From NCBI GenBank assembly GCA_035628995.1, contig DASPIR010000009.1, positions 1 to 64,000 of the forward strand: DNA of 64,000 nucleotides. Direction: 5' to 3'. The DNA is from Clostridia bacterium. GTDB lineage: Bacteria; Bacillota; Clostridia; Lutisporales; Lutisporaceae. The first letter of the stretch is position 1. Every line of letters begins with the position of its first letter. The notes under the pieces are model-generated. The model made no database searches, was not told the origin of the DNA, and saw only the letters and a list, made by a program, of their open reading frames with translations. The position numbers were made by a program, and so were the translations under genes. This document shows, piece by piece, positions 1 to 64,000 of the stretch.

Positions 1-68
1 AAATGCTCCAACGTAATACTTACACAATAAACGCATGGACGACGCGGCCTTTTGCCTCATCTGTCCGG
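1..68. other. End of a cassette that extends beyond the left edge
   Basis: This stretch holds no gene. It ends in the arm that leads into the R box TAAC at 69, so it should be the gene-start end of a cassette whose gene lies to the left of the window. A CATGGACG motif at about 36-43 resembles the loop of the small hairpins seen beside other cassette ends, but its stem is poor. The array therefore continues to the left. Confidence 0.6.
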
Positions 69-248
69 TAACGGGTTCGCACTCACGACACCACTGAACC
101 GGACCCACAGAGCCTTTCCCCTTGGCGGAGCTTCGTTCCCGGTGAAGGGGTGTGGTTGCTGACCTTCTCCAGAGCAATGGCTTCTTCAACCCAAGGCATG
201 CCTGCTTCTTGCTTCTACCCTCTGTGCCGCAGCGTGAGTGTTGTGTTA
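69..248. repeat. attC-like element 1
   Basis: A 180-bp GC-rich element running from TAAC to GTTA. The L box GCACTCACG pairs with a matching copy near the right end. Inside are arm 1 (closed by AACCGG and CCGGT), arm 2 (GGTTG...CAACC) and arm 3 (GGCA...TGCC). It directly follows the stop of the acetyltransferase gene at 309-803 (minus strand) and is assigned to that cassette. The cassette ends match: CACCGAACATCACTTAAC on the left (complement) and CACCGAATGTCATTTAAC on the right. Confidence 0.8.
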
Positions 249-277
249 AGTGATGTTCGGTGCCCCTAGCTTCAGCA

Positions 278-295
278 GTTGGCATGGATGCCAAC
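278..295. repeat. CATGGATG-loop hairpin
   Basis: A 5-bp stem GTTGG/CCAAC encloses the 8-nt loop CATGGATG. It lies about 30 nt from the R box, at the gene 3' side of the first complete cassette. It belongs to a family of at least fifteen hairpins with near-constant loops and changing stems. Confidence 0.65.
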
Positions 296-308
296 ATCCC
301 TAAAATAA

Positions 309-803
309 TTATCCTAACTTACTTCGCCAATCCGTCCAATTAATGTCTCTCCCTGGAAAGGCTACTCTCTCAAATGGCCATTCTTTAATCCAAGTCTTAA
401 CCATTTGATACAAATAGTCTTCCAACCCATTTGCAAGCTCACTTTGCCTTGCCCATAAGTATACCTCTGCATCATACTCTTCAGCTTCACTTGGGTTAAT
501 ATATACACAACCTAAACAAATAGTCTCATCTAATGATACTACTGTATATGTGAAAGCTCGTCTATTTACAAAATCATCTTGATGCCTTTTCAAATCCCTC
601 AAACATACTTCAACTGTCATGTCTTCTTCTGGCCATGTATCATCATCCATTGGGTCTAGTATACTTCTCAGGTATTCTCTGCTAGACATTACTGCTTCGT
701 AGTCTTTCTCTACATCTTCTACCGTTAATATTCTTAGTCGAAACTTTTCTGCCTCAAGGCAACCCGGAATAATAAACCCATCGGGCACAAACTTATCTTT
801 CAT
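309..803 (-). CDS. GNAT family N-acetyltransferase (cassette gene)
   Basis: The protein has 164 residues and looks like a RimJ/RimL-type GNAT acetyltransferase, which transfers an acetyl group from acetyl-CoA to an amine. Visible features are the FRLRILTVED start typical of the fold, a central beta strand CLGCVYINP and the following AEVYLWARQSE segment in the acetyl-CoA region. The motif A loop (R/Q-x-x-G-x-G/A) is weak, so activity is not certain. The ATG at 803 follows AAGGAGGG by 6 nt. The gene fills a single cassette with its stop 60 nt from the attC-like element. Substrate unknown. It is one of four GNAT genes in the array. Confidence 0.7.
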   Translation of the reverse strand: MKDKFVPDGFIIPGCLEAEKFRLRILTVEDVEKDYEAVMSSREYLRSILDPMDDDTWPEEDMTVEVCLRDLKRHQDDFVNRRAFTYTVVSLDETICLGCVYINPSEAEEYDAEVYLWARQSELANGLEDYLYQMVKTWIKEWPFERVAFPGRDINWTDWRSKLG

Positions 804-877
804 TATAAGCCCTCCTTATCTAGAATTATCTTAATAAATCCACGGCACGATGCCACGGTAATGCACCGAATGTCATT

Positions 878-1037
878 TAACGTCTCCGCACTCACGACTC
901 CGAGACACTTAGAGCCACGTCTCTTAGTGTCGCAGGTGTGGTTGCCCTGCCCCTGCTCCGAAGCAAATCCATCCGGCAACCCAAGGCACGCATACTCCCT
1001 GCCCTTGCTATCGTGCCGCAGCGTGAGCGCATTGTTA
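878..1037. repeat. attC-like element 2
   Basis: A 160-bp element from TAAC to GTTA. Arm 2 is of the GGTTGCC...GGCAACC type. Arm 1 has been replaced by an unrelated but nearly perfect hairpin, GACACTTAGAG pairing with CTCTTAGTGTC, which keeps the shape while changing the sequence. It is assigned to the cassette with the gene at 1090-1593, whose ends match over GACACCATATAAC and GATATCATATAAC. Confidence 0.78.
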
Positions 1038-1062
1038 TATGGTGTCGACTGGTCTATTCGAA

Positions 1063-1082
1063 GGCTGTCATATTTTACAGCC
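1063..1082. repeat. Hairpin with divergent loop beside cassette end
   Basis: A 6-bp stem GGCTGT/ACAGCC with loop CATATTTT lies at the position used by CATGGACG-loop hairpins in other cassettes. The loop keeps CAT but has lost GGA. Confidence 0.5.
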
Positions 1083-1089
1083 TACCTTT

Positions 1090-1593
1090 TTAGAAATCTA
1101 TCCCCTTCTCATATAAAGCAAACTCCCTCTCCCCAAGAATCCTCTTTCCAACTCTTATGAATCCAAGGCTCTCGTATAGCTTACAGAGAGGCTCCCTACC
1201 CCAACCAGTATCCAATCTCAAATATCTTATTCCTCGTTTCTTGCATTCAGCTGCTGCAAATTCAACCATCTTCCCAGCCAAACCTATTCCCGAAAACTTT
1301 CTTCTGACACAAAGCTTATGTATATAACCTGCTTCATTCCCTTTTGATTCTGGCCAAAACAAAGTGTCATGCCATTGAAGAATCATGCTGCAAGCATTTT
1401 CTTCTCCAATCTTACCAACACAGAAGTTCTCCTTCTTCACTCCAACTAATAAACTCTTTTTTGTCAAATCACTTACCTTCCACATGTTCATCCTATTGTC
1501 TTCACACCATTGTGCAACTTCTCTTAGTATGTCAATTGAAACGTCAACCTCACCTACAGTCACATTGAAATTATCAATCATAATCAAAATCAT
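1090..1593 (-). CDS. GNAT family N-acetyltransferase (cassette gene)
   Basis: This 167-residue protein is a clear GNAT acetyltransferase. Motif A is visible as KLCVRRKFSGIGLAGKMVEF, with the R-x-x-G-x-G/A pyrophosphate loop of acetyl-CoA, followed by RGIRYLRLDTGWGREPLCKL and the ending YESLGF (motif B). The start may be the ATG at 1593, directly behind AGAGAGG, or the ATG at 1581. The first is close to its ribosome site and the second has a long spacer. It is the only gene between elements 2 and 3. Substrate unknown; such enzymes are common integron cargo. Confidence 0.85.
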   Translation of the reverse strand: MILIMIDNFNVTVGEVDVSIDILREVAQWCEDNRMNMWKVSDLTKKSLLVGVKKENFCVGKIGEENACSMILQWHDTLFWPESKGNEAGYIHKLCVRRKFSGIGLAGKMVEFAAAECKKRGIRYLRLDTGWGREPLCKLYESLGFIRVGKRILGEREFALYEKGIDF

Positions 1594-1673
1594 CCTCTCT
1601 ATCTAAATAAACTGTTGTCGTTCTATACAACACTATTAATGTCCATCATCCGAACTACCCATTCGATATCATA

Positions 1674-1857
1674 TAACGGTTTCGCACTCACGACGTCCCT
1701 GAACCGGACCCGCAGAGCTCTCCCCCCTGGAGGAGCTTCGCTCCCGGTAAAGGGGTGTGGTTGCCCTGCTCCCGCTCCGAAGCAAATGCATCCGGCAACC
1801 CAAGGCACGCACACTCCTTGCTCGTACCCGACGTGCCGCAGCGTGAGGGCATTGCTA
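1674..1857. repeat. attC-like element 3 (mutated right core)
   Basis: A 184-bp element with arm 2 of the GGTTGCC...GGCAACC type. The left core is TAAC but the right core reads GCTA (1854-1857) instead of GTTA, a T-to-C change that could weaken recombination. It is assigned to the PHP cassette, whose ends match as CAGGTGACATCATATA and CAGGTGATATCATATA. Confidence 0.78.
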
Positions 1858-1932
1858 TATGATGTCACCTGCCCCACGAAGTAAGGAGCATCATTTATAA
1901 AGACATTCATGAATCTATATTCCTTATGCCTA

Positions 1933-2715
1933 TCAATCCTCAATTAATTGCTGTAATTCAAAAATGTTCGCTCCCACATGTTCTGGCTTATGTGCATCAG
2001 ATGCTGTCCTTATCTTTACATCATTTTCTTTGAATACCTCAAGCATAATCTTATTCAAGCCAAGTTCTGATAAACCATAATTCAGAGCTAATCCGCCGCT
2101 TTGCTCAGCATACATTTTTGACTTATTAAGCAAGTTAGCAATTTCTATGTATGTATCCCTCAAATTATATGATGGGTAGTATTGAAAACACTTTATTGAA
2201 TCTGGATGGGCTACACCATCGAAGATCTCTGTTTTAATCAACTCTGCCATTATCTCATAGTATCTTCTGTATGCATTATCTGCATTGATATCTTTCCAGA
2301 ACTCTGCTTTATGGTCAAAGCCCCAGCCATCAATATAATGTACCGACCCAGTTAAAAAATCAAATTTATATTCCTTCAAAATACTATCAAGTAGATCCGC
2401 TGTCTTTGGAATAAAACACACTTCCAAACCGAACTTAATCTTCAAATCATATTTTTTCTTCTTTGCTGATTCTATGAAACTTAGGTAATTTTCTATTGTC
2501 CCTCCCATTCTCGTTGTCAGCCAATCATGTTGATATAAATTAAAATTATCAACTGGCTCATACACCTTTCTGAACTCACTGAACTGATGAGTATGCTCAA
2601 GCAAGTAAATCTCATCCATTTTGGAATTGACTGCTGCAGACACTATTTTATCTAACAGTTCAAAGGTATATTTACCAGTAGTATTGTGAAGAAAATGAAC
2701 ATGTACATCTTCCAA
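1933..2715 (-). CDS. PHP-domain phosphoesterase, HisJ-like (cassette gene)
   Basis: The 260-residue protein belongs to the PHP (polymerase and histidinol phosphatase) superfamily of metal-dependent phosphoesterases. The metal-binding motifs appear in the expected order: DVHVHF (residues 3-8), EHTHQ (about 40), GLEVCF (about 97), GSVHYIDG (about 123), AHPDS (about 170) and SDAHKP (about 237). This order matches HisJ-type histidinol phosphatases, but no histidine genes are nearby, so the substrate is unknown. The start is TTG at 2715, 7 nt behind GGGAGG. At 260 residues it is a large cargo for one cassette. Confidence 0.82.
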   Translation of the reverse strand: MEDVHVHFLHNTTGKYTFELLDKIVSAAVNSKMDEIYLLEHTHQFSEFRKVYEPVDNFNLYQHDWLTTRMGGTIENYLSFIESAKKKKYDLKIKFGLEVCFIPKTADLLDSILKEYKFDFLTGSVHYIDGWGFDHKAEFWKDINADNAYRRYYEIMAELIKTEIFDGVAHPDSIKCFQYYPSYNLRDTYIEIANLLNKSKMYAEQSGGLALNYGLSELGLNKIMLEVFKENDVKIRTASDAHKPEHVGANIFELQQLIED

Positions 2716-2807
2716 TATTTTTCCTCCCTATGCAAGCTATTACCACTTATAAATAAAGCTATGCTCATTCCGATCGTCTCAGAAGAATCTATGCAGGTGA
2801 TATCATA

Positions 2808-2971
2808 TAACGGTTCCGCACTCACAACACCACTGAACCGGACCCCGGAGCCTTTCCCTTAGGTGGAGCTTCGCTCCCGGTGAAGGAATGTGGCGAGCCC
2901 TTCTTCATGTCCGAACAACAGAGCCCTACTTCATGCTTCAACCCGCGAGCCCTTGTGTGAAGCCGTTGTTA
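2808..2971. repeat. attC-like element 4
   Basis: A 164-bp element. Arm 1 is conserved, but arm 2 is a different sequence (GGCGAGCCC near 2892 and GCGAGCCC near 2944), and the L box has changed on both sides: CACAA on the left pairs with TTGTG on the right in place of CACG/CGTG. It is assigned to the cassette with the gene at 3048-3572, whose ends match (GTGAACGTCATCTAAC and GTGCATGTCATCTAAC). Confidence 0.75.
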
Positions 2972-2999
2972 GATGACGTTCACCGGCTTCTTGTTCAGA

Positions 3000-3019
3000 G
3001 AGTCACACGGACGTGACTC
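3000..3019. repeat. CACGGACG-loop hairpin
   Basis: A 6-bp stem GAGTCA/TGACTC encloses the loop CACGGACG. It lies about 28 nt from the R box, at the gene 3' side of its cassette. Confidence 0.65.
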
Positions 3020-3047
3020 CCTTAAGCAAACCTAACATAGTGCTACA

Positions 3048-3572
3048 TTACTTCAGTTCAATCTCCACAATTGACTTAACAGTATCATTATCATATACTG
3101 CAACATCCAAAGTTTTTATCGTTCCACATATATTTATATTACTTGAATTTATACTATCTACAAGCTTTTTACATATCCTTTTATCTTTTGAATTTGCTAC
3201 ACCAATGTGTGGTACAAATTGTATTTCAAGATATAATGTATCAAGTAGTACATCCGAGTATAACTTATCATGAAGCTTTACAATTTCACTATGTCCCTCA
3301 TCTGGAACTAATAAAACATGCCAATATTCGTTAAATGCATTTTTGTTTATCACAGCACATCTAATACAAAAGTCGATAGGCTTAAAATCCTTTACTTTCT
3401 TAAATACTTCATCTTTAAATTCTTTCTCATCTTTACCAAATGTCGGAAATACAAATGTGAAATGTGGATAAACAATATTGTAATTTAATTCATCATGTTC
3501 TTTCCTAAAATCCTGTATCCAATTATAATCACTTTCTTTTATATCAAGTTTTCCTAATACTAGAAATGCCAT
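3048..3572 (-). CDS. 2H phosphoesterase / 2'-5' RNA ligase-like protein (cassette gene)
   Basis: The protein has 174 residues from the ATG at 3572, which lies 8 nt behind AAGGAGG. A TTG just before it at 3575 is a poorer candidate. It has the two H-x-T/S-like motifs of the 2H phosphoesterase fold: YPHFTFVFPT near residue 35 and FVPHIGVANS near residue 125 (the second with HIG). This family includes 2'-5' RNA ligases and cyclic phosphodiesterases acting on RNA ends or oligonucleotides. A distant relative lies in the same array at 17030-17554. The true substrate cannot be told from the sequence. Confidence 0.75.
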   Translation of the reverse strand: MAFLVLGKLDIKESDYNWIQDFRKEHDELNYNIVYPHFTFVFPTFGKDEKEFKDEVFKKVKDFKPIDFCIRCAVINKNAFNEYWHVLLVPDEGHSEIVKLHDKLYSDVLLDTLYLEIQFVPHIGVANSKDKRICKKLVDSINSSNINICGTIKTLDVAVYDNDTVKSIVEIELK

Positions 3573-3674
3573 CAAATCAACCTCCTTGGTTAAGCAATGT
3601 TTTAATTAAAATCTTCAGCGCCCTGCCCGTAAAATGAAGTACATGGATGTGCGTGCTTTTCGGTGCATGTCATC

Positions 3675-3845
3675 TAACGGTTCCGCACTCACGACGCCCC
3701 TGAGCCCTAAGGCGCCGGCCGAACCTTAGATAACTCCTATCTTAGGTTCGGCCAAGCCGGGTCATGCCTGACTTGGGCTCAGGGAGTGTGGGCGGCCCTT
3801 CCCAAAAATCCTGACTACGCCGCCCCCTGCAGGAATGCCTTGTTA
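3675..3845. repeat. attC-like element 5, sequence-divergent but same shape
   Basis: A 171-bp element that keeps the TAAC and GTTA cores and the left L box (GCACTCACG) but has replaced nearly all of the interior. Arm 1 is now a long perfect hairpin (GGCCGAACCTTAGATA with its complement, 3717-3758) inside CCTGAGCCC/GGGCTCAGG. Arm 2 is GGGCGGC/GCCGCCC. It belongs to the cassette with the only plus-strand gene. The cassette ends match as AGTCCGACATCAGCTAAC and AGTCCGATTTCAGCTAAC. Confidence 0.72.
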
Positions 3846-3874
3846 GCTGATGTCGGACTCCCGTAATCCAAAGG

Positions 3875-3890
3875 CTGCCATGTACGGCAG
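3875..3890. repeat. CATGTACG-loop hairpin
   Basis: A stem CTGC/GCAG encloses the loop CATGTACG, beside the left end of the LysM cassette. The matching hairpin at the other end of the cassette is at 4817-4836. Confidence 0.6.
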
Positions 3891-4143
3891 ACCCTTTAGA
3901 TTACATTGCAACTATAGTTTCGCAATATATAGAAGATACACATTAGCACCTGCTAGTTAAATTAAACATAACCTTCTTTTAAGCTTGTTATTCTCAGCTT
4001 CAAACTCAACAATCCTTTTGATTTCAACATCCTTTCATAATTTAGTTATACAATCACGATTCGTATTCGTCAAAGTGGGAATTAGCACTTCTATTCAATT
4101 TATCACATATAATGTATCAGCAATTTTGTAAGGAGGTGATACT
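3891..4143. other. Leader of the LysM cassette gene
   Basis: This AT-rich stretch has no convincing reading frame. A TATAAT at 4108-4113 lies 31 nt upstream of the TTG start and could be a -10 box, but there is no good -35 box at 17 nt. AAGGAGGTGAT at 4129-4139 is a strong ribosome binding site for the gene at 4144. Confidence 0.4.
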
Positions 4144-4719
4144 TTGAGTATTGATAAATTTACACGCGCGAAACATCCTGTCAAAGGAGATCAAATCCCG
4201 CGACCTCCCAAAAAATGTGACGGTCAACTTTATACTGTACAACCTAACCATACAGTCTTCAGTATTGCTCGCAAATTCGGAGTAACAGTTGAGGAGATTC
4301 TTGCTGCGAATCCACAGATCATAAACCGGGATATTATCTTTGTGGGTCAGGTAATATGCATCCCCACCAGGGCACCCAAACCTGTTTGTGATCTTCGTGT
4401 GCTTACACTAAGATTCCTGACAGAGGCTGGTCAACCACTGCCCGTAGTTGGCGGAGCTGTCCAGCTTAATAAACGTGTAATTGTACGACCCACATTCAAT
4501 CGTCCGGTTTCCCGAGCCTTCTTTTTCCTGGAGCCTACCGGAACTGAAACCTGTGAACTTGCCAGTCTCATCGGTGTTGATTGTCCCAGTGCTGTTACTG
4601 GTGTAGCTGAGATACTTTGGCAGGTACCCCCAGGCACTTTGGGACGTGTTTTTGTTGTGGCATGCATTAATAGTTGCTGTGCGAAATCAGATGAGGTCCT
4701 TGTTGTCCGGAATTCTTGA
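4144..4719 (+). CDS. LysM-domain protein, the only reverse-oriented cassette gene
   Basis: The protein has 191 residues from a TTG start, 4 nt behind AAGGAGGTGAT. Residues about 28-74 form one LysM domain (LYTVQPNHTVFSIARKFGV, NPQI and VGQVICIP), which binds peptidoglycan or chitin-type sugars. The rest is a beta-rich domain with cysteines, similar in style to LysM proteins of spores and cell surfaces in Firmicutes. No signal peptide is seen, which fits a spore-coat or cytoplasmic location. The gene runs against the other 21 cassette genes, so it cannot share a promoter with them and must have its own. Function is inferred from the domain only. Confidence 0.8.
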   Translation: MSIDKFTRAKHPVKGDQIPRPPKKCDGQLYTVQPNHTVFSIARKFGVTVEEILAANPQIINRDIIFVGQVICIPTRAPKPVCDLRVLTLRFLTEAGQPLPVVGGAVQLNKRVIVRPTFNRPVSRAFFFLEPTGTETCELASLIGVDCPSAVTGVAEILWQVPPGTLGRVFVVACINSCCAKSDEVLVVRNS

Positions 4720-4816
4720 TAAATCACAGACGTAAGTCCATGGTACATGATCATTGTGCACTATTTTGTTTGCTGTCTATAACATAAAAGTCTTCTCGGC
4801 AATTATGCCTATAACT

Positions 4817-4836
4817 CTGTGCCATGGACGGCGCAG
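4817..4836. repeat. CATGGACG-loop hairpin
   Basis: The stem CTGTGC/GCGCAG, which includes one G-T pair, encloses the loop CATGGACG. It lies about 20 nt from the R box at 4855, at the right end of the LysM cassette. Confidence 0.65.
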
Positions 4837-4854
4837 CCATAGTCCGATTTCAGC

Positions 4855-5033
4855 TAACGTCTCCGCACTCACGACACCACTGAACCGGACCCCAGAGCCC
4901 TCCTCCCTGGTGGAGCTTCGCTCCCGGTGAAGGGGTGTGGTTGCTGCCCTTCTTCAGAGCAATGGCTTCTGCAACCCAAGGCACGCACGCCTCTTGCTTC
5001 TGCCCTTCGTGCCGCAGCGTGAGCGCTTTGTTA
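4855..5033. repeat. attC-like element 6
   Basis: A 179-bp element with the full set of arms; arm 2 is GGTTGC...GCAACC. The L box GCACTCACG pairs with CGTGAGCGC. It follows the stop of the alpha/beta hydrolase gene and is assigned to that cassette, whose ends both carry GTCGCCTAAC (the gene-3' end, read in complement, as CGTCGCCTAAC). Confidence 0.8.
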
Positions 5034-5048
5034 GGCGACGGAATTATT

Positions 5049-5768
5049 CTAGACTAATTCATCCAACAAACTTAAGAAAGTATTAATTGTCTCAATAAAA
5101 CGGTCAAAATCATCAACCAGAATACGATGACCTGCATTTTCAAATACTTCTACTCTACAATTACTAATATTATTTAAATATACCTCAACTGCTTCATCTG
5201 TTAATTGTGAGGAATCTTTCATACCCCTCATAACTAATGTTGGACATTCAATTACATGAAGCAAATTGCTAAAATCAACTTGCTTAGACTCTCGTTCGAT
5301 ACCAAGAATGGCAGCATACTTAATATTAGTATCTGGGAAAACGTTAAAAAATCCGTCAGCCCAACCTTCAGTCATCTTCTTATGTAGAGCTGGATATTCT
5401 TCTATAATTAGTCCTTTAATTTTCATATTATTATGTATAGCATAATCAATTGTATAAGAGACCCCTCTTGAGTATCCCAAAAGGTAAAAATTCTCCAATC
5501 CAAGGTGGATTATCACAGATTCTATGTCACTCACATGGTCTTCTAATGAATAGCCATTCTCAGGGCAATCGCTCTTACCACGTCCACGGAATGATAAAAC
5601 AATACATCTTCTAGGTGCTAATACGTGCATAAGGTTTGTATAGTCTTCTGCTGATTCGGATAGACCAGAGCAAATAAATAAGGGTGTAAGGTTGCCTTCA
5701 CTTTCATAACTTTCTAGATAGTGAATCATTACTCCTTTGTTATCGACCCAACCTTCTCTTATAATCAT
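5049..5768 (-). CDS. Alpha/beta hydrolase (cassette gene)
   Basis: The 239-residue protein is a cytoplasmic alpha/beta-fold hydrolase. Visible are FICSGLSES (oxyanion region, residue about 31), FRGRGKSD (about 60), the nucleophile elbow LGYSRGVS (G-x-S-x-G, about 97), the acid region MRGMKDSS (about 180) and the catalytic histidine in NAGHRI (about 213). Length is a little short for the family because the cap is small. The ATG at 5768 follows TAGGTGG. The substrate is unknown; esterases, lactonases and haloperoxidase-like enzymes share these motifs. Confidence 0.85.
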   Translation of the reverse strand: MIIREGWVDNKGVMIHYLESYESEGNLTPLFICSGLSESAEDYTNLMHVLAPRRCIVLSFRGRGKSDCPENGYSLEDHVSDIESVIIHLGLENFYLLGYSRGVSYTIDYAIHNNMKIKGLIIEEYPALHKKMTEGWADGFFNVFPDTNIKYAAILGIERESKQVDFSNLLHVIECPTLVMRGMKDSSQLTDEAVEVYLNNISNCRVEVFENAGHRILVDDFDRFIETINTFLSLLDELV

Positions 5769-5812
5769 AATTCCACCTACTTTACTATAATTTCATTAAT
5801 CCCTCTGTCGCC

Positions 5813-5993
5813 TAACGGTTTCGCACTCACGACACCACTGAACCGGACCCCAGAGCCTGTCCGTCTGGCGGAGCTCCGCTCCCGGTGAAGGGGTGTGGTT
5901 GCTGCTCGCACCCCAAAGCAATGGCTTCTGCAACCCAAGGCACGCATGCTCCTTGCTCTTTCCCTCCCGTGCCGCAGCGTGAGGGCATTGTTA
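5813..5993. repeat. attC-like element 7
   Basis: A 181-bp element with GCACTCACG pairing near the right end and arm 2 GGTTGC...GCAACC. Both flanking cores happen to carry the same address (TCGCCTAAC and GTTAGGCGA). It is assigned to the cassette with the gene at 6036-6485. Confidence 0.8.
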
Positions 5994-6035
5994 GGCGAAG
6001 TTATCAGATGACTTTATAATCTTAAGGTTTTATAT

Positions 6036-6485
6036 CTACTTTCTTATTAGTTCAAGTTCAGCACTTGCCGGATTCGCCTCACATACACAACATATTGTTA
6101 TGAAAAAGCCAGTCATCTTATTTTTATAATTTGATACTCGTAATAGTGCTGAACCATACTGATGATGTTCTTGACTTCTGCTTTCCCATTCAAATTGAAA
6201 AATTCCACTAGGCGTTATTTTACCTACAACTTTATCCTCACTTATTAATTTTTCATCATTATATGTTCTACAAGCACCCTTAACCCTTGAACCGAATTGT
6301 GTAAGTTCCATGAATTCTTTATCTTCTGGACTTACTTCATTGTTATATATAACTTGCCATTTCCCTGAGATATTAGGATAAACACGGAATAAAACTAAAT
6401 TAGCAAGGTTTTGAAGTTGTGACTTAAAAATATAAATAATAATTGCTGCTACTATTGAACTCATTACACCTAATAAAAAATCCAT
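6036..6485 (-). CDS. Membrane-anchored beta-rich protein of unknown function (cassette gene)
   Basis: The 149-residue protein starts with one transmembrane helix (about residues 3-21, LLGVMSSIVAAIIIYIF). A predicted soluble beta-rich domain follows: NISGKWQVIYNN, MELTQFGSRVKGACR, GIFQFEWESRSQ, GSALLRVSNYKNKMTGFFI. This alternation of short strands and the early GKW motif look like a small beta-barrel. TM helix plus beta-barrel is the layout of membrane effectors such as Cap15 in anti-phage CBASS, but I see no motif that proves kinship, so this is only a lead. The ATG at 6485 follows GGGGG. Confidence 0.6.
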   Translation of the reverse strand: MDFLLGVMSSIVAAIIIYIFKSQLQNLANLVLFRVYPNISGKWQVIYNNEVSPEDKEFMELTQFGSRVKGACRTYNDEKLISEDKVVGKITPSGIFQFEWESRSQEHHQYGSALLRVSNYKNKMTGFFITICCVCEANPASAELELIRK

Positions 6486-6550
6486 ATAGACCCCCTAGTA
6501 AAATTTTTAAACTTCTTATAAGAAAATAACTAATCTGCCACAATGTCGCC

Positions 6551-6729
6551 TAACGGTTCCTCACTCACGACACCACTGAACCGGACCTCGGAGTCCTACT
6601 CCTTGGCGGAGCATCGCTCCCGGTGAAGGGGTGTGGTTGCTGCCCTTCTACAGAGCAATGGCTCCTGCAACCCAAGGCATGCTCGCTCACTGTCCTAGCC
6701 CTAAGTGCCGCAGCGTGAGTGAATTGTTA
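6551..6729. repeat. attC-like element 8
   Basis: A 179-bp element from TAAC to GTTA with arm 1 (AACCGG/CCGGT), arm 2 (GGTTGC/GCAACC) and the L box CACTCACG/CGTGAGTG. It is assigned to the cassette with the gene at 6882-7214, whose ends match as GACACCACACTACACCTAAC and GACACCACATTGCACCTAAC, 18 of 20 positions. Confidence 0.82.
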
Positions 6730-6757
6730 GGTGTAGTGTGGTGTCCCTAGCTTCAGC

Positions 6758-6777
6758 AGCTGCCATGGACGGCAGCT
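6758..6777. repeat. CATGGACG-loop hairpin
   Basis: A perfect 6-bp stem AGCTGC/GCAGCT encloses the loop CATGGACG, 28 nt from the R box. The partner at the other cassette end is at 7250-7265. Confidence 0.7.
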
Positions 6778-6881
6778 ACCCAGATTATATAATTATAAAT
6801 TTTCTTTTCATTATCTATTTATTTCTAACAAACCCGAGAACCTCAATAATAATCAAATAAAAGTAAAAACTAAAAGATAAT

Positions 6882-7214
6882 TCAAATCCGATTTATCCGT
6901 TTAATATCTTTAATTCTGCTCATAGCTAACTGCCTATAATACTTAATCCAATCGTTTTCTTGTTCAGTCAAGCTTTGCTGTTTATCACAGTAATTAATGA
7001 ACTCAGCAAATGCCGCTTCTGCATTTGAATATTTTTTCTCATGAAACCAATTATCAGCAACCTCAAATAAGGCTTTAAACCTTAAGTAGTGATTTGGATT
7101 ATCATCAAAAAACTTCTTATACAAGTTTCGCGAGTTATAATAATCTCTTGCTTTCTGAAGTTCTTGGGCTATGACTAAGATTTTTGGAATGTCAACATTT
7201 AGATTCTTATGCAT
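6882..7214 (-). CDS. Small TPR-like helical protein (cassette gene)
   Basis: The protein has 110 residues from the ATG at 7214, placed 5 nt behind AGAGG; the GTG at 7220 is less well placed. It is all-helical and charged, with pairs of helices such as ARDYYNSRNLYKKFFDDNP and ADNWFHEKKYSNAEAAFAEF whose Y/A/F spacing is typical of tetratricopeptide repeats. Such repeats bind other proteins. No catalytic motif is seen. I do not recognise a family beyond the TPR-like pattern. Confidence 0.6.
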   Translation of the reverse strand: MHKNLNVDIPKILVIAQELQKARDYYNSRNLYKKFFDDNPNHYLRFKALFEVADNWFHEKKYSNAEAAFAEFINYCDKQQSLTEQENDWIKYYRQLAMSRIKDIKRINRI

Positions 7215-7249
7215 AAGCACCTCTATTTATCTATTCTCTCCGTCAATCT

Positions 7250-7265
7250 CCGCCACGGATGGCGG
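7250..7265. repeat. CACGGATG-loop hairpin
   Basis: A stem CCGC/GCGG encloses the loop CACGGATG, 20 nt from the R box at the right end of the TPR-like cassette. Confidence 0.62.
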
Positions 7266-7285
7266 AAAAGACACCACATTGCACC

Positions 7286-7450
7286 TAACGTCCCCGTGTT
7301 TGCGACGGCTCTGAACCGGACCTCAAAGCCCCACCCCCTGGCGGTGCTCGCCACTCGGTGAAGAGTCGTGGTGCGCTCACTTCATGCCTATCCTCAAGAG
7401 ATTAGCTCCGTGCCTTTACTCTACGCACCCAGAGCGCAAACACGTTGTTA
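7286..7450. repeat. attC-like element 9 with a fully different L box
   Basis: A 165-bp element. Its L box is CGTGTTTGCG (7295-7304) pairing perfectly with CGCAAACACG (7435-7444), unrelated in sequence to the usual GCACTCACG/CGTGAGTGC. Arm 1 (ACGGCTCT with AGAGTCGT) and arm 2 (GGTGCG with CGCACC) also pair with different sequences. It belongs to the cassette with the gene at 7468-8199, whose ends match over about 20 nt (GAAGTGGGTACGACATATAA and GAAGTGGGTATGTCATATAA). Confidence 0.82.
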
Positions 7451-7467
7451 TATGTCGTACCCACTTC

Positions 7468-8199
7468 TTACCTTGTTGATAGTAGACCCTTAATAATGTC
7501 CCTAGAATTAATTATATCCTCATCACTTTGTATTACTTCTAATACTATCTTTCCAGAGAATTCATGCAGAATCTCATTGAAAACACGACCATAATCTATT
7601 TCACCTTGACCAACTGGTAAGTGCTCATGTATAACATCGAAGTGTTTATCTGCAACGTGCAATACCTTTGGTTTCTTAATCGTGACAATATCTTTGAGAT
7701 GTTTATAGCTTTCCATATGAGCTACATCAAGAATAAACTCAAGCCCCGGATTCTTTTCAAACATGATACTAATCTCTTGGGGCGTATTGAAAATTGGGTC
7801 TATCTTACTATTATTCTCAAGGTATAGCGTAATGCCCTTATCACCGAGCATGTTCAAAGCAAATGATACTTGGTTAGCTAGCTTATGTATGGTCATTTCA
7901 GTAATCACTTCGCTTTCACATATTGGATGGATTATTACTTCCTTCTGATTAAGATAGCCAAGTAAGTCCATGACCTTTGGGACATGCTCTTGAAATTCAT
8001 TAATGTCAAGTACAGCGTGAATTATCGTTGGAAAGCCATGGTATTTGATGACTTTCTCTTTCGGGGATGTATCTTTACTTAACGCTATCCCATTACGATC
8101 ATACCAAACTTGCATGAAATCAAATCCATGGCGTATTGCGAAAGCAACTTCATCTTCATACTTATTAAAATATCTCGCTAAACATCCTATCTGCACCAT
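7468..8199 (-). CDS. Sugar phosphate isomerase/epimerase-like TIM barrel (cassette gene)
   Basis: The 243-residue protein belongs to the xylose isomerase-like / AP endonuclease 2 TIM-barrel superfamily, in which a divalent metal sits at the barrel mouth. Candidate ligands occur at the usual strand ends: IIHAVLD (about 60), VIIHP (about 90), LYLENNS (about 127), LDVAHMES (about 158), HVADKHFD (about 182), PVGQGEIDYG (about 197) and VLEVIQSD (about 220). The PVG-x-GEID motif is typical of the family. The ATG follows AAGGAG. The substrate is unknown. The stop lies only 17 nt from the R box. Confidence 0.82.
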   Translation of the reverse strand: MVQIGCLARYFNKYEDEVAFAIRHGFDFMQVWYDRNGIALSKDTSPKEKVIKYHGFPTIIHAVLDINEFQEHVPKVMDLLGYLNQKEVIIHPICESEVITEMTIHKLANQVSFALNMLGDKGITLYLENNSKIDPIFNTPQEISIMFEKNPGLEFILDVAHMESYKHLKDIVTIKKPKVLHVADKHFDVIHEHLPVGQGEIDYGRVFNEILHEFSGKIVLEVIQSDEDIINSRDIIKGLLSTR

Positions 8200-8254
8200 T
8201 TTTCATTCTCCTTGCTCGTACCCTGGTACTTTAATTAGAAGTGGGTATGTCATA

Positions 8255-8404
8255 TAACGGTTTCGCACTCACGACACCACTGAACCGGACCACGGAGTCC
8301 TTCCCCATGGCGGTGCTTGTCACCCGGTGAAGGGGTGTGGCAGCGCCCAAAGCACGCCTGCATCTTGCTTCCGCCTGCTGTGCCGCAGCGTGAGCGTATT
8401 GTTA
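8255..8404. repeat. attC-like element 10, arm 2 deleted
   Basis: A 150-bp element with TAAC and GTTA cores, the standard L box and arm 1, but arm 2 is missing. The sequence passes from GGGTGTGGCAGCGCCC directly into arm 3. It belongs to the DinB-like cassette, whose ends match as GGCATGAGCCATCAGCTAAC and GGCATGAGCTGTCAGCTAAC. Confidence 0.8.
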
Positions 8405-8456
8405 GCTGATGGCTCATGCCCCACAGAGACTCACCCTATTAATCAAAGTAGACTCT

Positions 8457-9146
8457 CTATTTATGCTTTATATTAGCTTTGCTCTTGGCACTTAAAGATT
8501 CATTTATATGTACGGTATGGTGGCGTGTAGCTGGCATTAACAAAATTCCAGCTACATTCTTCTTGCCCCAAAAATCTACAAGCCAACTTGCTGCTTCATG
8601 TCTTGAAACTGCGCCGATATCAAAAATCTTATTAAGTGTTATATCATCAAACTTTCTCTTAAGATCAGTTGGCTTTAATCCTTGAATAATCTCTCTGGTT
8701 CTTCTACCTACAGTTATTCTATAATTGTGTAATTCTTGCATGTTGATATTTTTACTAAACTCCAATATTTCACCGACATTCATAGCATTTCCGGTATCAT
8801 ATATACTTGACTTTATTCTTACAAGCCAATTATCTGAATCAATAACCTGATTACTACCAGCAACTATTATATTCATTGTAATATCTTCTATTCGAGTTGA
8901 ATGCCACATCCCGTATGCGACAGTGCGTCCTTTCACCCCAACTGCGGTTCTAAATGTTGTATCGTCTAGGTCTTTCCATAATTCATCTTCAAATGTCTCG
9001 ACATTTGTTCCGCTCATTTCTGATGAATGCACCATGGAATGCTGTTCTAAGCATATTTTCATAGCTTCATAAAACTTATCAGGCTTTAACAATATCTCTC
9101 TTAAATGAGTCTGCTGTGCATTCCATAAAGACCTTCTACTATCCAT
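8457..9146 (-). CDS. DinB-like four-helix protein (cassette gene)
   Basis: The protein has 229 residues and resembles the DinB/YfiT superfamily, a metal-binding four-helix bundle used by bacillithiol- or mycothiol-type transferases and by damage-induced proteins. Supporting signs are HSMVHSSEMSG (residue about 36), YGMWHSTRIEDI (about 78, a conserved histidine followed by R-I-E-D) and MPATRHHTVHIN (about 200), which could supply the usual three histidines. The ATG follows GGGGAGG. No function can be assigned beyond the fold. Confidence 0.65.
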   Translation of the reverse strand: MDSRRSLWNAQQTHLREILLKPDKFYEAMKICLEQHSMVHSSEMSGTNVETFEDELWKDLDDTTFRTAVGVKGRTVAYGMWHSTRIEDITMNIIVAGSNQVIDSDNWLVRIKSSIYDTGNAMNVGEILEFSKNINMQELHNYRITVGRRTREIIQGLKPTDLKRKFDDITLNKIFDIGAVSRHEAASWLVDFWGKKNVAGILLMPATRHHTVHINESLSAKSKANIKHK

Positions 9147-9210
9147 CTATATTCCTCCCCTTGGTTTTTTTATCTCACAATCTATAGCTTATTTGGCATG
9201 AGCTGTCAGC

Positions 9211-9391
9211 TAACGGTTTCGCACTCACGGCACCACTAAACCGGACCCGCAAAGCCCTCCTCCCTGGCGGAGCTTCGCTCCCGGTGAAGGGGTGTGGTTG
9301 CTGCCCTTCTCCAGAGAAAATGCTTCTGCAACCCAAGGCACGGCCTGTTGCTTGCTCTTTCCTATCGTGCCGTAGCGTGAGGGCATTGTTA
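9211..9391. repeat. attC-like element 11
   Basis: A 181-bp element with arms 1, 2 (GGTTGC/GCAACC) and 3 (GGCACG/CGTGCC). The L box GCACTCACG pairs with CGTGAGGGC. It belongs to the cassette with the gene at 9451-9909; the ends match as TCGACTACAGCTAAC and CCGATTACAGCTAAC. Confidence 0.8.
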
Positions 9392-9450
9392 GCTGTAGTC
9401 GAATGCCCCGTGAAGACATGCCTTAATAATGTTCTACCAATAGAAACTCT

Positions 9451-9909
9451 TTAGTACGTATTTCTAATTACCCACTCGTAACGACATTTCTTCTGTTCAT
9501 CTACTGAAAATGCATCAGACGTTTCAGGTATATCCACTATTTCTATTAACTTCGCTCCAATAATCTCACAGGTTCTTTTGGATGCATAATTATCGGGATT
9601 GCAAGTTATTACTAGCTTCTCCATTCCAAGGTCATTTGCAACTTTTTTGACTAAATTACATGCTTTTGATGCGAATTTATTACCTCTAAATGCTTCATTT
9701 ATGCCATATCCAATGTGTCCAATATACCTAACAATTTTTTCTGTATCTTTTAGTCTTAGATTAATATAGCCAATCTTCTCCCCTGTTTTATTCAGTAGTA
9801 TGCTAAATTTAAATACTGGAACAAACCCTTTAGTAGAATCTCCAGGATACTTTTCATAAAGTACAATATCAATTTCTCCATCACTTAAATCATCATATTC
9901 TACGTTCAT
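9451..9909 (-). CDS. GNAT family N-acetyltransferase (cassette gene)
   Basis: The protein has 152 residues from the ATG at 9909, which lies 8 nt behind GGAGG; an ATG further out at 9924 would put that site inside the gene and is rejected. The pattern GHIGYGINEAFRGNKFAS is motif A of predicted acetyltransferases with the R-G-x-x-x-A loop, followed by LVITCNPDNYASKRTCE, typical of the COG3981 type where an asparagine-rich strand precedes motif B. The substrate is unknown. It lies between the DinB-like and NUDIX cassettes. Confidence 0.85.
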   Translation of the reverse strand: MNVEYDDLSDGEIDIVLYEKYPGDSTKGFVPVFKFSILLNKTGEKIGYINLRLKDTEKIVRYIGHIGYGINEAFRGNKFASKACNLVKKVANDLGMEKLVITCNPDNYASKRTCEIIGAKLIEIVDIPETSDAFSVDEQKKCRYEWVIRNTY

Positions 9910-9992
9910 TGAAATAACCTCCAATTACTTAATTTATAGCACTTCTTAGAAGAATTGCTTCAAAATGAATATGCTATGCGTCCGATTACAGC

Positions 9993-10175
9993 TAACGGTC
10001 TCCCACTCACGACGTCCCTGAACCGGACCCCGAAGCTTGTCCCTCTGGTGGAGCTCCGCTCCCGGTGAAGGAGTGTGGTTGCCCTGCCCCCGCTCCAAAT
10101 CAAATGCATCCGGCAACCCAAGGCACACATTCTCCCTGCTCCAACCCACCGTGCCGCAGCGTGAGGGCATTGTTA
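9993..10175. repeat. attC-like element 12
   Basis: A 183-bp element with arm 1 closed by ACGTCCCT and AACCGG, and arm 2 GGTTGCC/GGCAACC. Its left 75 bp are almost identical to element 14, while their right halves differ. It belongs to the NUDIX cassette; ends match as GCGTGTAGCATCCGATAAC and GCGTGTAGTGTCGCTAAC. Confidence 0.8.
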
Positions 10176-10203
10176 TCGGATGCTACACGCCCCTCGGAGC
10201 CGA

Positions 10204-10223
10204 AGCTGACATGGAGGTCAGCT
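10204..10223. repeat. CATGGAGG-loop hairpin
   Basis: A perfect 6-bp stem AGCTGA/TCAGCT encloses the loop CATGGAGG, 28 nt from the R box of the NUDIX cassette. Its partner is at 10800-10815. Confidence 0.7.
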
Positions 10224-10250
10224 CCTTAATTATTCCGTACCATACATATC

Positions 10251-10718
10251 CTAAATATTCTTTATGCTTGCATACCTTTCCACTAGACTCTGTATCACTG
10301 GTTTTACTGGAGGGCTTATCTCTCTAGGAAGATCATCAATACTGAAAAACTTAAAACCGTTGCTCTCATCATTTGAGTTTGCTTCTCCATAGTATTTGCT
10401 TGTCATAAATACAATGTCAATGTTATATACTTCATCACCATTTGGATACTTATAATACAATTCCTCTCCTGAGAATATATCAAACAAATCTAATGCTTCT
10501 ACTTTTAATCCAGTCTCTTCATATACTTCTCTTCGTGCGGCATCTTCTACCTTTTCACCAGGTTCAATTGACCCACCTGGGAAACACCAGCAGTCATTAT
10601 CTGTCCTATGAAGCATTAACACCTTTCCTTCAACTCCAAAGATGATTACACTTGCTCCACATTGGAGTAAAGGTCTATGTCCAACTATTTCTCTCAAGCT
10701 CTTTATGTATCCAGTCAT
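10251..10718 (-). CDS. NUDIX hydrolase (cassette gene)
   Basis: The 155-residue protein is a NUDIX hydrolase, which cleaves nucleoside diphosphates linked to another group. The complete NUDIX box G-x5-E-x7-R-E-U-x-E-E-x-G-U is present in GGSIEPGEKVEDAARREVY followed by EETGL (residues about 48-71), with the magnesium-binding glutamates intact. The strand VIIFGVEGKVLML before it and the acidic C-terminal part fit the MutT-like fold. The ATG follows GGAAGG. Substrate unknown: NUDIX proteins in integrons are common and varied. Confidence 0.92.
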   Translation of the reverse strand: MTGYIKSLREIVGHRPLLQCGASVIIFGVEGKVLMLHRTDNDCWCFPGGSIEPGEKVEDAARREVYEETGLKVEALDLFDIFSGEELYYKYPNGDEVYNIDIVFMTSKYYGEANSNDESNGFKFFSIDDLPREISPPVKPVIQSLVERYASIKNI

Positions 10719-10799
10719 TTGTTATCCTTCCATTCTGTTCAACATATTTAAGTAGATATCACAGTTGTATAATACCTTATAGAAAGATTTCAACAAATT

Positions 10800-10815
10800 C
10801 GGGCATGGACGCCCG
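10800..10815. repeat. CATGGACG-loop hairpin
   Basis: A perfect 4-bp stem CGGG/CCCG encloses the loop CATGGACG, about 20 nt from the R box at the right end of the NUDIX cassette. Confidence 0.68.
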
Positions 10816-10834
10816 GTTCTGCGTGTAGTGTCGC

Positions 10835-11019
10835 TAACGTCTCCGCACTCACGACACCACTGAACCGGACCCTCAAAGCCTCTCTCCATGGCGGAGCTTT
10901 GCTCCCGGTGAAGGGGTGTGGTTGCCCTGCCCCCGCTCCAAATCAAATGCATCCGGCAACCCAAGGCACGATTACTTCTTCCTCTTACCCTCCCGTGCCG
11001 CAGCGTGAGGGCATTGTTA
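10835..11019. repeat. attC-like element 13
   Basis: A 185-bp element, the longest, with arm 2 GGTTGCC/GGCAACC and arm 3 GGCACG/CGTGCC. It belongs to the lipoprotein cassette at 11182-11649; ends match as GCATTATCCATCAGCTAAC and GCATTATCTGTCAGCTAAC. Confidence 0.82.
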
Positions 11020-11181
11020 GCTGATGGATAATGCCCTGCAACGCTTAGCTCAATCATCTTTATATACCGCTTCCGGTACCCGGGACCTGACATGAGTCGC
11101 TTGTGTAAATATTGTCTCTCTTGGGTTAAAATCTCTACCAAACTCCGCATAGGAGTTTGAACCTTATAGGAAAATAGCATA
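11020..11181. repeat. Cassette 3' region shared with another cassette
   Basis: This non-coding stretch is clearly related to 17812-17970: both contain TTCCGGTA, CCTGACATG, GTAAATATTGTCTCTC and CATAGGAGTTTG in the same order. The genes of the two cassettes are unrelated. The gene-start ends of both cassettes are also the same (11729-11761 and 18682-18714). Confidence 0.75.
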
Positions 11182-11649
11182 TTACCTTAACAATTTATAT
11201 ATATACATAATAATCTCTGTACCGTTTGCTGTATTATCTACATACGAACCAATCCACACATTATCTGAAGAAACATACAATCTCCAATTAGTTTTGTTTC
11301 CATCTTTTTTATATATGGTATATTGGTACTTAACATCATCACTAATTGAAGTATAAACATCAGATAATGTAGATAAATCGTTTTTGATTTCTTCTTTCAC
11401 ATAATTAGGAGAACTGATTTCAACAGTATTATCTGAAGTTTCAATTTTGAATAAATCTGCTTCAATGGTATACTTAGTCCCTGCCATTCGTTCACTCATA
11501 TAGTTAATAGTGGAAGATGATAAAAGTGATAAATAGCTTACTTCCTCAAATGTGTATGTGCCATAGAAATCCCGTTTATCACTATTTCTGCTACAAGATA
11601 AACAAAATAATAAAATTAATCCAGCTATAATTATAAATACTCTTCTCAT
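11182..11649 (-). CDS. Predicted lipoprotein of unknown function (cassette gene)
   Basis: The 155-residue protein has a lipoprotein-type signal: MRRVF, a hydrophobic stretch (IIIAGLILLFCL) and a possible lipobox cysteine in LSCS (residue about 19). The mature part is beta-rich with polar residues (FYGTYTFEEVSYL, TKYTIEADLFKIE, YQYTIYKKDG, NWRLYVSSDNVWIGSY), as in small lipocalin-like or stress-related surface proteins. I do not recognise the family. The ATG follows AAGGTGG. It should sit on the outer face of the cell membrane. Confidence 0.6.
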   Translation of the reverse strand: MRRVFIIIAGLILLFCLSCSRNSDKRDFYGTYTFEEVSYLSLLSSSTINYMSERMAGTKYTIEADLFKIETSDNTVEISSPNYVKEEIKNDLSTLSDVYTSISDDVKYQYTIYKKDGNKTNWRLYVSSDNVWIGSYVDNTANGTEIIMYIYKLLR

Positions 11650-11757
11650 AATTCAACCACCTTACAAGAGATAAAAAATTCTTGTTTTTCATTATTCTGC
11701 TGTTGTACAATTTAAGAATATACTTCTTACATAAATCAATCTGCATTATCTGTCAGC

Positions 11758-11914
11758 TAACGGCCGCGCACTCACGACGTCCCTGAACCGGACCCCGAAG
11801 CTTGTCCCTCTGGTGGAGCTCCGCTCCCGGTGAAGGGATGTATATCAAAGATTTATCCGAAAGCTACTCTTTAACTTACCACACATTATAGGCTTAACCC
11901 ACGTGAGTGCCGTA
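11758..11914. repeat. attC-like element 14, chimeric with degenerate right core
   Basis: The left half is nearly identical to element 12 (through GAAGCTTGTCCCTCTGGTGG), but the right half is of the element 19 type (AAGATTTAT, TTTAACTT, TAGGCTTA, ACGTGAGTGCCG). The L box GCACTCACG/CGTGAGTGC is intact. The right core is degenerate (GTATTCTGTGAAG where GTTAGCTGTGAAG is expected). It belongs to the lipoprotein cassette at 11989-12888, whose ends match as CCTGCCACTTCACAG and CCTGCCATTTTACAG. Confidence 0.72.
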
Positions 11915-11944
11915 TTCTGTGAAGTGGCAGGTCCCACAGCGCTT

Positions 11945-11964
11945 AGCAGCCATGGACGGCTGCT
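11945..11964. repeat. CATGGACG-loop hairpin
   Basis: A perfect 6-bp stem AGCAGC/GCTGCT encloses the loop CATGGACG. The partner at the other end of this cassette is at 12979-12994. Confidence 0.7.
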
Positions 11965-11988
11965 CCCCCAGCAGATAACTTGCTATTT

Positions 11989-12888
11989 TTACTGTTCTTT
12001 TTCTCTAAATGATACTGAAAAATACGGTAATTGATTTGGTAAAACATTCTTTTTAACCGTATACTCTTTAGTTATGTCTTTAATACCAACTGTAAGATAA
12101 GTTTTGTTATCTTTCTGGCTTATTTCTAGCGATGAAATAAATTGATTCCCTTCTACATTTATCTTTTTCCGGTTCTTAAATTTACTCCCTATTTGATCTG
12201 TAGTAAGTTCAAAAATCATTTGATTCTTTTCCTTGTCATAGGTTGTTGTAGTCGGAGGTATATCTGTAGCAGCAGTATAAAATTCCATATCATTACTATT
12301 TCTAGGTTCAAACAATGCCTCAAAACCATTGAGGGTTACAATGATATCTGATAGAACAGCATGTTCTTTACTCCCTGATTTTACTGAATAAGATAAATCA
12401 AAATATTTTTCTTCACTAAATGAGGCAAAATCATCATCTGCCTTCAATTCATTTTTTGTTCTTATATTGTTAATGAGATGTGGAAAATTACCGTAAATGC
12501 TCTCGCTATTCTTACCACTTGATAAAAAAATGAAGTAATTTTCATTTACCACTTTCTCTAAAGTCACATATTCAAACCCTGATTGTATTGTATCCATATC
12601 GCCTGTTTCTAAATTGTAAACATCAAATCTATCAGCAAAAGTTTCCTTTTGTGATTGAACAAGTACCCATTCTTTACCGATATTTTGGATGCTCTTTATC
12701 TTAACATCTGAATCTGTATACTTCCCTTTAACCTCGTCCAAAGTTAGTTTCGGAACACTTTCATTAGTACTTGTTTGCTCGGTATTGACCTTATTATCTG
12801 ACTTGCTTGATTCTGGTGTACAACCAATTAAAAAAGTATTAATTGATAGTAACAGTAGAACCATAAGAGCTGAAATTACTTTTCTCAT
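11989..12888 (-). CDS. Predicted lipoprotein of unknown function (cassette gene)
   Basis: The 299-residue protein has a lipoprotein signal (MRKVISALMVLLLLS) with a good lipobox LIGC at residues about 20-23, then a low-complexity linker rich in S, T, N and E. The mature domain has no motif I recognise. The ATG at 12888 is preceded by a run of nine G residues (12896-12904 on the complement) that also serves as the ribosome binding site. At 900 bp it is the longest gene in the array. Confidence 0.65.
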   Translation of the reverse strand: MRKVISALMVLLLLSINTFLIGCTPESSKSDNKVNTEQTSTNESVPKLTLDEVKGKYTDSDVKIKSIQNIGKEWVLVQSQKETFADRFDVYNLETGDMDTIQSGFEYVTLEKVVNENYFIFLSSGKNSESIYGNFPHLINNIRTKNELKADDDFASFSEEKYFDLSYSVKSGSKEHAVLSDIIVTLNGFEALFEPRNSNDMEFYTAATDIPPTTTTYDKEKNQMIFELTTDQIGSKFKNRKKINVEGNQFISSLEISQKDNKTYLTVGIKDITKEYTVKKNVLPNQLPYFSVSFREKEQ

Positions 12889-12895
12889 TTAAAAT

Positions 12896-12904
12896 CCCCC
12901 CCCC
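12896..12904 (-). promoter_or_regulatory. Run of nine G as ribosome binding site
   Basis: On the coding strand nine G residues stand 7 nt upstream of the ATG of the lipoprotein gene (11989-12888). Such tracts can gain or lose bases during replication. A change here would alter the spacing to the start codon and so the translation rate. Confidence 0.45.
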
Positions 12905-12978
12905 AATTCATTATGCAGTTTAATATATATTCACTAACTGCTAATATGATAATTACTATTTAAAGTAATTTATCGAAA

Positions 12979-12994
12979 GGCGCATGGAGGCGCC
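12979..12994. repeat. CATGGAGG-loop hairpin
   Basis: A stem GGCG/CGCC encloses the loop CATGGAGG at the right end of the large lipoprotein cassette, about 25 nt from the R box. Confidence 0.68.
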
Positions 12995-13018
12995 GTACTT
13001 TTCCTGCCATTTTACAGC

Positions 13019-13202
13019 TAACGGTTTCGCACTCACGACACCACTGAACCGGACACACAGAGCCAATCCCACTAGCGGAGCTTCGCTCCCGGTAAAGAGG
13101 TGTGGTTGCCCTGACCCTACTTCGTAGCAAATGCATCCGGCAACCCAAGGCACGCACACTTCTTGCCTCCGCCCTACGTGCCGCAGCTTGAGTGCTTTGT
13201 TA
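13019..13202. repeat. attC-like element 15
   Basis: A 184-bp element with arm 2 GGTTGCC/GGCAACC. It is assigned to the two-gene cassette at 13227-13851; ends match as AATAACGTCGCCTAAC and AATAATGTCGTCTAAC. Confidence 0.82.
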
Positions 13203-13226
13203 GGCGACGTTATTGACCCTAGCAAT

Positions 13227-13451
13227 TTATTTTTTCTTCTTCTTTTTGATACACATACTGTAAAATTCAAAATATGACTTCATAGTTTCATAACACTTTT
13301 CACATAAAATATGAATGTCATCCGTACCAGCATCATTCAACGCTTTTTTAATTTCTTCGGTTCTCGGATGCAAAATAAATTCATATTCAACTTTTTCAGC
13401 AACTACATCTTTTATTTCTTCACCGTTCTCATCATATGCTATCAAAGTCAT
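13227..13451 (-). CDS. Small protein with CxxC, second gene of a two-gene cassette
   Basis: The protein has 74 residues with a CEKC motif (residues about 50-53) and a lysine-rich tail (seven lysines in the last eight residues). Its start overlaps the end of the upstream gene (13432-13851) by 20 nt, which points to translational coupling and a joint function. I do not recognise a family. A small overlapping partner would fit a toxin-antitoxin or inhibitor pair, but neither protein has a known toxin motif. Confidence 0.55.
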   Translation of the reverse strand: MTLIAYDENGEEIKDVVAEKVEYEFILHPRTEEIKKALNDAGTDDIHILCEKCYETMKSYFEFYSMCIKKKKKK

Positions 13452-13851
13452 TTTTTTGAGGAATATGTTCTGAAAACGGATCGCCTAATCCCCAAATAAC
13501 TTGTGGAATAATATACCCATTATATTCATTTCCCTCTTCATCATCTAGTACTTCAGCAATATAATACTGACTTTCACGAACGTTAATTACCACTGGGAAC
13601 TCATGGTAGTCAGAACGTCTTAGCTTTTTAAATAGTTTAGTGGTATTATCCCACTTATCAAATTTGACAGCTTCCCAATCCTCACCTGTATGAGATTTAT
13701 ATTCTTTTCTCATAGTTTCAGTCAACTGTTGCGCTAAAGTCAAAAAACGCGCAAATGCTCTTCTAACTGAAACTGGTGAGTTTCTATTATTTTGTAATTC
13801 TTTCAGGGAATCGGTTAAATCCCCAAAGGTCATCTGAGAATCACTAATCAT
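13432..13851 (-). CDS. Hypothetical protein, first gene of a two-gene cassette
   Basis: The 139-residue protein has a helical N-terminal half (LTDSLKELQNNRN, VRRAFARFLTLAQQLTETM) and a beta-rich C-terminal half (EFPVVINVRESQYYIAEVL, NEYNGYIIPQVIWG). No family is recognised. The ATG at 13851 lies behind AAGGGAG with a rather long spacer. It is coupled to the next gene by a 20-nt overlap and both lie between elements 15 and 16, so they move as one unit. Confidence 0.55.
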   Translation of the reverse strand: MISDSQMTFGDLTDSLKELQNNRNSPVSVRRAFARFLTLAQQLTETMRKEYKSHTGEDWEAVKFDKWDNTTKLFKKLRRSDYHEFPVVINVRESQYYIAEVLDDEEGNEYNGYIIPQVIWGLGDPFSEHIPQKNDFDSI

Positions 13852-13887
13852 AAATCTATAACTCCCTTGTAAGTAAATAATGTCGTC

Positions 13888-14049
13888 TAACGTCCAGTAT
13901 CTCCAACGTTACTGAACCGGACCCATAAGGAATACCTCTTGGCGGTGCTTGCACCCGGTGAAGCAATGTGGCGCGCCCACTTCATGCCTTCTCTCCAGAG
14001 TCCTGCTACATGCTCCATCCCCACGCGCCCTCGTGGAGATATAATGTTA
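13888..14049. repeat. attC-like element 16 with a different L box
   Basis: A 162-bp element. The L box is TATCTCCA (13898-13905) with its perfect complement TGGAGATA (14034-14041). Arm 1 is ACGTTACT/AGCAATGT around AACCGG/CCGGT, and arm 2 is GGCGCGC/ACGCGCC. It belongs to the nitroreductase cassette; ends match as GCAGAGTCCGATGTCTAAC and GCAGAGTCTGTTGTCTAAC. Confidence 0.82.
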
Positions 14050-14160
14050 GACATCGGACTCTGCCCCGTGAAGCCAAGAGCAGCAAGGAGGCTACGGCCT
14101 TAAACCTCTTCTGATTCGTATTTTATAAATGTTATGACATAAAAAGACTAATGTTTAATT

Positions 14161-14685
14161 TTATAACCAACTTACAATATTTTTAGAAATATCTCTTCTT
14201 TTGGATTTTAAATCATTTTTATTTGAATAACCAACGGCTATAACAGCCATTAATTGTAGGTCATTTGAAACTCCTAGTAAATCTCGTACCTTATCTTCAT
14301 TTTTTAATATTTCTCCAATCCAACAGGTAGATAAACCTAGCTCATGTGCAGCAAGTAATATATTCTGTATTGCAGCCCCTATTGATTGTACATGTTTCAA
14401 GTAAATATTCTGTATTTTGGAATCTATTGCTTTGGTATCAAGAAACACTGAAATTAAGCAAGAGGAATTTTGTACCCAATTACGAAATACAGTAAGTGAC
14501 GATAATTCTTTTATTAAATTTTTATTATTCATTACTACGGAGAATCTCCATGGTTGCAAATTATTGCCGGATGGAGCCCAACTAGCAGCAGTTAATAATT
14601 GCTTTATATCATCCTTGCTTACTTCATTTGGAATATATGTTCGAACACTTCTACGGCTTAGTATAGATGACATTACTGGTTTCAT
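14161..14685 (-). CDS. Nitroreductase family protein (cassette gene)
   Basis: The 174-residue protein is an FMN-dependent nitroreductase-family oxidoreductase using NAD(P)H. Visible are the FMN phosphate motif SRRSVRTY (residues 10-17), the APSGNNLQPWRF segment (about 37-48), QSIGAAIQNILLAAHELGLS (about 105) with the adjacent CWIG, and AVIAVGY near the end. Length is normal for the short branch of the family. The ATG follows AGGAG. The substrate is unknown. Confidence 0.9.
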   Translation of the reverse strand: MKPVMSSILSRRSVRTYIPNEVSKDDIKQLLTAASWAPSGNNLQPWRFSVVMNNKNLIKELSSLTVFRNWVQNSSCLISVFLDTKAIDSKIQNIYLKHVQSIGAAIQNILLAAHELGLSTCWIGEILKNEDKVRDLLGVSNDLQLMAVIAVGYSNKNDLKSKRRDISKNIVSWL

Positions 14686-14826
14686 ATTATCACTCCTATC
14701 ATTTTTTCCGATTTTTATAACTCATGTTACTACGCGATTTTCTACAAGTGTGTATAAGCAAACTCTACAAAGTCCTTCTTTTGCAAATCCGTGCAGGACG
14801 CCCGGCCAATTGCAGAGTCTGTTGTC

Positions 14827-15006
14827 TAACGTTTCGCACTCACGACACCTCTGAACCGGACCCCCAGAGACATTCCCCCTGGTGGAGCTACGCTCGCGGT
14901 GAAGGGGTGTGGTTGCTGCTCCCACTCCAGAGAAATGGCTTCTGCAACCCAAGGTACGCTTGCTCCTTGCCACTGCCCTACGTGCCGCAGCGTGAGGGCA
15001 TTGATA
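14827..15006. repeat. attC-like element 17 (mutated right core)
   Basis: A 180-bp element with standard L box and arms (arm 2 GGTTGC/GCAACC). The right core reads GATA (15003-15006) instead of GTTA. It belongs to the cassette with the gene at 15034-15576; ends match as GTTGCAACATCGTCTA and GTTGCAATGTCGTCTA. Confidence 0.78.
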
Positions 15007-15033
15007 GACGATGTTGCAACAATGACCCTAGAG

Positions 15034-15576
15034 CTAATTAACCTTATCTATTCGTTTTCTTATATTAGTTATTAATAGTACAATAGTAATCAGTACAAAT
15101 ATTGGCGTAATAATAATCATAAAATCTGTGAGCCACGATAGTTTGGTAGAGGTTAAGAAGTTTGGCAAGTATCTATCTGGTTGCCACTTATATACTTCAT
15201 AGATCGGAACTATCCCATCTCCGGTCGCAATATATTCACTCGTGACACTAACAGCCCGCCCATACACAATAAAGTCAGCTTCATAGTAGCTAGGGTACTC
15301 TAGCTCCTTCATTGGTGTATTTCCAACCAATTCTACTGCACTATTATTAATATTTGGATACAGTTCTTCAAAAGAGTGTTTAAGTGGGTCATTACCCTTT
15401 AAAATAACTGCTTCAGGTCCAGTAACTGCTTGATAAGAGATGAGAAGCCTTCTCTCGTTAAATTCTGTATTTAAGCTCCCAGGTAGTTTTACTGGTAGAG
15501 ATGAGATTATCGCAGTAATGATATATAATACCAGTAAAGCACGATATAACATCGATATATTCAGCTTTCTAATCAA
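15034..15576 (-). CDS. Membrane protein with two transmembrane helices, unknown function (cassette gene)
   Basis: The protein has 180 residues from the TTG at 15576, which follows AAGGAGG; an ATG at 15552 is possible, and longer readings would run into the attC-like element 18. It has a positively charged start, one N-terminal helix (ALLVLYIITAIISSL), an outside domain of about 110 residues with an FIVYGRAVSV strand, and a C-terminal helix (MIIITPIFVLITIVLLI) with a basic tail. This is the layout of a two-helix membrane protein with a middle extracytoplasmic domain. No family is recognised. Confidence 0.6.
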   Translation of the reverse strand: MIRKLNISMLYRALLVLYIITAIISSLPVKLPGSLNTEFNERRLLISYQAVTGPEAVILKGNDPLKHSFEELYPNINNSAVELVGNTPMKELEYPSYYEADFIVYGRAVSVTSEYIATGDGIVPIYEVYKWQPDRYLPNFLTSTKLSWLTDFMIIITPIFVLITIVLLITNIRKRIDKVN

Positions 15577-15641
15577 TCGTAAATAATCCCTCCTTAGAAA
15601 TACCCAGGCAAATGAAACCAGCAGAGTGTTGCAATGTCGTC

Positions 15642-15776
15642 TAACGTCTCGCGCTGCCGACGTCACTGAACCGGCCCCATAAGGAATACCCCTTGGCGGT
15701 GCTTGCACCCGGTGAAGGGATGTGTGCGGCCTACTCCAGCGCCTTGCTTAACCGCACGAACGGCAGAGCATTGTTA
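15642..15776. repeat. attC-like element 18, reduced, different L box
   Basis: A 135-bp element. The L box CTGCCG (15654-15659) pairs with CGGCAG (15761-15766). Arm 1 (GACGTCACT/AGGGATGT) is kept. Arms 2 and 3 are merged into one small hairpin, GTGCGG/CCGCAC. It belongs to the inositol monophosphatase-like cassette; ends match as CATGGCACAGCATGTAAC and CATGGCATTGCATGTAAC. Confidence 0.8.
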
Positions 15777-15806
15777 CATGCTGTGCCATGACCCTGACTT
15801 CAGCAA

Positions 15807-15822
15807 GCGTCATGGCAGACGC
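15807..15822. repeat. CATGGCAG-loop hairpin
   Basis: A stem GCGT/ACGC encloses the loop CATGGCAG, a variant of the usual CATGGACG. Its partner is at 16776-16793. Confidence 0.6.
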
Positions 15823-15885
15823 GTCCCTTAAACATCATTTGCGGCATAAAATATAATATGGCTAGAAGTAATATTTGTAATTATT

Positions 15886-16680
15886 CTACCGCTTGGTCAG
15901 TGTCTTATGAAGTTCATTAAAAATTCCGGGACTTGATACAATAATGTCATTTCCATTAAGACAATCTGGAATAATCATGTTCTGTTTAGTGCTGAAGTAA
16001 CCGGTTATTGCTCCTGATTCCGTCGCAATAAGTTTTGCAGCTGCAACATCCCATGGTTGTAGTATCCCTTCATAGAATCCCTGCAGCCGTCCACATGCCA
16101 CCCAACATATATCCAACGCCGGAGAACCGAGTCTCCTAATGTCTCTAACGTTGGGCAATATATTTTCTAATAGTACAATAACATCCCGTATATTATCTCT
16201 TTTATGTGGGAAACCAGTACCTATCACACATTGTTTCAAATCATTAATATCTTTTACCTTTATGGGTTTGTTATTGAGAAAAGCTCCAGAGCCCTCGGTA
16301 GCATAAAACATTTCATCAAGAAATGGATTATATACTACACCAACTCGGACCTTATCTTCAATTGCAAATGCAATTGAAACAGCCACTTGATAGTGATCAT
16401 TGGCATACCCCACAGTGCCGTCAATCGGATCGATGATCCATGTCGGTTGTTGAATCGATATGTCCGTCTGTTCAATGTCTTCTTCCGATATCAAACGGTG
16501 ATCGGGAAATAAAGTTGAGATTTCCATTTTTATAAGGTCATTTGAGATTAAATCCGCAGTTGTTACAAGCTCATACCCATGCTTTAAAGATTCATGATAT
16601 TGATTATTTTCACGGATTTCTTTAATTCTCATGCCTGCTAAACGAGCTATTCGAATAGCTTCTCTTTTTATTGATTCCAT
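15886..16680 (-). CDS. Inositol monophosphatase family protein (cassette gene)
   Basis: The 264-residue protein belongs to the lithium-sensitive, magnesium-dependent phosphatase family of inositol monophosphatase and CysQ. The motifs are complete: LISEEDIE (first metal glutamate, about 70), WIIDPIDGTVGYAN (about 92-105) and GSPALDICWVACGRLQGFYE with ILQPWDVAAAKLI (about 195-235, third metal aspartate in PWD). The start ATG follows AAGGG. Substrates may be inositol phosphate, 3'-phosphoadenosine phosphate or fructose-1,6-bisphosphate; the sequence does not decide. Confidence 0.9.
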   Translation of the reverse strand: MESIKREAIRIARLAGMRIKEIRENNQYHESLKHGYELVTTADLISNDLIKMEISTLFPDHRLISEEDIEQTDISIQQPTWIIDPIDGTVGYANDHYQVAVSIAFAIEDKVRVGVVYNPFLDEMFYATEGSGAFLNNKPIKVKDINDLKQCVIGTGFPHKRDNIRDVIVLLENILPNVRDIRRLGSPALDICWVACGRLQGFYEGILQPWDVAAAKLIATESGAITGYFSTKQNMIIPDCLNGNDIIVSSPGIFNELHKTLTKR

Positions 16681-16775
16681 TTGAGATCACACCCTTATCC
16701 TAATAATATAAATATACTACTACTTATTGTTTCTATTTGCACATCAACAACCTCTACATAGCCAGCTTTCGCAAC

Positions 16776-16793
16776 CCGCGCATGGAGGCGCGG
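16776..16793. repeat. CATGGAGG-loop hairpin
   Basis: A perfect 5-bp stem CCGCG/CGCGG encloses the loop CATGGAGG, about 20 nt from the R box at 16814. Confidence 0.68.
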
Positions 16794-16813
16794 CCAACCC
16801 ATGGCATTGCATG

Positions 16814-16974
16814 TAACGTCTTCGCACTCACGACGTCCCTGAACCGGACCATCAAGGAATCCCCCCTGGCGGAGCTGTGCTCCCGGTGAAGGGATGTAAA
16901 TCGAAGATTTATGAGAAAACCTATTATTTAACTTGTCACATACCTTAGGCTTTACCAACGTGAGTGCCGTGTTA
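16814..16974. repeat. attC-like element 19
   Basis: A 161-bp element. Arm 1 is ACGTCCCT/AGGGATGT around AACCGG/CCGGT. The right half is AT-rich (AAATCGAAGATTT hairpin, then TTTAACTT and TAGGCTTT) and related only to element 14. The L box is GCACTCACG/CGTGAGTGC. It belongs to the second 2H cassette; ends match as GTCGACCAACGTCACATAAC and TTCGACCAATGTCATATAAC. Confidence 0.82.
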
Positions 16975-17002
16975 TGTGACGTTGGTCGACCCGCAGAGCC
17001 GA

Positions 17003-17022
17003 GACCGACATGGACGTCGGTC
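17003..17022. repeat. CATGGACG-loop hairpin
   Basis: A perfect 6-bp stem GACCGA/TCGGTC encloses the loop CATGGACG, next to the gene end of the second 2H cassette. Confidence 0.7.
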
Positions 17023-17029
17023 CCTTACG

Positions 17030-17554
17030 TTACTCTAAGGAAACTCTAATTTCTATAATTGAGTCTTCAATTTCATTAATTATCTCCACAGTTATCTCAT
17101 TAACAGTCGTTCTAAATGTATCAGCTATATTCTTTGTCTCATTAATTGCCAATTCAAAAGTTTCTTCGCTCTCAAAATTTCCGACCGTCATATGTGGTAA
17201 AAATATATCTCCCTTCAACCACTCAGGAAAATGTTCTTGTAAGATAGCGGTATATAATAGTTTGTGCAACTCAATAATCTTGTCACTACCTTGTTGAATG
17301 TTTAGAAACAGATATTTACCAAAGGATCTAGTCGGTGTAATCCCGTTAAGAACTACCTCAAAGGGTTTGTACCCCAACAAGACTGACGAAATATGCTCCT
17401 TTAGTTGACGAGTTTCTATATCGCTATCAAACGGAAAAACAAGCGTAATATGAGGTCTCACATGATTCGCAAGTGTATCATATTTCATTCTGACTTCATC
17501 AATAATTTCCACATTCTCAAATTGAGGAAAAATCATTATACATCTTTTTATCAT
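17030..17554 (-). CDS. 2H phosphoesterase / 2'-5' RNA ligase-like protein (cassette gene)
   Basis: The 174-residue protein has both 2H motifs in better form than its relative at 3048-3572: RPHITLVFPF (residue about 34) and LPHMTVGNFE (about 122), each H-x-T followed by a strand. Length and strand order fit bacterial 2'-5' RNA ligase-like proteins, which act on RNA 2',3'-cyclic ends or small phosphoesters. The ATG at 17554 follows AGAGGGG. The two copies differ strongly in sequence, so they were probably acquired separately. Confidence 0.82.
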   Translation of the reverse strand: MIKRCIMIFPQFENVEIIDEVRMKYDTLANHVRPHITLVFPFDSDIETRQLKEHISSVLLGYKPFEVVLNGITPTRSFGKYLFLNIQQGSDKIIELHKLLYTAILQEHFPEWLKGDIFLPHMTVGNFESEETFELAINETKNIADTFRTTVNEITVEIINEIEDSIIEIRVSLE

Positions 17555-17589
17555 CGGTACCCCTCTTTCAAATTTAACTTAATATAAAT

Positions 17590-17607
17590 CCGCGTAAGGA
17601 TGCGCGG
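17590..17607. repeat. TAAGGATG-loop hairpin
   Basis: A 5-bp stem CCGCG/CGCGG encloses the loop TAAGGATG. It lies about 22 nt from the R box at the right end of the cassette. Confidence 0.6.
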
Positions 17608-17628
17608 CTCCCTTCGACCAATGTCATA

Positions 17629-17811
17629 TAACGGTTCCGCACTCACGACACCACTGAACCGGACCCCATAGCCCTTCCCCTTGGCGGAGCTTCGCTCCCG
17701 GTGAAGGGGTGTGGTTGCCCTGCTTCCGCTTCAGAGCAAATGCATCCAGCAACCCAAGGCACGAATGCTTCCTGCGCTTGCCCTACGTGCCGCAGCGTGA
17801 GGGCATTGTTA
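17629..17811. repeat. attC-like element 20
   Basis: A 183-bp element with arm 2 GGTTGCC and GCAACC and arm 3 GGCACG/CGTGCC. It belongs to the acetyltransferase cassette at 18001-18609. The cassette ends match less well than elsewhere (GCATGAGCCATCATCTAAC and GCATTATCTGTCAGCTAAC), as if one end had been exchanged. Confidence 0.8.
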
Positions 17812-17970
17812 GATGATGGCTCATGCCCCTCAACGTCTTGCTTAACAACCTTTATATACTGTTTCCGGTATCCGGAACCTGACATGGGTCAATTATGTAA
17901 ATATTGTCTCTCGCGGGTTTAAATATCTCACAAACTACACATAGGAGTTTGCACCTAATATAAAAATTGC
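17812..17970. repeat. Cassette 3' region shared with another cassette
   Basis: Related to 11020-11181 (shared TTCCGGTA, CCTGACATG, GTAAATATTGTCTCTC, CATAGGAGTTTG) although the genes upstream are a lipoprotein there and an acetyltransferase here. No reading frame is apparent. Confidence 0.75.
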
Positions 17971-18000
17971 GTAATACTATATTAAATATTTTGTTCATAT

Positions 18001-18609
18001 TTACTTTAGTTGAGTACCTGTAACACGTTTCTCTTTGTAAGTAAATCCTTTTTCAAAAATCTCCAGTTCATCTTTCTCTATTTTAAAAGCCTCATCTTCA
18101 TAAAACTTGCCTGAAATACCGTTCAAGCCGCCGTCATAAAGTTCTAATGCCATAAATGCCTCAAAGTTCTCACCCCAAGATGTTTGAATCCCATATTCTT
18201 TGGCATTTATAAAACCAAATCTATGATAGTATTCTGGGTTTCCAAAAATAATTATCGCTTTATATCCCAGCTGCTTTGCTTTTTCAATAGAATAGTTCAT
18301 TAACAAAGAACCAATCCCTTTTCCTTGACAAGATGGAAATACTCCAATTGGTCCCATGCACAAAACTTCGAATTCCTTATTTTCATCATTGAATACTTTT
18401 GCTTTTGAATAGATTATATTACCGACAATTCTATCATTGTCACATGCAACAAAACTCAGTTCTTTAACAAATGCAGGTACTTTTCTTATTTTATGAACAA
18501 TTAGGTGTTCATCGCATCCTGGTTTGTATAAATTCCAAAATGCTTCTCTTGTCAGATATTCTACATCTCTATAATCATTTTCTTTTTCTAGTCTGATTGA
18601 TATATTCAT
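18001..18609 (-). CDS. GNAT family N-acetyltransferase, YhbS-like (cassette gene)
   Basis: The 202-residue protein is a GNAT acetyltransferase of the YhbS type (COG3153). Evidence: SIRLEKENDYRDVEYLTREA start, VGNIIYSKAKV, the LCMGPIGVFPSCQGKGIGS segment with motif A (Q-G-K-G-I-G, residue about 97) followed by LLMNYS, and YKAIIIFGNPEYYHRFGF, which is nearly diagnostic for this group. The ATG follows AAGGAG. The substrate is unknown. Confidence 0.9.
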   Translation of the reverse strand: MNISIRLEKENDYRDVEYLTREAFWNLYKPGCDEHLIVHKIRKVPAFVKELSFVACDNDRIVGNIIYSKAKVFNDENKEFEVLCMGPIGVFPSCQGKGIGSLLMNYSIEKAKQLGYKAIIIFGNPEYYHRFGFINAKEYGIQTSWGENFEAFMALELYDGGLNGISGKFYEDEAFKIEKDELEIFEKGFTYKEKRVTGTQLK

Positions 18610-18710
18610 CTTATTTCTCTCCTTAAAACACTCTTATTTCACATTATCACACCGATACGCAGTATAAGAATAGTACTTCTTACATAAATCAATCTGCATT
18701 ATCTGTCAGC

Positions 18711-18795
18711 TAACGGTCTCGCACTCACGACACCACTGAACCGAACCTCGTAGCCCTGCCCCTTCCCTCCGTGCCTTATCGTGAGTGCTTTGTTA
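18711..18795. repeat. attC-like element 21, minimal form of 85 bp
   Basis: The shortest element: TAAC, L box GCACTCACG, the arm 1 sequence ACACCACTGAACCG up to CCCTGCCCCTTCC, then CGTGCC, CGTGAGTGC and GTTA. The three arms are lost, leaving a simple hairpin of classical attC size. It belongs to the kinase cassette, whose stop codon TAA lies in the GTTA core. Confidence 0.8.
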
Positions 18796-19347
18796 TCTGA
18801 AGTTATTTTGGGTTACCTTTTTAAGAACAGCTTCTATTCTTTCTTCTACAGTAAAATCCCCTTCAATCCTGAGTGTGGGACATGTTAGAGTTGACATCCA
18901 GTATTCATGTAACGCTCTACTTCTCATGTCCAATCCTGCTTCATCATATTTTGATGCCCATTCAATGAAGTTCTGATAACTTTCATATCTGCTCCCACCA
19001 GGTTCAATGTCTGAACCATACCTCTGTCTTTCTCTTTCAATAAGTCTTTTAATTCTAATATCTTTGGGTACCCAAAGATATACCACTAAGTCAAAGTATG
19101 GAATGAATATATCTCCCCAACCACATAATGTGCCTGTTAGTATCCAACTCTCATATTTATCCAAATCCATACGTAGTAACTCTTGCCGATCAGTTCTTTC
19201 TCTCTTTTGCGTAAACAATGGAGGCTTAGACAGCCAAAAATAATCATCAGTATCAAAATGCTTATAGCCTAAATTCTCTGCTAAAGCTCTTCCTAGAGTG
19301 CTTGTTCCTGATCCAGAGGCACCAATGATGTGTATTCTTTTTATCAT
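18793..19347 (-). CDS. P-loop kinase, adenylate/shikimate kinase-like (cassette gene)
   Basis: The 184-residue protein is a P-loop nucleoside or small-molecule kinase-like protein. The Walker A motif is IIGASGSGTSTLG (residues about 6-18), followed by FDTDDYFW, where the conserved aspartates of the AAA_17/topology-modulating group occur, and a lid-like REGION with IKRLIERERQRYG. Such proteins are often annotated as AAA family ATPase or adenylate kinase-like. The stop codon lies in the attC-like core (18792-18795). The ATG follows GGGAGG. It is the first cassette counted from the presumed attI end. Confidence 0.82.
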   Translation of the reverse strand: MIKRIHIIGASGSGTSTLGRALAENLGYKHFDTDDYFWLSKPPLFTQKRERTDRQELLRMDLDKYESWILTGTLCGWGDIFIPYFDLVVYLWVPKDIRIKRLIERERQRYGSDIEPGGSRYESYQNFIEWASKYDEAGLDMRSRALHEYWMSTLTCPTLRIEGDFTVEERIEAVLKKVTQNNFR

Positions 19348-19395
19348 TTTATCCTCCCTACATAAATACCTTATCCAGTAATATAAACAATATTA

Positions 19396-19503
19396 ACAAC
19401 CAAAATAATTTTAACTACTGCATTGATGCCCTGTTTCATCAATACCTTCATATCTCTGTTGTCGTGCTGCTCTGGTGTCCCAAGAGTCCGCGATATATGA
19501 AAC
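19396..19503. other. End of the array and candidate attI region
   Basis: The sequence CCAAAATAATTTTAAC (about 19400-19415) is the complement of the opposite end of the last cassette (GTTATCTGAAGTTATTTTGG at 18792), so the first cassette ends near 19415. Beyond it, where a canonical integron has attI and the divergent intI gene, are about 85 bp with no attC-like element and no integrase. If an attI exists it should be here. Confidence 0.45.
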
Positions 19504-19839
19504 CTAATCACCACTTTCCCTGTTCTTTTCCAAATAAGTCTCCATACACCTAATAATCAAATATAAGACTTCGCAAGTTACTTTCAAAACTACTATGGAA
19601 ATTATAAATGAAACAATGGCACCACCTACACCTAGCGGAAAGTTATTTACTGGTTTTGAAGTAAACCATCGCTGTCCATCTTGTATAAACGAGATGGCTT
19701 TATCATATGTGTTTGTCATATACAAGAACTTCCCAAACAAAAATGATGAAATTGCTGATAGAACAGTTCCTACCCAGAACAAATTCTTAGCGATACGACT
19801 TGCTCCCGTTTTCCCAAAGTCTAAGAACCTATCAAGCAT
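19504..19839 (-). CDS. Small DUF4282-like membrane protein
   Basis: The 111-residue protein has two likely transmembrane segments (NLFWVGTVLSAISSFLFG at about 19-36 and GGAIVSFIISIVVLKVTCEV at about 72-91) and ends with LYLIIRCMETYLEKNRESGD. The pattern, an early helix followed by a second one ending in R/E-rich sequence, resembles the DUF4282 family of unknown function. The ATG follows GGGGG. It lies just outside the cassette array and lacks flanking attC-like elements, so it belongs to the chromosome. Confidence 0.55.
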   Translation of the reverse strand: MLDRFLDFGKTGASRIAKNLFWVGTVLSAISSFLFGKFLYMTNTYDKAISFIQDGQRWFTSKPVNNFPLGVGGAIVSFIISIVVLKVTCEVLYLIIRCMETYLEKNRESGD

Positions 19840-20002
19840 GCTACTTCCCCCTTTGTTGTATACTCGGCTGGAGTATATGCCAACATTTACCTATTATCTC
19901 TTCTATTATACGATATATGAGCCCTTGTGAAAATGCACCATCATATAATAATTCCCATCATTCATATGACAATTTTCGCTATTTTCCTACAAAAATGAAA
20001 AA
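19840..20002. other. Intergenic region with no gene
   Basis: AT-rich spacer between the DUF4282-like gene and the adenine deaminase terminator. It should hold the promoter of the DUF4282-like gene, but no clear box pair was seen. Confidence 0.4.
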
Positions 20003-20027
20003 GTCGGGATTATCCAATAATCCCGAC
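20003..20027 (-). terminator. Terminator of the adenine deaminase gene
   Basis: An 11-bp perfect stem, GTCGGGATTAT with its complement, around CCA. On the minus strand it is followed by TTTTTCATTTTTG. It lies 15 nt after the stop of the gene at 20042. Confidence 0.85.
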
Positions 20028-20041
20028 CATTGTTATTCCTT

Positions 20042-21766
20042 CTATATCTCATCTATCTTAGTAAATCTGAAATTCACCACATCAAACAGTCCCAAGTCTG
20101 TGACTTTTAACTCCGGTATAACCGGAAGTGCCAGAAACGCTAGTGTCATAAAGGGATCATAGTCTCTTGAGACACCCATCCTATAAGCTACGCCCAGCAT
20201 ATCCTCCAGCTGCTCCTGCAGCTGCTCCAGTGGTATATCGCTCATCAGACCGCCTATTGGCAGCGGGATTGAGCGTATTATACTGCCCTTGGAAGCTATT
20301 GCAATTCCGCCTCCAATTTCCTGCAGATGCTCTGCTGCAGTGCGCATATCCAGGTCGCTGTCCCCGATGACTACGATATTATGTGAGTCATGGGCTACAG
20401 TGGATGCTATCGCACCGTTCTTGAGTCCTAGGCCTTCCACAAGACCTAACCCTATATTACCCGTAGCATTATGCCTTTCGATAACTGCAATCTTTAGAAG
20501 TGCTTTCCCCTCACTAGTGGCATACTTCCCATCTTCTTCACTTACATTGCGCCACAAATCCTTCGTAACCAATGAGTGGGACTGTAGACCAATAACTCTT
20601 AACCCCTGTTCTTCGGTTGTTATGCTGAAGCAATCTTCTGTTAGGGGCTTGATGTTCACAGAGTTTCGCATCTTTGAATCGTTGATGCTCTTTATTTCAA
20701 ATAGTGCTTTTCCTTCTTCGGCAATCAGCTTGCCTTCCTTGTATACCTGATATATCTCCAAATCCTCCAGGTCATTCAACACCACCATGTCCGCCTTATA
20801 ACCCGGTGCAATGGCTCCAACCCGCTCCAGGTTATAACATCTTGCCACATTGAGTGTAGCCATTTGTATGGCTTTCACCGGATCGACTCCCTGCTTTATC
20901 GCCAGTCTTATATTATTATCAATATGTCCATCAATCAAAATATCCTCAGGGTGCCTGTCATCTGTGCAGAACATGCACCTCGCTGCACTGCTTTCATTCA
21001 AGGCCGGCAAAAGGTCGATAACGTTCCTCGCCGCTGAGCCTTCCCGCAGCATAACATGCATTCCCAGCCTCAAGCGTTCCCTCGCTTCCTCTGCGCTTGT
21101 ACATTCATGCTCCGTTCTTACACCTGCTACAATATATGCATTCAAATCTTTTCCGCTCAGAAGAGGCCCATGCCCATCTATGAATTTGTTTGCATTCTTT
21201 GCAAGTACTATCTTATTCATTATGGATTTCTCATTATGTATGACATTTGTAAAATCCATTAGCTCGCCCAGTCCCAGTACCCTTGGATGGCTGATTATCT
21301 CCATCAAATCTTCTGCTTTAAGCACACTGCCTGAATTTTCAAAGGGTGTTGCCGGTACGCAGGATGGGAGCATTATATAGACATCAATGGGGAGATTCTC
21401 GGTTCCTTCAAGCATATACTTGATACCTGCTATGCCCTTTACATTAGCTATTTCATGGGGGTCGGCAACCAAGGCTGTAGTGCCTCTTGCTGCTACAGCT
21501 CTCGCAAATTCTCCCGGGGTAACCATAGAGGACTCAATATGCACATGCCCATCCATAAAACCGGGAGCCAGGTATTTGCCTTCCATATCCAGCTCAACGG
21601 CGCCAGTATATTCGCCTATTCCCGCTATGTATCCATCATGGACCGCAACATCCGTCTTATAGATTTCCCCGGTAAAAACATTCACAAGGCTTATATTTTT
21701 AAAAACCGTCTGCGCTTTCGCCCTGCCTGCAGCTACATCAACCAAGGCCATAATAATATCCCTCAT
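20042..21766 (-). CDS. ade: Adenine deaminase
   Basis: This protein converts adenine to hypoxanthine and ammonia in purine salvage. It has 574 residues from the ATG at 21766, which follows AAGGGTG; an outer ATG at 21808 has no ribosome site. The amidohydrolase metal motif PGFMDGHVHIESSM, the ADPHEIANV strand, VPATPFENSG, DGHGP and the FCTDDRHPEDI segment typical of the Ade family are all present, as is the C-terminal GGLMSD. The neighbouring purine permease and a remnant of xanthine dehydrogenase suggest a former purine-use locus. Confidence 0.95.
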   Translation of the reverse strand: MRDIIMALVDVAAGRAKAQTVFKNISLVNVFTGEIYKTDVAVHDGYIAGIGEYTGAVELDMEGKYLAPGFMDGHVHIESSMVTPGEFARAVAARGTTALVADPHEIANVKGIAGIKYMLEGTENLPIDVYIMLPSCVPATPFENSGSVLKAEDLMEIISHPRVLGLGELMDFTNVIHNEKSIMNKIVLAKNANKFIDGHGPLLSGKDLNAYIVAGVRTEHECTSAEEARERLRLGMHVMLREGSAARNVIDLLPALNESSAARCMFCTDDRHPEDILIDGHIDNNIRLAIKQGVDPVKAIQMATLNVARCYNLERVGAIAPGYKADMVVLNDLEDLEIYQVYKEGKLIAEEGKALFEIKSINDSKMRNSVNIKPLTEDCFSITTEEQGLRVIGLQSHSLVTKDLWRNVSEEDGKYATSEGKALLKIAVIERHNATGNIGLGLVEGLGLKNGAIASTVAHDSHNIVVIGDSDLDMRTAAEHLQEIGGGIAIASKGSIIRSIPLPIGGLMSDIPLEQLQEQLEDMLGVAYRMGVSRDYDPFMTLAFLALPVIPELKVTDLGLFDVVNFRFTKIDEI

Positions 21767-21789
21767 CCAAACACCCTTTCCCTTTATAT

Positions 21790-21911
21790 TTAGGCTGAAG
21801 AAATTCATGATCTACCATGGAGGTTTCATAATTATTTTCTACAATTATATCACACTTTTTGAATGCTTCCACAATATTTCCTTTTCTTAGCTTATAGTGG
21901 TAAATCATATT
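21790..21911 (-). pseudogene. Remnant of a xanthine dehydrogenase molybdenum-subunit gene
   Basis: A stretch of about 40 codons on the minus strand reads YHYKLRKGNIVEAFKKCDII followed by VENNYETSMVDHEFLQP. This closely matches the part of XdhA-type molybdenum-binding subunits where the chain reads H-x-K-x-R-x-G-D-V-E-E-A-F, then V-V-E-x-x-Y-x-T-P and H-x-x-L-E-P. It breaks off on both sides. It lies directly upstream of ade, a setting where purine oxidation genes make sense. Confidence 0.6.
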
Positions 21912-21947
21912 CCAGGATTCCCCTGAGGAGAACTGGCACAAAAAATA

Positions 21948-21984
21948 AAAGGCGATTAGAGAACTCAGTTCCCTAACCGCCTTT
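21948..21984 (-). terminator. Terminator of the purine permease gene
   Basis: AAAGGCGATTAG pairs with CTAACCGCCTTT around AGAACTCAGTTCC. On the minus strand it is followed by TATTTTTTG. It lies 27 nt after the stop at 22011. Confidence 0.85.
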
Positions 21985-22010
21985 AAAGAGATTTTTACAT
22001 TTATATATTG

Positions 22011-23438
22011 TTATCCTGCCATTGTAACAAACCTAAGCGCAAATAGTACGGCAAGAATATATACTATTGGGTGTACTTCCTTACCCTTACCTACTGAGAG
22101 CTTCATTATAGGATATGAAATGAAGCCTACTGCGATACCGTTTGCTATGCCATAGGAAAGTGGCATAATTATTAGTGTAAGGAATGCTGGTAACGCTTCT
22201 GTAAAGTCTTCAAAATCAATTTCCTTTACTGCACCCACCATCATAACACCAACAATAATAAGTGCCGGTGCTGTTGCTGCTGCTGGAATCAAACCAGCTA
22301 TAGGAGCTATGAACAAGCTTGCAATAAACATTACTGCAACCACAAAAGCGGTTAAACCTGTTCTTCCGCCTTCCATAACACCAGCTGCAGACTCTACATA
22401 TGTAGTTGTGTTTGAAGTACCGAAAACCGCACCAACTGAGGTAGCAACCGAGTCAGATATAAGAGCTTTGTCAATTCTTATAACTTTACCGTTCTTGTCA
22501 AGCATTCCAGCCTTTGTGCCGGTGCCTACAAGAGTTCCAATAGTGTCGAAAATATCAACAAAGCTGAAGGATATTATAAGTGTGATAATTGCAATCAATG
22601 TACTCCATACATCAACTGCTCCTGTTGCCTTTGCAAGTCCTGCAAAGTCAAAATGCATGAATGTAGGAGCCAAACTTGGAGGAGCCGAGAAAGGGCTGAA
22701 TCCCGCAGGTATTGCTACTACACCCAACGGTATGCCAATAAGTGTTGTTGCTAAAATACCGATAAGCATTGCACCTTTTACTTTTCTTGCAAGCAGAATT
22801 CCTGTTATGAATAAACCAATAACTGCAAGAAGCGTATTCGGTGCTGCAAAATTACCAAAGCCTACTACAGTTGCGGGGTTTGCTATTATAATTCCAGCAT
22901 TCTGGAAGCCTATAAATGCGATGAAAAGTCCAATACCAGCACTGACTGCATGCTTCATTGAATCGGGGATTGCATCAACAATAGCCATTCTGATCTTACT
23001 AACTGTTATAATGATTGAGAATATACCAGACAGGAATACAATGGCCAGACCCTGCTGCCATGTAAAGCCCATTGTAAGAACAACGGTAAAAGTAAAGAAT
23101 GCATTAAGTCCCATACCTGGTGCTTGTGCATAGGGGCAATTTGCATAGAGTGCCATAACCAGAGACCCTACAGCAGCTGCCAAACAAGTAGCTACCATTA
23201 CTGCGCCTACCACCGGGTCATTAAATGCATTGAAGCCGGCAGCTCCGTCACCCAGGGCATTGGCTGCGTTCATACCTGCCATCTTCAGGATTGACGGATT
23301 GACAAATATTATGTACGCCATTGTTACAAATGTAGTAAGTCCAGCCAGTATTTCAGTCTTTACATTGGTTTTGTTTTCTCTGAGCTTGAACAGCCTCTCC
23401 AGCATACCGGAATCTTGTACGTTTGATTTTGTTGTCAC
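22011..23438 (-). CDS. NCS2-family purine (guanine/hypoxanthine/adenine) permease
   Basis: The 475-residue protein is a polytopic membrane transporter of the AzgA/PbuG type (NCS2 family), importing purine bases with protons. It starts LFKLRENKTNVKTEILAGLT and continues TFVTMAYIIFVNP, diagnostic of AzgA-like permeases, and contains ANCPYAQAPGMGLNAFF and the F-D-T-I-G-T-L-V-G segment, with about twelve hydrophobic segments. The start is GTG at 23438, 6 nt behind AAGGAGGG. It neighbours adenine deaminase, which would use an imported base. Confidence 0.95.
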   Translation of the reverse strand: MTTKSNVQDSGMLERLFKLRENKTNVKTEILAGLTTFVTMAYIIFVNPSILKMAGMNAANALGDGAAGFNAFNDPVVGAVMVATCLAAAVGSLVMALYANCPYAQAPGMGLNAFFTFTVVLTMGFTWQQGLAIVFLSGIFSIIITVSKIRMAIVDAIPDSMKHAVSAGIGLFIAFIGFQNAGIIIANPATVVGFGNFAAPNTLLAVIGLFITGILLARKVKGAMLIGILATTLIGIPLGVVAIPAGFSPFSAPPSLAPTFMHFDFAGLAKATGAVDVWSTLIAIITLIISFSFVDIFDTIGTLVGTGTKAGMLDKNGKVIRIDKALISDSVATSVGAVFGTSNTTTYVESAAGVMEGGRTGLTAFVVAVMFIASLFIAPIAGLIPAAATAPALIIVGVMMVGAVKEIDFEDFTEALPAFLTLIIMPLSYGIANGIAVGFISYPIMKLSVGKGKEVHPIVYILAVLFALRFVTMAG

Positions 23439-23515
23439 GTAATTCCCTCCTTAATTTTTGTTGATTGAACTTCGCTTCTGTATAATTTTATGTACAATAA
23501 ATATATTACTATACT

Positions 23516-23545
23516 ATTATAATTAAAAACTATACCTTACCACAA
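23516..23545 (-). promoter_or_regulatory. Candidate promoter of the purine permease
   Basis: On the minus strand TTGTGG and TATAAT are 18 nt apart, with the start codon about 78 nt downstream. The leader is too short and lacks the conserved joints of a purine riboswitch. Confidence 0.45.
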
Positions 23546-23722
23546 CAACTTTATGTGATAAGTATTAATTATATATATTAATAAGCTGATTAATTATTAT
23601 AATAAGCACCTTTACAGATGATAAAGTTCCCTTTTATGGTAATATTAGTATTCGGGCGGGATATATAAAAATCCTCCTTTTGTGGAGATGGAATTAATTA
23701 GAATTTTAAGAAATCATACTTG
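23546..23722. other. AT-rich intergenic region
   Basis: No gene, repeat or known riboswitch was seen between the permease promoter and the terminator of the Ehr operon. Confidence 0.4.
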
Positions 23723-23757
23723 AAAGCCCTGGAATAGTTTATCTGTTCCAGGGCTTT
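23723..23757 (-). terminator. Hairpin after the Ehr operon
   Basis: A long stem, AAAGCCCTGGAATAG with its near complement CTGTTCCAGGGCTTT, lies 11 nt after the last gene of the operon. There is no long T run on the minus strand, so it may be a weak terminator or an RNA end protector. Confidence 0.6.
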
Positions 23758-23768
23758 GCTATTCAATA

Positions 23769-24560
23769 TTATTCAATTCTGTCCAAGGCTTTCAACATTC
23801 CATATATAATAGCCTGAGGTCTTGGTGGACAGCCCGGGATATAAACATCTACGGGTACAATGCAATCTATTCCGTTCCTGGTTGCATAGCTGTCCTTGAA
23901 GATACCCCCGCTGCATGCGCAAGCACCCACAGCTACTACAAGCTTGGGATCAGGGGCCGAATTATAGGTTTTTACAAGAGCCAGCTCCATATTCCTTGAA
24001 GCAGTTCCGGTAACCAGCAGCATATCAGCATGCCTCGGTGATGCAACGAAGTGAAGTCCGAACCTTTCCAAGTCATTAAACGGATTGTTCAATGCATTTA
24101 TTTCATAATCGCAGCCATTACACGAGCCGGCATCCACTTCTCTTATCTGCAGACTGCGTCCAAACATTTTTTTCACTTTCTCTTCAAGCTTCCTGCCTAT
24201 TATTTCATAGGATTCATCGGGTACTTCCCTGATTTCAACAGCTGGAGCTTCTTTTCGCAAGAAGACGCGGCTTTTTTCCGCCAATTCAAACTCACTTGTC
24301 ATTGTAACAGCCTTAGCCGGACATACTTCCTCGCAAAGGGAGCAAAATATGCACTCATCCAGGTTTATTCCTATTTCCTTCTTTTGCTTATCAAGCACTA
24401 TAGCAGCCGAAGGGCACCTGTTAACGCACTCCCCGCATGCTGTACAAACCGAAGCGTCTATAGCCGGCTTTCCCATGATAAATCCGGGGTTAGTGCGATC
24501 TTTAGGGTATTCATTTGTTAATCTGGGGTATTTAATTATTTTTTTCAATGTATCAAACAT
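23769..24560 (-). CDS. Fused ferredoxin and NuoB-like small subunit of an Ehr/hydrogenase-4-type complex
   Basis: The 263-residue protein is a fusion. Residues about 30-90 are a two-cluster ferredoxin (CTACGECVNRCP and CIFCSLCEEVCP), equivalent to HycF/NuoI. Residues about 140-263 are the HycG/HyfI/NuoB small subunit with the cluster ligands CNGC, GACACSGG and PGCPPRP all present. Electrons would pass from the ferredoxin clusters to the cluster next to the large subunit. It is separated from the large-subunit gene by 284 bp holding a MITE-like element, so its expression may differ. The ATG follows AAGGA. This fusion occurs in other Ehr-like and hydrogenase-4 loci. Confidence 0.88.
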   Translation of the reverse strand: MFDTLKKIIKYPRLTNEYPKDRTNPGFIMGKPAIDASVCTACGECVNRCPSAAIVLDKQKKEIGINLDECIFCSLCEEVCPAKAVTMTSEFELAEKSRVFLRKEAPAVEIREVPDESYEIIGRKLEEKVKKMFGRSLQIREVDAGSCNGCDYEINALNNPFNDLERFGLHFVASPRHADMLLVTGTASRNMELALVKTYNSAPDPKLVVAVGACACSGGIFKDSYATRNGIDCIVPVDVYIPGCPPRPQAIIYGMLKALDRIE

Positions 24561-24628
24561 AATTAATCATCCTTATCTACATATTTCATACCAAATCCAT
24601 TACATAATAATAGAATACTGCGACACAA

Positions 24629-24828
24629 GGGAACGGGTACCACTGAACACACGGATATTCCACGGATTCCTACGGAATTGCGCGGTTAATTTATATAATA
24701 TATAGCGACATTAGAGAGTTTTGATACTTACTCTTTATCAATTATTCTTATGTTTCAGAATATTTTTTCCCGCCGTGTATTTAGTGGATTTCAGTGTTTT
24801 TCCGAAGGAAAACCGTGGTGCCGTTCCC
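24629..24828. mobile_element. MITE-like element between two genes of the Ehr operon
   Basis: About 200 bp bounded by imperfect inverted ends: GGGAACGGGTACCAC on the left and GTGGTGCCGTTCCC on the right. The inside has repeated ACACGGA and TTCCACGGA blocks and no gene. No clear target-site duplication was seen. It separates the large-subunit gene from the small-subunit gene in an otherwise tightly packed operon. Confidence 0.45.
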
Positions 24829-24844
24829 TATTACTTAAGACGCA

Positions 24845-26425
24845 CTATAAGTCATTTCCCGCATATGACAAGTTGAAGCTTTTGTTTATCAACGGAAAAT
24901 CAGGTACCGTATTACCTTTGACTGCATGGCATAATGCCGGCCAATTGCAGAATGACGGGGTTCTGACCTTATACCTGAATATTGTGTTATTCTCGCCTGT
25001 CATCACCCAGTGAATGTTTTCCCCTCTGGGAGATTCAGTATAGCCTAATGCAAACTCATAAGGCTTAACTTCAGTTATGGTTGATAGTATTTCTCCTGCT
25101 TTCATTGCTTCAATAGCCTGTGTTATTATTTTTATTGCTTCGTAGCATTCTTCTATTTTTACATTCATTCTGCTGTTTACATCGCCATAATCATGTTCCG
25201 GTACATTGAATGCTGTACTCTCATACATTTCATAGGGGAACTCACGTCTTACATCGTATTTTATGCCCGAAGCACGGCCTGCCGGCCCGGTTGCATTCAT
25301 GTCAAGGGCAATGCTGTTTTTAAGCACTCCTGTATTCTCCACCCTATCTATAAAAAAGCTGCTTGCCTTAATTATCTTTACTGTATCATCAAGTTCTTTT
25401 TTTATTACCTTGATCATATCAATGATTTTCTTCTCATTACTGCTGATAAAGTCTTTTCTTAGCCCTCCCGGCTTGTTCACACTCCTCAAAAACCTGCTTC
25501 CGGTCAGTTCTTCTGTAAGCTGATACATCCAACCGCGCAGCATATTAAACTGTGAAGCCGCAAACCCATATGCCACATCGACGCATATCCCTGAAAGGTC
25601 GCCAAAGTGGCTTATCAGGCGCTCAGTCTCAGCAAATACAACTCTTGAATAACTGGCTCTTTGAGGTACCACAACCCCTGCAATTTTCTCTATAGCCTGG
25701 CAGAAGGCAAGGGAATTGGAGAAAGTCTCATCCCCGGATATCCTTTCGGATATGTAGAAGCATTTTTCTATGCTGGTGCCCTCGCTCAATTTTTCTATTC
25801 CTTTATGAACAAAATAAAGCTGTGCCTCAAGGTTTATTATTGGTTCCCCAGCTACGCTGAACCTGAAATGACCCGGCTCTATTATGCCTGCATGCACCGG
25901 GCCTACCGGAATTTCAAAAACCCCTGTTCCTTCGATTTTAACAAATTCCTGATCGTTTTTTTCAAAATGCGGCTTATGCTTGCTGTCAAAATCCTTCCTT
26001 AACGGATACATATTCTCCGGCCAATTGCCGTGAAATACAAAGCGCCTTGAATCCGGATGTCCTTCAGGAATGATACCAAATAAATCCCTTATTTCACGCT
26101 CGTAAAGGTGAGCCTGGTGTATATCTATTGTGATAGATTTAAATGTGGGATTTTCCGCTCCTACACCGTATTTCAGGATGAGAAAGAAGCCTTCCTCTTT
26201 AATTGCGAAAACGTAGTAAATCCCGTACTTACCGCAAATCGACCTCTCATCGTTTGCAAATAGGGATACCAGCGACCCTCCAACGCTGCACACATGTTTG
26301 CAGATATTCAGTATATTATCGCCGTTGACTTCCACATATATCTCATTTGAATTGTGAGTGCTGCAGCTGTATATATCATCTGGAAAACTCCCTGAAAGTT
26401 CATCTAATACTCTTTGAAACGACAT
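24845..26425 (-). CDS. Ehr-type large subunit (NuoCD/HyfG-like) lacking nickel ligands
   Basis: The 526-residue protein is a fused NuoC-NuoD-type subunit. Residues about 1-150 are NuoC-like (YEREIRDLFGIIPEGHPD then PENMYPLRKDF). The NuoD/hydrogenase part begins IPVGPVHAGIIEPGHFRF. The position of the first nickel motif (R-V-C-G-I-C in HycE) reads RISGDE here, and the second (D-P-C-Y-S-C) reads NLSYAG, so all four nickel-binding cysteines are gone. It therefore cannot hold a NiFe centre. This is the mark of Ehr complexes, relatives of both complex I and group 4 hydrogenases. It overlaps nothing and starts 2 nt from the next gene. Confidence 0.9.
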   Translation of the reverse strand: MSFQRVLDELSGSFPDDIYSCSTHNSNEIYVEVNGDNILNICKHVCSVGGSLVSLFANDERSICGKYGIYYVFAIKEEGFFLILKYGVGAENPTFKSITIDIHQAHLYEREIRDLFGIIPEGHPDSRRFVFHGNWPENMYPLRKDFDSKHKPHFEKNDQEFVKIEGTGVFEIPVGPVHAGIIEPGHFRFSVAGEPIINLEAQLYFVHKGIEKLSEGTSIEKCFYISERISGDETFSNSLAFCQAIEKIAGVVVPQRASYSRVVFAETERLISHFGDLSGICVDVAYGFAASQFNMLRGWMYQLTEELTGSRFLRSVNKPGGLRKDFISSNEKKIIDMIKVIKKELDDTVKIIKASSFFIDRVENTGVLKNSIALDMNATGPAGRASGIKYDVRREFPYEMYESTAFNVPEHDYGDVNSRMNVKIEECYEAIKIITQAIEAMKAGEILSTITEVKPYEFALGYTESPRGENIHWVMTGENNTIFRYKVRTPSFCNWPALCHAVKGNTVPDFPLINKSFNLSYAGNDL

Positions 26426-26426
26426 A

Positions 26427-27905
26427 TTATTGTCCCCCCATTATTATTCTGGACGCTGATTCAATAAGCATTGAAAGCGGCTTGGGCATATAAAGACCCA
26501 TCACAGCTATGACAACAAATAAAACGATTATTACGGCAGTGCCGGGATAGTTTATATCTCCCCGCACCATATTCTTGTTCTTGACTTCACCGAAAAACAT
26601 CATGAGCATTGATACTGCTATACCAACAAATACAAGACTTATAAGCAGTATCAGCATTATTCCGAGTGCAGTGTGATCAGCATCAAAGAAAGCAATTATT
26701 ATATTCAATTCACTTGCAAACACGCTGAAGGGCGGCATACCTGCAATAGCAAACAAACCAAGGAGAAATGCAGTGCCGGTAATCGGGAGTATCCTAAGTA
26801 ATCCGGTTACCCTGGAAATCTCCTTTGTCTTATATTTCAGATACACATTCCCTGATGAAAGGAAAAGCATTGATTTCGTGAATGCATGATTTACCATATG
26901 AAACAGCGCCCCGAATACAGCAATTGGTGTAAATGCCCCAAAGCCCAAGGCTATAATACCCATGTGCTCAATGCTGGAGTATGCAAGAAGACGCTTATAG
27001 TCTCTTTGTCTGAGAATGAATAAGGCTGCTGTTGCAATTGATAAGAAACCTGCAATCAGAAACAGCCTTCCAGTATAAGCAGTGCTCCCAAGACTCTTAT
27101 TTACAATTATTGTCACTCTGATTATTCCATACATTGCGCTGTTGAGTAAAACCCCTGAAAGCAGGGCGCTGATAGGTGCCGGCGCCTGGCTGTGTGCATC
27201 AGGCAGCCATGTATGCATTGGAGCAAGTCCCACCTTTGTGCCGTATCCCACAAATATAAATATAAATGCTATTTTCAGTATACTCGCATCAAGCTTGGCC
27301 GCGTTTTGATTAAGAAACAACCAGTTCAACTGAATGCTTGGATTATGAAAAACACTGGCTGAAGCGTAGTTTATGAAAACAATTCCTAAAAGCGCAAGTG
27401 CAATACCAACTGAACAAATTATTACATACTTCCATGCAGCTTCTATTGAGTGCTTGTTATTATAGAACCCTACCAGAAATACGGAGGCCAGCGTAGTGGC
27501 TTCTATTGCTATCCACATCAGTCCCAAGTTCTGAGTAGTAACAACCAGCACCATTGTGAATATGAATGTATATATCAATATGTAAAATAGCTTAATGCTC
27601 CTCAGTTCAATGGCTTTATGCTTATACTCCTCATTAAGATATCCTATTGAATAAATACATACCAGAGAGCCAAGTATCAATATTATATCCAATAAAAGCA
27701 CACTTAGGGAATCTATATAGAAATAACCCGCAAGCTCTGGGAAGCTTAGATTTCCAAAGGCAAGAACCCCATTGGTTATATATATCGAAGCAAGCAGCAG
27801 CAGTACTGCCCCTGTCGCATTTATCGCGTGTAATACGCCCTTCTTATTTGTTAATAAGAAAAGCAGTGCGAATATTAACGGAATTAGCAATGCAAAGATT
27901 TCCAT
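26427..27905 (-). CDS. HyfF-like antiporter-type membrane subunit
   Basis: The 492-residue protein is a NuoN/NuoL/HyfF-type membrane subunit with about 14 predicted helices. The conserved parts include WIAIEATTLASVFLVGFYN, the lysine-bearing KVGLAPMHTWLPDAHSQAPA (about residue 225) and LLAYSSIEHMGIIALG. These form the proton or sodium channel of the complex. It is one of two such subunits here. The ATG follows GAGGGG and the gene is 3 nt downstream of the HyfE-like gene. Confidence 0.93.
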   Translation of the reverse strand: MEIFALLIPLIFALLFLLTNKKGVLHAINATGAVLLLLASIYITNGVLAFGNLSFPELAGYFYIDSLSVLLLDIILILGSLVCIYSIGYLNEEYKHKAIELRSIKLFYILIYTFIFTMVLVVTTQNLGLMWIAIEATTLASVFLVGFYNNKHSIEAAWKYVIICSVGIALALLGIVFINYASASVFHNPSIQLNWLFLNQNAAKLDASILKIAFIFIFVGYGTKVGLAPMHTWLPDAHSQAPAPISALLSGVLLNSAMYGIIRVTIIVNKSLGSTAYTGRLFLIAGFLSIATAALFILRQRDYKRLLAYSSIEHMGIIALGFGAFTPIAVFGALFHMVNHAFTKSMLFLSSGNVYLKYKTKEISRVTGLLRILPITGTAFLLGLFAIAGMPPFSVFASELNIIIAFFDADHTALGIMLILLISLVFVGIAVSMLMMFFGEVKNKNMVRGDINYPGTAVIIVLFVVIAVMGLYMPKPLSMLIESASRIIMGGQ

Positions 27906-27908
27906 GTC

Positions 27909-28565
27909 TTATCCCCTCAAGTTCCTCAATTTGTTTAAATCAATCGAATCAAAATTCTCATTTATTTTAAATACCAATACACCCATTATCATAACTGCTG
28001 TAAGCAAATCGACAAGTATGCCAGCATCAATAATTATAGGCATTCCATGGGTAATAAACAATGCAGCGGTAAACAAACCGTTTTCTATAACCAGAAAACC
28101 TATTATCTGGCTAATAGCCTTTTTCCTGTTTATCATAAAGAATAGACCTATCAACATAACTGAAATTGAATTTACTAGATAAAGCCTTATGCTGCTGTCA
28201 TTAATGCCCTTAACCGCAGAAACAGAAAAGTATGATAATATTACCAGTCCGAAACAGATCAATACAGCTAAAGGTATATTCAGAAAAAAGCCCTTCTCAA
28301 CCTTGTGCTCGACTTTAGCAGCAGTACCTCTGAGAAGCTTTGGAATATATATAACCTTTAGTGCGATTATCAAGCCGCATACTACAAGAATGTCGATCTT
28401 TCCCTCCTTGAAGAGGTTCTGGATGCCGAGCAAGCCGGCGGCTATAGCAATAAGAAGCGACTGAATCCTGAAGGTCTTGATGCAGGAGTCCACCCTCTTG
28501 TTTGCCACCAGCATAAATGATGATAACAATATAAGAATTGATAATATACTCAAATAGTCCTTCAT
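27909..28565 (-). CDS. HyfE-like membrane subunit
   Basis: The 218-residue protein is a HyfE-type (NuoK-related) membrane protein with about six helices, e.g. LSILSILILLSSFMLVANK, LYLVNSISVMLIGLFFMI and DAGILVDLLTAVMIMGVLV with conserved acidic residues inside helices as in NuoK. It is part of the membrane arm. Its start lies 3 nt after the preceding gene ends and follows GGGGAGG. Confidence 0.88.
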   Translation of the reverse strand: MKDYLSILSILILLSSFMLVANKRVDSCIKTFRIQSLLIAIAAGLLGIQNLFKEGKIDILVVCGLIIALKVIYIPKLLRGTAAKVEHKVEKGFFLNIPLAVLICFGLVILSYFSVSAVKGINDSSIRLYLVNSISVMLIGLFFMINRKKAISQIIGFLVIENGLFTAALFITHGMPIIIDAGILVDLLTAVMIMGVLVFKINENFDSIDLNKLRNLRG

Positions 28566-28567
28566 GC

Positions 28568-29518
28568 TTACCTCCCCACAATGAAATATTCCGCAAATCC
28601 AAGAAAAGAAAGTATAAACGAAATAGCTGCCAGATTCGGAACGCTGAAAAGCCTAAGCTTTACCGTACTGATTTCAGCAATAGCAACAAGCACTGATATA
28701 AATATGACCTTAGCTAAATACAGCAAAAGTGATACGATCACGACCATTGCAGGATTGACCATATGTATTAATGCATCAAGCGGAATAAACAAGTTTGCAA
28801 GCAAGGTTATAAGTATCAGCTGTTTTATTGATGCTCCCAGTTCCATGAGTGCCAGGTGCTTTCCTGAATATTCAAGGATCATTGCCTCATGCACCATAGT
28901 CAACTCCAAATGAGTTGCAGGGTCATCTATAGGTATTCTTGACGTCTCTGCCATCAGAATGATAAAAACAGCCAGAAAAACCAATACATAAACAGGTTGA
29001 ATAATCAAAGGGCCAAGCTGTGTGGCATTAACCATCATCGTATATGCAGAAGTTGATTTTGCCATAAGTCCTATAGTGAACAGGGACACAAGCATGGAAG
29101 GCTCAAATATTGAGGAAATCATCATTTCCCTGCTGCTTCCCATACCTCCAAAGGTACTTCCTGTATCAAGAGCAGCCAGTGTCAGAAAGAACCTGCCCAG
29201 AGCCAGTATGTAAATCGATAGTATTATATCTCCGGCAAAGCTCACCGGTTGTATAAGCGTTGTTACAGGGATTAAGAGCGCCGCGCATAGGTTGGCTGTA
29301 AATATTACATAAGGCGCAGCCTTAAAAATCCACGATGAAGTTTCAGATACCACAGTATCCTTTTTCATGAGTTTAAATATATCATAATAAAGTTGGAGCA
29401 CTGGTGCGCCTTTTCTCTTTTGTGAAAGAGCCTTGATTTTCTTTATTATGCCATTCACTAAAGGCGCAACACATATCATAACTAACAATTGTATCAATAT
29501 GTAAACAATACTGTCCAT
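28568..29518 (-). CDS. HyfC-like (NuoH-type) membrane subunit
   Basis: The 316-residue protein is a NuoH/HycD/HyfC-type membrane subunit that connects the peripheral arm to the membrane arm. Typical segments are RKGAPVLQLYYDIFKLMKKD, DTGSTFGGMGSSREMMISS, and the acidic cluster RIPIDDPATHLELTMVHEAM followed by ILEYSG. Eight helices are expected. The ATG at 29518 follows AAGGAG. Confidence 0.92.
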   Translation of the reverse strand: MDSIVYILIQLLVMICVAPLVNGIIKKIKALSQKRKGAPVLQLYYDIFKLMKKDTVVSETSSWIFKAAPYVIFTANLCAALLIPVTTLIQPVSFAGDIILSIYILALGRFFLTLAALDTGSTFGGMGSSREMMISSIFEPSMLVSLFTIGLMAKSTSAYTMMVNATQLGPLIIQPVYVLVFLAVFIILMAETSRIPIDDPATHLELTMVHEAMILEYSGKHLALMELGASIKQLILITLLANLFIPLDALIHMVNPAMVVIVSLLLYLAKVIFISVLVAIAEISTVKLRLFSVPNLAAISFILSFLGFAEYFIVGR

Positions 29519-29563
29519 TTTAATTCTCCTTAAATGTTTCTGTAATAAAACACATCAACGCGT

Positions 29564-31609
29564 TTAGCTTAGGACGTAATAAACCAACAGAGCAATCATT
29601 GTAACAAATATATAGATGAGATATGCATGTATGCTGCCTGTTTGTATGGAATGCCTTGTTCTTTTTGAAAACTGAGCAAATAAGCGTATTATAGGTGCAT
29701 AAAAGTACAGTTCAAACAGAGATTGTGTAGACACTATATATTTGATTGACTTATGATAATACGGCGATGCACCTTCCTCTGTCTTTATTTCTCTACCAGG
29801 CATATAAAGCGGCTTCAAAACAATACGCAGCGGTTTTGAATATCCCGTAGCACTATACTGCATCCGTGGGTTTAGTCCAACAAATCCACAGTCCCATGTG
29901 CCATATTTTCTTTCTTTTGAATGACCTCCTGCCAATTTTACCAATATAAAGGTCACACTTGCGATGACAACCCCCATAATAACAACCGCAATTGGTGAAA
30001 TCGCGTTTTTATTTATACTTAAAGGATAATAAACGAAAAATGCTCCTCCTTGCAGATCGGATATAAGCGTTGTGCCTATCATTTCAAGGTTTACCCTGTC
30101 AATAAGTCTCAAGGCCAATGTTGGGAAAATACCCAGTATGACACATAATAGAGTAAGCAAGCCTTGCCCTATTCTCATGCTTGCTGGAACCTCCCGCGCA
30201 CTTTCTGCATGCTCACTTCTGGGCAATCCCAGAAAAGATATTCCTATCAGTTTTACAAAGCAAGCCGCTGCTAATGCACCTGCCATAGCAAGTGCCGCCA
30301 CGGTCAGCATGGATATGAGGTTTATTGCCGAGGTGTTTGAGCCTAAACTCATAAATAATGACTGATAAGTCATCCACTCGCTGGCAAAACCATTAAAAGG
30401 AGGTATTGCAGATATCGAAAGAGCTGCTATCAGAAAGAGGAGTCCGGTAAAGGGCATCTTTTTTATGAGACCTCCCAATTCCTCCATATCCTTGGTGTGA
30501 GTTGCATAATGTATTGAGCCGGCCCCCAGGAAAAGTGCACCTTTGAATAGTGTATGGTTCAAAAGGTGAAAAAGCGCAGCCATCATGGAAAGACCGCATA
30601 AAACCATATTCCCGCTGGAGTATGCCATAAAGGAAATACCCATTCCCATCAATATTATTCCTATATTTTCTATACTGCTATAAGCAAGAAGCCGTTTGAT
30701 GTTGTGCTCCATTAGAGCATAAGCCACTCCCAGCACTGCAGAGACAGCCCCGGCAGTAAGTATCAAAACACCCCACCACATAGGCTTGTCCGTAAAAGAA
30801 ATAAATGCAAAACGGAGAATTCCATATATAGCGGTTTTTATCATTATTCCTGACATAAGGGCCGATACATTGCTTGGAGCTGCCGGATGCGCATAAGGAA
30901 GCCATACATGAAAGGGAATCACACCGGCTTTTGTACCGAAGCCAATCAGAAGCAAAACAAATACTATACTCTTGATACTTGCCGGGACAGCACCAATATT
31001 AACTCCAATCTCAAGGCTGTGGGTGTACTTGTACGTTAACATGAAAGCTATCGTTAAGAAGGCTGTACCGATATGAGTCATTATTAGGTATAGTGTCCCT
31101 GCTTTTCTGTTTTCTGCATGCTCGCCTTCAAATATGACCAGGAAGTATGATAATAAAGACATTAGCTCCCATGATATCAGGAAGCCTATGACATTGCCTG
31201 ATGTCATCACAAATATCATCGATAATATAAAAGTGTTATATAAAAAATTAAACATTCCTACGTTTCTCTTGTTGTAATAATGCGAAATATACCCTATCGA
31301 GTATATTGACACTGCCAATACCAGAATTGAAAGAGCAAGTATGAAAAAAGCCGAAAGCTTGTCTATATACAGATTGAAGGCTATATGAGGCACAGACATG
31401 GAAAAGCTTGCAATGACAGTCTTCTGTGTTCCTTCCACGATATTGGCGATAGAAAGCCAGATACCCGCAGCTGCGGCTATAGAGCTTAATAGGTTAGATA
31501 GTATATTGCAGATTTTATGTTTATTATAGAAAACAAGCGATGTTAGCGCGCTTGCAGTATAAAAAACCAACATAGCTGCAGCTAATGGTCCGTTATTAAT
31601 TATGTACAT
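29564..31609 (-). CDS. HyfB-like (NuoL-type) membrane subunit
   Basis: The 681-residue protein is the large antiporter-like subunit (HyfB/HycC type) with about 16 helices. Evidence: WELMSLLSYFLVIFEGEHAE (glutamate in helix 5, residue about 150), GTKAGVIPFHVWLPYAHPAA (about 223) and KRLLAYSSIENIGIILMG. A hydrophilic tail segment contains RKYGTWDCGFVGLNPRMQYS, also typical of HyfB/HycC. It is the first gene of the operon. The ATG follows GGAGG. Confidence 0.93.
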   Translation of the reverse strand: MYIINNGPLAAAMLVFYTASALTSLVFYNKHKICNILSNLLSSIAAAAGIWLSIANIVEGTQKTVIASFSMSVPHIAFNLYIDKLSAFFILALSILVLAVSIYSIGYISHYYNKRNVGMFNFLYNTFILSMIFVMTSGNVIGFLISWELMSLLSYFLVIFEGEHAENRKAGTLYLIMTHIGTAFLTIAFMLTYKYTHSLEIGVNIGAVPASIKSIVFVLLLIGFGTKAGVIPFHVWLPYAHPAAPSNVSALMSGIMIKTAIYGILRFAFISFTDKPMWWGVLILTAGAVSAVLGVAYALMEHNIKRLLAYSSIENIGIILMGMGISFMAYSSGNMVLCGLSMMAALFHLLNHTLFKGALFLGAGSIHYATHTKDMEELGGLIKKMPFTGLLFLIAALSISAIPPFNGFASEWMTYQSLFMSLGSNTSAINLISMLTVAALAMAGALAAACFVKLIGISFLGLPRSEHAESAREVPASMRIGQGLLTLLCVILGIFPTLALRLIDRVNLEMIGTTLISDLQGGAFFVYYPLSINKNAISPIAVVIMGVVIASVTFILVKLAGGHSKERKYGTWDCGFVGLNPRMQYSATGYSKPLRIVLKPLYMPGREIKTEEGASPYYHKSIKYIVSTQSLFELYFYAPIIRLFAQFSKRTRHSIQTGSIHAYLIYIFVTMIALLVYYVLS

Positions 31610-31643
31610 TTTTTAACCTCCAAAAAGACGTATGAACGCTTCC

Positions 31644-31671
31644 ATTATACTCCTCGAGTTCAGAAATGCAA
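31644..31671 (-). promoter_or_regulatory. Promoter of the Ehr operon
   Basis: On the minus strand TTGCAT and a perfect TATAAT are 16 nt apart, with the TATAAT about 35 nt upstream of the ATG of the HyfB-like gene. This is a good vegetative (sigma A) promoter. Confidence 0.65.
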
Positions 31672-31710
31672 GAGTTTATTGCTGGAATTTGTTGTTTTTT
31701 GCATGAAAAT

Positions 31711-31744
31711 AAACCCGTCTATGAGCTAAATCATAGACGGGTTT
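31711..31744 (-). terminator. Terminator of lysS
   Basis: A perfect 14-bp stem, AAACCCGTCTATGA with its complement, around GCTAAA, followed by ATTTTC on the minus strand. It lies 10 nt after the lysS stop. Confidence 0.85.
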
Positions 31745-31753
31745 TGATTATTA

Positions 31754-33244
31754 CTATGCTTGTGGTTTCATTGTCGGGAAGAGTATTACATCCCTTATGG
31801 AGTAGGAATCTGTAAGGAACATTATTATTCTGTCTATTCCTATACCAAGTCCTCCTGTAGGAGGCATACCAATTTCAAGAGAATTTACAAAGTCATCATC
31901 TGTTGCATATGCTTCGTCGTCTCCAAGTTCCTTATCATTTGCCTGCTGCTCAAATCTTTCCTTTTGGTCGATTGGATCGTTAAGTTCAGTATAAGCATTT
32001 CCAATCTCTCTGGCATATATGAAGGCTTCGAACCTCTCTGTCATTGTCGGGTCATCATTCTTCTTCTTGGTGAGTGGTGATATCTCCACCGGGTAGTCCA
32101 TAATGAAGGTAGGCTGTATGAGGTGCTCTTCAGCATATACTTCAAAGGCTGCGTTCAGTATATCACCTTTAGAGCAGTCCTGAAGCTTTTTCTTCAGCTC
32201 ATCAACAACCTTGAGCTTCTTAGCTACTTCTCTTGCTTCCTCATTGCTCTTTATTTCATTGAAGTCAACACCGGAATATTTCTTAACAGCTTCTACCATG
32301 GTCAATCTGTTCCATGGTGGTGCAAAATCCAATTCAATTCCCTGGTAATTGACCTTAGTTGTTCCCAGGACCTTCTCCGCACAATATGCTACAAGGTTCT
32401 CCGTAAGCTCCATCATATCGTTGTAATCGGCGTAAGCCTGATATAATTCAATCATTGTGAATTCAGGATTGTGTCTGACGTCAATACCTTCATTTCTGAA
32501 GTCCTTGCCCATTTCATACACTCTCTCAAAACCGCCGACTATAAGTCTCTTCAAATAAAGCTCTGTAGCTATCCTGAGATATAAATCTATATCCAAAGCG
32601 TTGCTGTGAGTTTTAAAAGGTCTCGCTGCAGCTCCGCTGGCTATTGTAGCAAGTATTGGTGTATCTACTTCTATGTAATCCTTTGCATCAAGGAATTCTC
32701 TTATTGCCTTTATTATCTTTGTCCTCTTATAGAATGTATCCCTTACATCATCATTGACAATAAGGTCTACATATCTCTGTCTGTACCTCATTTCAGTATC
32801 CTTAAGTCCGTGCCACTTCTCCGGAAGGGGCTGCAGTGACTTGCACAATAAGAGTACCTGCTTTACATGTACTGATATCTCGCCTCTTTTTGTCTTGAAG
32901 ACAAAACCCTTTATGCCGACGATATCACCGATGTCATAGGTCTTGAATATCTTGTATTCCTCTTCACCTATCTCATCCTGCTTAATATATGTCTGTACTC
33001 TTCCATATCTGTCCTGAATATCGCAAAATGATGCTTTTCCCATGTCCCTGAATGACATAATTCTTCCAGCTATAGAAACATCCTTGCCTTCCATCTCTTC
33101 AAAATTATCCTTGATGTCCCTTGAATGGTGAGTCTGATCATAATTCAATATTTCAAAGGGGTTTCTGCCTGCTTCTTTCAGCTGCTCAAGCTTATCCCTT
33201 CTGATCTTTAGTATCTCACTCAGGTTCAGTTCATCATTAGCCAT
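31754..33244 (-). CDS. lysS: Lysyl-tRNA synthetase, class II
   Basis: The 496-residue enzyme charges tRNA-Lys with lysine. It has the OB-fold anticodon domain ([19 protein letters not shown]), motif 2 with [20 protein letters not shown] and the C-terminal motif 3 ([20 protein letters not shown]). Length is normal. The ATG follows AGGGGG. The gene follows greA by 11 nt, the usual order in Clostridia. Confidence 0.97.
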
Positions 33245-33255
33245 GTTAATTCCCC

Positions 33256-33729
33256 CTACTTATTTATGTTGAGTATCTCATATTTGATTACTCCATCCGG
33301 TACAACAATGTCGACAATACTGCCAATGCCTTTGCCCATCAAAGCTTTACCTACAGGAGATTCATTTGAAATCTTAAGATTGAGTGGATCCGCTTCAGCA
33401 GATCCTCCGATTGTATATTCAACCTCGTCGCCGAGTTCAACGTCCTTAAGAGTGACCTTGCAGCCCACGCTTACAATGTCTGTCTGAATATCGTCCTCAT
33501 CTACTACCTTGGCAGTTTTTAGAATGTTCTCTACCTGTGCAATTCTACCTTCCACAAATGCCTGCTCATTCTTTGCTTCGTCATATTCTGAGTTCTCAGA
33601 TATGTCTCCAAAAGCTAAAGCCTGCTTTATTCTAAGTGCCACCTCAGCCCTTCTTTTACTCTTTAAAAAGTCCAATTCCTCTTCAAGTTTAGCAAGACCT
33701 TCTATTGTTAATATGTTCTGTTTGCTCAC
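33256..33729 (-). CDS. greA: Transcription elongation factor GreA
   Basis: GreA rescues backtracked RNA polymerase by stimulating cleavage of the transcript. The protein has 157 residues from a GTG at 33729, giving the normal start [20 protein letters not shown]; a longer reading to 33771 lacks a ribosome site. The coiled-coil contains [20 protein letters not shown], with the acidic tip residues D and E, and the FKBP-like C-terminal domain follows ([19 protein letters not shown]). Confidence 0.96.
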
Positions 33730-34071
33730 AGTCTCCTGCCTCCCGTTCCATAAGATTTTGTGCGAATACACATAAAATCTGGCTCGTAACCTAGCCAGTA
33801 CAATGAAACCCTATACACTGTTCGTATTAATGATAAGTAGTATTGATAATATGCTCCTAATACTTTTTTTTATGCTGTGTATGTATTCCTATTATCCATT
33901 TTCTTTCTTGACACGGTATTATTAGCCTTTGTAAAATCTAGCTTGTTCAGCGTTCTTTTTACTTTATTTGTTTATTATAATGTAGTAGTTTCCGTATGTC
34001 AAGTATTAGTGAAAGGCTCCAAATAAAGCAAGGCAATACCTGTAAGGTGTTATTATCGACTATGACCTGAG
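33730..34071. other. Intergenic region of about 340 bp
   Basis: It should hold the greA-lysS promoter. I see AT-rich sequence but no strong hairpin, repeat or riboswitch. A TTGACA at 33909-33914 (complement not checked for spacing) is only suggestive. Confidence 0.3.
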
Positions 34072-34914
34072 TTACTGTCTTGAGATATATAAATAAGGAA
34101 ATCTCTTTATAAAACCTATAAGACTTCTTTCCTTGTAAAAGTGCCTCAATATCCCAAGCATTTCATCGTTAAAGCAAACAAGGGTGTTGTCTTCACTCAA
34201 ACCCTCCAGCCTGTCATTCCATAATAGAACCTGACTGATTTTTTCGAAATTGCCTGTTGCAGAATTATCTCCAACTAAGATCTTTCCTGTCAGTTCAGTC
34301 TGATATGGTTCAAGGTCCACACTATCGTCTGCCAGTATAATGTCACTTTGGGAGATTGCTCTGTCTAAATCCTTCGTAAAAACAGCTGATATTCCCTTCT
34401 CAGCCATAAGCTTTTCGAAAACCGCCTTTTTAAAGCTGCTATCCATTTTGTCATGCTCATAAATAAATACCCCGCAGGCTTCCTCTGACATTGTGCTGAC
34501 ATACTGATAGCTGGTGGACTCCCCGACAAAGCACAGGTTCTTTTTCAGCAGATTGGCATTTTTCTCTCCTGATAGTTTAATAAGTACAGCCAAACCTTTG
34601 ATTGCCTTAATTTCATCAATAATACCCCTTTCTATGCTGCTTTCCATATGCTCCATACCGCTTCCAAAATAATACTCAGTATTCTTCCCTATAAAAAAGC
34701 TGATGCTATTCTCCATGCACAAGCTTTTCAGTGCCTTGGCCATCCGTCTGTTATCAGCAGGCACTTTCATAACAGGGCATTCTATTATATGCACTTTAAT
34801 TTTATTCTGGGCATTGCCTACTTCAATGATTTGGCTAATACTCGGCATAGCAAAAAAATTCAATATTTTCGGCAGAGTGCTTCTTCTAAAAATAACTATA
34901 GCAGCATTATACAT
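34072..34914 (-). CDS. Conserved-looking protein of unknown function
   Basis: The 280-residue protein starts at the ATG at 34914, behind GGAGGGG; an ATG further out at 34953 has no such site. It looks like a soluble two-domain alpha/beta protein (MYNAAIVIFRRSTLPKIL; GISAVFTKDLDRAISQSDII; KILVGDNSATG). The DII and VGDN strands suggest a nucleotide- or phosphate-binding type of fold, but no standard motif is found. It follows the quinate dehydrogenase-like gene and its HTH regulator, separated by a terminator, so it is probably a separate unit. Confidence 0.45.
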   Translation of the reverse strand: MYNAAIVIFRRSTLPKILNFFAMPSISQIIEVGNAQNKIKVHIIECPVMKVPADNRRMAKALKSLCMENSISFFIGKNTEYYFGSGMEHMESSIERGIIDEIKAIKGLAVLIKLSGEKNANLLKKNLCFVGESTSYQYVSTMSEEACGVFIYEHDKMDSSFKKAVFEKLMAEKGISAVFTKDLDRAISQSDIILADDSVDLEPYQTELTGKILVGDNSATGNFEKISQVLLWNDRLEGLSEDNTLVCFNDEMLGILRHFYKERSLIGFIKRFPYLYISRQ

Positions 34915-34975
34915 AGCATCCCCTCCGAAAATATTGAAATTTGAAGCCCGCATGCCGTATTATGAAATAAAATAA

Positions 34976-35019
34976 CCGTCAGGCAATTTCCTCATATAAT
35001 AATATTAGAGGCCTGACGG
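34976..35019 (-). terminator. Terminator after the quinate dehydrogenase-like gene
   Basis: CCGTCAGGC pairs with GCCTGACGG and the loop holds a second short stem (CTC.../...GAG). On the minus strand it is followed by TTATTTTATTTC. Confidence 0.75.
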
Positions 35020-35049
35020 ATATATGCTTGGTTTTATTTAACAATTGTT

Positions 35050-35991
35050 CTATACCTGATTATCCGCATAAATCACCTCTTCATTATCAAAGTGTTCCAC
35101 CCTTGGCTGGAAATTTATCTCCTTCAGCACCCTCAGATAGTCATCGGTCGTTATTTCATCCATTCCCATGCCTATGAGTGCTACCAGCAGTGCCTCAATA
35201 ACGTTGGTGCCGAAGGAACGCCCCTCCAGATCCGGAGTCGATGTAACCAGTGTGCGTATTCCGCATTCCTTGAGCCATTTCATATCTTCTTTTGTCACAG
35301 TATTCGTAACAACCATTTTTCCCTGCATTCCACCGGGCATATACTGTTTTATATAGTGAAAATCGCCGGCTACAATATCTGCATCATAAAAGAATTTATC
35401 AAACTTGCCTGCCCTGTTGATATCTTTGTTCTGCTCCTTACCTGTAGGATACAGCATTTCAAACGGCAGACGGCATGCTATAGGAGCGATTATGCTTGCT
35501 ATCCTGTCCAACATTTTCAGGGACTTAATAGGTATGTTGATGCCCAAAGCAACCATAAGGTCTCCAAGAATAAGTTCGCAGCCCATGTCCTGAAAGCCTT
35601 CCGCCATTCCATACCTGTCAATGGCAGGAAGAATAAACACGCTCTTCCCCTTAAGCTTTTCCACATTATCATTTATAAAGCGAGGTATCTCCTTTTCCAG
35701 TGACACCTTAAGGCCAGAGCCGTCAACCATTGGGGTGATCTTTGCAGCTTCCCTTATAGGAAGAGCATCTTTTATCCTGTAACGATTTTTACCCGCATTC
35801 AGGTAAACATCAATTCCCCCCATTCCAAAGGCATCTACCTTCCCATCCAGCTCCTCGATTAGTTTGATTGCTTTCTGAATGTCACCGTCAGTTCCTATCC
35901 TCTCAATAATTACATTTTCATTGTTGATATCCATGGACACCCTATGGTCCCTTTTGGAAGAGCCTATGCTTATACTAACTATATGCTTCAT
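35050..35991 (-). CDS. Conserved clostridial protein, often named quinate 5-dehydrogenase-like
   Basis: The 313-residue protein begins MKHIVSISIGSSKRDHRV and contains VDAFGMGGIDVYLNAGKNRY, FQDMGCELILGDLMVALG and LEGRSFGTNVIEALLVALIG. To my memory proteins of this type in Clostridia carry the automatic name quinate 5-dehydrogenase, but I see no Rossmann G-x-G-x-x-G motif, so the enzyme name is doubtful. The GRSFGTNV segment looks like a substrate-binding loop. It follows the HTH gene by 6 nt, so the two form an operon. Confidence 0.55.
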   Translation of the reverse strand: MKHIVSISIGSSKRDHRVSMDINNENVIIERIGTDGDIQKAIKLIEELDGKVDAFGMGGIDVYLNAGKNRYRIKDALPIREAAKITPMVDGSGLKVSLEKEIPRFINDNVEKLKGKSVFILPAIDRYGMAEGFQDMGCELILGDLMVALGINIPIKSLKMLDRIASIIAPIACRLPFEMLYPTGKEQNKDINRAGKFDKFFYDADIVAGDFHYIKQYMPGGMQGKMVVTNTVTKEDMKWLKECGIRTLVTSTPDLEGRSFGTNVIEALLVALIGMGMDEITTDDYLRVLKEINFQPRVEHFDNEEVIYADNQV

Positions 35992-35997
35992 ATTGCA

Positions 35998-36522
35998 CTA
36001 TCCTTTCAGTGTAATTAATATATCCGTCAAATTATCCAGATTCACATTGACATCTTCTTTTATCGGAGATTTCCCTATATCTATCTCTATAATCTTGTTG
36101 TCCAACAAATCTCTGGCTATCCGGTTGCGATAATCAGAGGCCATGACAATAACAGTATCAAAGCTTCTGAATTTATTGATAAGCTCCATTATTTTGTTGG
36201 AAAGCTGCACCCCGCTGCAATCGTTAACAAAATCCGTTCTTTCTTTCTCTGACATAAGGATGCTATACTCAACTCCATAGGTTCTAAGCACCTTCTCCAC
36301 TTCTATTTTATTCTTTATTGGAAAGCCTATTGCCGCGATGCTTTGACCTTTTCTTATCTCTCCCAGTCCTTCAAGCCGTGAGATAAAGGTTCTCTCCACT
36401 CCAAGCTTCTCTGCTACCTCCTGCTGTGATAATCCCAACATACGAAGCGCAAGAATTTCCTTGACTTTACTATTTATTTTTATCCTGCTTATTACCTTAT
36501 CCCCAATTCGTACAATATCCAT
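35998..36522 (-). CDS. HTH-domain transcriptional regulator
   Basis: The protein has 174 residues from the ATG at 36522, 5 nt behind AGAGGTG; a GTG at 36528 is less likely. Residues about 30-52 form a helix-turn-helix (LSQQEVAEKLGVERTFISRLE) close to the lambda Cro/phage repressor or sigma-like HTH type. The rest is an alpha/beta domain of unknown role (TVIVMASDYRNRIARDLL). It is the first gene of a two-gene operon and probably regulates it. Confidence 0.65.
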   Translation of the reverse strand: MDIVRIGDKVISRIKINSKVKEILALRMLGLSQQEVAEKLGVERTFISRLEGLGEIRKGQSIAAIGFPIKNKIEVEKVLRTYGVEYSILMSEKERTDFVNDCSGVQLSNKIMELINKFRSFDTVIVMASDYRNRIARDLLDNKIIEIDIGKSPIKEDVNVNLDNLTDILITLKG

Positions 36523-36635
36523 TCTCACACCTCTAACATTCTATTATCGGTTTGTGCACCATATTGTATACAGCTTAATTGTAATACTTATGTTTTTCTT
36601 TCACAATATGGAAATTGACCACACCAAAAAGAAAA

Positions 36636-36662
36636 CTCCCGGGAAGCCTAACTTCCCGGGAG
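36636..36662. terminator. Hairpin upstream of the HTH gene
   Basis: A perfect 11-bp stem, CTCCCGGGAAG with its complement, around CCTAA, followed by TTTTCTTTTT on the minus strand. It can end transcription coming from dusB. Confidence 0.8.
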
Positions 36663-36756
36663 AAATAGTAGAACGGTATGCATCAGAATAGCAAAGCGGT
36701 CCTGTCTTTAGCTGAAGTATACTTATACAGAAATTGTCAATGGCTCTTATGAACGA

Positions 36757-36848
36757 AACCTTAGACATTACCGTATGCGAGGCATGGACGCCAAGCAAGC
36801 TTCCACGTCCACGGATGGATATTGGAAGCGTTAGGTAATTCTTAGGTT
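36757..36848. repeat. Solitary inverted-repeat element resembling a cassette end
   Basis: AACCTTAGACATTACC (36757-36772) is mirrored by GGTAATTCTTAGGTT (36834-36848). Inside are the motif GGCATGGACGCC (36781-36792), with the same CATGGACG loop as the cassette hairpins, and a second hairpin GCTTCCA/TGGAAGC (36799-36829), ending in GTTAGGT. No gene lies inside. Confidence 0.4.
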
Positions 36849-36910
36849 AAGAGAATTAGTGCCATCAATTTTTGTATACCTATACGCAGCTATAGACAGG
36901 GCCGCTCTTG

Positions 36911-37891
36911 TTACTTGCTTGCCTTACTAATGTAATCCAAATACTCCATTAATATATCCTTAACCTCCGCACAGGTGGTCAACTTGAATATCTCAGTCTT
37001 TACTTTGGTGGAGCCAGGCATTCCCTTAAGATACCACGCTGCATGCTTGCGCATCTCCTTAACCCCTACCCCTTCTCCTTTAAGCTCTGTCACCATGCTC
37101 ATATGCGTTATGATTGTTTCCACCCTCTGTTCAAAGGTAGGCTCAGGCAGAAGCTGTCCAGTCCTAAGGTATTCTATCGTACGCTTGAATATCCAAGGGT
37201 TGCCTTGTGCCCCCCTCCCAATCATTACTGCGTCACAGCCCGTCTCTTCAAACATTCGCTTTGCATCCTGAGGTTTTACTATGTCTCCGTTTCCTATTAC
37301 AGGTATATTGATTTCCCTTTTTACTTGTTTTATTATGCTCCAGTCAGCATTGCCGCTGTAATACTGTTCTCTTGTTCTGCCGTGGATGGCTACTGCTGCT
37401 GCACCCTCTTGGGCTGCAATGCCGGCTATCTCTACAGCATTGACCAAATCAGCATCCCAGCCCTTTCTGGTTTTTACAGTAACAGGCACCTTCACGGCTT
37501 TAACAGCAGCTCTAACAATCTCCCTTACCAGGTCCGGCCTTCTCATAAGGGCGCTGCCGTCGCCATTCTTCACTATCTTAGGCGTAGGGCATCCCATATT
37601 AATATCTATTATTGCTGCCCCATTTGCTTCTGCCTGTCTTGCAGCCTCCGCAACTATCTCAGGGTCACTTCCGAAAACCTGCACTGCCGCCGGTCTTTCC
37701 TCCTCAGCTATCTCCAATAACACTGCAGTATTATCGCTTTTATAATGCAGCCCCTTGGCGCTGACCATTTCTGTATAAGTAAGTCCGCAGTCCTGCCTTT
37801 TACACAGTATCCTGAAGGCCATATCAGTAACTCCCGCCATAGGAGCCAGAAATACATTGTTATTTAGCTTTACACTGCCTATCTGCATCAT
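36911..37891 (-). CDS. dusB: tRNA-dihydrouridine synthase
   Basis: The 326-residue FMN enzyme reduces uridine in tRNA to dihydrouridine. Motifs: LAPMAGVTDMAFRILCKRQD, the active-site cysteine in MGCPTPKI (residue about 98), VPVTVKTRKGWD and VIGNGDIVKPQDA, GCDAVMIGRGAQGNPWIF. The ATG at 37891 follows GGCAGG. It is 31 nt behind coaX, so the two are probably cotranscribed. Confidence 0.95.
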   Translation of the reverse strand: MMQIGSVKLNNNVFLAPMAGVTDMAFRILCKRQDCGLTYTEMVSAKGLHYKSDNTAVLLEIAEEERPAAVQVFGSDPEIVAEAARQAEANGAAIIDINMGCPTPKIVKNGDGSALMRRPDLVREIVRAAVKAVKVPVTVKTRKGWDADLVNAVEIAGIAAQEGAAAVAIHGRTREQYYSGNADWSIIKQVKREINIPVIGNGDIVKPQDAKRMFEETGCDAVMIGRGAQGNPWIFKRTIEYLRTGQLLPEPTFEQRVETIITHMSMVTELKGEGVGVKEMRKHAAWYLKGMPGSTKVKTEIFKLTTCAEVKDILMEYLDYISKASK

Positions 37892-37922
37892 GATTTTACC
37901 TGCCTAAAAGCCCTAATTGCCA

Positions 37923-38696
37923 CTAGCTTTCCCTGTTTCTTTCGTAAATTATTCTCAGCCCTTCAAGAGTAAGCAGGCCGTTTACTGTATCAATGGTTTC
38001 AGATTCTGAGGCAATCAGCTTTGAAAGGCCTCCGGTAGCAACTACCTTCGCATCCGGCTCCCCCAGTTCCTTTTTCATACGTCTTACCAGATAATCCACC
38101 TGTCCTACATAGCCGTATATTACTCCGGACTGTATACTGTTAATGGTGTTCTTGCATATTACTGCTCCAGGCTTTATAAGTTCAACTCTCGGCAGCTTGG
38201 CAGTCCTTTCAAAAAGTGCATCCATGGAGATCCTGATGCCGGGTGATATTGCTCCTCCCAGATATTCGCCGTTCCTTGACACTGCACAGTAGGTAGTAGC
38301 TGTACCAAAGTCCACGATTATAAGTGGCCCGCCATATATCTCATATGCGGCGACAGCGTTTACTATCCTGTCCGCTCCCACTTCTTTGGGATTATCAAGC
38401 TTTATGTTTATACCTGTTTTGATGCCTGGGCCAACTATCAATGGCTCCCTGCTGAAGTATTTTCTTGCCATATGTTCAAGCGTGTACATTATAGGGGGTA
38501 CCACTGAGGAAATTACTACAGCTTCTATATCAGAAAACTTATAGTCTTGGATTGCAAACAGCTGACTTATAATCATCCCATACTCATCAGAGGTCTTTTC
38601 CGCATCAGTTTTTACTCTCCAGAAGTTGACAAGCTTTTTCTCCTGATAAATTCCCAAAACAATATTTGTATTTCCAACGTCAATAACAAGTACCAT
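37923..38696 (-). CDS. coaX: Type III pantothenate kinase
   Basis: The 257-residue enzyme phosphorylates pantothenate in the first step of coenzyme A synthesis. Features: the ASKHA phosphate-binding start [36 protein letters not shown] with the following [12 protein letters not shown], and [16 protein letters not shown]. The ATG follows GGAGG. It lies between birA and dusB. Confidence 0.96.
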
Positions 38697-38840
38697 ACTA
38701 TATCCTCCACAAAAATAATTCTATTTTTATATTCATATATTCAAATACCTCAAAGCCTTGCCCGAATACCTCGAACCTCGAACCCGCAATGTCAGCAGTA
38801 ATATTCTAGCATCACTGCAGTTTTTTTTCAACTATGCCCC
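38697..38840. other. Intergenic region with short CGAACCTCG repeats
   Basis: ACCTCGAACCTCGAACCCGC at about 38768-38787 repeats a 9-nt unit. A related run occurs at about 39856-39888 on the other side of birA. Confidence 0.45.
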
Positions 38841-39830
38841 CTATATATATCCGTGCAAGCCCCTTACAGATACCTCTCCAGACATTATCTCCTTTATTGT
38901 TCCGTCTCCAAGCTGTACCACAAGATGCCCTTCTTCAGATATATCTATTGCCAAGCCTATTATTTCCTCTTTCTTGCTTATTACCCTTATCTCCTTGCCT
39001 AATACTGCGGATTTGCTCTTATATCCAGCTAGTAAAGACTCTATGCTGCCCTCTCTTACAAAATCCTCATATACTTCTTCCAGCTCGTTGAGCACTGCAG
39101 CTACTAAGGCCTTCCTCGAAACAGCACTGCCCTTTTCCAGTCTAATGGATGTTGCAATGCTTGAGATTTCAGTTCCAAAATCCTCATACTCCAGATTTGC
39201 ATTGATTCCTATGCCCACAATCACGTTCTTTATCTCATCGGCCTCTGCACTCATCTCGGTCAGTATCCCGCAGAGCTTTTTACCGCCTGTCACAATGTCG
39301 TTAGGCCATTTTATTCTTGCATCCAGTTGACAGCAGCTCCAAAGTGCCTTAGATACAGCATAAGCAGCTGCAATTGTCAGTTTTGGAGCATCTGCGGGCA
39401 GTATGTCAGGTTTCAGCATAATGGACATCCATATACCTTTGCCCTTTGTGGAGACCCACTGTCTTCCCAATCTTCCCCTTCCGGCAGTCTGCTCATCAGC
39501 AATTATCACTGTTCCTTCCTCGAAGGACTCCTCTGCTGCTTTCTTTGCAAATGTGTTTGTAGAAGTAACGCTGTCTAAATATATAATCTTCCTGCCTATG
39601 TATTTAGTGTTCAATAAAGGTTGAATTTCACAAGATGACAGCACATCCGGGCTTCCGATCAGCTTATATCCGCTGTTGGTCTGGGATTCTATGCTGTAGC
39701 CTTCACTTCGAAGCTTGGTGATATGTTTCCATACAGCAGTTCTGGATATACCGAGCTTTCTGCTTATCTCCTCACCGGATACCGATTGTCCGTTGCTAGC
39801 TTTTAATTGTTCCAATATCTTGTTTTTCAC
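38841..39830 (-). CDS. birA: Biotin protein ligase and biotin repressor
   Basis: The 329-residue protein attaches biotin to carrier proteins and represses biotin genes. It has an N-terminal winged HTH (VSGEEISRKLGISRTAVWKH, residues about 15-35), the biotin-binding loop GRGRLGRQWVS (about 110), and KWPNDIVTGGKKLCGILTE. The start is a GTG at 39830 behind GAGGTG; a longer reading has no ribosome site. It lies just downstream of the biotin carrier gene 39967-40368, its likely substrate. Confidence 0.94.
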   Translation of the reverse strand: MKNKILEQLKASNGQSVSGEEISRKLGISRTAVWKHITKLRSEGYSIESQTNSGYKLIGSPDVLSSCEIQPLLNTKYIGRKIIYLDSVTSTNTFAKKAAEESFEEGTVIIADEQTAGRGRLGRQWVSTKGKGIWMSIMLKPDILPADAPKLTIAAAYAVSKALWSCCQLDARIKWPNDIVTGGKKLCGILTEMSAEADEIKNVIVGIGINANLEYEDFGTEISSIATSIRLEKGSAVSRKALVAAVLNELEEVYEDFVREGSIESLLAGYKSKSAVLGKEIRVISKKEEIIGLAIDISEEGHLVVQLGDGTIKEIMSGEVSVRGLHGYI

Positions 39831-39855
39831 ATCTTCACCTCGCCCTGATTTAATC

Positions 39856-39888
39856 CTCGGACCTCGCACCTCGAACCCCGCACCTCAT
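39856..39888. repeat. Short degenerate CCTCG repeats
   Basis: The segment carries copies of ACCTCG(A/C)ACC(T/C)CG with small changes, similar to 38768-38787. Such runs are probably slippage-prone intergenic repeats. Confidence 0.45.
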
Positions 39889-39916
39889 ATTTACTATTTT
39901 ACTATAACTCCAAAAA

Positions 39917-39944
39917 AAAATCAGACAATTTCTTGTCTGATTTT
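39917..39944 (-). terminator. Terminator of the methylmalonyl-CoA operon
   Basis: A perfect 12-bp stem, AAAATCAGACAA with its complement, around TTTC, followed on the minus strand by a T run (nine A on the plus strand). It ends the operon that begins at 45899. Confidence 0.88.
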
Positions 39945-39966
39945 CATTTCTATTTCTTTCAAGGCA

Positions 39967-40368
39967 TTATGCCAATGTGAACAGCACCTGTCCAGTATTT
40001 ACTGAATCACCCTGGGTTATTGCTACTGATGCTATTGTGATCTCGCCACCCGCCATTATTTCGTTTTCCATTTTCATAGCCTCAAGTATGCAAAGAACAT
40101 GTCCCTTTTTCACTGTGTCCCCTGCTTTTACATTTATACTCAAGATTGTACCAGGCATTGGTGCTGTAATTGTGCTTGCACCTGCTGGGACTGCAGCTGG
40201 AGCAGCTTTCGGTGCAGGTGCTGGAGCAGCTTTTGGTGCTGCTGGTGCCGGAGCCGCCGCCGCCCTTGGTACAGGCTGAACTGCAGGTGCTGCGCTTACG
40301 CCGTCTTTTATTTCTTCTACTTCAACCTCATAGCTTTTACCGCTGACATTTATCATAAATTTTCTCAT
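39967..40368 (-). CDS. mmdC: Biotin carrier subunit of a methylmalonyl-CoA (or oxaloacetate) decarboxylase/transcarboxylase
   Basis: The 133-residue protein carries carboxybiotin. The biotinyl lysine is in CILEAMKMENEIMAG (residue about 98), with the domain start TITAPMPGTILSI. Between the N-terminal 25 residues and the biotin domain lies a 45-residue Ala-Pro linker of the kind seen in MmdC/OadA-type carriers. The ATG follows AGGAGG. It is the last gene of the operon and sits next to birA. Confidence 0.9.
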   Translation of the reverse strand: MRKFMINVSGKSYEVEVEEIKDGVSAAPAVQPVPRAAAAPAPAAPKAAPAPAPKAAPAAVPAGASTITAPMPGTILSINVKAGDTVKKGHVLCILEAMKMENEIMAGGEITIASVAITQGDSVNTGQVLFTLA

Positions 40369-40393
40369 GATATATTCCTCCTAAATTTAATAT

Positions 40394-40690
40394 TTAGAAC
40401 CTGTTAGCCATCTGTTCCGTTCTGCTGATCTTGCCCCAGACAGGAGTCTGGTCGTCAACACGCTTGATATTTCGCACTACTATGTTGCTTCTGCCGCCCA
40501 GACATGATATCAGCGCTGCTGTTATCACTGCAATAAGTTCGTTATCCTCGGCAGCTCCATTGTTGTTTTCCTGCGGTATTGCAGCCTCAACTGGTTCTGA
40601 TTTTTGAACCTGAGCCGCCTCTGTGCCTTCTTTCTTCTCTTTACCCTTTCCAAAAAGGGTTGCTAGAAAGTTGTTGCTAGAATTAGCCAT
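40394..40690 (-). CDS. Small OadG/MmdD-like subunit lacking a membrane helix
   Basis: The 98-residue protein ends DNELIAVITAALISCLGGRS and ISRTEQMANRF, with the WGKISR segment typical of the C-terminal part of OadG/MmdD/MmdE small subunits. It has no N-terminal transmembrane helix, which MmdD usually carries. It may hold the carboxyltransferase and biotin carrier together. Related gene sets without a membrane pump occur in cellulolytic clostridia. Confidence 0.65.
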   Translation of the reverse strand: MANSSNNFLATLFGKGKEKKEGTEAAQVQKSEPVEAAIPQENNNGAAEDNELIAVITAALISCLGGRSNIVVRNIKRVDDQTPVWGKISRTEQMANRF

Positions 40691-40774
40691 TATTTCACCC
40701 CATCGCTCTTATTATAACGAGTAGGAGCGTATATTCCACCTTAATTTGTCACGCTCCGTTAAACGAGTTTCAAG

Positions 40775-40816
40775 AAAGGCTTCCTTGGTTGTTAAAATGC
40801 TTTAATAGAAGCCTTT
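40775..40816. other. Hairpin between the carboxyltransferase gene and the small subunit
   Basis: AAAGGCTTC pairs with GAAGCCTTT. On the plus strand it is followed by TTTAT, on the minus strand (direction of the operon) by CTTG only. It may tune downstream expression or mark the 3' end of the mRNA. Confidence 0.45.
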
Positions 40817-40817
40817 T

Positions 40818-42365
40818 TTATACCGGGAGGTTGCCGTGCTTCTTCGCCGGCCTGCTTTCTCTCTTGCTTGCCAGCATTTCGAAGGCACTTGCAAGTCTCT
40901 GTCTTGTTTCCGAAGGTTCTATAACAGCGTCAACAAAGCCTCTGCTTGCTGCTATATACGGTGTAGCAAACTTTTCTCTATATTCCTGTATCTTTTCTGT
41001 ACGAGCTTCTACAGGATTCTCTGCATTTTCAATATCCTTCTTGAATATGATATTAGCCGCACCTTCAGGTCCCATAACTGCAATTTCAGCCATCGGCCAT
41101 GCAAAAACCATATCAGCTCCAAGATCCTTGCTGCACATTGCAAGATATGCTCCGCCGTATGCTTTTCTTACAATCATTGTAACCTTAGGCACTGTTGCTT
41201 CACAATATGCATAAAGCATCTTAGCGCCGTGCCTTATGATTCCGCCGTATTCCTGGTTTGTTCCCGGCAGGAAGCCTGGTACGTCAACAAGATTTAATAT
41301 AGGAATATTGAAGGCATCACAGGTTCTTATAAACCTTCCAGCTTTGTCGGAAGCATTTATATCCAAGCAGCCCGCCAGAATCTTAGGCTGGTTTGCTATT
41401 ATCCCTATGCTTGCACCATCTATTCGGGCATATGCAGTAATTATGTTCTGTGCATAATAAGGCTGGACTTCCATAAAGTCGCCATTGTCTACTATAGATT
41501 TTATTATGTCCTTCATATCATAAGGCTTATTTGCATTTAGTGGAACTATTGTATTCAGTGACTCTTCTATTCTATTAAGATCATCACCTGTTTCAATAAC
41601 AGGTGCTGTCTCCATATTATTTGAAGGCAGGAAGCTTAGAAGTCTCTTTATTTCTTCGATACAAGCTGTCTCATCAGGGCTGATGAAATGAGCTACACCG
41701 CTTACCCTATTATGAGTCATTGCACCGCCAAGATCTTCCGCTGAAACCTCTTCTCCTGTAACTGTCTTTATTACCTGTGGGCCTGTTATGAACATTTGGC
41801 TGGTCTTATCAACCATGAATACGAAATCGGTAAGAGCTGGGGAATAAACCGCTCCGCCGGCACATGGCCCCATTATTACAGAAATCTGTGGAATAACTCC
41901 TGATGCTATAGTATTTCTGTAGAATATCTGTCCATAGCCTGAGAGAGCATCAACACCTTCCTGTATTCTTGCTCCGCCTGAATCATTCATTCCTACTACA
42001 GGTGCTCCCATTTTGAGAGCCAAATCCAATACCTTGCATATCTTCTTTGCATGCATCTCACCAAGGGATCCTCCAACTACGGTGAAATCCTGCGCATAAA
42101 CATACACCAATCTGCCGTCAACAGTACCATAGCCTGTAACAACACCTTCTGCGGGAGCCTCCAAAGACTCCATTCTGAACTCTGTGCATCTGTGCTTTAT
42201 AAATGCATCTAACTCCACAAAGCTGTCCTGGTCCATCAGCAGGTTAATTCTCTCTCTTGCAGTGAGTTTTCCAGCTTTGTGCTGCTTCTGTACTCTATCA
42301 GCACCGCCACCCTCTGTTATCTTGTCCAACCTGCTATGTAAATCGTTGATTTTATCTACTGACAT
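40818..42365 (-). CDS. mmdA: Carboxyltransferase subunit (methylmalonyl-CoA type)
   Basis: The 515-residue protein is the carboxyltransferase that moves a carboxyl group between methylmalonyl-CoA and biotin. Motifs: KLTARERINLLMDQDSF, VYAQDFTVVGGSLGEMHAKK, GGARIQEGVDALSGYGQIF, MGPCAGGAVYSPALTDF, VDVPGFLPGTNQEYGGIIRH, and YGGAYLAMCSKDLGADMVFA, all typical of acyl-CoA carboxyltransferases. No membrane-pump beta subunit lies in the operon. The ATG follows GGAGG. Confidence 0.93.
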   Translation of the reverse strand: MSVDKINDLHSRLDKITEGGGADRVQKQHKAGKLTARERINLLMDQDSFVELDAFIKHRCTEFRMESLEAPAEGVVTGYGTVDGRLVYVYAQDFTVVGGSLGEMHAKKICKVLDLALKMGAPVVGMNDSGGARIQEGVDALSGYGQIFYRNTIASGVIPQISVIMGPCAGGAVYSPALTDFVFMVDKTSQMFITGPQVIKTVTGEEVSAEDLGGAMTHNRVSGVAHFISPDETACIEEIKRLLSFLPSNNMETAPVIETGDDLNRIEESLNTIVPLNANKPYDMKDIIKSIVDNGDFMEVQPYYAQNIITAYARIDGASIGIIANQPKILAGCLDINASDKAGRFIRTCDAFNIPILNLVDVPGFLPGTNQEYGGIIRHGAKMLYAYCEATVPKVTMIVRKAYGGAYLAMCSKDLGADMVFAWPMAEIAVMGPEGAANIIFKKDIENAENPVEARTEKIQEYREKFATPYIAASRGFVDAVIEPSETRQRLASAFEMLASKRESRPAKKHGNLPV

Positions 42366-42392
42366 AGAATCTCCTCCATTTTCATAACTCTA

Positions 42393-42794
42393 TTACTTTC
42401 TTTCACAAAGTTCTATCAAAACACCGCTAGTGCTTTTGGGATGAAGGAATGCTATTCTCGCACCACCGGCTCCATACCTTGGCTTTTCATCAATGAGCCT
42501 CATGCCTTTTGCTTTCATCTCTTCCAATGCTGCCTCTATGTCATCTACTCTAAAGGCTATGTGCTGAATTCCCTGGCCTTTAGCTTCAATAAACTTAGCG
42601 ATTGGTCCCTCTGGAGATGTCGATTCCAATAGCTCTACCTCAGTATCCCCTACCGGTAGGAATGCCACTTTTACTTTTTGCTCCTCAACCACTTCAACTC
42701 CGTGGAGCTCCAGGCCCAGAACATCCTTATAAAGCTTTACCGCTTCATCAAGATTGCTGACTGCTATGCCTATATGGTCTACCTTGTTTAACAC
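42393..42794 (-). CDS. mce: Methylmalonyl-CoA epimerase
   Basis: The 133-residue enzyme interconverts (R)- and (S)-methylmalonyl-CoA. Its first module begins [20 protein letters not shown] (metal histidine) and the second carries [12 protein letters not shown] and [10 protein letters not shown] (histidine and glutamate ligands). It is the classical two-module VOC fold. The start is GTG at 42794, 7 nt behind GGAGG. It belongs to the mutase operon. Confidence 0.95.
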
Positions 42795-42835
42795 TTACAT
42801 ACCTCCAATCCTTATTACAATGTATATTTCAATCA

Positions 42836-43789
42836 TCAATAATTAAGCTCGCGATTTTTTGTGAATTCATCAATTAATCTGTCTGTAGCTGAATATGGAT
42901 CCAACTGCCTTTCCATGACTTGTTGCGCAAGCTCATCAATAATGTTGGTGCCCTCACCCAAGTTGTATACTGTTCTCATAACTGTATCTCTGAAAATATC
43001 CATTATCTCTGTCCGCAGTCTGTTTATTTTTTTCTGTCCATAGCTTCCGCTTTTATTAAGATATTCCCAATGGTTTTCAATGAGTTCCAGAAGCTCTGCT
43101 ATTCCTGTATTATCTCTGCCAATTACGTTTAACACGGTCGGTCTGTACTCTTCACTTCTGTTGAAATCCAGCATTGCTTCTATCTCAGCAGCAGTACGCT
43201 CAGCACCATCTCTGTCAGATTTATTGACAGCAAATATATCCCCTATTTCCATAATGCCTGCCTTGATAGCTTGTATGTCATCCCCCAGCCCCGGCACCAT
43301 AATCATAACCACTGTATCTGCAAGCTTTACAATATCAATTTCAGACTGACCCACGCCTACAGTCTCAATAAAAATGTAGTCCATCCCAAAGATATCCAAA
43401 ACCTTGACAGCTCCATGAGCAGCCTTTGATAATCCTCCCAAGGCTCCTCTTGTGCCCATGCTTCTTATGAAAACTCCGGGATCAGTACTGAGATCAGTCA
43501 TCCTAACTCTATCTCCCAGGATTGCTCCACCTGTAAATGGGCTCGTAGGGTCCACAGCTACAATGCCTACTTGTTTTCCTGCCTTTCGGAGCAGCTTGGC
43601 AAGCTTATCTGTTACAGTACTCTTTCCAGCTCCCGGCGGTCCGGTAATGCCTATTATTCTAGCATGTCCGGTCATACTGTAACACTCTTTAATTATTTGA
43701 ACAGCTTCTGTATCTCCATTTTCCATCATGGATATCAGTCTAGCGGCAGCTCTTTTATCTTTTTTCAGTAAACCTGCCTTAACATCCAT
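42836..43789 (-). CDS. meaB: Methylmalonyl-CoA mutase GTPase chaperone MeaB
   Basis: The 317-residue G3E-family GTPase protects and reloads the mutase with its cobalamin cofactor. Walker A is GITGPPGAGKSTVTDKL (residue about 48), followed by VAVDPTSPFTGGAILGDRVR and DTVVMIMVPGLGDDIQAIKA, both diagnostic of MeaB/ArgK. The ATG follows AGGGG. The spacing to its neighbours is 10 to 40 nt. Confidence 0.96.
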   Translation of the reverse strand: MDVKAGLLKKDKRAAARLISMMENGDTEAVQIIKECYSMTGHARIIGITGPPGAGKSTVTDKLAKLLRKAGKQVGIVAVDPTSPFTGGAILGDRVRMTDLSTDPGVFIRSMGTRGALGGLSKAAHGAVKVLDIFGMDYIFIETVGVGQSEIDIVKLADTVVMIMVPGLGDDIQAIKAGIMEIGDIFAVNKSDRDGAERTAAEIEAMLDFNRSEEYRPTVLNVIGRDNTGIAELLELIENHWEYLNKSGSYGQKKINRLRTEIMDIFRDTVMRTVYNLGEGTNIIDELAQQVMERQLDPYSATDRLIDEFTKNRELNY

Positions 43790-43798
43790 ATTAATCCC

Positions 43799-44200
43799 CT
43801 ATACGTTTCTCTTAATGTTTTCTTTTATAAAATCTATAGTCACTGACGTAGGAGTCCCCGGTGTAAATATCCCTGCAACACCTGCACTAATAAGACCTGG
43901 TATATCATCCTCAGGGATAACTCCTCCACCTACAACAAGAATGTCGTCAGCACCTTTTTCCTTAAGCAGATTGACAACCTTGGGGAAAAGGTGGTTGTGG
44001 GCTCCTGATAATATACTCATAGCTACACAATCTGCATCCTCCTGTATAGCTGTTTCAACTATCTGCTCAGGGGTCTGCCTAAGGCCGGTATATATTACCT
44101 CCATGCCTGCATCCCTAAGTGCTCTTGCAACAATCTTTGCACCCCTGTCATGACCATCAAGCCCGGGTTTAGCAACTACAACTCTTATAGGCCTATCCAA
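43799..44200 (-). CDS. Methylmalonyl-CoA mutase, B12-binding subunit
   Basis: The 133-residue protein is the separate cobalamin-binding domain. The base-off motif D-x-H-x-x-G is seen in [15 protein letters not shown], with the [14 protein letters not shown] and [14 protein letters not shown] segments. The start is probably TTG at 44200, 8 nt behind AAGGAGG, giving the usual [16 protein letters not shown] at 44206 is too close and a longer reading starts before the ribosome site. Confidence 0.92.
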
Positions 44201-44219
44201 ATTCATAACCTCCTTCAAA

Positions 44220-45899
44220 TTATAACACTATCGACTGCTGGTACTCTCCAAATACTTCTCTAAGCACCCCGCAGATTTCTCCTAATGTAGCATAAACTTT
44301 AACTGCCTCCAGAATCAAAGGCATCAGGTTGTCATCACCTTGTGCAGCTTTTCTCATAGCCTCTAAAGCTGAATTCACCTTGCCATTATCTCTTTCACCG
44401 CGCAGTTTAGCAAGCTTCTTTTTTTGAAGCTCTCCAACTATCGGGTCAACTCTTAAGAGTCCTTTTGGAGCTCCTTCTTTAACTTGGAACTTATTCATTC
44501 CAACTACTATTCTGTCTCCTGCCTCTATTTCCTTCTGATATTTATATGCGCTGTCTTGTATCTCTTTCTGTATGTAGCCTCGGTCTATAGCCTTTGCAGC
44601 TCCGCCAAGCTCATCTATCTTGCTTATATATTCCTCTGCCTTCTGCTCTATCTGGTCTGTCAGGCTCTCTATATAATAAGATCCCGCGAGAGGGTCTGCT
44701 GTCTCAGTTACGCCGCTTTCATAAGCCACAATCTGTTGTGTCCTAAGAGCAATTCTTACTGAATCCTCTGTCGGAAGAGCAAGTGCCTCGTCCCTGGAGT
44801 TGGTATGAAGGGACTGAGTGCCTCCCAATACTGCTGCCAATGTCTGAATAGCAACCCTCACTATATTGTTGTCAGGCTGCTGAGCAGTCAGAGTACAACC
44901 ACCTGTCTGGGTGTGAAATCTCAACATCATTGATTTTGGACTCTTAGCGTTGAATCTTTCCTTCATAATCTTAGCCCAGAGTCGTCTTGCAGCTCTAAAC
45001 TTCCCTACCTCTTCCAACAGGTCATTATGAGAGTTGAAGAAGAAAGACAGCCTGGGTCCGAAGTCATCTACATCCAAGCCTGCTTTTATAGCAGCTTCAA
45101 CATAAGCAATTCCGTCGGCAAGTGTAAATGCTACCTCCTGTGCTGCTGTTGAGCCTGCTTCCCTTATATGATATCCGCTTATGGATATTGTGTTCCATTT
45201 AGGTACTTGCTTTGAACAATACTCAAAAATATTCGTAATTAGTCTCATGGACGGTTCTACTGGGAATATGTACGTTCCTCTTGCAATATACTCCTTGAGT
45301 ATGTCATTTTGTATTGTGCCTAGAAGCTGGTCTGGCGATACTCCCTGCTTCTCTGCAACTGCTATATACATTGCCAGCAGCACTGCGGCTGGAGCATTTA
45401 TTGTCATTGAAGTACTTACTTTATCAAGTGGAATACCGTTAAAGAGTATTTCCATATCCTCTAGGGAATCTATTGCAACTCCAACCTTCCCCACTTCCCC
45501 TTCAGAAAGTGCATGGTCGGAGTCATAGCCTATCTGTGTCGGCAGGTCAAAAGCTACACTTAGTCCTGTCTGACCTTGTTCTAAAAGGTATTTATATCTC
45601 CTATTGGATTCTTCGGCAGTTGCAAAGCCTGCATACTGTCTCATCGTCCAGAATCTGCCCCTGTACATGGTGGGCTGTACGCCTCTGGTGTATGGATATT
45701 CCCCCGGATACGACAGATTTTTGCTATAGTCAAGGTTTTCTATATCTTCCGGTGTATAAGCCCTCTTTACCTTGATACCTGATGAGGTCTCAAACTCCTT
45801 CTTCCTTTCAGGCTGCTTGGCAATTACTTTTGTATTGACATTGTTTTCCCATTCATCATTGGATTTCTTCAACTGTCCCAGCTTTTCCTTATCGAACAT
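44220..45899 (-). CDS. Methylmalonyl-CoA mutase, large catalytic subunit
   Basis: The 559-residue TIM-barrel subunit interconverts succinyl-CoA and methylmalonyl-CoA using the B12 subunit encoded next. Motifs include [20 protein letters not shown] with [60 protein letters not shown], and [19 protein letters not shown]. Length fits a mutase without a fused B12 domain. It is the first gene of the operon; the ATG follows AAGGAGGG. Isobutyryl-CoA mutase is a possible alternative, but the partners support methylmalonyl-CoA. Confidence 0.94.
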
Positions 45900-46112
45900 A
45901 TTTACCCTCCTTATTGATTTGAGTATAACTTTATTGCTCTAACTTGCATTATAAAGCCATATTATGAAATTAAACTTTCATGGCGGGTATATTTCTGCAA
46001 GTTTTCCTTCTCTTTATATATATTACCATAATATAGACTGGGCTGTGTACTATTTTTTGTATATTTTTTCAGAAATTATTGTGTTAACTTCCAGACATTA
46101 TATCATTACCTA
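45900..46112. other. Intergenic region upstream of the mutase operon
   Basis: Contains a TATAAT on the minus strand (45948-45953), 49 nt upstream of the mutase start, without a good -35 box. No repeat or known riboswitch, including no B12 box, was found. Confidence 0.35.
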
Positions 46113-46517
46113 TTATACATTATTTACGCCCTTTCTACCTGCTCTCTCAAGAAATTTTGACAGCTCGATAATATATCTTTCATGAGTGCCTTCCCCAATC
46201 TTATCTTTCTCGTCATAAGCTTCAACTCTGAAGGTAAGCTTCTTTCCCTCTATGCTTAAAAGCTCGGCTTTGGCAGATACCTTCATGCCCACAGGAGTTG
46301 CGGCCAGATGCTTAACATTCAGGCTGAGACCTACAGTAGCGAAGCCTTCTCCCAGATGTGAATCAACTGTGTTAAGGGCTGCATTTTCCATAAGTGCCAC
46401 CATCATAGGGGTTGCAAAAACCTTCACGCTTCCGCTGCCAAACTTGACCGCAGTATCATCTTCCCCAACGATTTTTTCTACCTGTGCCGTCATTCCAGTT
46501 TTTAAATCAAAACTCAT
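46113..46517 (-). CDS. Hotdog-fold thioesterase, fluoroacetyl-CoA thioesterase-like
   Basis: The protein has 134 residues from the ATG at 46517, 8 nt behind AGGAG; a GTG at 46526 is too near that site. It resembles the FlK-type hotdog thioesterases that hydrolyse acyl-CoA: GMTAQVEKIVGEDDTAVKFG, ATPMMVALMENAALNTVDSH, GLSLNVKHLAATPVGMKVSA, GEGTHERYII. The E-N-A and H-x-A-x-T positions suggest an active enzyme. Substrate unknown. Confidence 0.82.
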   Translation of the reverse strand: MSFDLKTGMTAQVEKIVGEDDTAVKFGSGSVKVFATPMMVALMENAALNTVDSHLGEGFATVGLSLNVKHLAATPVGMKVSAKAELLSIEGKKLTFRVEAYDEKDKIGEGTHERYIIELSKFLERAGRKGVNNV

Positions 46518-46656
46518 ACCAACCACTCCTATCTTATACTATTTGTAAATATTAAATGAATAACCATACTCCGACCTATTAACTTAATATTGAACTACAC
46601 CTTAATTGGTTACGAGTTACGCGCAACCAGACCCTATACGGATACCCAGCATAATA

Positions 46657-46688
46657 AAAGACCTAACCTTATATAAGGTTAGGTCTTT
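46657..46688 (-). terminator. Terminator of ftsH
   Basis: A perfect 14-bp stem, AAAGACCTAACCTT with its complement, around TATA, followed on the minus strand by TATTATG. It lies 4 nt after the ftsH stop. Confidence 0.8.
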
Positions 46689-46691
46689 GCA

Positions 46692-48500
46692 TTATGCGTT
46701 TACAAACACTTCTTCGAATTCAGCCTGATCTAGCTTTTCTCTCTCCATAAGTGCCTGAGCCACCCCATGAAGCTTGCTGATATTTTCTTTTAACAGTGTT
46801 TCGGTCTTCTGATAAGCAGTATCTATGACCTTCCTTATTTCCTTGTCGATCATTGCTGCTACCTCTTCGCTGTAATTCCTCGATCTTCCGAAGTCCCTGC
46901 CTATGAATACCTCATCATGCTCCGAGCCAAAGCTCATAGGGCCAAGAAACTCGCTCATGCCGTATTCTGTTATCATCTTTCTTGCAATAGCAGTAGCTCT
47001 TTCAATGTCATTCTTTGCGCCTGTGCTTACATCGTCAAGGACAAGCTTTTCGGCAACTCTTCCGCCTAACAGGCTTACTATTTGCTCTTCCAGTTCGGAC
47101 TTGGACATATAGAACTTATCCTGCTTTGGCAAGGATATTGTGTAACCGCCGGCTCTTCCTCTCGGAATTATTGATATCTGGTGCACAGGGTCAGCATTTG
47201 GCATTAGCTTTTGTACAACTGCATGGCCTGCCTCGTGGTAGGCTGTAAGCTTCTTGTCATGCTCGCTGACTACCTTGCTCTTTTTCTCAGGTCCTGCAAT
47301 AACCCTTATTGTAGCTTCATCAAGGTCTACTACTTCTATTTTTTTCTTACCTCTTCTTGCAGCCAGAAGTGCTGCTTCGTTCATTACATTTTCAAGATCT
47401 GCAGGAGTAAAGCCCGTCGTTCCCTTAGCTAAGGTTTCCAGGTTTGCATCCAGTGAAAGGGGCTTATTCTTTGCATGTATCCTCAAAATCTCTTCTCTTG
47501 CTTTAACATCGGGTATACCTACCGGAATTTGTCTATCAAAACGTCCGGGCCTTAGAAGCGCCGGATCCAGTATGTCAGGCCTGTTGGTCGCTGCAATGAT
47601 TATAATGCCTTCATTGACACTGAAACCATCCATTTCAACCAGAAGCTGGTTAAGTGTCTGCTCTCTCTCGTCATGTCCTCCGCCAAGTCCTGCGCCTCTG
47701 TGTCTTCCCACTGCATCTATTTCATCTATGAATATTATGCAAGGCGAGTTTTTCTTAGCCTGTTCAAACAGATCCCTTACTCTCGATGCGCCGACTCCAA
47801 CAAACATTTCCACGAAGTCAGAACCGCTTATGGAGAAGAATGGTACTCCCGCTTCTCCGGCTACCGCTCTGGCAAGGTATGTCTTACCTGTTCCTGGAGG
47901 TCCTACAAGTAGTATGCCCTTGGGTATTCTTGCCCCAAGTTCGATGAATTTTCTCGGCTGCTTCAGAAAGTCAACTATCTCTCCAAGCTCTTCCTTTTCT
48001 TCATCTGCACCTGCCACATCCAGAAAGGTTATCTTCTTCTTATCTTCCGTATGAAGCTTAGCCCGGCTTTTCCCAAAGGACATCACCCGGTTTCCCCCGC
48101 CTTGGGATTGCTGCGTGAGTACAAAGAAGAATACTACGAATATCACGATCAGCACTATCGACGGCAATATTGAAAGCCATGCCGCCCCTGTCTTAACCTC
48201 GTACTTGACGTTTAACCTGTCACGTTCTATATAGTCCTGCACCAACTGATTGAATTCAATAGTGGGGACGATAGTCTCGAAGCGTTTGGTGTTTGCTATC
48301 TTTCCCGAAACAATGGATGTATCGCCGGCATTAGATACAGTGACTTCTGTTATCCTTCCGCTCTCAATTTCTGTAACCAACTTGGTATAGGACAGTTTTT
48401 CCTTAACAGGTTCTGCATTTTGAATAATCAGTACAAACATATATATTATGATGATAATCAATATATAAAAGCTTATACCTCTCAAGAATTTCTTCAACAA
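46692..48500 (-). CDS. ftsH: Membrane ATP-dependent zinc protease FtsH
   Basis: The 602-residue membrane protease has two N-terminal transmembrane helices (about residues 8-26 and 110-130), the AAA Walker A motif GPPGTGKT (about 200), Walker [16 protein letters not shown], the [23 protein letters not shown] and the zinc site [12 protein letters not shown] (about 427). The start is TTG at 48500 or 48497; the second is better spaced behind GGAGGG. Its place after hpt is typical of Firmicutes. Confidence 0.97.
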
Positions 48501-48562
48501 TAGCCCTCCTCTTCAAGAGATATGATACTAAAACCAATCTTTTTAATATGAATTAAAAAATT

Positions 48563-48583
48563 ATTGCCTTTTTTATTGGCAAT
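48563..48583 (-). terminator. Terminator of hpt
   Basis: ATTGCC pairs with GGCAAT around TTTTTTATT. On the minus strand it is followed by AATTTTTTAATTC. Confidence 0.7.
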
Positions 48584-48678
48584 AGCAATATTTTAGCATA
48601 CCCGAGTTTAAAACACAACAATGCCGGCATATTCATAAAGAGCCTAAATAGCTGGCATTTCATTAAATTTACAGTTTA

Positions 48679-49218
48679 TTACTTTGAATAAACCTCAGGC
48701 TTAAGCACACATACAAAAGGTAGGTTTCTGTAAATTTCCGCATAGTCAAGTCCATAACCTACGACAAACTCATCTGCGATTTTAAACCCAACATATTCAA
48801 TATCCACTTGTGCCTTTCTCCTGTCAGGCTTGTCAAGAAGACTGCAAACCTTAACACTTTTAGGATTCCTTGTTTTAAAGTTTTCTATCAGATAGCTCAA
48901 TGTAAGGCCTGTATCTACAATATCTTCTACGATAAGGACATCTTTGCCCTCTATTTCCCTTTCCAGATCCTTAATAATTCTCACCACACCTGATGATTTG
49001 GTTGTTGAGCCATAGCTTGATACTACCATAAAGTCCATTGTCAGGGGCAAATCGATAGCCCTTACCAAATCCGAAAGAAATAACATGCATCCTTTAAGAA
49101 TGCCCACTATCAGCAAATCCTTGCCCTTGTATTCCTCTGTAAGCTGTTTGCCTAACTCCCCAACTCTTTTTGCTATTTCCTCTTCACTTATCATTATGTT
49201 TTTTATATCCTTCTGCAA
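48679..49218 (-). CDS. hpt: Hypoxanthine phosphoribosyltransferase
   Basis: The 179-residue enzyme makes IMP or GMP from hypoxanthine or guanine and PRPP. The PRPP-binding motif is VLIVEDIVDTGLTLSYLI (residue about 95), with SYGSTTKSSGVV and LVRAIDLPLTMDFMVV before it. The start is a TTG at 49218, 7 nt behind AAGGAGG. It lies 4 nt after tilS, the standard arrangement. Confidence 0.96.
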   Translation of the reverse strand: MQKDIKNIMISEEEIAKRVGELGKQLTEEYKGKDLLIVGILKGCMLFLSDLVRAIDLPLTMDFMVVSSYGSTTKSSGVVRIIKDLEREIEGKDVLIVEDIVDTGLTLSYLIENFKTRNPKSVKVCSLLDKPDRRKAQVDIEYVGFKIADEFVVGYGLDYAEIYRNLPFVCVLKPEVYSK

Positions 49219-49222
49219 AATG

Positions 49223-50611
49223 TTACCTCCTTATGTATTTGATCACAACAGCGGCTGAAGTTTCATCAGTTATTTTATACTTTTCGCTAAGCCTTCCACC
49301 TGCAATCCAGACAATCTCATTTCCGTCGGCAATAAGTTGGATCTCATCTCTTTCCTCTCGAGGCACCTTCTCATCTATCAGATACTCCTTGAGCTTCTTG
49401 GTTCCTTTCATGCCTATAGGGGCAAACATATCTCCAGGCTCGCGGTGTCTGAGTACCAACCCCTCTTTGATTTTGGAAGGATCAATGTAAATCATATCCC
49501 TTTGCCCTCTTAGCTCGCCGATATCCTTTGCCTTTCTTTTTTCAATTGTGATCCAGCCATTTGCGGTGTCAATACTATTGTCATAATCATATTTTAACTT
49601 ATAATAACACTTTTTATCAGCCTTAACAATATCTTTTACCAATACAAGCTTATCATAGGATTTGTATGCCTTAAGCTTATATGGAAGCATCACCGCAGCT
49701 CCTGTTGATTTTTGCGCAAGCTTAAGCACTCCTTCAAAGTGCTTGAACTCAAAACCATTCAAAGTGTTTGAAAGTTTTTCTATGCATTGCCGGATGATTC
49801 TTCTCTGCAATGCTGTATGAAGTGCAGTAAGCTTTGGTACATCCATTACCACCCTGTCATCAAAAATATCTGCTACTGCGTAAAGTTCACTTTCAGCCTC
49901 TGTCTCCATGAAATCGTTCTCATCCTTTATTAGAATGGAAAATCTGTTTAATGCCATCATTATATTGGGATTAAAATTCTTTTTTATGTATGGGATCAAC
50001 TCAAGCCTTACCTTATTCCTGTGATATATCGGCTCCAGATTGGTCTTATCCAGGCGCGGGGCCAAGCCGTTTTCCGCACAATACTCCTCTATTTTGCATC
50101 TTTCAATTTCCAGCAGCGGGCGTATGATGTTTCCTCTTACAAACTCGATGCCCTTGAGCCCATCTATACCACTTCCACGCATAAACCGCATCAATATTGT
50201 CTCTATATGGTCGTTCAGATTCTGTGCCACAGCTATTTTGTTTCCGCCAACCTCCTGGCATACACGGTCGAATAGCTTGTATCTGATTTCCCTGCCTGCT
50301 TCCTCTGGAGAAAGTCCAGTCTCCTCAATGTATGCAGGCACATCAAAGGTCTCTATGAAAGCCGGAATGCCCCATTCCCTGCAAATCTCCCCGACAAAAA
50401 CTGCATCAGCATCTGCAGCCTCCCCCCTGAATTTGTGGTTCAGATGCGCTGCATAAAGACTGCAGCCGTACTCTCCGCATAGCTCCTTCAACACATGGAG
50501 CAAGCATAGCGAGTCAGGACCGCCTGATACTCCCACCACGATTTTGTCTCCAGCATTAAGCATATTATGCTCATATATTGTTTTTCTTACATCCTCGGCA
50601 AGACCTGCCAT
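49223..50611 (-). CDS. tilS: tRNA(Ile)-lysidine synthase
   Basis: The 462-residue enzyme changes cytidine at the wobble position of tRNA-Ile2 to lysidine. The ATP-pyrophosphatase P-loop is VGVSGGPDSLCLLHVL (residue about 27), followed by YAAHLNHKFRGEAADADA and ETILMRFMRGSGIDGLKGI, with the C-terminal TilS domains. The ATG follows GAGGGTG. It is followed closely by hpt. Confidence 0.96.
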   Translation of the reverse strand: MAGLAEDVRKTIYEHNMLNAGDKIVVGVSGGPDSLCLLHVLKELCGEYGCSLYAAHLNHKFRGEAADADAVFVGEICREWGIPAFIETFDVPAYIEETGLSPEEAGREIRYKLFDRVCQEVGGNKIAVAQNLNDHIETILMRFMRGSGIDGLKGIEFVRGNIIRPLLEIERCKIEEYCAENGLAPRLDKTNLEPIYHRNKVRLELIPYIKKNFNPNIMMALNRFSILIKDENDFMETEAESELYAVADIFDDRVVMDVPKLTALHTALQRRIIRQCIEKLSNTLNGFEFKHFEGVLKLAQKSTGAAVMLPYKLKAYKSYDKLVLVKDIVKADKKCYYKLKYDYDNSIDTANGWITIEKRKAKDIGELRGQRDMIYIDPSKIKEGLVLRHREPGDMFAPIGMKGTKKLKEYLIDEKVPREERDEIQLIADGNEIVWIAGGRLSEKYKITDETSAAVVIKYIRR

Positions 50612-50796
50612 AAGCTCACCCTCTAATTATTTAGCTTTTCAACAAAATGAGAAATAGTATTTCACACTTTTGTCTCCTTAGTGTAAATCACGGAAACATA
50701 ACTCATTCCTTAAAATCCTTTCCGTGATATATTCTATATGAATATGCTATCATATAGTATTTACAATTAAAAGTATAAAGTACAAATTGAATAATT
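50612..50796. other. Intergenic region upstream of tilS
   Basis: An AT-rich spacer between the tilS start and the end of the kinase gene; it should carry the tilS-hpt promoter. No clear boxes or repeats were identified. Confidence 0.35.
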
Positions 50797-50835
50797 GAAC
50801 GGTTTTCACTTGTCTTTATCAAGCAAAAACCGTTC
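50797..50835 (-). terminator. Hairpin overlapping the end of the kinase gene
   Basis: GAACGGTTTT pairs with AAAAACCGTTC around 18 nt that contain the stop codon of the kinase gene. On the minus strand it is followed by AATTATTC without a full T run. It may be a weak terminator. Confidence 0.45.
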
Positions 50836-51688
50836 TTATTAAAACCGCCAGCAATACAGATAGGACAGCTATCACAGCGTTTAACGCATGTGTGAGTCTT
50901 CTCCCTGCAAAGCTGAAGCGGCATATAGTATCCAAGCTGTCGCATAAACTGCCACAGTCTGCAATGCTGCCATCAAGGCAGCTATTTACCATATCATACA
51001 AACCTTGTGGAAAATTGCACTTTTTTAATCGTTTAAGCACCATCGGAAGCTTCTCAGTCTCGGGATTGATGTCCTTATTCAGCAGCATGGATATTAATAG
51101 TATAATAATCGCAAAAACCTGATAGGATAAGTCCGCTGTCCTGCTGCCGGCATTCCAATTGCTTCTGTCATACATGGGAGTATATTCCTTCACTCTGTCA
51201 CCAATTGGGGTGATGCTTCCCAAATCAATAAGTCTTATAAGCCTATTACTTTTATCAATCATTATATTTTCATATTTGAGGTCAGTATATACATACCCTT
51301 GTTCATTAATACCCTTTAACACATCTGCCATGATTCTGACAATATCCAGCTTGCTGCCGAAAGGCAGTTTTTCTTTCGAGATGGCATCCCTCAGTGTATA
51401 ACCCTCAATGTATTCCATGATGAAAAAATGATAAAGCTTATTGTTCTTTTCACAGTCATCAAGCTCATATACTTTTGGAGCAAAGCACATGCGGTCGAAT
51501 TTGTTCAGGTTGGCGTATTCCTTTGTTATGCTGACTAAATCCTGACTGATTTTCATTGCAAAGCTTTTTCCATCATCGTCAGCCACCAGATAAATCTCAC
51601 CTATTCCGCCAGCACCAAGCTTTCTTAAAGTAGTGTAGGTCTTTCCGCTCCATCGGCCCTTGACTCTGTCATATTCATTGCTATACAT
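50819..51688 (-). CDS. Membrane-anchored serine/threonine protein kinase
   Basis: The 289-residue protein has a kinase domain: glycine loop LGAGGIGEIYLV (residue about 24), ATP lysine in FAMKIS (about 46), catalytic VYTDLKYENIMID (D-L-K-x-x-N, about 136; the usual H-R is Y-T) and IDLGS in place of DFG. A single C-terminal helix (ALNAVIAVLSVLLAVLI) would anchor it in the membrane. It overlaps the upstream vWA gene by 8 nt and follows spoIIE, an arrangement conserved in Clostridia; a role in sporulation signalling is an inference. Confidence 0.88.
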   Translation of the reverse strand: MYSNEYDRVKGRWSGKTYTTLRKLGAGGIGEIYLVADDDGKSFAMKISQDLVSITKEYANLNKFDRMCFAPKVYELDDCEKNNKLYHFFIMEYIEGYTLRDAISKEKLPFGSKLDIVRIMADVLKGINEQGYVYTDLKYENIMIDKSNRLIRLIDLGSITPIGDRVKEYTPMYDRSNWNAGSRTADLSYQVFAIIILLISMLLNKDINPETEKLPMVLKRLKKCNFPQGLYDMVNSCLDGSIADCGSLCDSLDTICRFSFAGRRLTHALNAVIAVLSVLLAVLIRTVFA

Positions 51689-52430
51689 AATACTTCAAGG
51701 CTTCGTGCTCCTCTGATATAACTGCTCCATTCACTTCATAATACTGATACATAAGCTCACAGGCCTTGAGTATAGCTGGTCCTGTAGGTGTGCCGCCTCC
51801 TGAGCTTATAAGCTCAAGCTTCTGCCTAAGTATGCTTATGTCACTGGTAAAACCGCAGATAATACTGCACATCCCGGCGTCCTCTCCTGGATAGGTTATG
51901 ACAGCAATACTGCTGCTGCCTTTTCTTCCCTGCAAGCTCTCCAGAAGCTCAACCACACTCCTTCTTGCAATTGAAAGCTTCTCTCTCATACTTCCGCTGG
52001 TATCAAGCACAACAATGCACTTAAGGTTGATATTCTCTCCATACTTTTCAATAAAGTCTACGATCTTAAGCCTTGATTTGGGCTCCAGGTTCTCGATTTC
52101 CTCTCCCATCATGGCTTTAAGCTGTCTGCTAACTATCTGCTCAATTGTCCTTTGGGCGGTTCTGTGGGTGAGGTTCTGTATAGTCCTGCTCAAATCCTCT
52201 ATATGGGAATACTCGCATAGCCCGCCTCCTGCCTTTGCTATTTCCTCAACCTCTTCAATATCCTTTTCATCACTGCTGCCTCTAAAGTTAATAACACCGA
52301 TGGTGCTTAAGGTAATGCCGGCACTGTATGCCCTCTTTGCTGCATCAATAGGACTGATACCCACATTGGACCTGCCATCTGTGACAACTATTATCTGCTT
52401 TATTTCTCCACTCTCGATAAGTATAGCCAT
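51681..52430 (-). CDS. von Willebrand factor type A domain protein
   Basis: The 249-residue protein has a vWA domain with the MIDAS start CIVVLDTSGSM (residue about 143), followed by a GGGTPTG loop near 215 that fits the third MIDAS element. The N-terminal part carries VVTDGRSNVG and a mostly alpha/beta fold that may be a second, partial vWA domain. Such cytoplasmic proteins bind partners by metal ions. It is translationally coupled to the kinase gene by an 8-nt overlap; ATG follows GGGAGG. Confidence 0.85.
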   Translation of the reverse strand: MAILIESGEIKQIIVVTDGRSNVGISPIDAAKRAYSAGITLSTIGVINFRGSSDEKDIEEVEEIAKAGGGLCEYSHIEDLSRTIQNLTHRTAQRTIEQIVSRQLKAMMGEEIENLEPKSRLKIVDFIEKYGENINLKCIVVLDTSGSMREKLSIARRSVVELLESLQGRKGSSSIAVITYPGEDAGMCSIICGFTSDISILRQKLELISSGGGTPTGPAILKACELMYQYYEVNGAVISEEHEALKYYV

Positions 52431-52525
52431 AAAAAAACCTCCCTACTTGGTAACTGTGTGAAACTTACTTTATAAGTCCTTACATAATATTTTCCAAAAA
52501 ATAAGGTTGTTATTCAACATATAGC

Positions 52526-54910
52526 TTACATAGTCTCCCATACCTTTGCGGCCATCACTGTCATATCATCCGGAGCCACCCCGCCGTTTGCCTCCAGACA
52601 GCTTTGGACTATATCCTCTGCCATTTTCTGCGGATTCCTTGTACTCATGTTCATTATCATCTCTGCCAGCCATTTCTCCTTATCCACAATTTCCTTGTTG
52701 CAGTCTAGAACACCGTCGCTAACCATGATCACAAAGTCACCGTCTGTAAGTTTTTTCTTCACAAGCTCCACATCGATATGGCTGAGTATACCGACAGGCA
52801 GAGTGCTATTTCTTATGACCTGAACTTCATCCTCATGTTTTATAAAGGCGGATACGGCACCTACCTTTACAAATTCAACCTCTCCTGTATACTGGTTAAT
52901 CACTGTCATATCGACTGTTGAATAGGTTTCCTCATTGGATTTTAACAGCATCATCGAATTTATAGCCTTTAAGGCTACATCCTTGTCAAAACCGGCATAT
53001 AAGAACTTTTCCAGCAGGGTTATGGTAGTATTGCTTTCCAATGCGGCTTTTGGCCCGGTACCCATGCCATCGCTCAGAGCCAGCATGAATTTTCCGTCCT
53101 TCAGCTCTATAAAGGAATAATTGTCCCCGGAAACAGTGCCCGATTTGTTCATCCTTGCAATGCCTGTAGCAATTTGATACCTATGAGCCTCTTTCAGCTT
53201 TATGCTGCATATGCTTTCATGGATCAAATCGCAGGCCATTTCCTTCTTATTGAACTTCTTTCCCGTTATTTTGTTTACAATCGGTATGATGCTCTTCATA
53301 CATTCACGCTTTCCGCCACAGCTGCTCATTCTTATATCGACATCCAGGGAACTTCCTGCTTTAACTACTATTACGTCCTTCACACGCACCGCCTCATTAT
53401 CCAGCCCTACCATTATAAGCTCCTCCATATCCCTGTCAAAGTCCACATCCATGTCTATCCTTAAAGCCAGATCAGACACCACAGCGGATACCTCCTTTAG
53501 CTGATCGCTTACAAGCAACCTGCTTTCATTCATTTTTTTTCTCCAGCCGAGTCCATTCCTATATATATCATAATAATACCTCAGCCCTTCGATTATCTCC
53601 TCAGGCTTCAGGCAGCGCTCCTTGAAGCTCTTAACGCCGTCATTTCTCTTGGGGTCTCCCCCGTTTTCTATCATGGTGAGCATATTGAAAAGGTACTGGT
53701 AGCTCTTGTAGAAGTCCCTCTTCCAGCAGCTGTTGCTCATTCCACATCCAGAGCAGACCTTTCCGACTACTTGGTCTATTATCTGTGCTGCATCATTCTG
53801 GGAGAAGTAATTGCCATCCGGTGCTGCATCCTTCATTGTCTCAGCAAGGGATTTATATACTCCCGAAAGCTCAGAAAGCCTTTCTATGGTATGCTCCTTC
53901 ACTCGCATATTGTAGGACCTTTCCTTGAGATACTCTCCAGCAATGATCGTCTTATAGCCAGACAGTCTTTTCATCAAGCTTGCAGGCAGACAAGCAAAAA
54001 TTACAGAAGCAGCAAATATCTCATAAAATCTTATCAGCACCTCTGTCGAGCCATTTATGTAGAAGGTCATAAGAGCATTGCTGATTATGAATCCCATAGG
54101 GCAGCCAAACCGGCCAAGATTCTTCAATAATCCGCACATCAAGCCGCAAAGGCCATAGACACCTATGGCAGAAGGGAGAATCGAGCCAGATAAGGCTTGC
54201 ACTATTCCCATTATGATTCCAACTGCAGCACCTATGCCCGTATTGCCAAGATGGGCGAAAACCATGATTATAAAAATAATGAGTATATTTTTTATTGAAA
54301 GGCCCGCTACATAGAACTCCGCTCCGACAAAGCAGAATGCTGCCATAACAGTAACAGCTACCACCTCCTCCGAGGAAAGCAGCCTTCTGTTCTTATAGTT
54401 CTTTATAATAGGTATTGAACAGTCATAAATATATATGAGTGTTACAATCAAAAGTGATTCTATAATGACCATTATGAGATCATAAAGGTAGTAATTCTGG
54501 ACATAAAAAATAAAATAGCCTGCCGCAAAGTTAGCTAAAGCTGCTACTGCAGCAACCATCAATTTTTTATCAGCTTTGATCTTATGTGCAGCTACATACA
54601 AAATAATGAACACTAGTGCAGAAAAAAGATATTTCAGCAGTATTGTCTTCTCCCCAACACTTAGTACACCAAGCAGTATGCTTGTCCCTACAATAAAGAC
54701 ATTCAAATCCTGAAGCATTGCCGCTGCCAGAAAAGCCATACAAAAGGGATTTAGAAAGTCCAATATGACTGCTCTGCCCAGAAGCAGCCCCAAAATGCCC
54801 AATATCACATACAGCTTGAAATTACTGTTCATAAAAAGATCAATAGTGTGCTTTAACTTTCCACGTTTGCTTGTAACGCTATGATTTGAAATTGTTGCCA
54901 ATCCTGCCAC
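52526..54910 (-). CDS. spoIIE: Stage II sporulation protein E, membrane PP2C phosphatase
   Basis: The 794-residue protein has about ten transmembrane helices in residues 25-310, a central region, and a C-terminal PP2C phosphatase domain with SDGMGTGPKAALES (about 617) and VIMVSDGVLD. SpoIIE dephosphorylates SpoIIAA at the polar septum and so activates sigma F in the forespore. The start is a GTG at 54910 behind AGGCGG (weak). It shows that this organism makes endospores. Confidence 0.96.
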   Translation of the reverse strand: MAGLATISNHSVTSKRGKLKHTIDLFMNSNFKLYVILGILGLLLGRAVILDFLNPFCMAFLAAAMLQDLNVFIVGTSILLGVLSVGEKTILLKYLFSALVFIILYVAAHKIKADKKLMVAAVAALANFAAGYFIFYVQNYYLYDLIMVIIESLLIVTLIYIYDCSIPIIKNYKNRRLLSSEEVVAVTVMAAFCFVGAEFYVAGLSIKNILIIFIIMVFAHLGNTGIGAAVGIIMGIVQALSGSILPSAIGVYGLCGLMCGLLKNLGRFGCPMGFIISNALMTFYINGSTEVLIRFYEIFAASVIFACLPASLMKRLSGYKTIIAGEYLKERSYNMRVKEHTIERLSELSGVYKSLAETMKDAAPDGNYFSQNDAAQIIDQVVGKVCSGCGMSNSCWKRDFYKSYQYLFNMLTMIENGGDPKRNDGVKSFKERCLKPEEIIEGLRYYYDIYRNGLGWRKKMNESRLLVSDQLKEVSAVVSDLALRIDMDVDFDRDMEELIMVGLDNEAVRVKDVIVVKAGSSLDVDIRMSSCGGKRECMKSIIPIVNKITGKKFNKKEMACDLIHESICSIKLKEAHRYQIATGIARMNKSGTVSGDNYSFIELKDGKFMLALSDGMGTGPKAALESNTTITLLEKFLYAGFDKDVALKAINSMMLLKSNEETYSTVDMTVINQYTGEVEFVKVGAVSAFIKHEDEVQVIRNSTLPVGILSHIDVELVKKKLTDGDFVIMVSDGVLDCNKEIVDKEKWLAEMIMNMSTRNPQKMAEDIVQSCLEANGGVAPDDMTVMAAKVWETM

Positions 54911-55177
54911 CGCCTAATACTTTATTGTTTTTTATATGCATTGCCGTTAGTGCTTGTACACTCATAAAACTCCAGTATAAAATTATCGTATATGAATTCT
55001 AACACAAGGAATTAGAATAATTTGTCAGGTTTGGTGGCTGAAACCGGAAAACTTTTAGACAGTGGGGAGGGTTTTTTGACATATGAAGTGTTGTATGTGC
55101 AAGATAAGACAAATCAATGCCTCAGGTGCAATAATCCGTAGTCAGTAATTGGCGCTCTAAGAATTACGGCAAAAAAT
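54911..55177. other. Intergenic region upstream of spoIIE
   Basis: It should hold the spoIIE promoter, which in relatives is controlled by Spo0A. I could not identify a convincing 0A box (TGNCGAA) here. No gene or repeat was seen. Confidence 0.35.
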
Positions 55178-55206
55178 AAAAAAACCCAGATTTCTCTGAG
55201 TTTTTT
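55178..55206 (-). terminator. Terminator of the RCC1-repeat gene
   Basis: A near-perfect stem, AAAAAACCCAGA with CTCTGAGTTTTTT, followed by T-rich sequence on the minus strand. It lies 5 nt after the stop. Confidence 0.82.
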
Positions 55207-55210
55207 CACA

Positions 55211-56689
55211 CTATTTTAGCACGTTTGCATTGATGGATAATATCTTCTTGGGGAGAAATACATCCTTCTGAGTTCCATCTCCTACCAAGGCATTGCCATT
55301 AAACCCCCAGGACCATAAATCCCCATTTGTCGTAATTACAGCAGTTGTTTCACCCCATACAAATATTTTTTCTGCCCCATCAATCACTTTTTTAGGAGTA
55401 GCTACAAAGTCCGGATATAAGTCAGAACCTGTCTGGCCTAATGAATTAGACCCCCAGGCAAACACTTCTCCTCTTTTATTGACAGCTATTGTATGATCTC
55501 TGCCTGCAGCTGCCTGTACCACATCCTCCATTACCTTTCTAGGCACAAACCCTTCTATAAACACGTTAAAAAATCTATTGTCACCAATTTCCTCCAATGT
55601 TATGTTACCAATACTACCCCATTCCCATAACTCACCGTTGTTTTTTATAGCCTTAGTAAGGCCTTCCGATATCGACAATTGAACAACATCATCCATAATC
55701 TTCACAGGTTTTGATATTTCAATCGGTATTATGACATGATCATCAATTCCATTTACCTTTTTAAATCCGGCGCCTATCTGTCCTGCATTATTGCGGCCCC
55801 AACCCCACAACTCACCGTTAGTCTTAATGACAAAAGTATGATCCTTTTCAAAGTAGGCATTTTTCACTTCATCAATTACCTTCTTTGGCTTAAGAACATC
55901 CATTTTCGTCCCATCACCTATGCGGCTATGCTCATTTACTCCCCAACCCCATAATTCCCCATTGCCTTTTATAACCATTACATGTTCTATACTTGAAAAT
56001 ACATCATTAACTCCATCCATCACCTTTATGGGTTCCTTGACAATTTCACCCCTGCCGACGGCAATAATCCCATTTTTATTATTCCCCCAGCCCCACAATT
56101 CGCCCTTGTCATTAATTGCATAGGTACGTCTTATATCTGGATATACCTTTGTTACGTTGTCCATTATCTTTTTGGGTTTAGGAACGGATTCTAATGTACC
56201 ATCACCTACTTGACCATTGTAATTTGCTCCCCAGCCCCATAGCTCATTTTTATCATTTATAACCATGACATACCATAAACCAATATAGAAACCCTTAACT
56301 CCATCCATTTGCTTTACAGGTTTTTTTGTATGCATTTCCCTTCTGGCTCCAATATCTCCCCAACCCCACAGCTCACCATTATTCTTCAAGACATATGTAG
56401 AATCAGTAGATACTTTCGCTGTAGCGACTCCATCCATTATCTTCTTGGGTTTGGTTATAACATTATAATCAGTTCCATCTCCAATCTGACCATATAGATT
56501 ATCTCCCCAGCCCCACAGCTCCCCGTTCTCCAGAACTACCATCCTGTGCTCGCCACCGATAGCCACTTGTTTAATTTTACTGGACAAAACCGTAGCAGCA
56601 TTAGCGCTTGTATCCATAGCTTCAGTATTCATCACAAGCAGTATCATCATAATCAGTAAAGAAATGTACCTTTTTATTCTCATATGCAT
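55211..56689 (-). CDS. Secreted RCC1-repeat beta-propeller protein
   Basis: The 492-residue protein has a signal peptide (MRIKRYISLLIMMILLVMNT, then TEAMDTSANA) and about eight repeats of the RCC1 type, each with a core close to GELWGWGDNLYGQIGDG (for example at residues about 56, 155, 244, 292 and 416). Seven to eight such repeats close a beta-propeller used for protein binding. It should be exported. The ATG at 56689 follows GGAGGAG. The binding partner is unknown; its stand-alone position between spoIIE and a tRNA remnant gives no hint. Confidence 0.9.
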   Translation of the reverse strand: MHMRIKRYISLLIMMILLVMNTEAMDTSANAATVLSSKIKQVAIGGEHRMVVLENGELWGWGDNLYGQIGDGTDYNVITKPKKIMDGVATAKVSTDSTYVLKNNGELWGWGDIGARREMHTKKPVKQMDGVKGFYIGLWYVMVINDKNELWGWGANYNGQVGDGTLESVPKPKKIMDNVTKVYPDIRRTYAINDKGELWGWGNNKNGIIAVGRGEIVKEPIKVMDGVNDVFSSIEHVMVIKGNGELWGWGVNEHSRIGDGTKMDVLKPKKVIDEVKNAYFEKDHTFVIKTNGELWGWGRNNAGQIGAGFKKVNGIDDHVIIPIEISKPVKIMDDVVQLSISEGLTKAIKNNGELWEWGSIGNITLEEIGDNRFFNVFIEGFVPRKVMEDVVQAAAGRDHTIAVNKRGEVFAWGSNSLGQTGSDLYPDFVATPKKVIDGAEKIFVWGETTAVITTNGDLWSWGFNGNALVGDGTQKDVFLPKKILSINANVLK

Positions 56690-56835
56690 TTTCTCTCCTC
56701 CTAATATACAAAAACTACAAAATATCGGATTCTTTTCAGGAATATTTTTTTATAGCAGTAATATTTTCTACATTATGAGACAAATTTCCTCTAAACAAAG
56801 ATTTTCTATATTTCTTTTACAGCAAAAACTAAAAA
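56690..56835. other. Intergenic region upstream of the RCC1-repeat gene
   Basis: AT-rich spacer with no gene; it should contain the promoter of the RCC1-repeat gene, but no clear boxes were found. Confidence 0.35.
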
Positions 56836-56855
56836 ACTCAGACCTAAGTCTGAGT
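56836..56855 (-). terminator. Terminator of the tRNA remnant
   Basis: A perfect 8-bp stem, ACTCAGAC/GTCTGAGT, around CTAA, followed on the minus strand by TTTTTTAGTTTTTG. It stands 14 nt behind the CCA end of the tRNA remnant, as in an intact tRNA gene. Confidence 0.8.
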
Positions 56856-56868
56856 GTTATAAACAATA

Positions 56869-56914
56869 TGGTAGCGGCGGGGAGATTTGAACTCTCGACC
56901 TGTCGGGTATGAGG
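56869..56914 (-). pseudogene. 3' half of a tRNA-Met gene (truncated)
   Basis: On the minus strand the sequence reads from an anticodon loop CTCATAC through CCGACAGG, a T arm (GAGAGTTCAAATCTC) and CCGCCGCTACCA at the end. The 5' side of the anticodon stem, the D arm and the 5' acceptor strand are absent or do not pair. The complete 3' half with CCA and a terminator fits a copy left by an integrating element. Anticodon CAT indicates tRNA-Met. Confidence 0.7.
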
Positions 56915-57134
56915 TGAACACTGCGCTTTAAGCCAGCTGTGGAACTTGTTTTTTCCTTTCCTTATGCCATGCAACAAAGTTACTATAATTCATCTCATAT
57001 TATTCCCGCTTTTTCTAATTCAGTAACTGTCTCTCTGAAATAAACATATAACACCTTATCCGCTATTCTTGCTTTGGGGGTTTGCTAGTAATGAGAGCAG
57101 ATTAAACTATATAATTCTCTAGTAGACAAAAGTC
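56915..57134. other. Left edge of the restriction-modification island
   Basis: No gene or integrase was seen between the tRNA remnant and the end of the gene at 57135. The border of the inserted DNA should lie at about 56914. Confidence 0.4.
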
Positions 57135-57899
57135 TTATTTTTTTATCTTGGATCCTGACGGTGATTGAATTTCAGTTATCTTTATTGAATGTGTTTTGCA
57201 ATAATACTCTAAAAAGTCTCTTGCCAATGATTCTTCACCAGTACCTGTCTTTATCAACGCTGCCTGTTTAAGAATCTGTGCTGCTTGTTCATCTTCGAAG
57301 TAGCGAAATAGACCACTACTCCAGCGGCACTCTGGAGTGTTTTCGTTAGAATAATAATCCCAAAACATTAGTTCATTAGTTTCGCTTCTTGTAAAGTTAA
57401 GCTTATATTTTGAATTGCAAGCCACATAGCCCTCGCTTTCGTTGCTATATGTATCAACTCCACCTTCATAATAATCATCAATTAGAAACAAGGCGAAAAT
57501 ACGGCGATTATATTCTGAATCATTAGGGGTTACAAGAGTTAGTACTGCAAGGCTACCTATCTCTGCATTCTTTATGGTGCGTGCTTCACCAGCTCTTATA
57601 CCATTATTATTGTATCCTGCTAACGCTTTCCAATCATTAAGCATAGAACTTTCGTAACAAACGGAACCTTCTTTTTTATAAATTTCCTGGAGCTCTTCAT
57701 ATGAGATCTTCTTTTTATAATATCGATTACAATCACATTGTGGTTGGCTACACCAGTCATATTTTGCTTTTCTGATATTATATTCTATTACATCTTTGGA
57801 ACAAACACCATTAAAACCATAGTTTGTGTTAGTTCTTCCCCCATTGCAGAAATTGCATTTAAATGCAACGTTTGTTTTGCTCACAATTACCACCGCCAA
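57135..57899 (-). CDS. Cysteine-rich protein of unknown function, fourth gene of the hsd operon
   Basis: The 254-residue protein starts at a TTG at 57899, or at a GTG at 57884; neither has a strong ribosome site. The first 60 residues carry zinc-ribbon-like cysteine pairs (KCNFCNGG and CSQPQCDC). The remaining domain is alpha/beta (SLAVLTLVTPNDSEYNRRIF, ALFLIDDYYEGG, CRWSSGLFRYFEDEQAAQIL). I do not recognise the family. It lies 15 nt after hsdR, so it is probably translated with it and may take part in defence. Confidence 0.6.
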   Translation of the reverse strand: MAVVIVSKTNVAFKCNFCNGGRTNTNYGFNGVCSKDVIEYNIRKAKYDWCSQPQCDCNRYYKKKISYEELQEIYKKEGSVCYESSMLNDWKALAGYNNNGIRAGEARTIKNAEIGSLAVLTLVTPNDSEYNRRIFALFLIDDYYEGGVDTYSNESEGYVACNSKYKLNFTRSETNELMFWDYYSNENTPECRWSSGLFRYFEDEQAAQILKQAALIKTGTGEESLARDFLEYYCKTHSIKITEIQSPSGSKIKK

Positions 57900-57914
57900 T
57901 CTCTTGCTTATACC

Positions 57915-60900
57915 CTATGAAGACTTCTTCCTCAACTTCCTATATACCTCAGGTAACATAAATTTTATAACCTCTGCCATAAATGCCTCATCTTTAAACA
58001 TTCTCACGAAAAACTCCTCGTTTTGTTCATATCGTAGTGCTGCAATATCCTTGAACTGCTGTTCAAATATTCTTTCAAAGGTTGATTGCGGGTTATTTTT
58101 AGCAAGATCCACTAACCGTTCATCTGACATAAAGTCCTGGGTTAATTGTGCTAGTACCTTGTCCATTTCAGAAAAGTTTGTACCAAACCGTTCATTAATT
58201 TTTTCAATTATAACCGACAGTGGTTCTTTCTTCTTATCCTTGCCACCAATGTTCCCCTTTGGTGCATAAAGTTCAGGATTTTCATATATAGTGATTTTAC
58301 CGTCAAAATCTTTTTCAAGTTTATATTTATCTAGTAACACCTTGTCATCAACGATTATCTTATCAAGCTTACCCTTTGGCATAAGTTTGAGCAAAAACTT
58401 AGCATAGACACTGAATTTTTGCATGTCTAAATCAAACATTCTGCACACCTGGGTAATAAACGCATAAAGTCGCACAAAGCGTGCAAGCCCTGTTTTTATC
58501 TCATCTTGATCTTTTGTATCCTTTGCTGCAAAACGGTCAAGCGCCGGTTGCAGTGAAGCAGCTAACTTGCCTAGGTCGGGCATTTCCTGCTGGGCTGTTT
58601 TATAATATATCTTTGCAAAAATTTCAATTTCGGACTGCTGCCACAAATGATATTCATCAAGTGTGTTTTTAATGCCATAAATAATATTAGGACTTGCTTC
58701 CTCTGATAAAATGGTCCCTTGATAATACGGCTCAAACGCCTCTTTTATCTCTTCTGCAGTATTTACAAAATCAAGTACAAAAGTATCCTCCTTACTTGGC
58801 ATCGTACGATTTAATCGTGATAAGGTCTGTACTGCTTTAACCCCTGATAGTTTCTTATCAACAAACATCGTGTGAAGCAATGGCTCGTCAAACCCAGTTT
58901 GATATTTTTCAGCGACAATAAGCATATTAAATTCATCAGAATTAAAATACTCCGGCAATTGCTTTTCTTTAATAATTTTTCCATCTGCAGTTTTGTTTAG
59001 CTTTTCCTCAGTATATTCCATTCCGTCATCGTTGACTACTCCGGAAAAGGCAACCAAAACATCCAAATCATCGTATTTTTTGTCTTTAATATATCGCCTA
59101 AACTCCTGTAAATACCTCACCGCATGTAATCGAGAAGAAGTAACCACCATCGCTTTCGCACTTCCGCCGATTTTGTTTTTAGTGATAGAACGAAAATGCT
59201 CAACCATTATAACGGTTTTCTGTGCGAGGTTGTGTGGATGAAGAGATTCAAATCTTCTTATTGCTGTCGCTCCTCTGCTGCTATCCAATTCAGGGTCATC
59301 TTCAACTTGTTTTATTATTTCAAAATAGTGATTATATGTAGTGTAATTCTTAAGGACATCAATAATAAAGTCTTCCTCAATAGCTTGCTGCATTGAGTAA
59401 TTATGAAATGCCTTAAACTTACCGTTCTCTTGCTTATCTCCAAACATTTGTAAGGTTTTATCTTTTGGAGTGGCTGTAAAAGCAAAGAAAGAGAGGTTCT
59501 TATGCTGACCATGTGCAGCAAGTTCATCAAGTAATTTATCCTCATCATCTTTTCTTGCAGTTTCATCGTCATTTTCCATTCTTGCATATTCTGCTAATAT
59601 GCTTTCGGTGTCCGCCAGTGCCTTTTTTAGCTTCTTTGCGGCTTCGCCCGTCTGCGAGGAATGAGCCTCATCAACAATTATTGCAAAATTGTTTTTACCA
59701 CCGACAATGTCTTTATAAATTACAGGGAACTTCTGCAACGTCGTTATAATAATTGCTTTCCCAGCGTTAATAGCATCTTTTAATTGTGCTGAATCCTTGT
59801 CTATCTTTTCAACCACTCCGAGCTTATGGTCGAATTGAAAAATTGTATCCTGCAGCTGATTATCAAGTACCTTTCGGTCTGTAATAACGATAACTGACTT
59901 AAATATCTTTTCGTTATTGTCATTATGAAGCCCTGAAAGACGATGAGCCAGCCATGCGATAGAATTGGATTTGCCGCTGCCTGCACTATGCTGTATTAGA
60001 TAATTCCTACCTGCACCATTTTCTCTTACATTTGAAAGCAGTTTACGAACAACATCTAGCTGATGGTATCGAGGGAAAATAATACTTTTCTTTTCAATTT
60101 TCTTCTCTGACTTGTCCTTTTTAGTTTTCTTTTCGAGATGTACAAACTTTTGAAGGATTTCCATCAAACGGTCTTTATATAAAGCATTTTCCCACAGATA
60201 AGCAACAGCGAAATTGTCTTCACGTGCAGGGTTGCCCGCTCCGCCAATATTACCTGCACCACCCAAGCCCTGATTAAAAGGTAGAAAATAGGTGTTGCCA
60301 CTTTCTAGCCGGGTGGTCATATACACTTCTTTAAGATCAACTGCAAAATGCACCAAAGTACGATTAGGAAAATCAAAAATCGTCTCTACCGGGCTTCGGT
60401 CATATTTGTACTGATCTATAGCATCGGATGCATCTTGTCCTGAAAATTGGTCTTTCAGTTCCAATGTAACAATCGGAATACCATTAATAAACAGCACCAT
60501 ATCAAGGGAGTTATTATTGCGGCTTGAATAATGTAATTGGCGAGTACAGGAAAGTATGTTTTGCTCATACAGCTTTAATGTCTGCTCGTTAAGACCTGTT
60601 TCAGGCTTAAAAAAAGCCAGATGAAACTTTATGCCCCGGTCTATAACACCTCTCCTTAGAGCATGTATTAAGCCAACTTGTCGCACTTCTTTACAAAATC
60701 GGTCTATAAACGCCTTATCACTTCCACTACCGTAAATAGTTTGATACTTATCCCATTCTTTTGGTTGAGTATTTCTGATAAAGGTCAAAAGCGTATGAGG
60801 TTCCAGTGCGAGTTCCTTATCATAAGAATTCACACCACCCTTAATATATCCACCCTCAGTGGTAAGATAATGCTCTATCGCCTCTTCAAGTTTTTTCTCC

Positions 60901-60920
60901 CTATGGTCAAAGTCAGACAT
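57915..60920 (-). CDS. hsdR: Type I restriction enzyme, R subunit (HsdR)
   Basis: The 1001-residue motor and nuclease subunit cuts unmodified DNA after ATP-driven translocation. The nuclease part carries PIVTLELKDQF (PD-(D/E)xK type, residue about 160). The helicase part has Walker A QHSAGSGKSNSIAW (about 310), DEAHSSQTGEAA (about 417), FAFTATPKD, and AEKYQTGFDEP (motif V/VI region). Its start lies directly after the hsdS stop and follows GGAGG. Full length and intact, so probably active. Confidence 0.95.
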   Translation of the reverse strand: MSDFDHREKKLEEAIEHYLTTEGGYIKGGVNSYDKELALEPHTLLTFIRNTQPKEWDKYQTIYGSGSDKAFIDRFCKEVRQVGLIHALRRGVIDRGIKFHLAFFKPETGLNEQTLKLYEQNILSCTRQLHYSSRNNNSLDMVLFINGIPIVTLELKDQFSGQDASDAIDQYKYDRSPVETIFDFPNRTLVHFAVDLKEVYMTTRLESGNTYFLPFNQGLGGAGNIGGAGNPAREDNFAVAYLWENALYKDRLMEILQKFVHLEKKTKKDKSEKKIEKKSIIFPRYHQLDVVRKLLSNVRENGAGRNYLIQHSAGSGKSNSIAWLAHRLSGLHNDNNEKIFKSVIVITDRKVLDNQLQDTIFQFDHKLGVVEKIDKDSAQLKDAINAGKAIIITTLQKFPVIYKDIVGGKNNFAIIVDEAHSSQTGEAAKKLKKALADTESILAEYARMENDDETARKDDEDKLLDELAAHGQHKNLSFFAFTATPKDKTLQMFGDKQENGKFKAFHNYSMQQAIEEDFIIDVLKNYTTYNHYFEIIKQVEDDPELDSSRGATAIRRFESLHPHNLAQKTVIMVEHFRSITKNKIGGSAKAMVVTSSRLHAVRYLQEFRRYIKDKKYDDLDVLVAFSGVVNDDGMEYTEEKLNKTADGKIIKEKQLPEYFNSDEFNMLIVAEKYQTGFDEPLLHTMFVDKKLSGVKAVQTLSRLNRTMPSKEDTFVLDFVNTAEEIKEAFEPYYQGTILSEEASPNIIYGIKNTLDEYHLWQQSEIEIFAKIYYKTAQQEMPDLGKLAASLQPALDRFAAKDTKDQDEIKTGLARFVRLYAFITQVCRMFDLDMQKFSVYAKFLLKLMPKGKLDKIIVDDKVLLDKYKLEKDFDGKITIYENPELYAPKGNIGGKDKKKEPLSVIIEKINERFGTNFSEMDKVLAQLTQDFMSDERLVDLAKNNPQSTFERIFEQQFKDIAALRYEQNEEFFVRMFKDEAFMAEVIKFMLPEVYRKLRKKSS

Positions 60921-62255
60921 TTATATAACCTCCTTCTTACCAGTTACACATTCGTAAATCAAGGATTTTTTGTAGTCTGTTAGTTTCTCTAATAGTTTAT
61001 TCTTTTGTTCTATCACACTATCAATTTGGGAGCATTTTTCCTCTAAATACTCTGATATTTCAATTTGTTCATTTAGTGTTGGATATGGTATATTAATATT
61101 TGCTATTTGCTCAAAATTTAGACCTTCTCGATTTGCGCCTGATTGATACACATTTATGGCAGTAGCTCCAATATCACAAATAATTATATAATACAAAAAT
61201 TTAATGTCTACAAGATTTTCAATAGAGCGAATTATACAAACGTGCTGGTTAACATTTGCTTTTTGTATAGTCATAGGATAAATACAAGCTCGTCCAATAG
61301 AACCCCCAGTGATATTCAATAAAATATCATTTCCTAATACTCGAGTATTTGACATTTCTTCATCAATTTCGTCTGAAATAAAGACAACATCATCAACTCT
61401 TAATCCATCGTTATGAATATTCTGACTACGTAAAAATGTTATACCAGTACTACTATATATTTCTGAACCTCCTTTTGGAGTTTTACCGCTACCAATTTTA
61501 GAAGTCACAAATTTAATCTTGTTAATATCCCACCCCTCAGGAATATCACCAATCCATTCAACGCCACTAGGTTTCATTTTAACAGTTGGGTCAAGCCCTT
61601 TTGTTACCGCCTCAGTGATTACCGACTGCTTATATAGTTTCAGCTTTTCAATAACCACCTTTTGCTTTTCTATCGTATTATCAATTAGATTGCACTTGCG
61701 GTCAAGGAAATTGGCAATAGCTTGTTGCTCGGATAGTGTAGGGAGAATAATTAACGCTTCAGCAAAATCACTGTAGGAAATACCATATCTTGTCATCCCA
61801 ATAGAACGATATTCAAACCATTTTCTCATATAATAAGACCCAAATAAGTATTTTTCAAACTGTAGATATATTACAATTTTGGGTCTAAATCGAGTAAGAT
61901 GATATCCAAAAAGGGTATTATATAATTTTTCGTAAATTACAGCTGAGTGTCCCATATCCTCTGGTGTCTCAGATGAATTTGTAAAAAGAACATCACCTCT
62001 TTCCAATGTACAACCGTTTGCTTTTGCACCGTTTGCGGAAATAATTAAATAGTCATCGCCATTTTTTATTTCAGACAAACTATTATTATATACATTCATA
62101 TAGTGGACTGACTTGAATAGTTTTTCTCCATCTTGAATTTTTTTATCAACACCATTTGCACTTAAATCACCCAAATATTTTAACTTTCTAACTTCCCATT
62201 CTTCCGGTATCTCTCCAATCCACTTAATACCGCTATTCTTCATCGCTCTTCCCAT
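60921..62255 (-). CDS. hsdS: Type I restriction enzyme, S (specificity) subunit
   Basis: The 444-residue protein recognises the DNA target. It has two target-recognition domains, each preceded by the repeated segment SGIKWIGEIPEEWEVRKL (about 8) and SGVEWIGDIPEGWDINKI (about 230), and two matching helical connectors ending LYKQSVITEAVTKG and LTDYKKSLIYECVTGK. The ATG at 62255 overlaps the hsdM stop (TAATG); an ATG at 62243 giving MKNSGIKWIG is also possible. Confidence 0.94.
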   Translation of the reverse strand: MGRAMKNSGIKWIGEIPEEWEVRKLKYLGDLSANGVDKKIQDGEKLFKSVHYMNVYNNSLSEIKNGDDYLIISANGAKANGCTLERGDVLFTNSSETPEDMGHSAVIYEKLYNTLFGYHLTRFRPKIVIYLQFEKYLFGSYYMRKWFEYRSIGMTRYGISYSDFAEALIILPTLSEQQAIANFLDRKCNLIDNTIEKQKVVIEKLKLYKQSVITEAVTKGLDPTVKMKPSGVEWIGDIPEGWDINKIKFVTSKIGSGKTPKGGSEIYSSTGITFLRSQNIHNDGLRVDDVVFISDEIDEEMSNTRVLGNDILLNITGGSIGRACIYPMTIQKANVNQHVCIIRSIENLVDIKFLYYIIICDIGATAINVYQSGANREGLNFEQIANINIPYPTLNEQIEISEYLEEKCSQIDSVIEQKNKLLEKLTDYKKSLIYECVTGKKEVI

Positions 62256-63979
62256 TATTCAAACACCGCCTTTAGCGTACCGTCAAGCTCCTTTTCAATC
62301 TCTATAATCTCTACCATAATATCGTTTGAAGCTTGTGGTGCAGTGTACTTATAAAAATACCTTGTAAAAGGTATCTCATAGCCTATTTTGGTTTTACTCC
62401 TGTCTATCCATGCATCAGGTACAAACGGCAAGACCTCTCTTTCAAAATAGCTATCAATATCATCCGTTAGGGGTACATTTTCTGTATCTCTCAAATTGCT
62501 GTCAGATTGCTTTTCACCTTTTTTGAGAATAGGCTTCCCATTATCATCTAATAGCGGACGTTCAACAACAATTTTTGAATAGCCAAACTCTTCATTATTA
62601 AAGATTTTGCTAAATTCTGTTACTTTGAAATTGCCATAGATTTTTGTAATCTCATCAATATAATGCTTGGGTATATCATTTCTCTTGTTGCCAAGGGATT
62701 TTCTTCGTTTTTCATACATCTCATTTGCGTTGATCAGCTGTACCTTTCCTCTGCGGTGAGGTGCTTTTTTATTCGACAGAATCCAAATGTAAGTGGCAAT
62801 ACCTGTGTTATAGAAAATATCGTTAGGCAAAGCCACTATGGCTTCAAGTATGTCATTCTCAATGATATATTTGCGAATCTCAGAAGGTCCACTTCCTGCA
62901 TCGCCTGTAAAAAGTGGTGAGCCATTATGAATAATTGCAATGCGACTTCCACCATCTTTTGCATCTTTCATCTTAGAAATGGCTGTGAGTAAAAACAGCA
63001 TTTGGCCATCACCAATCGCTGGAACTCCGGGTCCAAATCTACCGGCAAATCCAAGCTTTTGTTCTTTCTCGATTACAGCTTTTTCATTCTTCCATTCTCT
63101 TCCAAAGGGGGGATTCGACAAGATATAATCAAATTTATCTTCCTTGAATACATCATCCGAAAGCGTATTACCTTCTTTAATGTAATCAGCATTTGCACCC
63201 TTAATTAAAACATCAGACTTACAAATTGCATATGTCTGCGGATTGATCTCCTGACCAAAGCAAATAAGCTGTGCATTCTTGTTAAGGTGGCTTAGGTGAT
63301 CTTCTGCCACTGTGAGCATACCCCCTGTACCGCAAGCAGGGTCGTAAATGGTTTTTACAATTGCGTTGCCTGACAATATATCACTATCCTCCGCAAAAAG
63401 GATATTAACCATAAGTTCAATCACTTCTCTTGGGGTATAGTGCTGTCCCGCATCCTCATTATGAGCCTCTGAAAATCTGCGGATGATTTCTTCAAATATG
63501 TATCCCATCTCAATGTTAGTAATCTTGTCCGGGTGCATATCAGCTTTTGGATCAGTAAACTCTTTTAGAACAATGTATAAAAGGTTTTTCTCTGATAGAT
63601 AGCTAATCTGATTATCAAACTTAAACCTCTCAATAATATTGCGGACATTCTCAGAAAAACCATTAAGATAGCTTTTAAAATTCGCCTCAATATTATCGGG
63701 ATCATCAAGTAACTTTTTAAATGTAAAGGGGCTGACATTATAAAACGAATAGCCGGATACTTTACGAAGAATCGGGTCTTTAACCACAATATTAAGTTCC
63801 TTATTTTTCTGTACAACAGCTTCTTTCGTCTTTTCTAATATGCAATCAAAACGTCGAATAACAGTAAGAGGCAAAATAACCTCTCCGTATTCATGCGGTT
63901 TGTAGGGTCCTGTAAGCTTGTCTGCAATCGCCCATATAAGATTGGCTTTCTCATTTATGTTGATGTTAAGTGATGTCAT
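62255..63979 (-). CDS. hsdM: Type I DNA methyltransferase, M subunit (HsdM)
   Basis: The 574-residue N6-adenine methyltransferase modifies the same target that HsdS reads. The SAM-binding motif I is YDPACGTGGMLTVA (residue about 215) and motif IV is SNPPFGREW (about 287). The N-terminal HsdM domain and a C-terminal coiled part are present. The ATG at 63979 follows AAGGAGAG. It is the first gene of the hsd operon; the promoter would lie just outside the window. Confidence 0.96.
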   Translation of the reverse strand: MTSLNININEKANLIWAIADKLTGPYKPHEYGEVILPLTVIRRFDCILEKTKEAVVQKNKELNIVVKDPILRKVSGYSFYNVSPFTFKKLLDDPDNIEANFKSYLNGFSENVRNIIERFKFDNQISYLSEKNLLYIVLKEFTDPKADMHPDKITNIEMGYIFEEIIRRFSEAHNEDAGQHYTPREVIELMVNILFAEDSDILSGNAIVKTIYDPACGTGGMLTVAEDHLSHLNKNAQLICFGQEINPQTYAICKSDVLIKGANADYIKEGNTLSDDVFKEDKFDYILSNPPFGREWKNEKAVIEKEQKLGFAGRFGPGVPAIGDGQMLFLLTAISKMKDAKDGGSRIAIIHNGSPLFTGDAGSGPSEIRKYIIENDILEAIVALPNDIFYNTGIATYIWILSNKKAPHRRGKVQLINANEMYEKRRKSLGNKRNDIPKHYIDEITKIYGNFKVTEFSKIFNNEEFGYSKIVVERPLLDDNGKPILKKGEKQSDSNLRDTENVPLTDDIDSYFEREVLPFVPDAWIDRSKTKIGYEIPFTRYFYKYTAPQASNDIMVEIIEIEKELDGTLKAVFE

Positions 63980-64000
63980 TATTGCACTCTCCTTGAATTC

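Follow-up and report, generated by a model that had tools for sequence, protein, structure and literature searches.

A conserved clade of hydrogenase-related complexes without nickel ligands, with a putative ferredoxin-driven ion pump in a Clostridia bacterium

What reaction might a hydrogenase-like membrane complex carry out once every ligand of its nickel has been replaced? This question is raised by a stretch of 64,000 nucleotides from a Clostridia bacterium (hereafter the window), in which an earlier note had placed a hydrogenase-4-like operon at 23769-31609. Open reading frames and Pfam and NCBIfam profiles show that these coordinates are exact, and that the six genes, which like all features given below lie on the minus strand, make up a whole HyfB-C-E-F-G-(H+I)-like complex. 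Gene 1 (29564..31609; 681 aa) encodes a HyfB/HycC-like antiporter-like subunit (NCBIfam PRK06521, hydrogenase 4 subunit B, 676 bits, above the cut-off), and gene 2 (28568..29518; 316 aa) a HyfC/NuoH-like membrane anchor (Pfam NADHdh; phmmer match to HycD, 7z0s_D, E=6e-45). They are followed by gene 3 (27909..28565; 218 aa), for a HyfE-like membrane subunit whose C-terminal part is NuoK-like (PRK11492, E=1.4e-25), and gene 4 (26427..27905; 492 aa), for a HyfF-like antiporter-like subunit (PRK06458, 482 bits). The large subunit, encoded by gene 5 (24845..26425; 526 aa), combines 30 kDa and 49 kDa domains and lacks a C-terminal extension (Pfam Complex1_30kDa and Complex1_49kDa; HycE, 7z0s_E, E=7e-90), while gene 6 (23769..24560; 263 aa) fuses a HyfH-like 2x[4Fe-4S] ferredoxin domain to a HyfI/NuoB-like small subunit (Pfam Fer4 and Oxidored_q6; HycG, 7z0s_G, E=1e-41). 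By consensus scan, a terminator-like hairpin with a 14-pair stem lies at 31711..31744, after lysS and before gene 1, and a weak terminator-like site at 23673..23688, after gene 6; given the hairpin, the six genes look like a separate transcription unit. Their order is complete and collinear in all relatives with operon-spanning contigs, and the flanks vary by lineage (lysS/greA, lexA-hfq-miaA, uvrA-uvrC, maf-radC). No acceptor or partner gene emerged from this neighbourhood, where only a TetR regulator recurs beyond the six genes, in part of the clade, and an Rfam scan around the operon returned 0 matches.

The replacement of the nickel ligands, which had been read from the letters of the large subunit, is borne out by a phmmer alignment with E. 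coli HycE (7z0s), in which RVCGIC aligns without gaps to RISGDE (residues 228-233; 25727..25744) and DPCYSC to NLSYAG (residues 518-523; 24857..24874), after which NDL ends the protein. The group 4 [NiFe] motifs RxCGxC and DPCxxC are thus absent. When cysteines were sought at the four ligand positions in alignments with HycE and Nqo4, a check that the earlier note had proposed, S230, E233, S520 and G523 were found instead. The hydrogenase second-sphere residues R467, H472, P490, S491 and E183 are kept. ERISGDE and NKSFNLSYAG-NDL-stop are also present in 18 of 19 loci of other genomes, the exception being a Thermincola protein with three cysteines, and this recurrence argues that the replacement is due neither to chance nor to sequencing error. 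Acetobacterium and Desulfosporosinus are among the genera in whose genomes the complex is found.

The iron-sulfur ligands of gene 6, which had been called intact, are invariant in 25 cysteine-free relatives: two CxxCxxCxxxCP motifs in the ferredoxin domain (residues 38-81; 24318..24449), and GSCNGC, GAC and PGC in the small subunit, of which GSCNGCDYEI (residues 145-154; 24099..24128) holds the proximal-cluster cysteines, spaced CxxC as in hydrogenases, where complex I has CC. The companion claim of intact channel residues in both antiporter-like subunits holds for the HyfB-like one in a family alignment (E148, K227, K258, K356, E411) and for E135, K224, K344 and E399 of the HyfF-like one, with one minor reservation at the TM8 lysine position of the latter, which is N255; E. 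coli HyfF likewise has N there. In the gene 2 product, the TM5-6 loop IPIDDPATHLELTMVHE (residues 195-211; 28886..28936) is an Ehr-type signature with a 3-residue insertion, which by alignment (MbhM was also viewed) is common to the four-cysteine relatives and to the second cysteine-free subtype described below, and absent from HyfC, HycD and NuoH.

Such a make-up recalls the energy-converting hydrogenase-related (Ehr) complexes, reportedly described by Coppi in 2004/2005, of which Geobacter GSU0739-45 is one named reference. Ehr operons resemble those of group 4 hydrogenases and lack the metal-centre ligands (PMC6349859, PMC10284858, PMC7894505); the class is that of Marreiros 2013 as cited in the first two of these papers. 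Our complex fits this already-described class, as the earlier note had proposed, to judge by its ligand loss and operon make-up against the published descriptions: the large subunit is homologous to group 4 [NiFe] hydrogenases and NuoD and lacks the Ni- and Fe-binding cysteines, and NuoH-like and antiporter-like subunits form a Hyf-like membrane arm within one operon. The note was also right that the reaction of Ehr complexes is unknown, as PMC6349859 and PMC10284858 describe complexes with no Ni/Fe-coordinating residues and of unknown function. The RISGDE/NLSYAGNDL signature, the clade of two subtypes and the ten-position signature set out below were not found in the Ehr literature searched, a comparison made without the Marreiros 2013 sequences.

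Strong selection acts on the former nickel site. The replacement motifs are invariant in 31 cysteine-free relatives, and residues 509-526, the new C-terminus, are the most conserved of the 509 18-residue windows of the large subunit, which together argue that the site is not decaying. The cysteine-free large subunits form a single clade adjoining the four-cysteine group with moderate support (88/84), and the clade comprises two subtypes, the second marked by ER[IV][AS][CG]E[SC] and NMSYSENDR. We followed the careful version of the tree, with more rows and with formate hydrogenlyase (FHL) outside, with which the loop insertion agrees; a quick tree that placed the cysteine-free clade outside both FHL and the four-cysteine group was set aside on these grounds. 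The four-cysteine relatives, which end in ELCYxCxDR, are probably HydDB group 4f. Ten positions are fixed in the cysteine-free clade and absent from 22 four-cysteine relatives, and eight of the ten lie in the former nickel loops. Among them, D283 (25577..25579) is Gly in all four-cysteine relatives and Asp in NuoD/Nqo4 and MbhL, and K486 (24968..24970) is never Lys in the four-cysteine relatives or FHL and is Lys in Nqo4 and MbhL. Furthermore, E183 (25877..25879), H186 and D525 are invariant; by alignment to 6cfw_L they correspond to the coupling path Glu21-Lys24-Asp379 of MbhL, in which Glu21 donates the proton (PMC11228991). An AlphaFold model of the large subunit alone had a mean pLDDT of 69, with values below 50 at residues 150-210 and 489-526, so that it was too poor to place the ten residues and its pocket geometry was not used; with this poor model, Foldseek ranked HycE first and complex I next, at TM-scores below 0.5 by query length.

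We lean, at slightly better than even confidence, towards the view that this complex, which belongs to the cysteine-free Ehr clade, acts as a ferredoxin-oxidising membrane redox ion pump and reduces a probably small polar acceptor in a rebuilt pocket. As its fused domain suggests, reduced ferredoxin would feed the two [4Fe-4S] clusters of that domain, from which electrons would enter the NuoB-like part at its proximal [4Fe-4S] cluster and pass on to a two-electron acceptor, probably small and polar, seated at the former NiFe centre. The pocket may have been rebuilt from S230, D232, E233, N518, S520, N524, D283 and K486 around the kept E183, R467 and H472. Protonation via E183-H186-D525 would then drive the NuoH-like and the two antiporter-like subunits, which would export ions. 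A more specific and rather doubtful proposal is that the same eight residues form a new O/N-lined site for a hard metal ion or polar substrate, which would be a fourth terminal reaction besides those of H+, quinone and sulfur; if so, the second subtype would carry a related but different site.

That the acceptor might still be H+, with nickel or another metal held by different ligands, is highly improbable despite the retained second-sphere residues. All four cysteines are lost, and judged from the residues, H+ at a NiFe site can be discounted as the acceptor. The HydDB classifier was trained to leave out Ehr as non-H2-metabolising homologues (PMC5037454), and [FeFe]-hydrogenase-type domains in the genome are available for H2. 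Moreover, markers searched individually, alongside a family control that did give a signal, yielded no HypD in this genome, the best match being one of 19.1 bits in a 744-aa frame, below the cut-off of 25 bits; without HypD, [NiFe] maturation should not be possible in this organism, which would rule out H2 production at such a site independently of the motif loss. HypD is also absent from 6 of 12 other cysteine-free carriers in a phylum sample. It is present in 6 of the first 13 carriers and in seven more signature-bearing species (genus g296); we therefore rejected its loss as a clade trait and use its absence solely as an existence argument. The opposite extreme, a pseudo-enzyme whose hydrophilic arm is non-catalytic and whose complex is merely an ion antiporter or sensor, would account for the loss of every catalytic ligand and for an acceptor that is not known; it is very unlikely, since conservation within the protein peaks in the loops that gave up their ligands and in the new C-terminus, and none of the electron-carrying clusters has been lost.

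The main rival to the polar acceptor, because of late menaquinone genes in the window's genome, is a ferredoxin:menaquinone oxidoreductase of the 11-subunit complex I type, in which a membrane quinone would be reduced near the proximal cluster; we regard it as possible but unlikely. Kinship with NuoD speaks for it, as do D283 and K486, which match Asp139 and the RxKxR lysine of Nqo4. The genome encodes a menaquinone decarboxylase (TIGR03701, above cut-off), an MqnP-like UbiA and a UbiX-like flavoprotein, with an adjacent ABC transporter, so the notion of a quinone-free genome was rejected on its MqnL- and MqnP-like genes; UbiA by itself is an ambiguous quinone marker. Some other carriers have MqnA/D (G003, G155) or MenD (G255, G206, G181). 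However, the Nqo4 Tyr87 and His38 positions are G231 and I182, CNGC stands where cluster N2 has its tandem CC, polar residues make up the pocket signature, and the genome already encodes an 11-subunit complex I (Nuo without EFG). In addition, marker searches found no UbiA, MqnA/D, MenD or HypD in carriers G156 (100% complete) and G182. Catalysis on sulfur (polysulfide) at the proximal [4Fe-4S] cluster, as in MBS, a superfamily member that has likewise lost nickel ligands and is established as a ferredoxin-driven pump, is quite improbable. MBS requires a three-cysteine proximal cluster with a shortened motif, a hydrophobic pocket and no proton path (PMC7684303), whereas GSCNGC keeps the full four-ligand hydrogenase spacing and the large subunit has a polar signature and the Glu proton residue.

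Thus, as far as residues and gene content can tell, the comparison would rule out H2 for the cysteine-free clade, and it speaks against either a quinone or sulfur chemistry of the MBS type as an answer that would hold generally. What is new is the replacement fixed in 31 relatives, the ten-position signature, the single clade, the common NuoH-type loop, the HypD absence and the coupling residues. The ten residues should determine the Ehr reaction, and because they are named and the clade stands beside a four-cysteine group with the same NuoH-like loop, the question can be tested by mutation. The clade also bears on the way in which complex I gave up nickel and yet remained an ion pump.

Among known systems, the four-cysteine relatives share the six genes, the THLELTM loop of the NuoH-like subunit and GPxHAGIIEPGHF, but retain both cysteine motifs (RxCGxC and C-x-x-C), have Gly at 283 and end in Arg. 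Formate hydrogenlyase/hydrogenase-4 (HycE, HyfG; 7z0s) is the closest solved homologue by sequence in the large, small, NuoH-like and HyfB-like subunits, and differs in its four nickel cysteines, a C-terminal tail that is cleaved during maturation, the partners HyfD and formate dehydrogenase, and a PFDxAEAEQEL loop with no insertion. Pyrococcus furiosus Mbh (6cfw) matches E183 and D525 with Glu21 and Asp379 and has Asp at 283 and Lys at 486, but carries a NiFe site and an Mrp Na+/H+ module. P. furiosus MBS (6u8y) is alike in its fewer nickel ligands and in being a ferredoxin-driven pump, as the Ehr complex may be, and unlike in its two remaining nickel-site cysteines, three-ligand proximal cluster, hydrophobic pocket and Mrp module. 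Finally, the 11-subunit complex I shares the fold, the 30+49 kDa, NuoB, NuoH and NuoL/M/N-like subunits, and the Nqo4 match at D283 and K486, whereas the Ehr complex lacks Tyr87, His38 and the CC motif, and its membrane subunits are of the hydrogenase-4 type.

The large subunit of the ehr complex (526 residues, fifth gene of the operon) joins 30 kDa and 49 kDa domains as HycE does, and its closest solved structure is that of E. coli HycE. An earlier note had proposed that all of its nickel ligands are replaced, and alignment with HycE bears this out: RVCGIC aligns with RISGDE and DPCYSC with NLSYAG, which places S230, E233, S520 and G523 at the four ligand positions. No part of the large subunit is better conserved than the replaced site. 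Across 31 cysteine-free proteins, residues 509-526 are the most conserved of 509 windows of 18 residues, and E227, R228, S230, G231, D232 and E233 are invariant. Only ten positions (S230, D232, E233, D283, K486, N518, S520, G523, N524 and L526) carry a residue that is invariant in these 31 proteins and absent from 22 out of 22 four-cysteine proteins. Eight of the ten lie within the two former nickel loops; outside these loops, D283 and K486 have matching residues in Nqo4 and MbhL.

Six minus-strand open reading frames occupy 23769-31609, exactly where the earlier note had placed them, and encode, in order of transcription, HyfB-, HyfC-, HyfE-, HyfF-, HyfG- and fused HyfH-HyfI-like proteins. 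They look like a single transcription unit, since terminator-like hairpins, called by consensus scan only, stand on both sides: a strong one between the upstream lysS and the operon (31744-31711), and a weak one after the last ehr gene (23688-23673). The gap between the stop codon of the large subunit and the last gene is 284 bp in the window and 10-35 bp in several relatives; 221 nt of it (24615-24835) fold into a single hairpin, long and imperfect (z -3.7), which resembles a small inserted mobile element. In many relatives a TetR-family regulator lies directly upstream of the operon (L003:3225-3776, L011:3247-3798, L012:2962-3558 and L013:3251-3796); none is found at the window's operon.

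At 19 loci of other genomes, gene set and order are the same wherever the contig covers the whole operon. ERISGDE and the C-terminal end NKSFNLSYAGNDL-stop occur in 18 of the 19, the sole exception being a Thermincola protein of the four-cysteine type with one cysteine lost (ELFYSC). Relatives are present in 51 out of 398 genomes surveyed in the phylum and 10 out of 391 in the class. Because it is missing from all members sampled in the window's genus (0/5) and family (0/13), the operon is sporadic and was probably spread by horizontal transfer.

The relatives fall into types. Type (a) is the window's cysteine-free type (31 sequences aligned). Type (b), to which the Thermincola protein belongs, keeps four cysteines, and its second motif, ELCYxCxDR, is the protein end, with no tail for cleavage. 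Type (c), which likewise has no cysteine pairs, reads ER[IV][AS][CG]E[SC] and NMSYSENDR, and type (d), the true formate-hydrogenlyase type, has DPCYSC and a C-terminal tail. The type (c) loci (L079, L115 and L116, from genomes G006, G459 and G720) read FNMSYSENDR at the second motif and have AKGE or VKGE in place of PRGE. In a tree built with the motif columns left out, (a) and (c) group together (94/95) and adjoin (b) (90/88), with (d) outside. The TM5-TM6 loop of the NuoH-like subunit, a character independent of the tree, agrees: types (a), (b) and (c) share PxDxPxTHLELTMxHE, and PFDxxEAEQEL, shorter by three residues, is the form in HyfC, HycD, MbhM and the NuoH of the window's own genome. 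Given this agreement, loss of the nickel ligands was probably a single event, in a lineage akin to type (b).

HypD is required to build the NiFe(CN)2CO group. No match above cut-off was found in the window's genome (99% complete) or in six of the 12 other cysteine-free carriers of the phylum sample, a pattern that shows that the cysteine-free complex manages without HypD. The other six carriers have it, as do seven species of genus g296, and its absence as a clade trait is therefore ruled out. Genomes lacking HypD also include some with four- or three-cysteine relatives (L063 in G361, L078 in G124, and L016/L087 in G211); thus, the presence of the cysteines is not by itself proof of a functional [NiFe] site.

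With composition, ligand replacement, conservation and clade observed, we infer an electron donor, a direction, a coupling and a polar acceptor as follows. Ferredoxin would reduce the N-terminal clusters, electrons would pass from these to the proximal cluster, and the latter would reduce an acceptor in the rebuilt polar pocket; a change in protonation would then travel through E183-H186-D525 and the loop of the NuoH-like subunit and reach the antiporter-like subunits. The chief rival to this reading is that a quinone serves as the acceptor. Two of the 13 cysteine-free genomes (G156 and G182) gave no match above cut-off for UbiA, MqnA/D or MenD, so that self-made menaquinone is unlikely in these two, which lack HypD too. 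HypD and UbiA are both missing from the type (c) genomes G459 and G720 (both 100% complete). The picture is less clear-cut for the window's own genome: MqnA/D and MenD were not found in it, and a menaquinone-type UbiD decarboxylase (TIGR03701), an MqnP-like UbiA, a UbiX-like flavoprotein and an ABC transporter stand side by side (L118:4559-9932, contig C3 44.5-49.9 kb). The transporter, whose binding protein is NMT1-like, directly follows the other three genes, and the organism may import a precursor and make quinone from it. The same genome encodes a complex I of 11 subunits that lacks NuoE, NuoF and NuoG (L023:7825-17598, contig C26) as well as Rnf (L119), and therefore has two complex I-type pumps besides Rnf.

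The relay proposed for a polar acceptor can be set beside known systems. For Mbh, a published study identifies Glu21 as the proton donor and links the Lys24-Asp379 pair to energy coupling (PMC11228991); in the alignments these residues correspond to E183, H186 and D525, all invariant, and the second proton residue of Mbh, His75, is replaced by N237. The quinone ligands of complex I, His38 and Tyr87, align with I182 and G231. The proximal-cluster CxxC spacing is the same as in hydrogenases, whereas complex I has CC and MBS a shortened motif. In MBS, the NuoH-like TM5-TM6 loop lines the catalytic chamber (PMC7684303). Ehr complexes are described in the literature as hydrogenase-related, with metal ligands missing and function unknown (PMC6349859, PMC10284858), a definition that the window's complex fits, and its identification as Ehr thus stands. 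By their defining tests it is neither a group 4 hydrogenase, nor complex I, nor MBS, and its pump action may be like that of any one of them.
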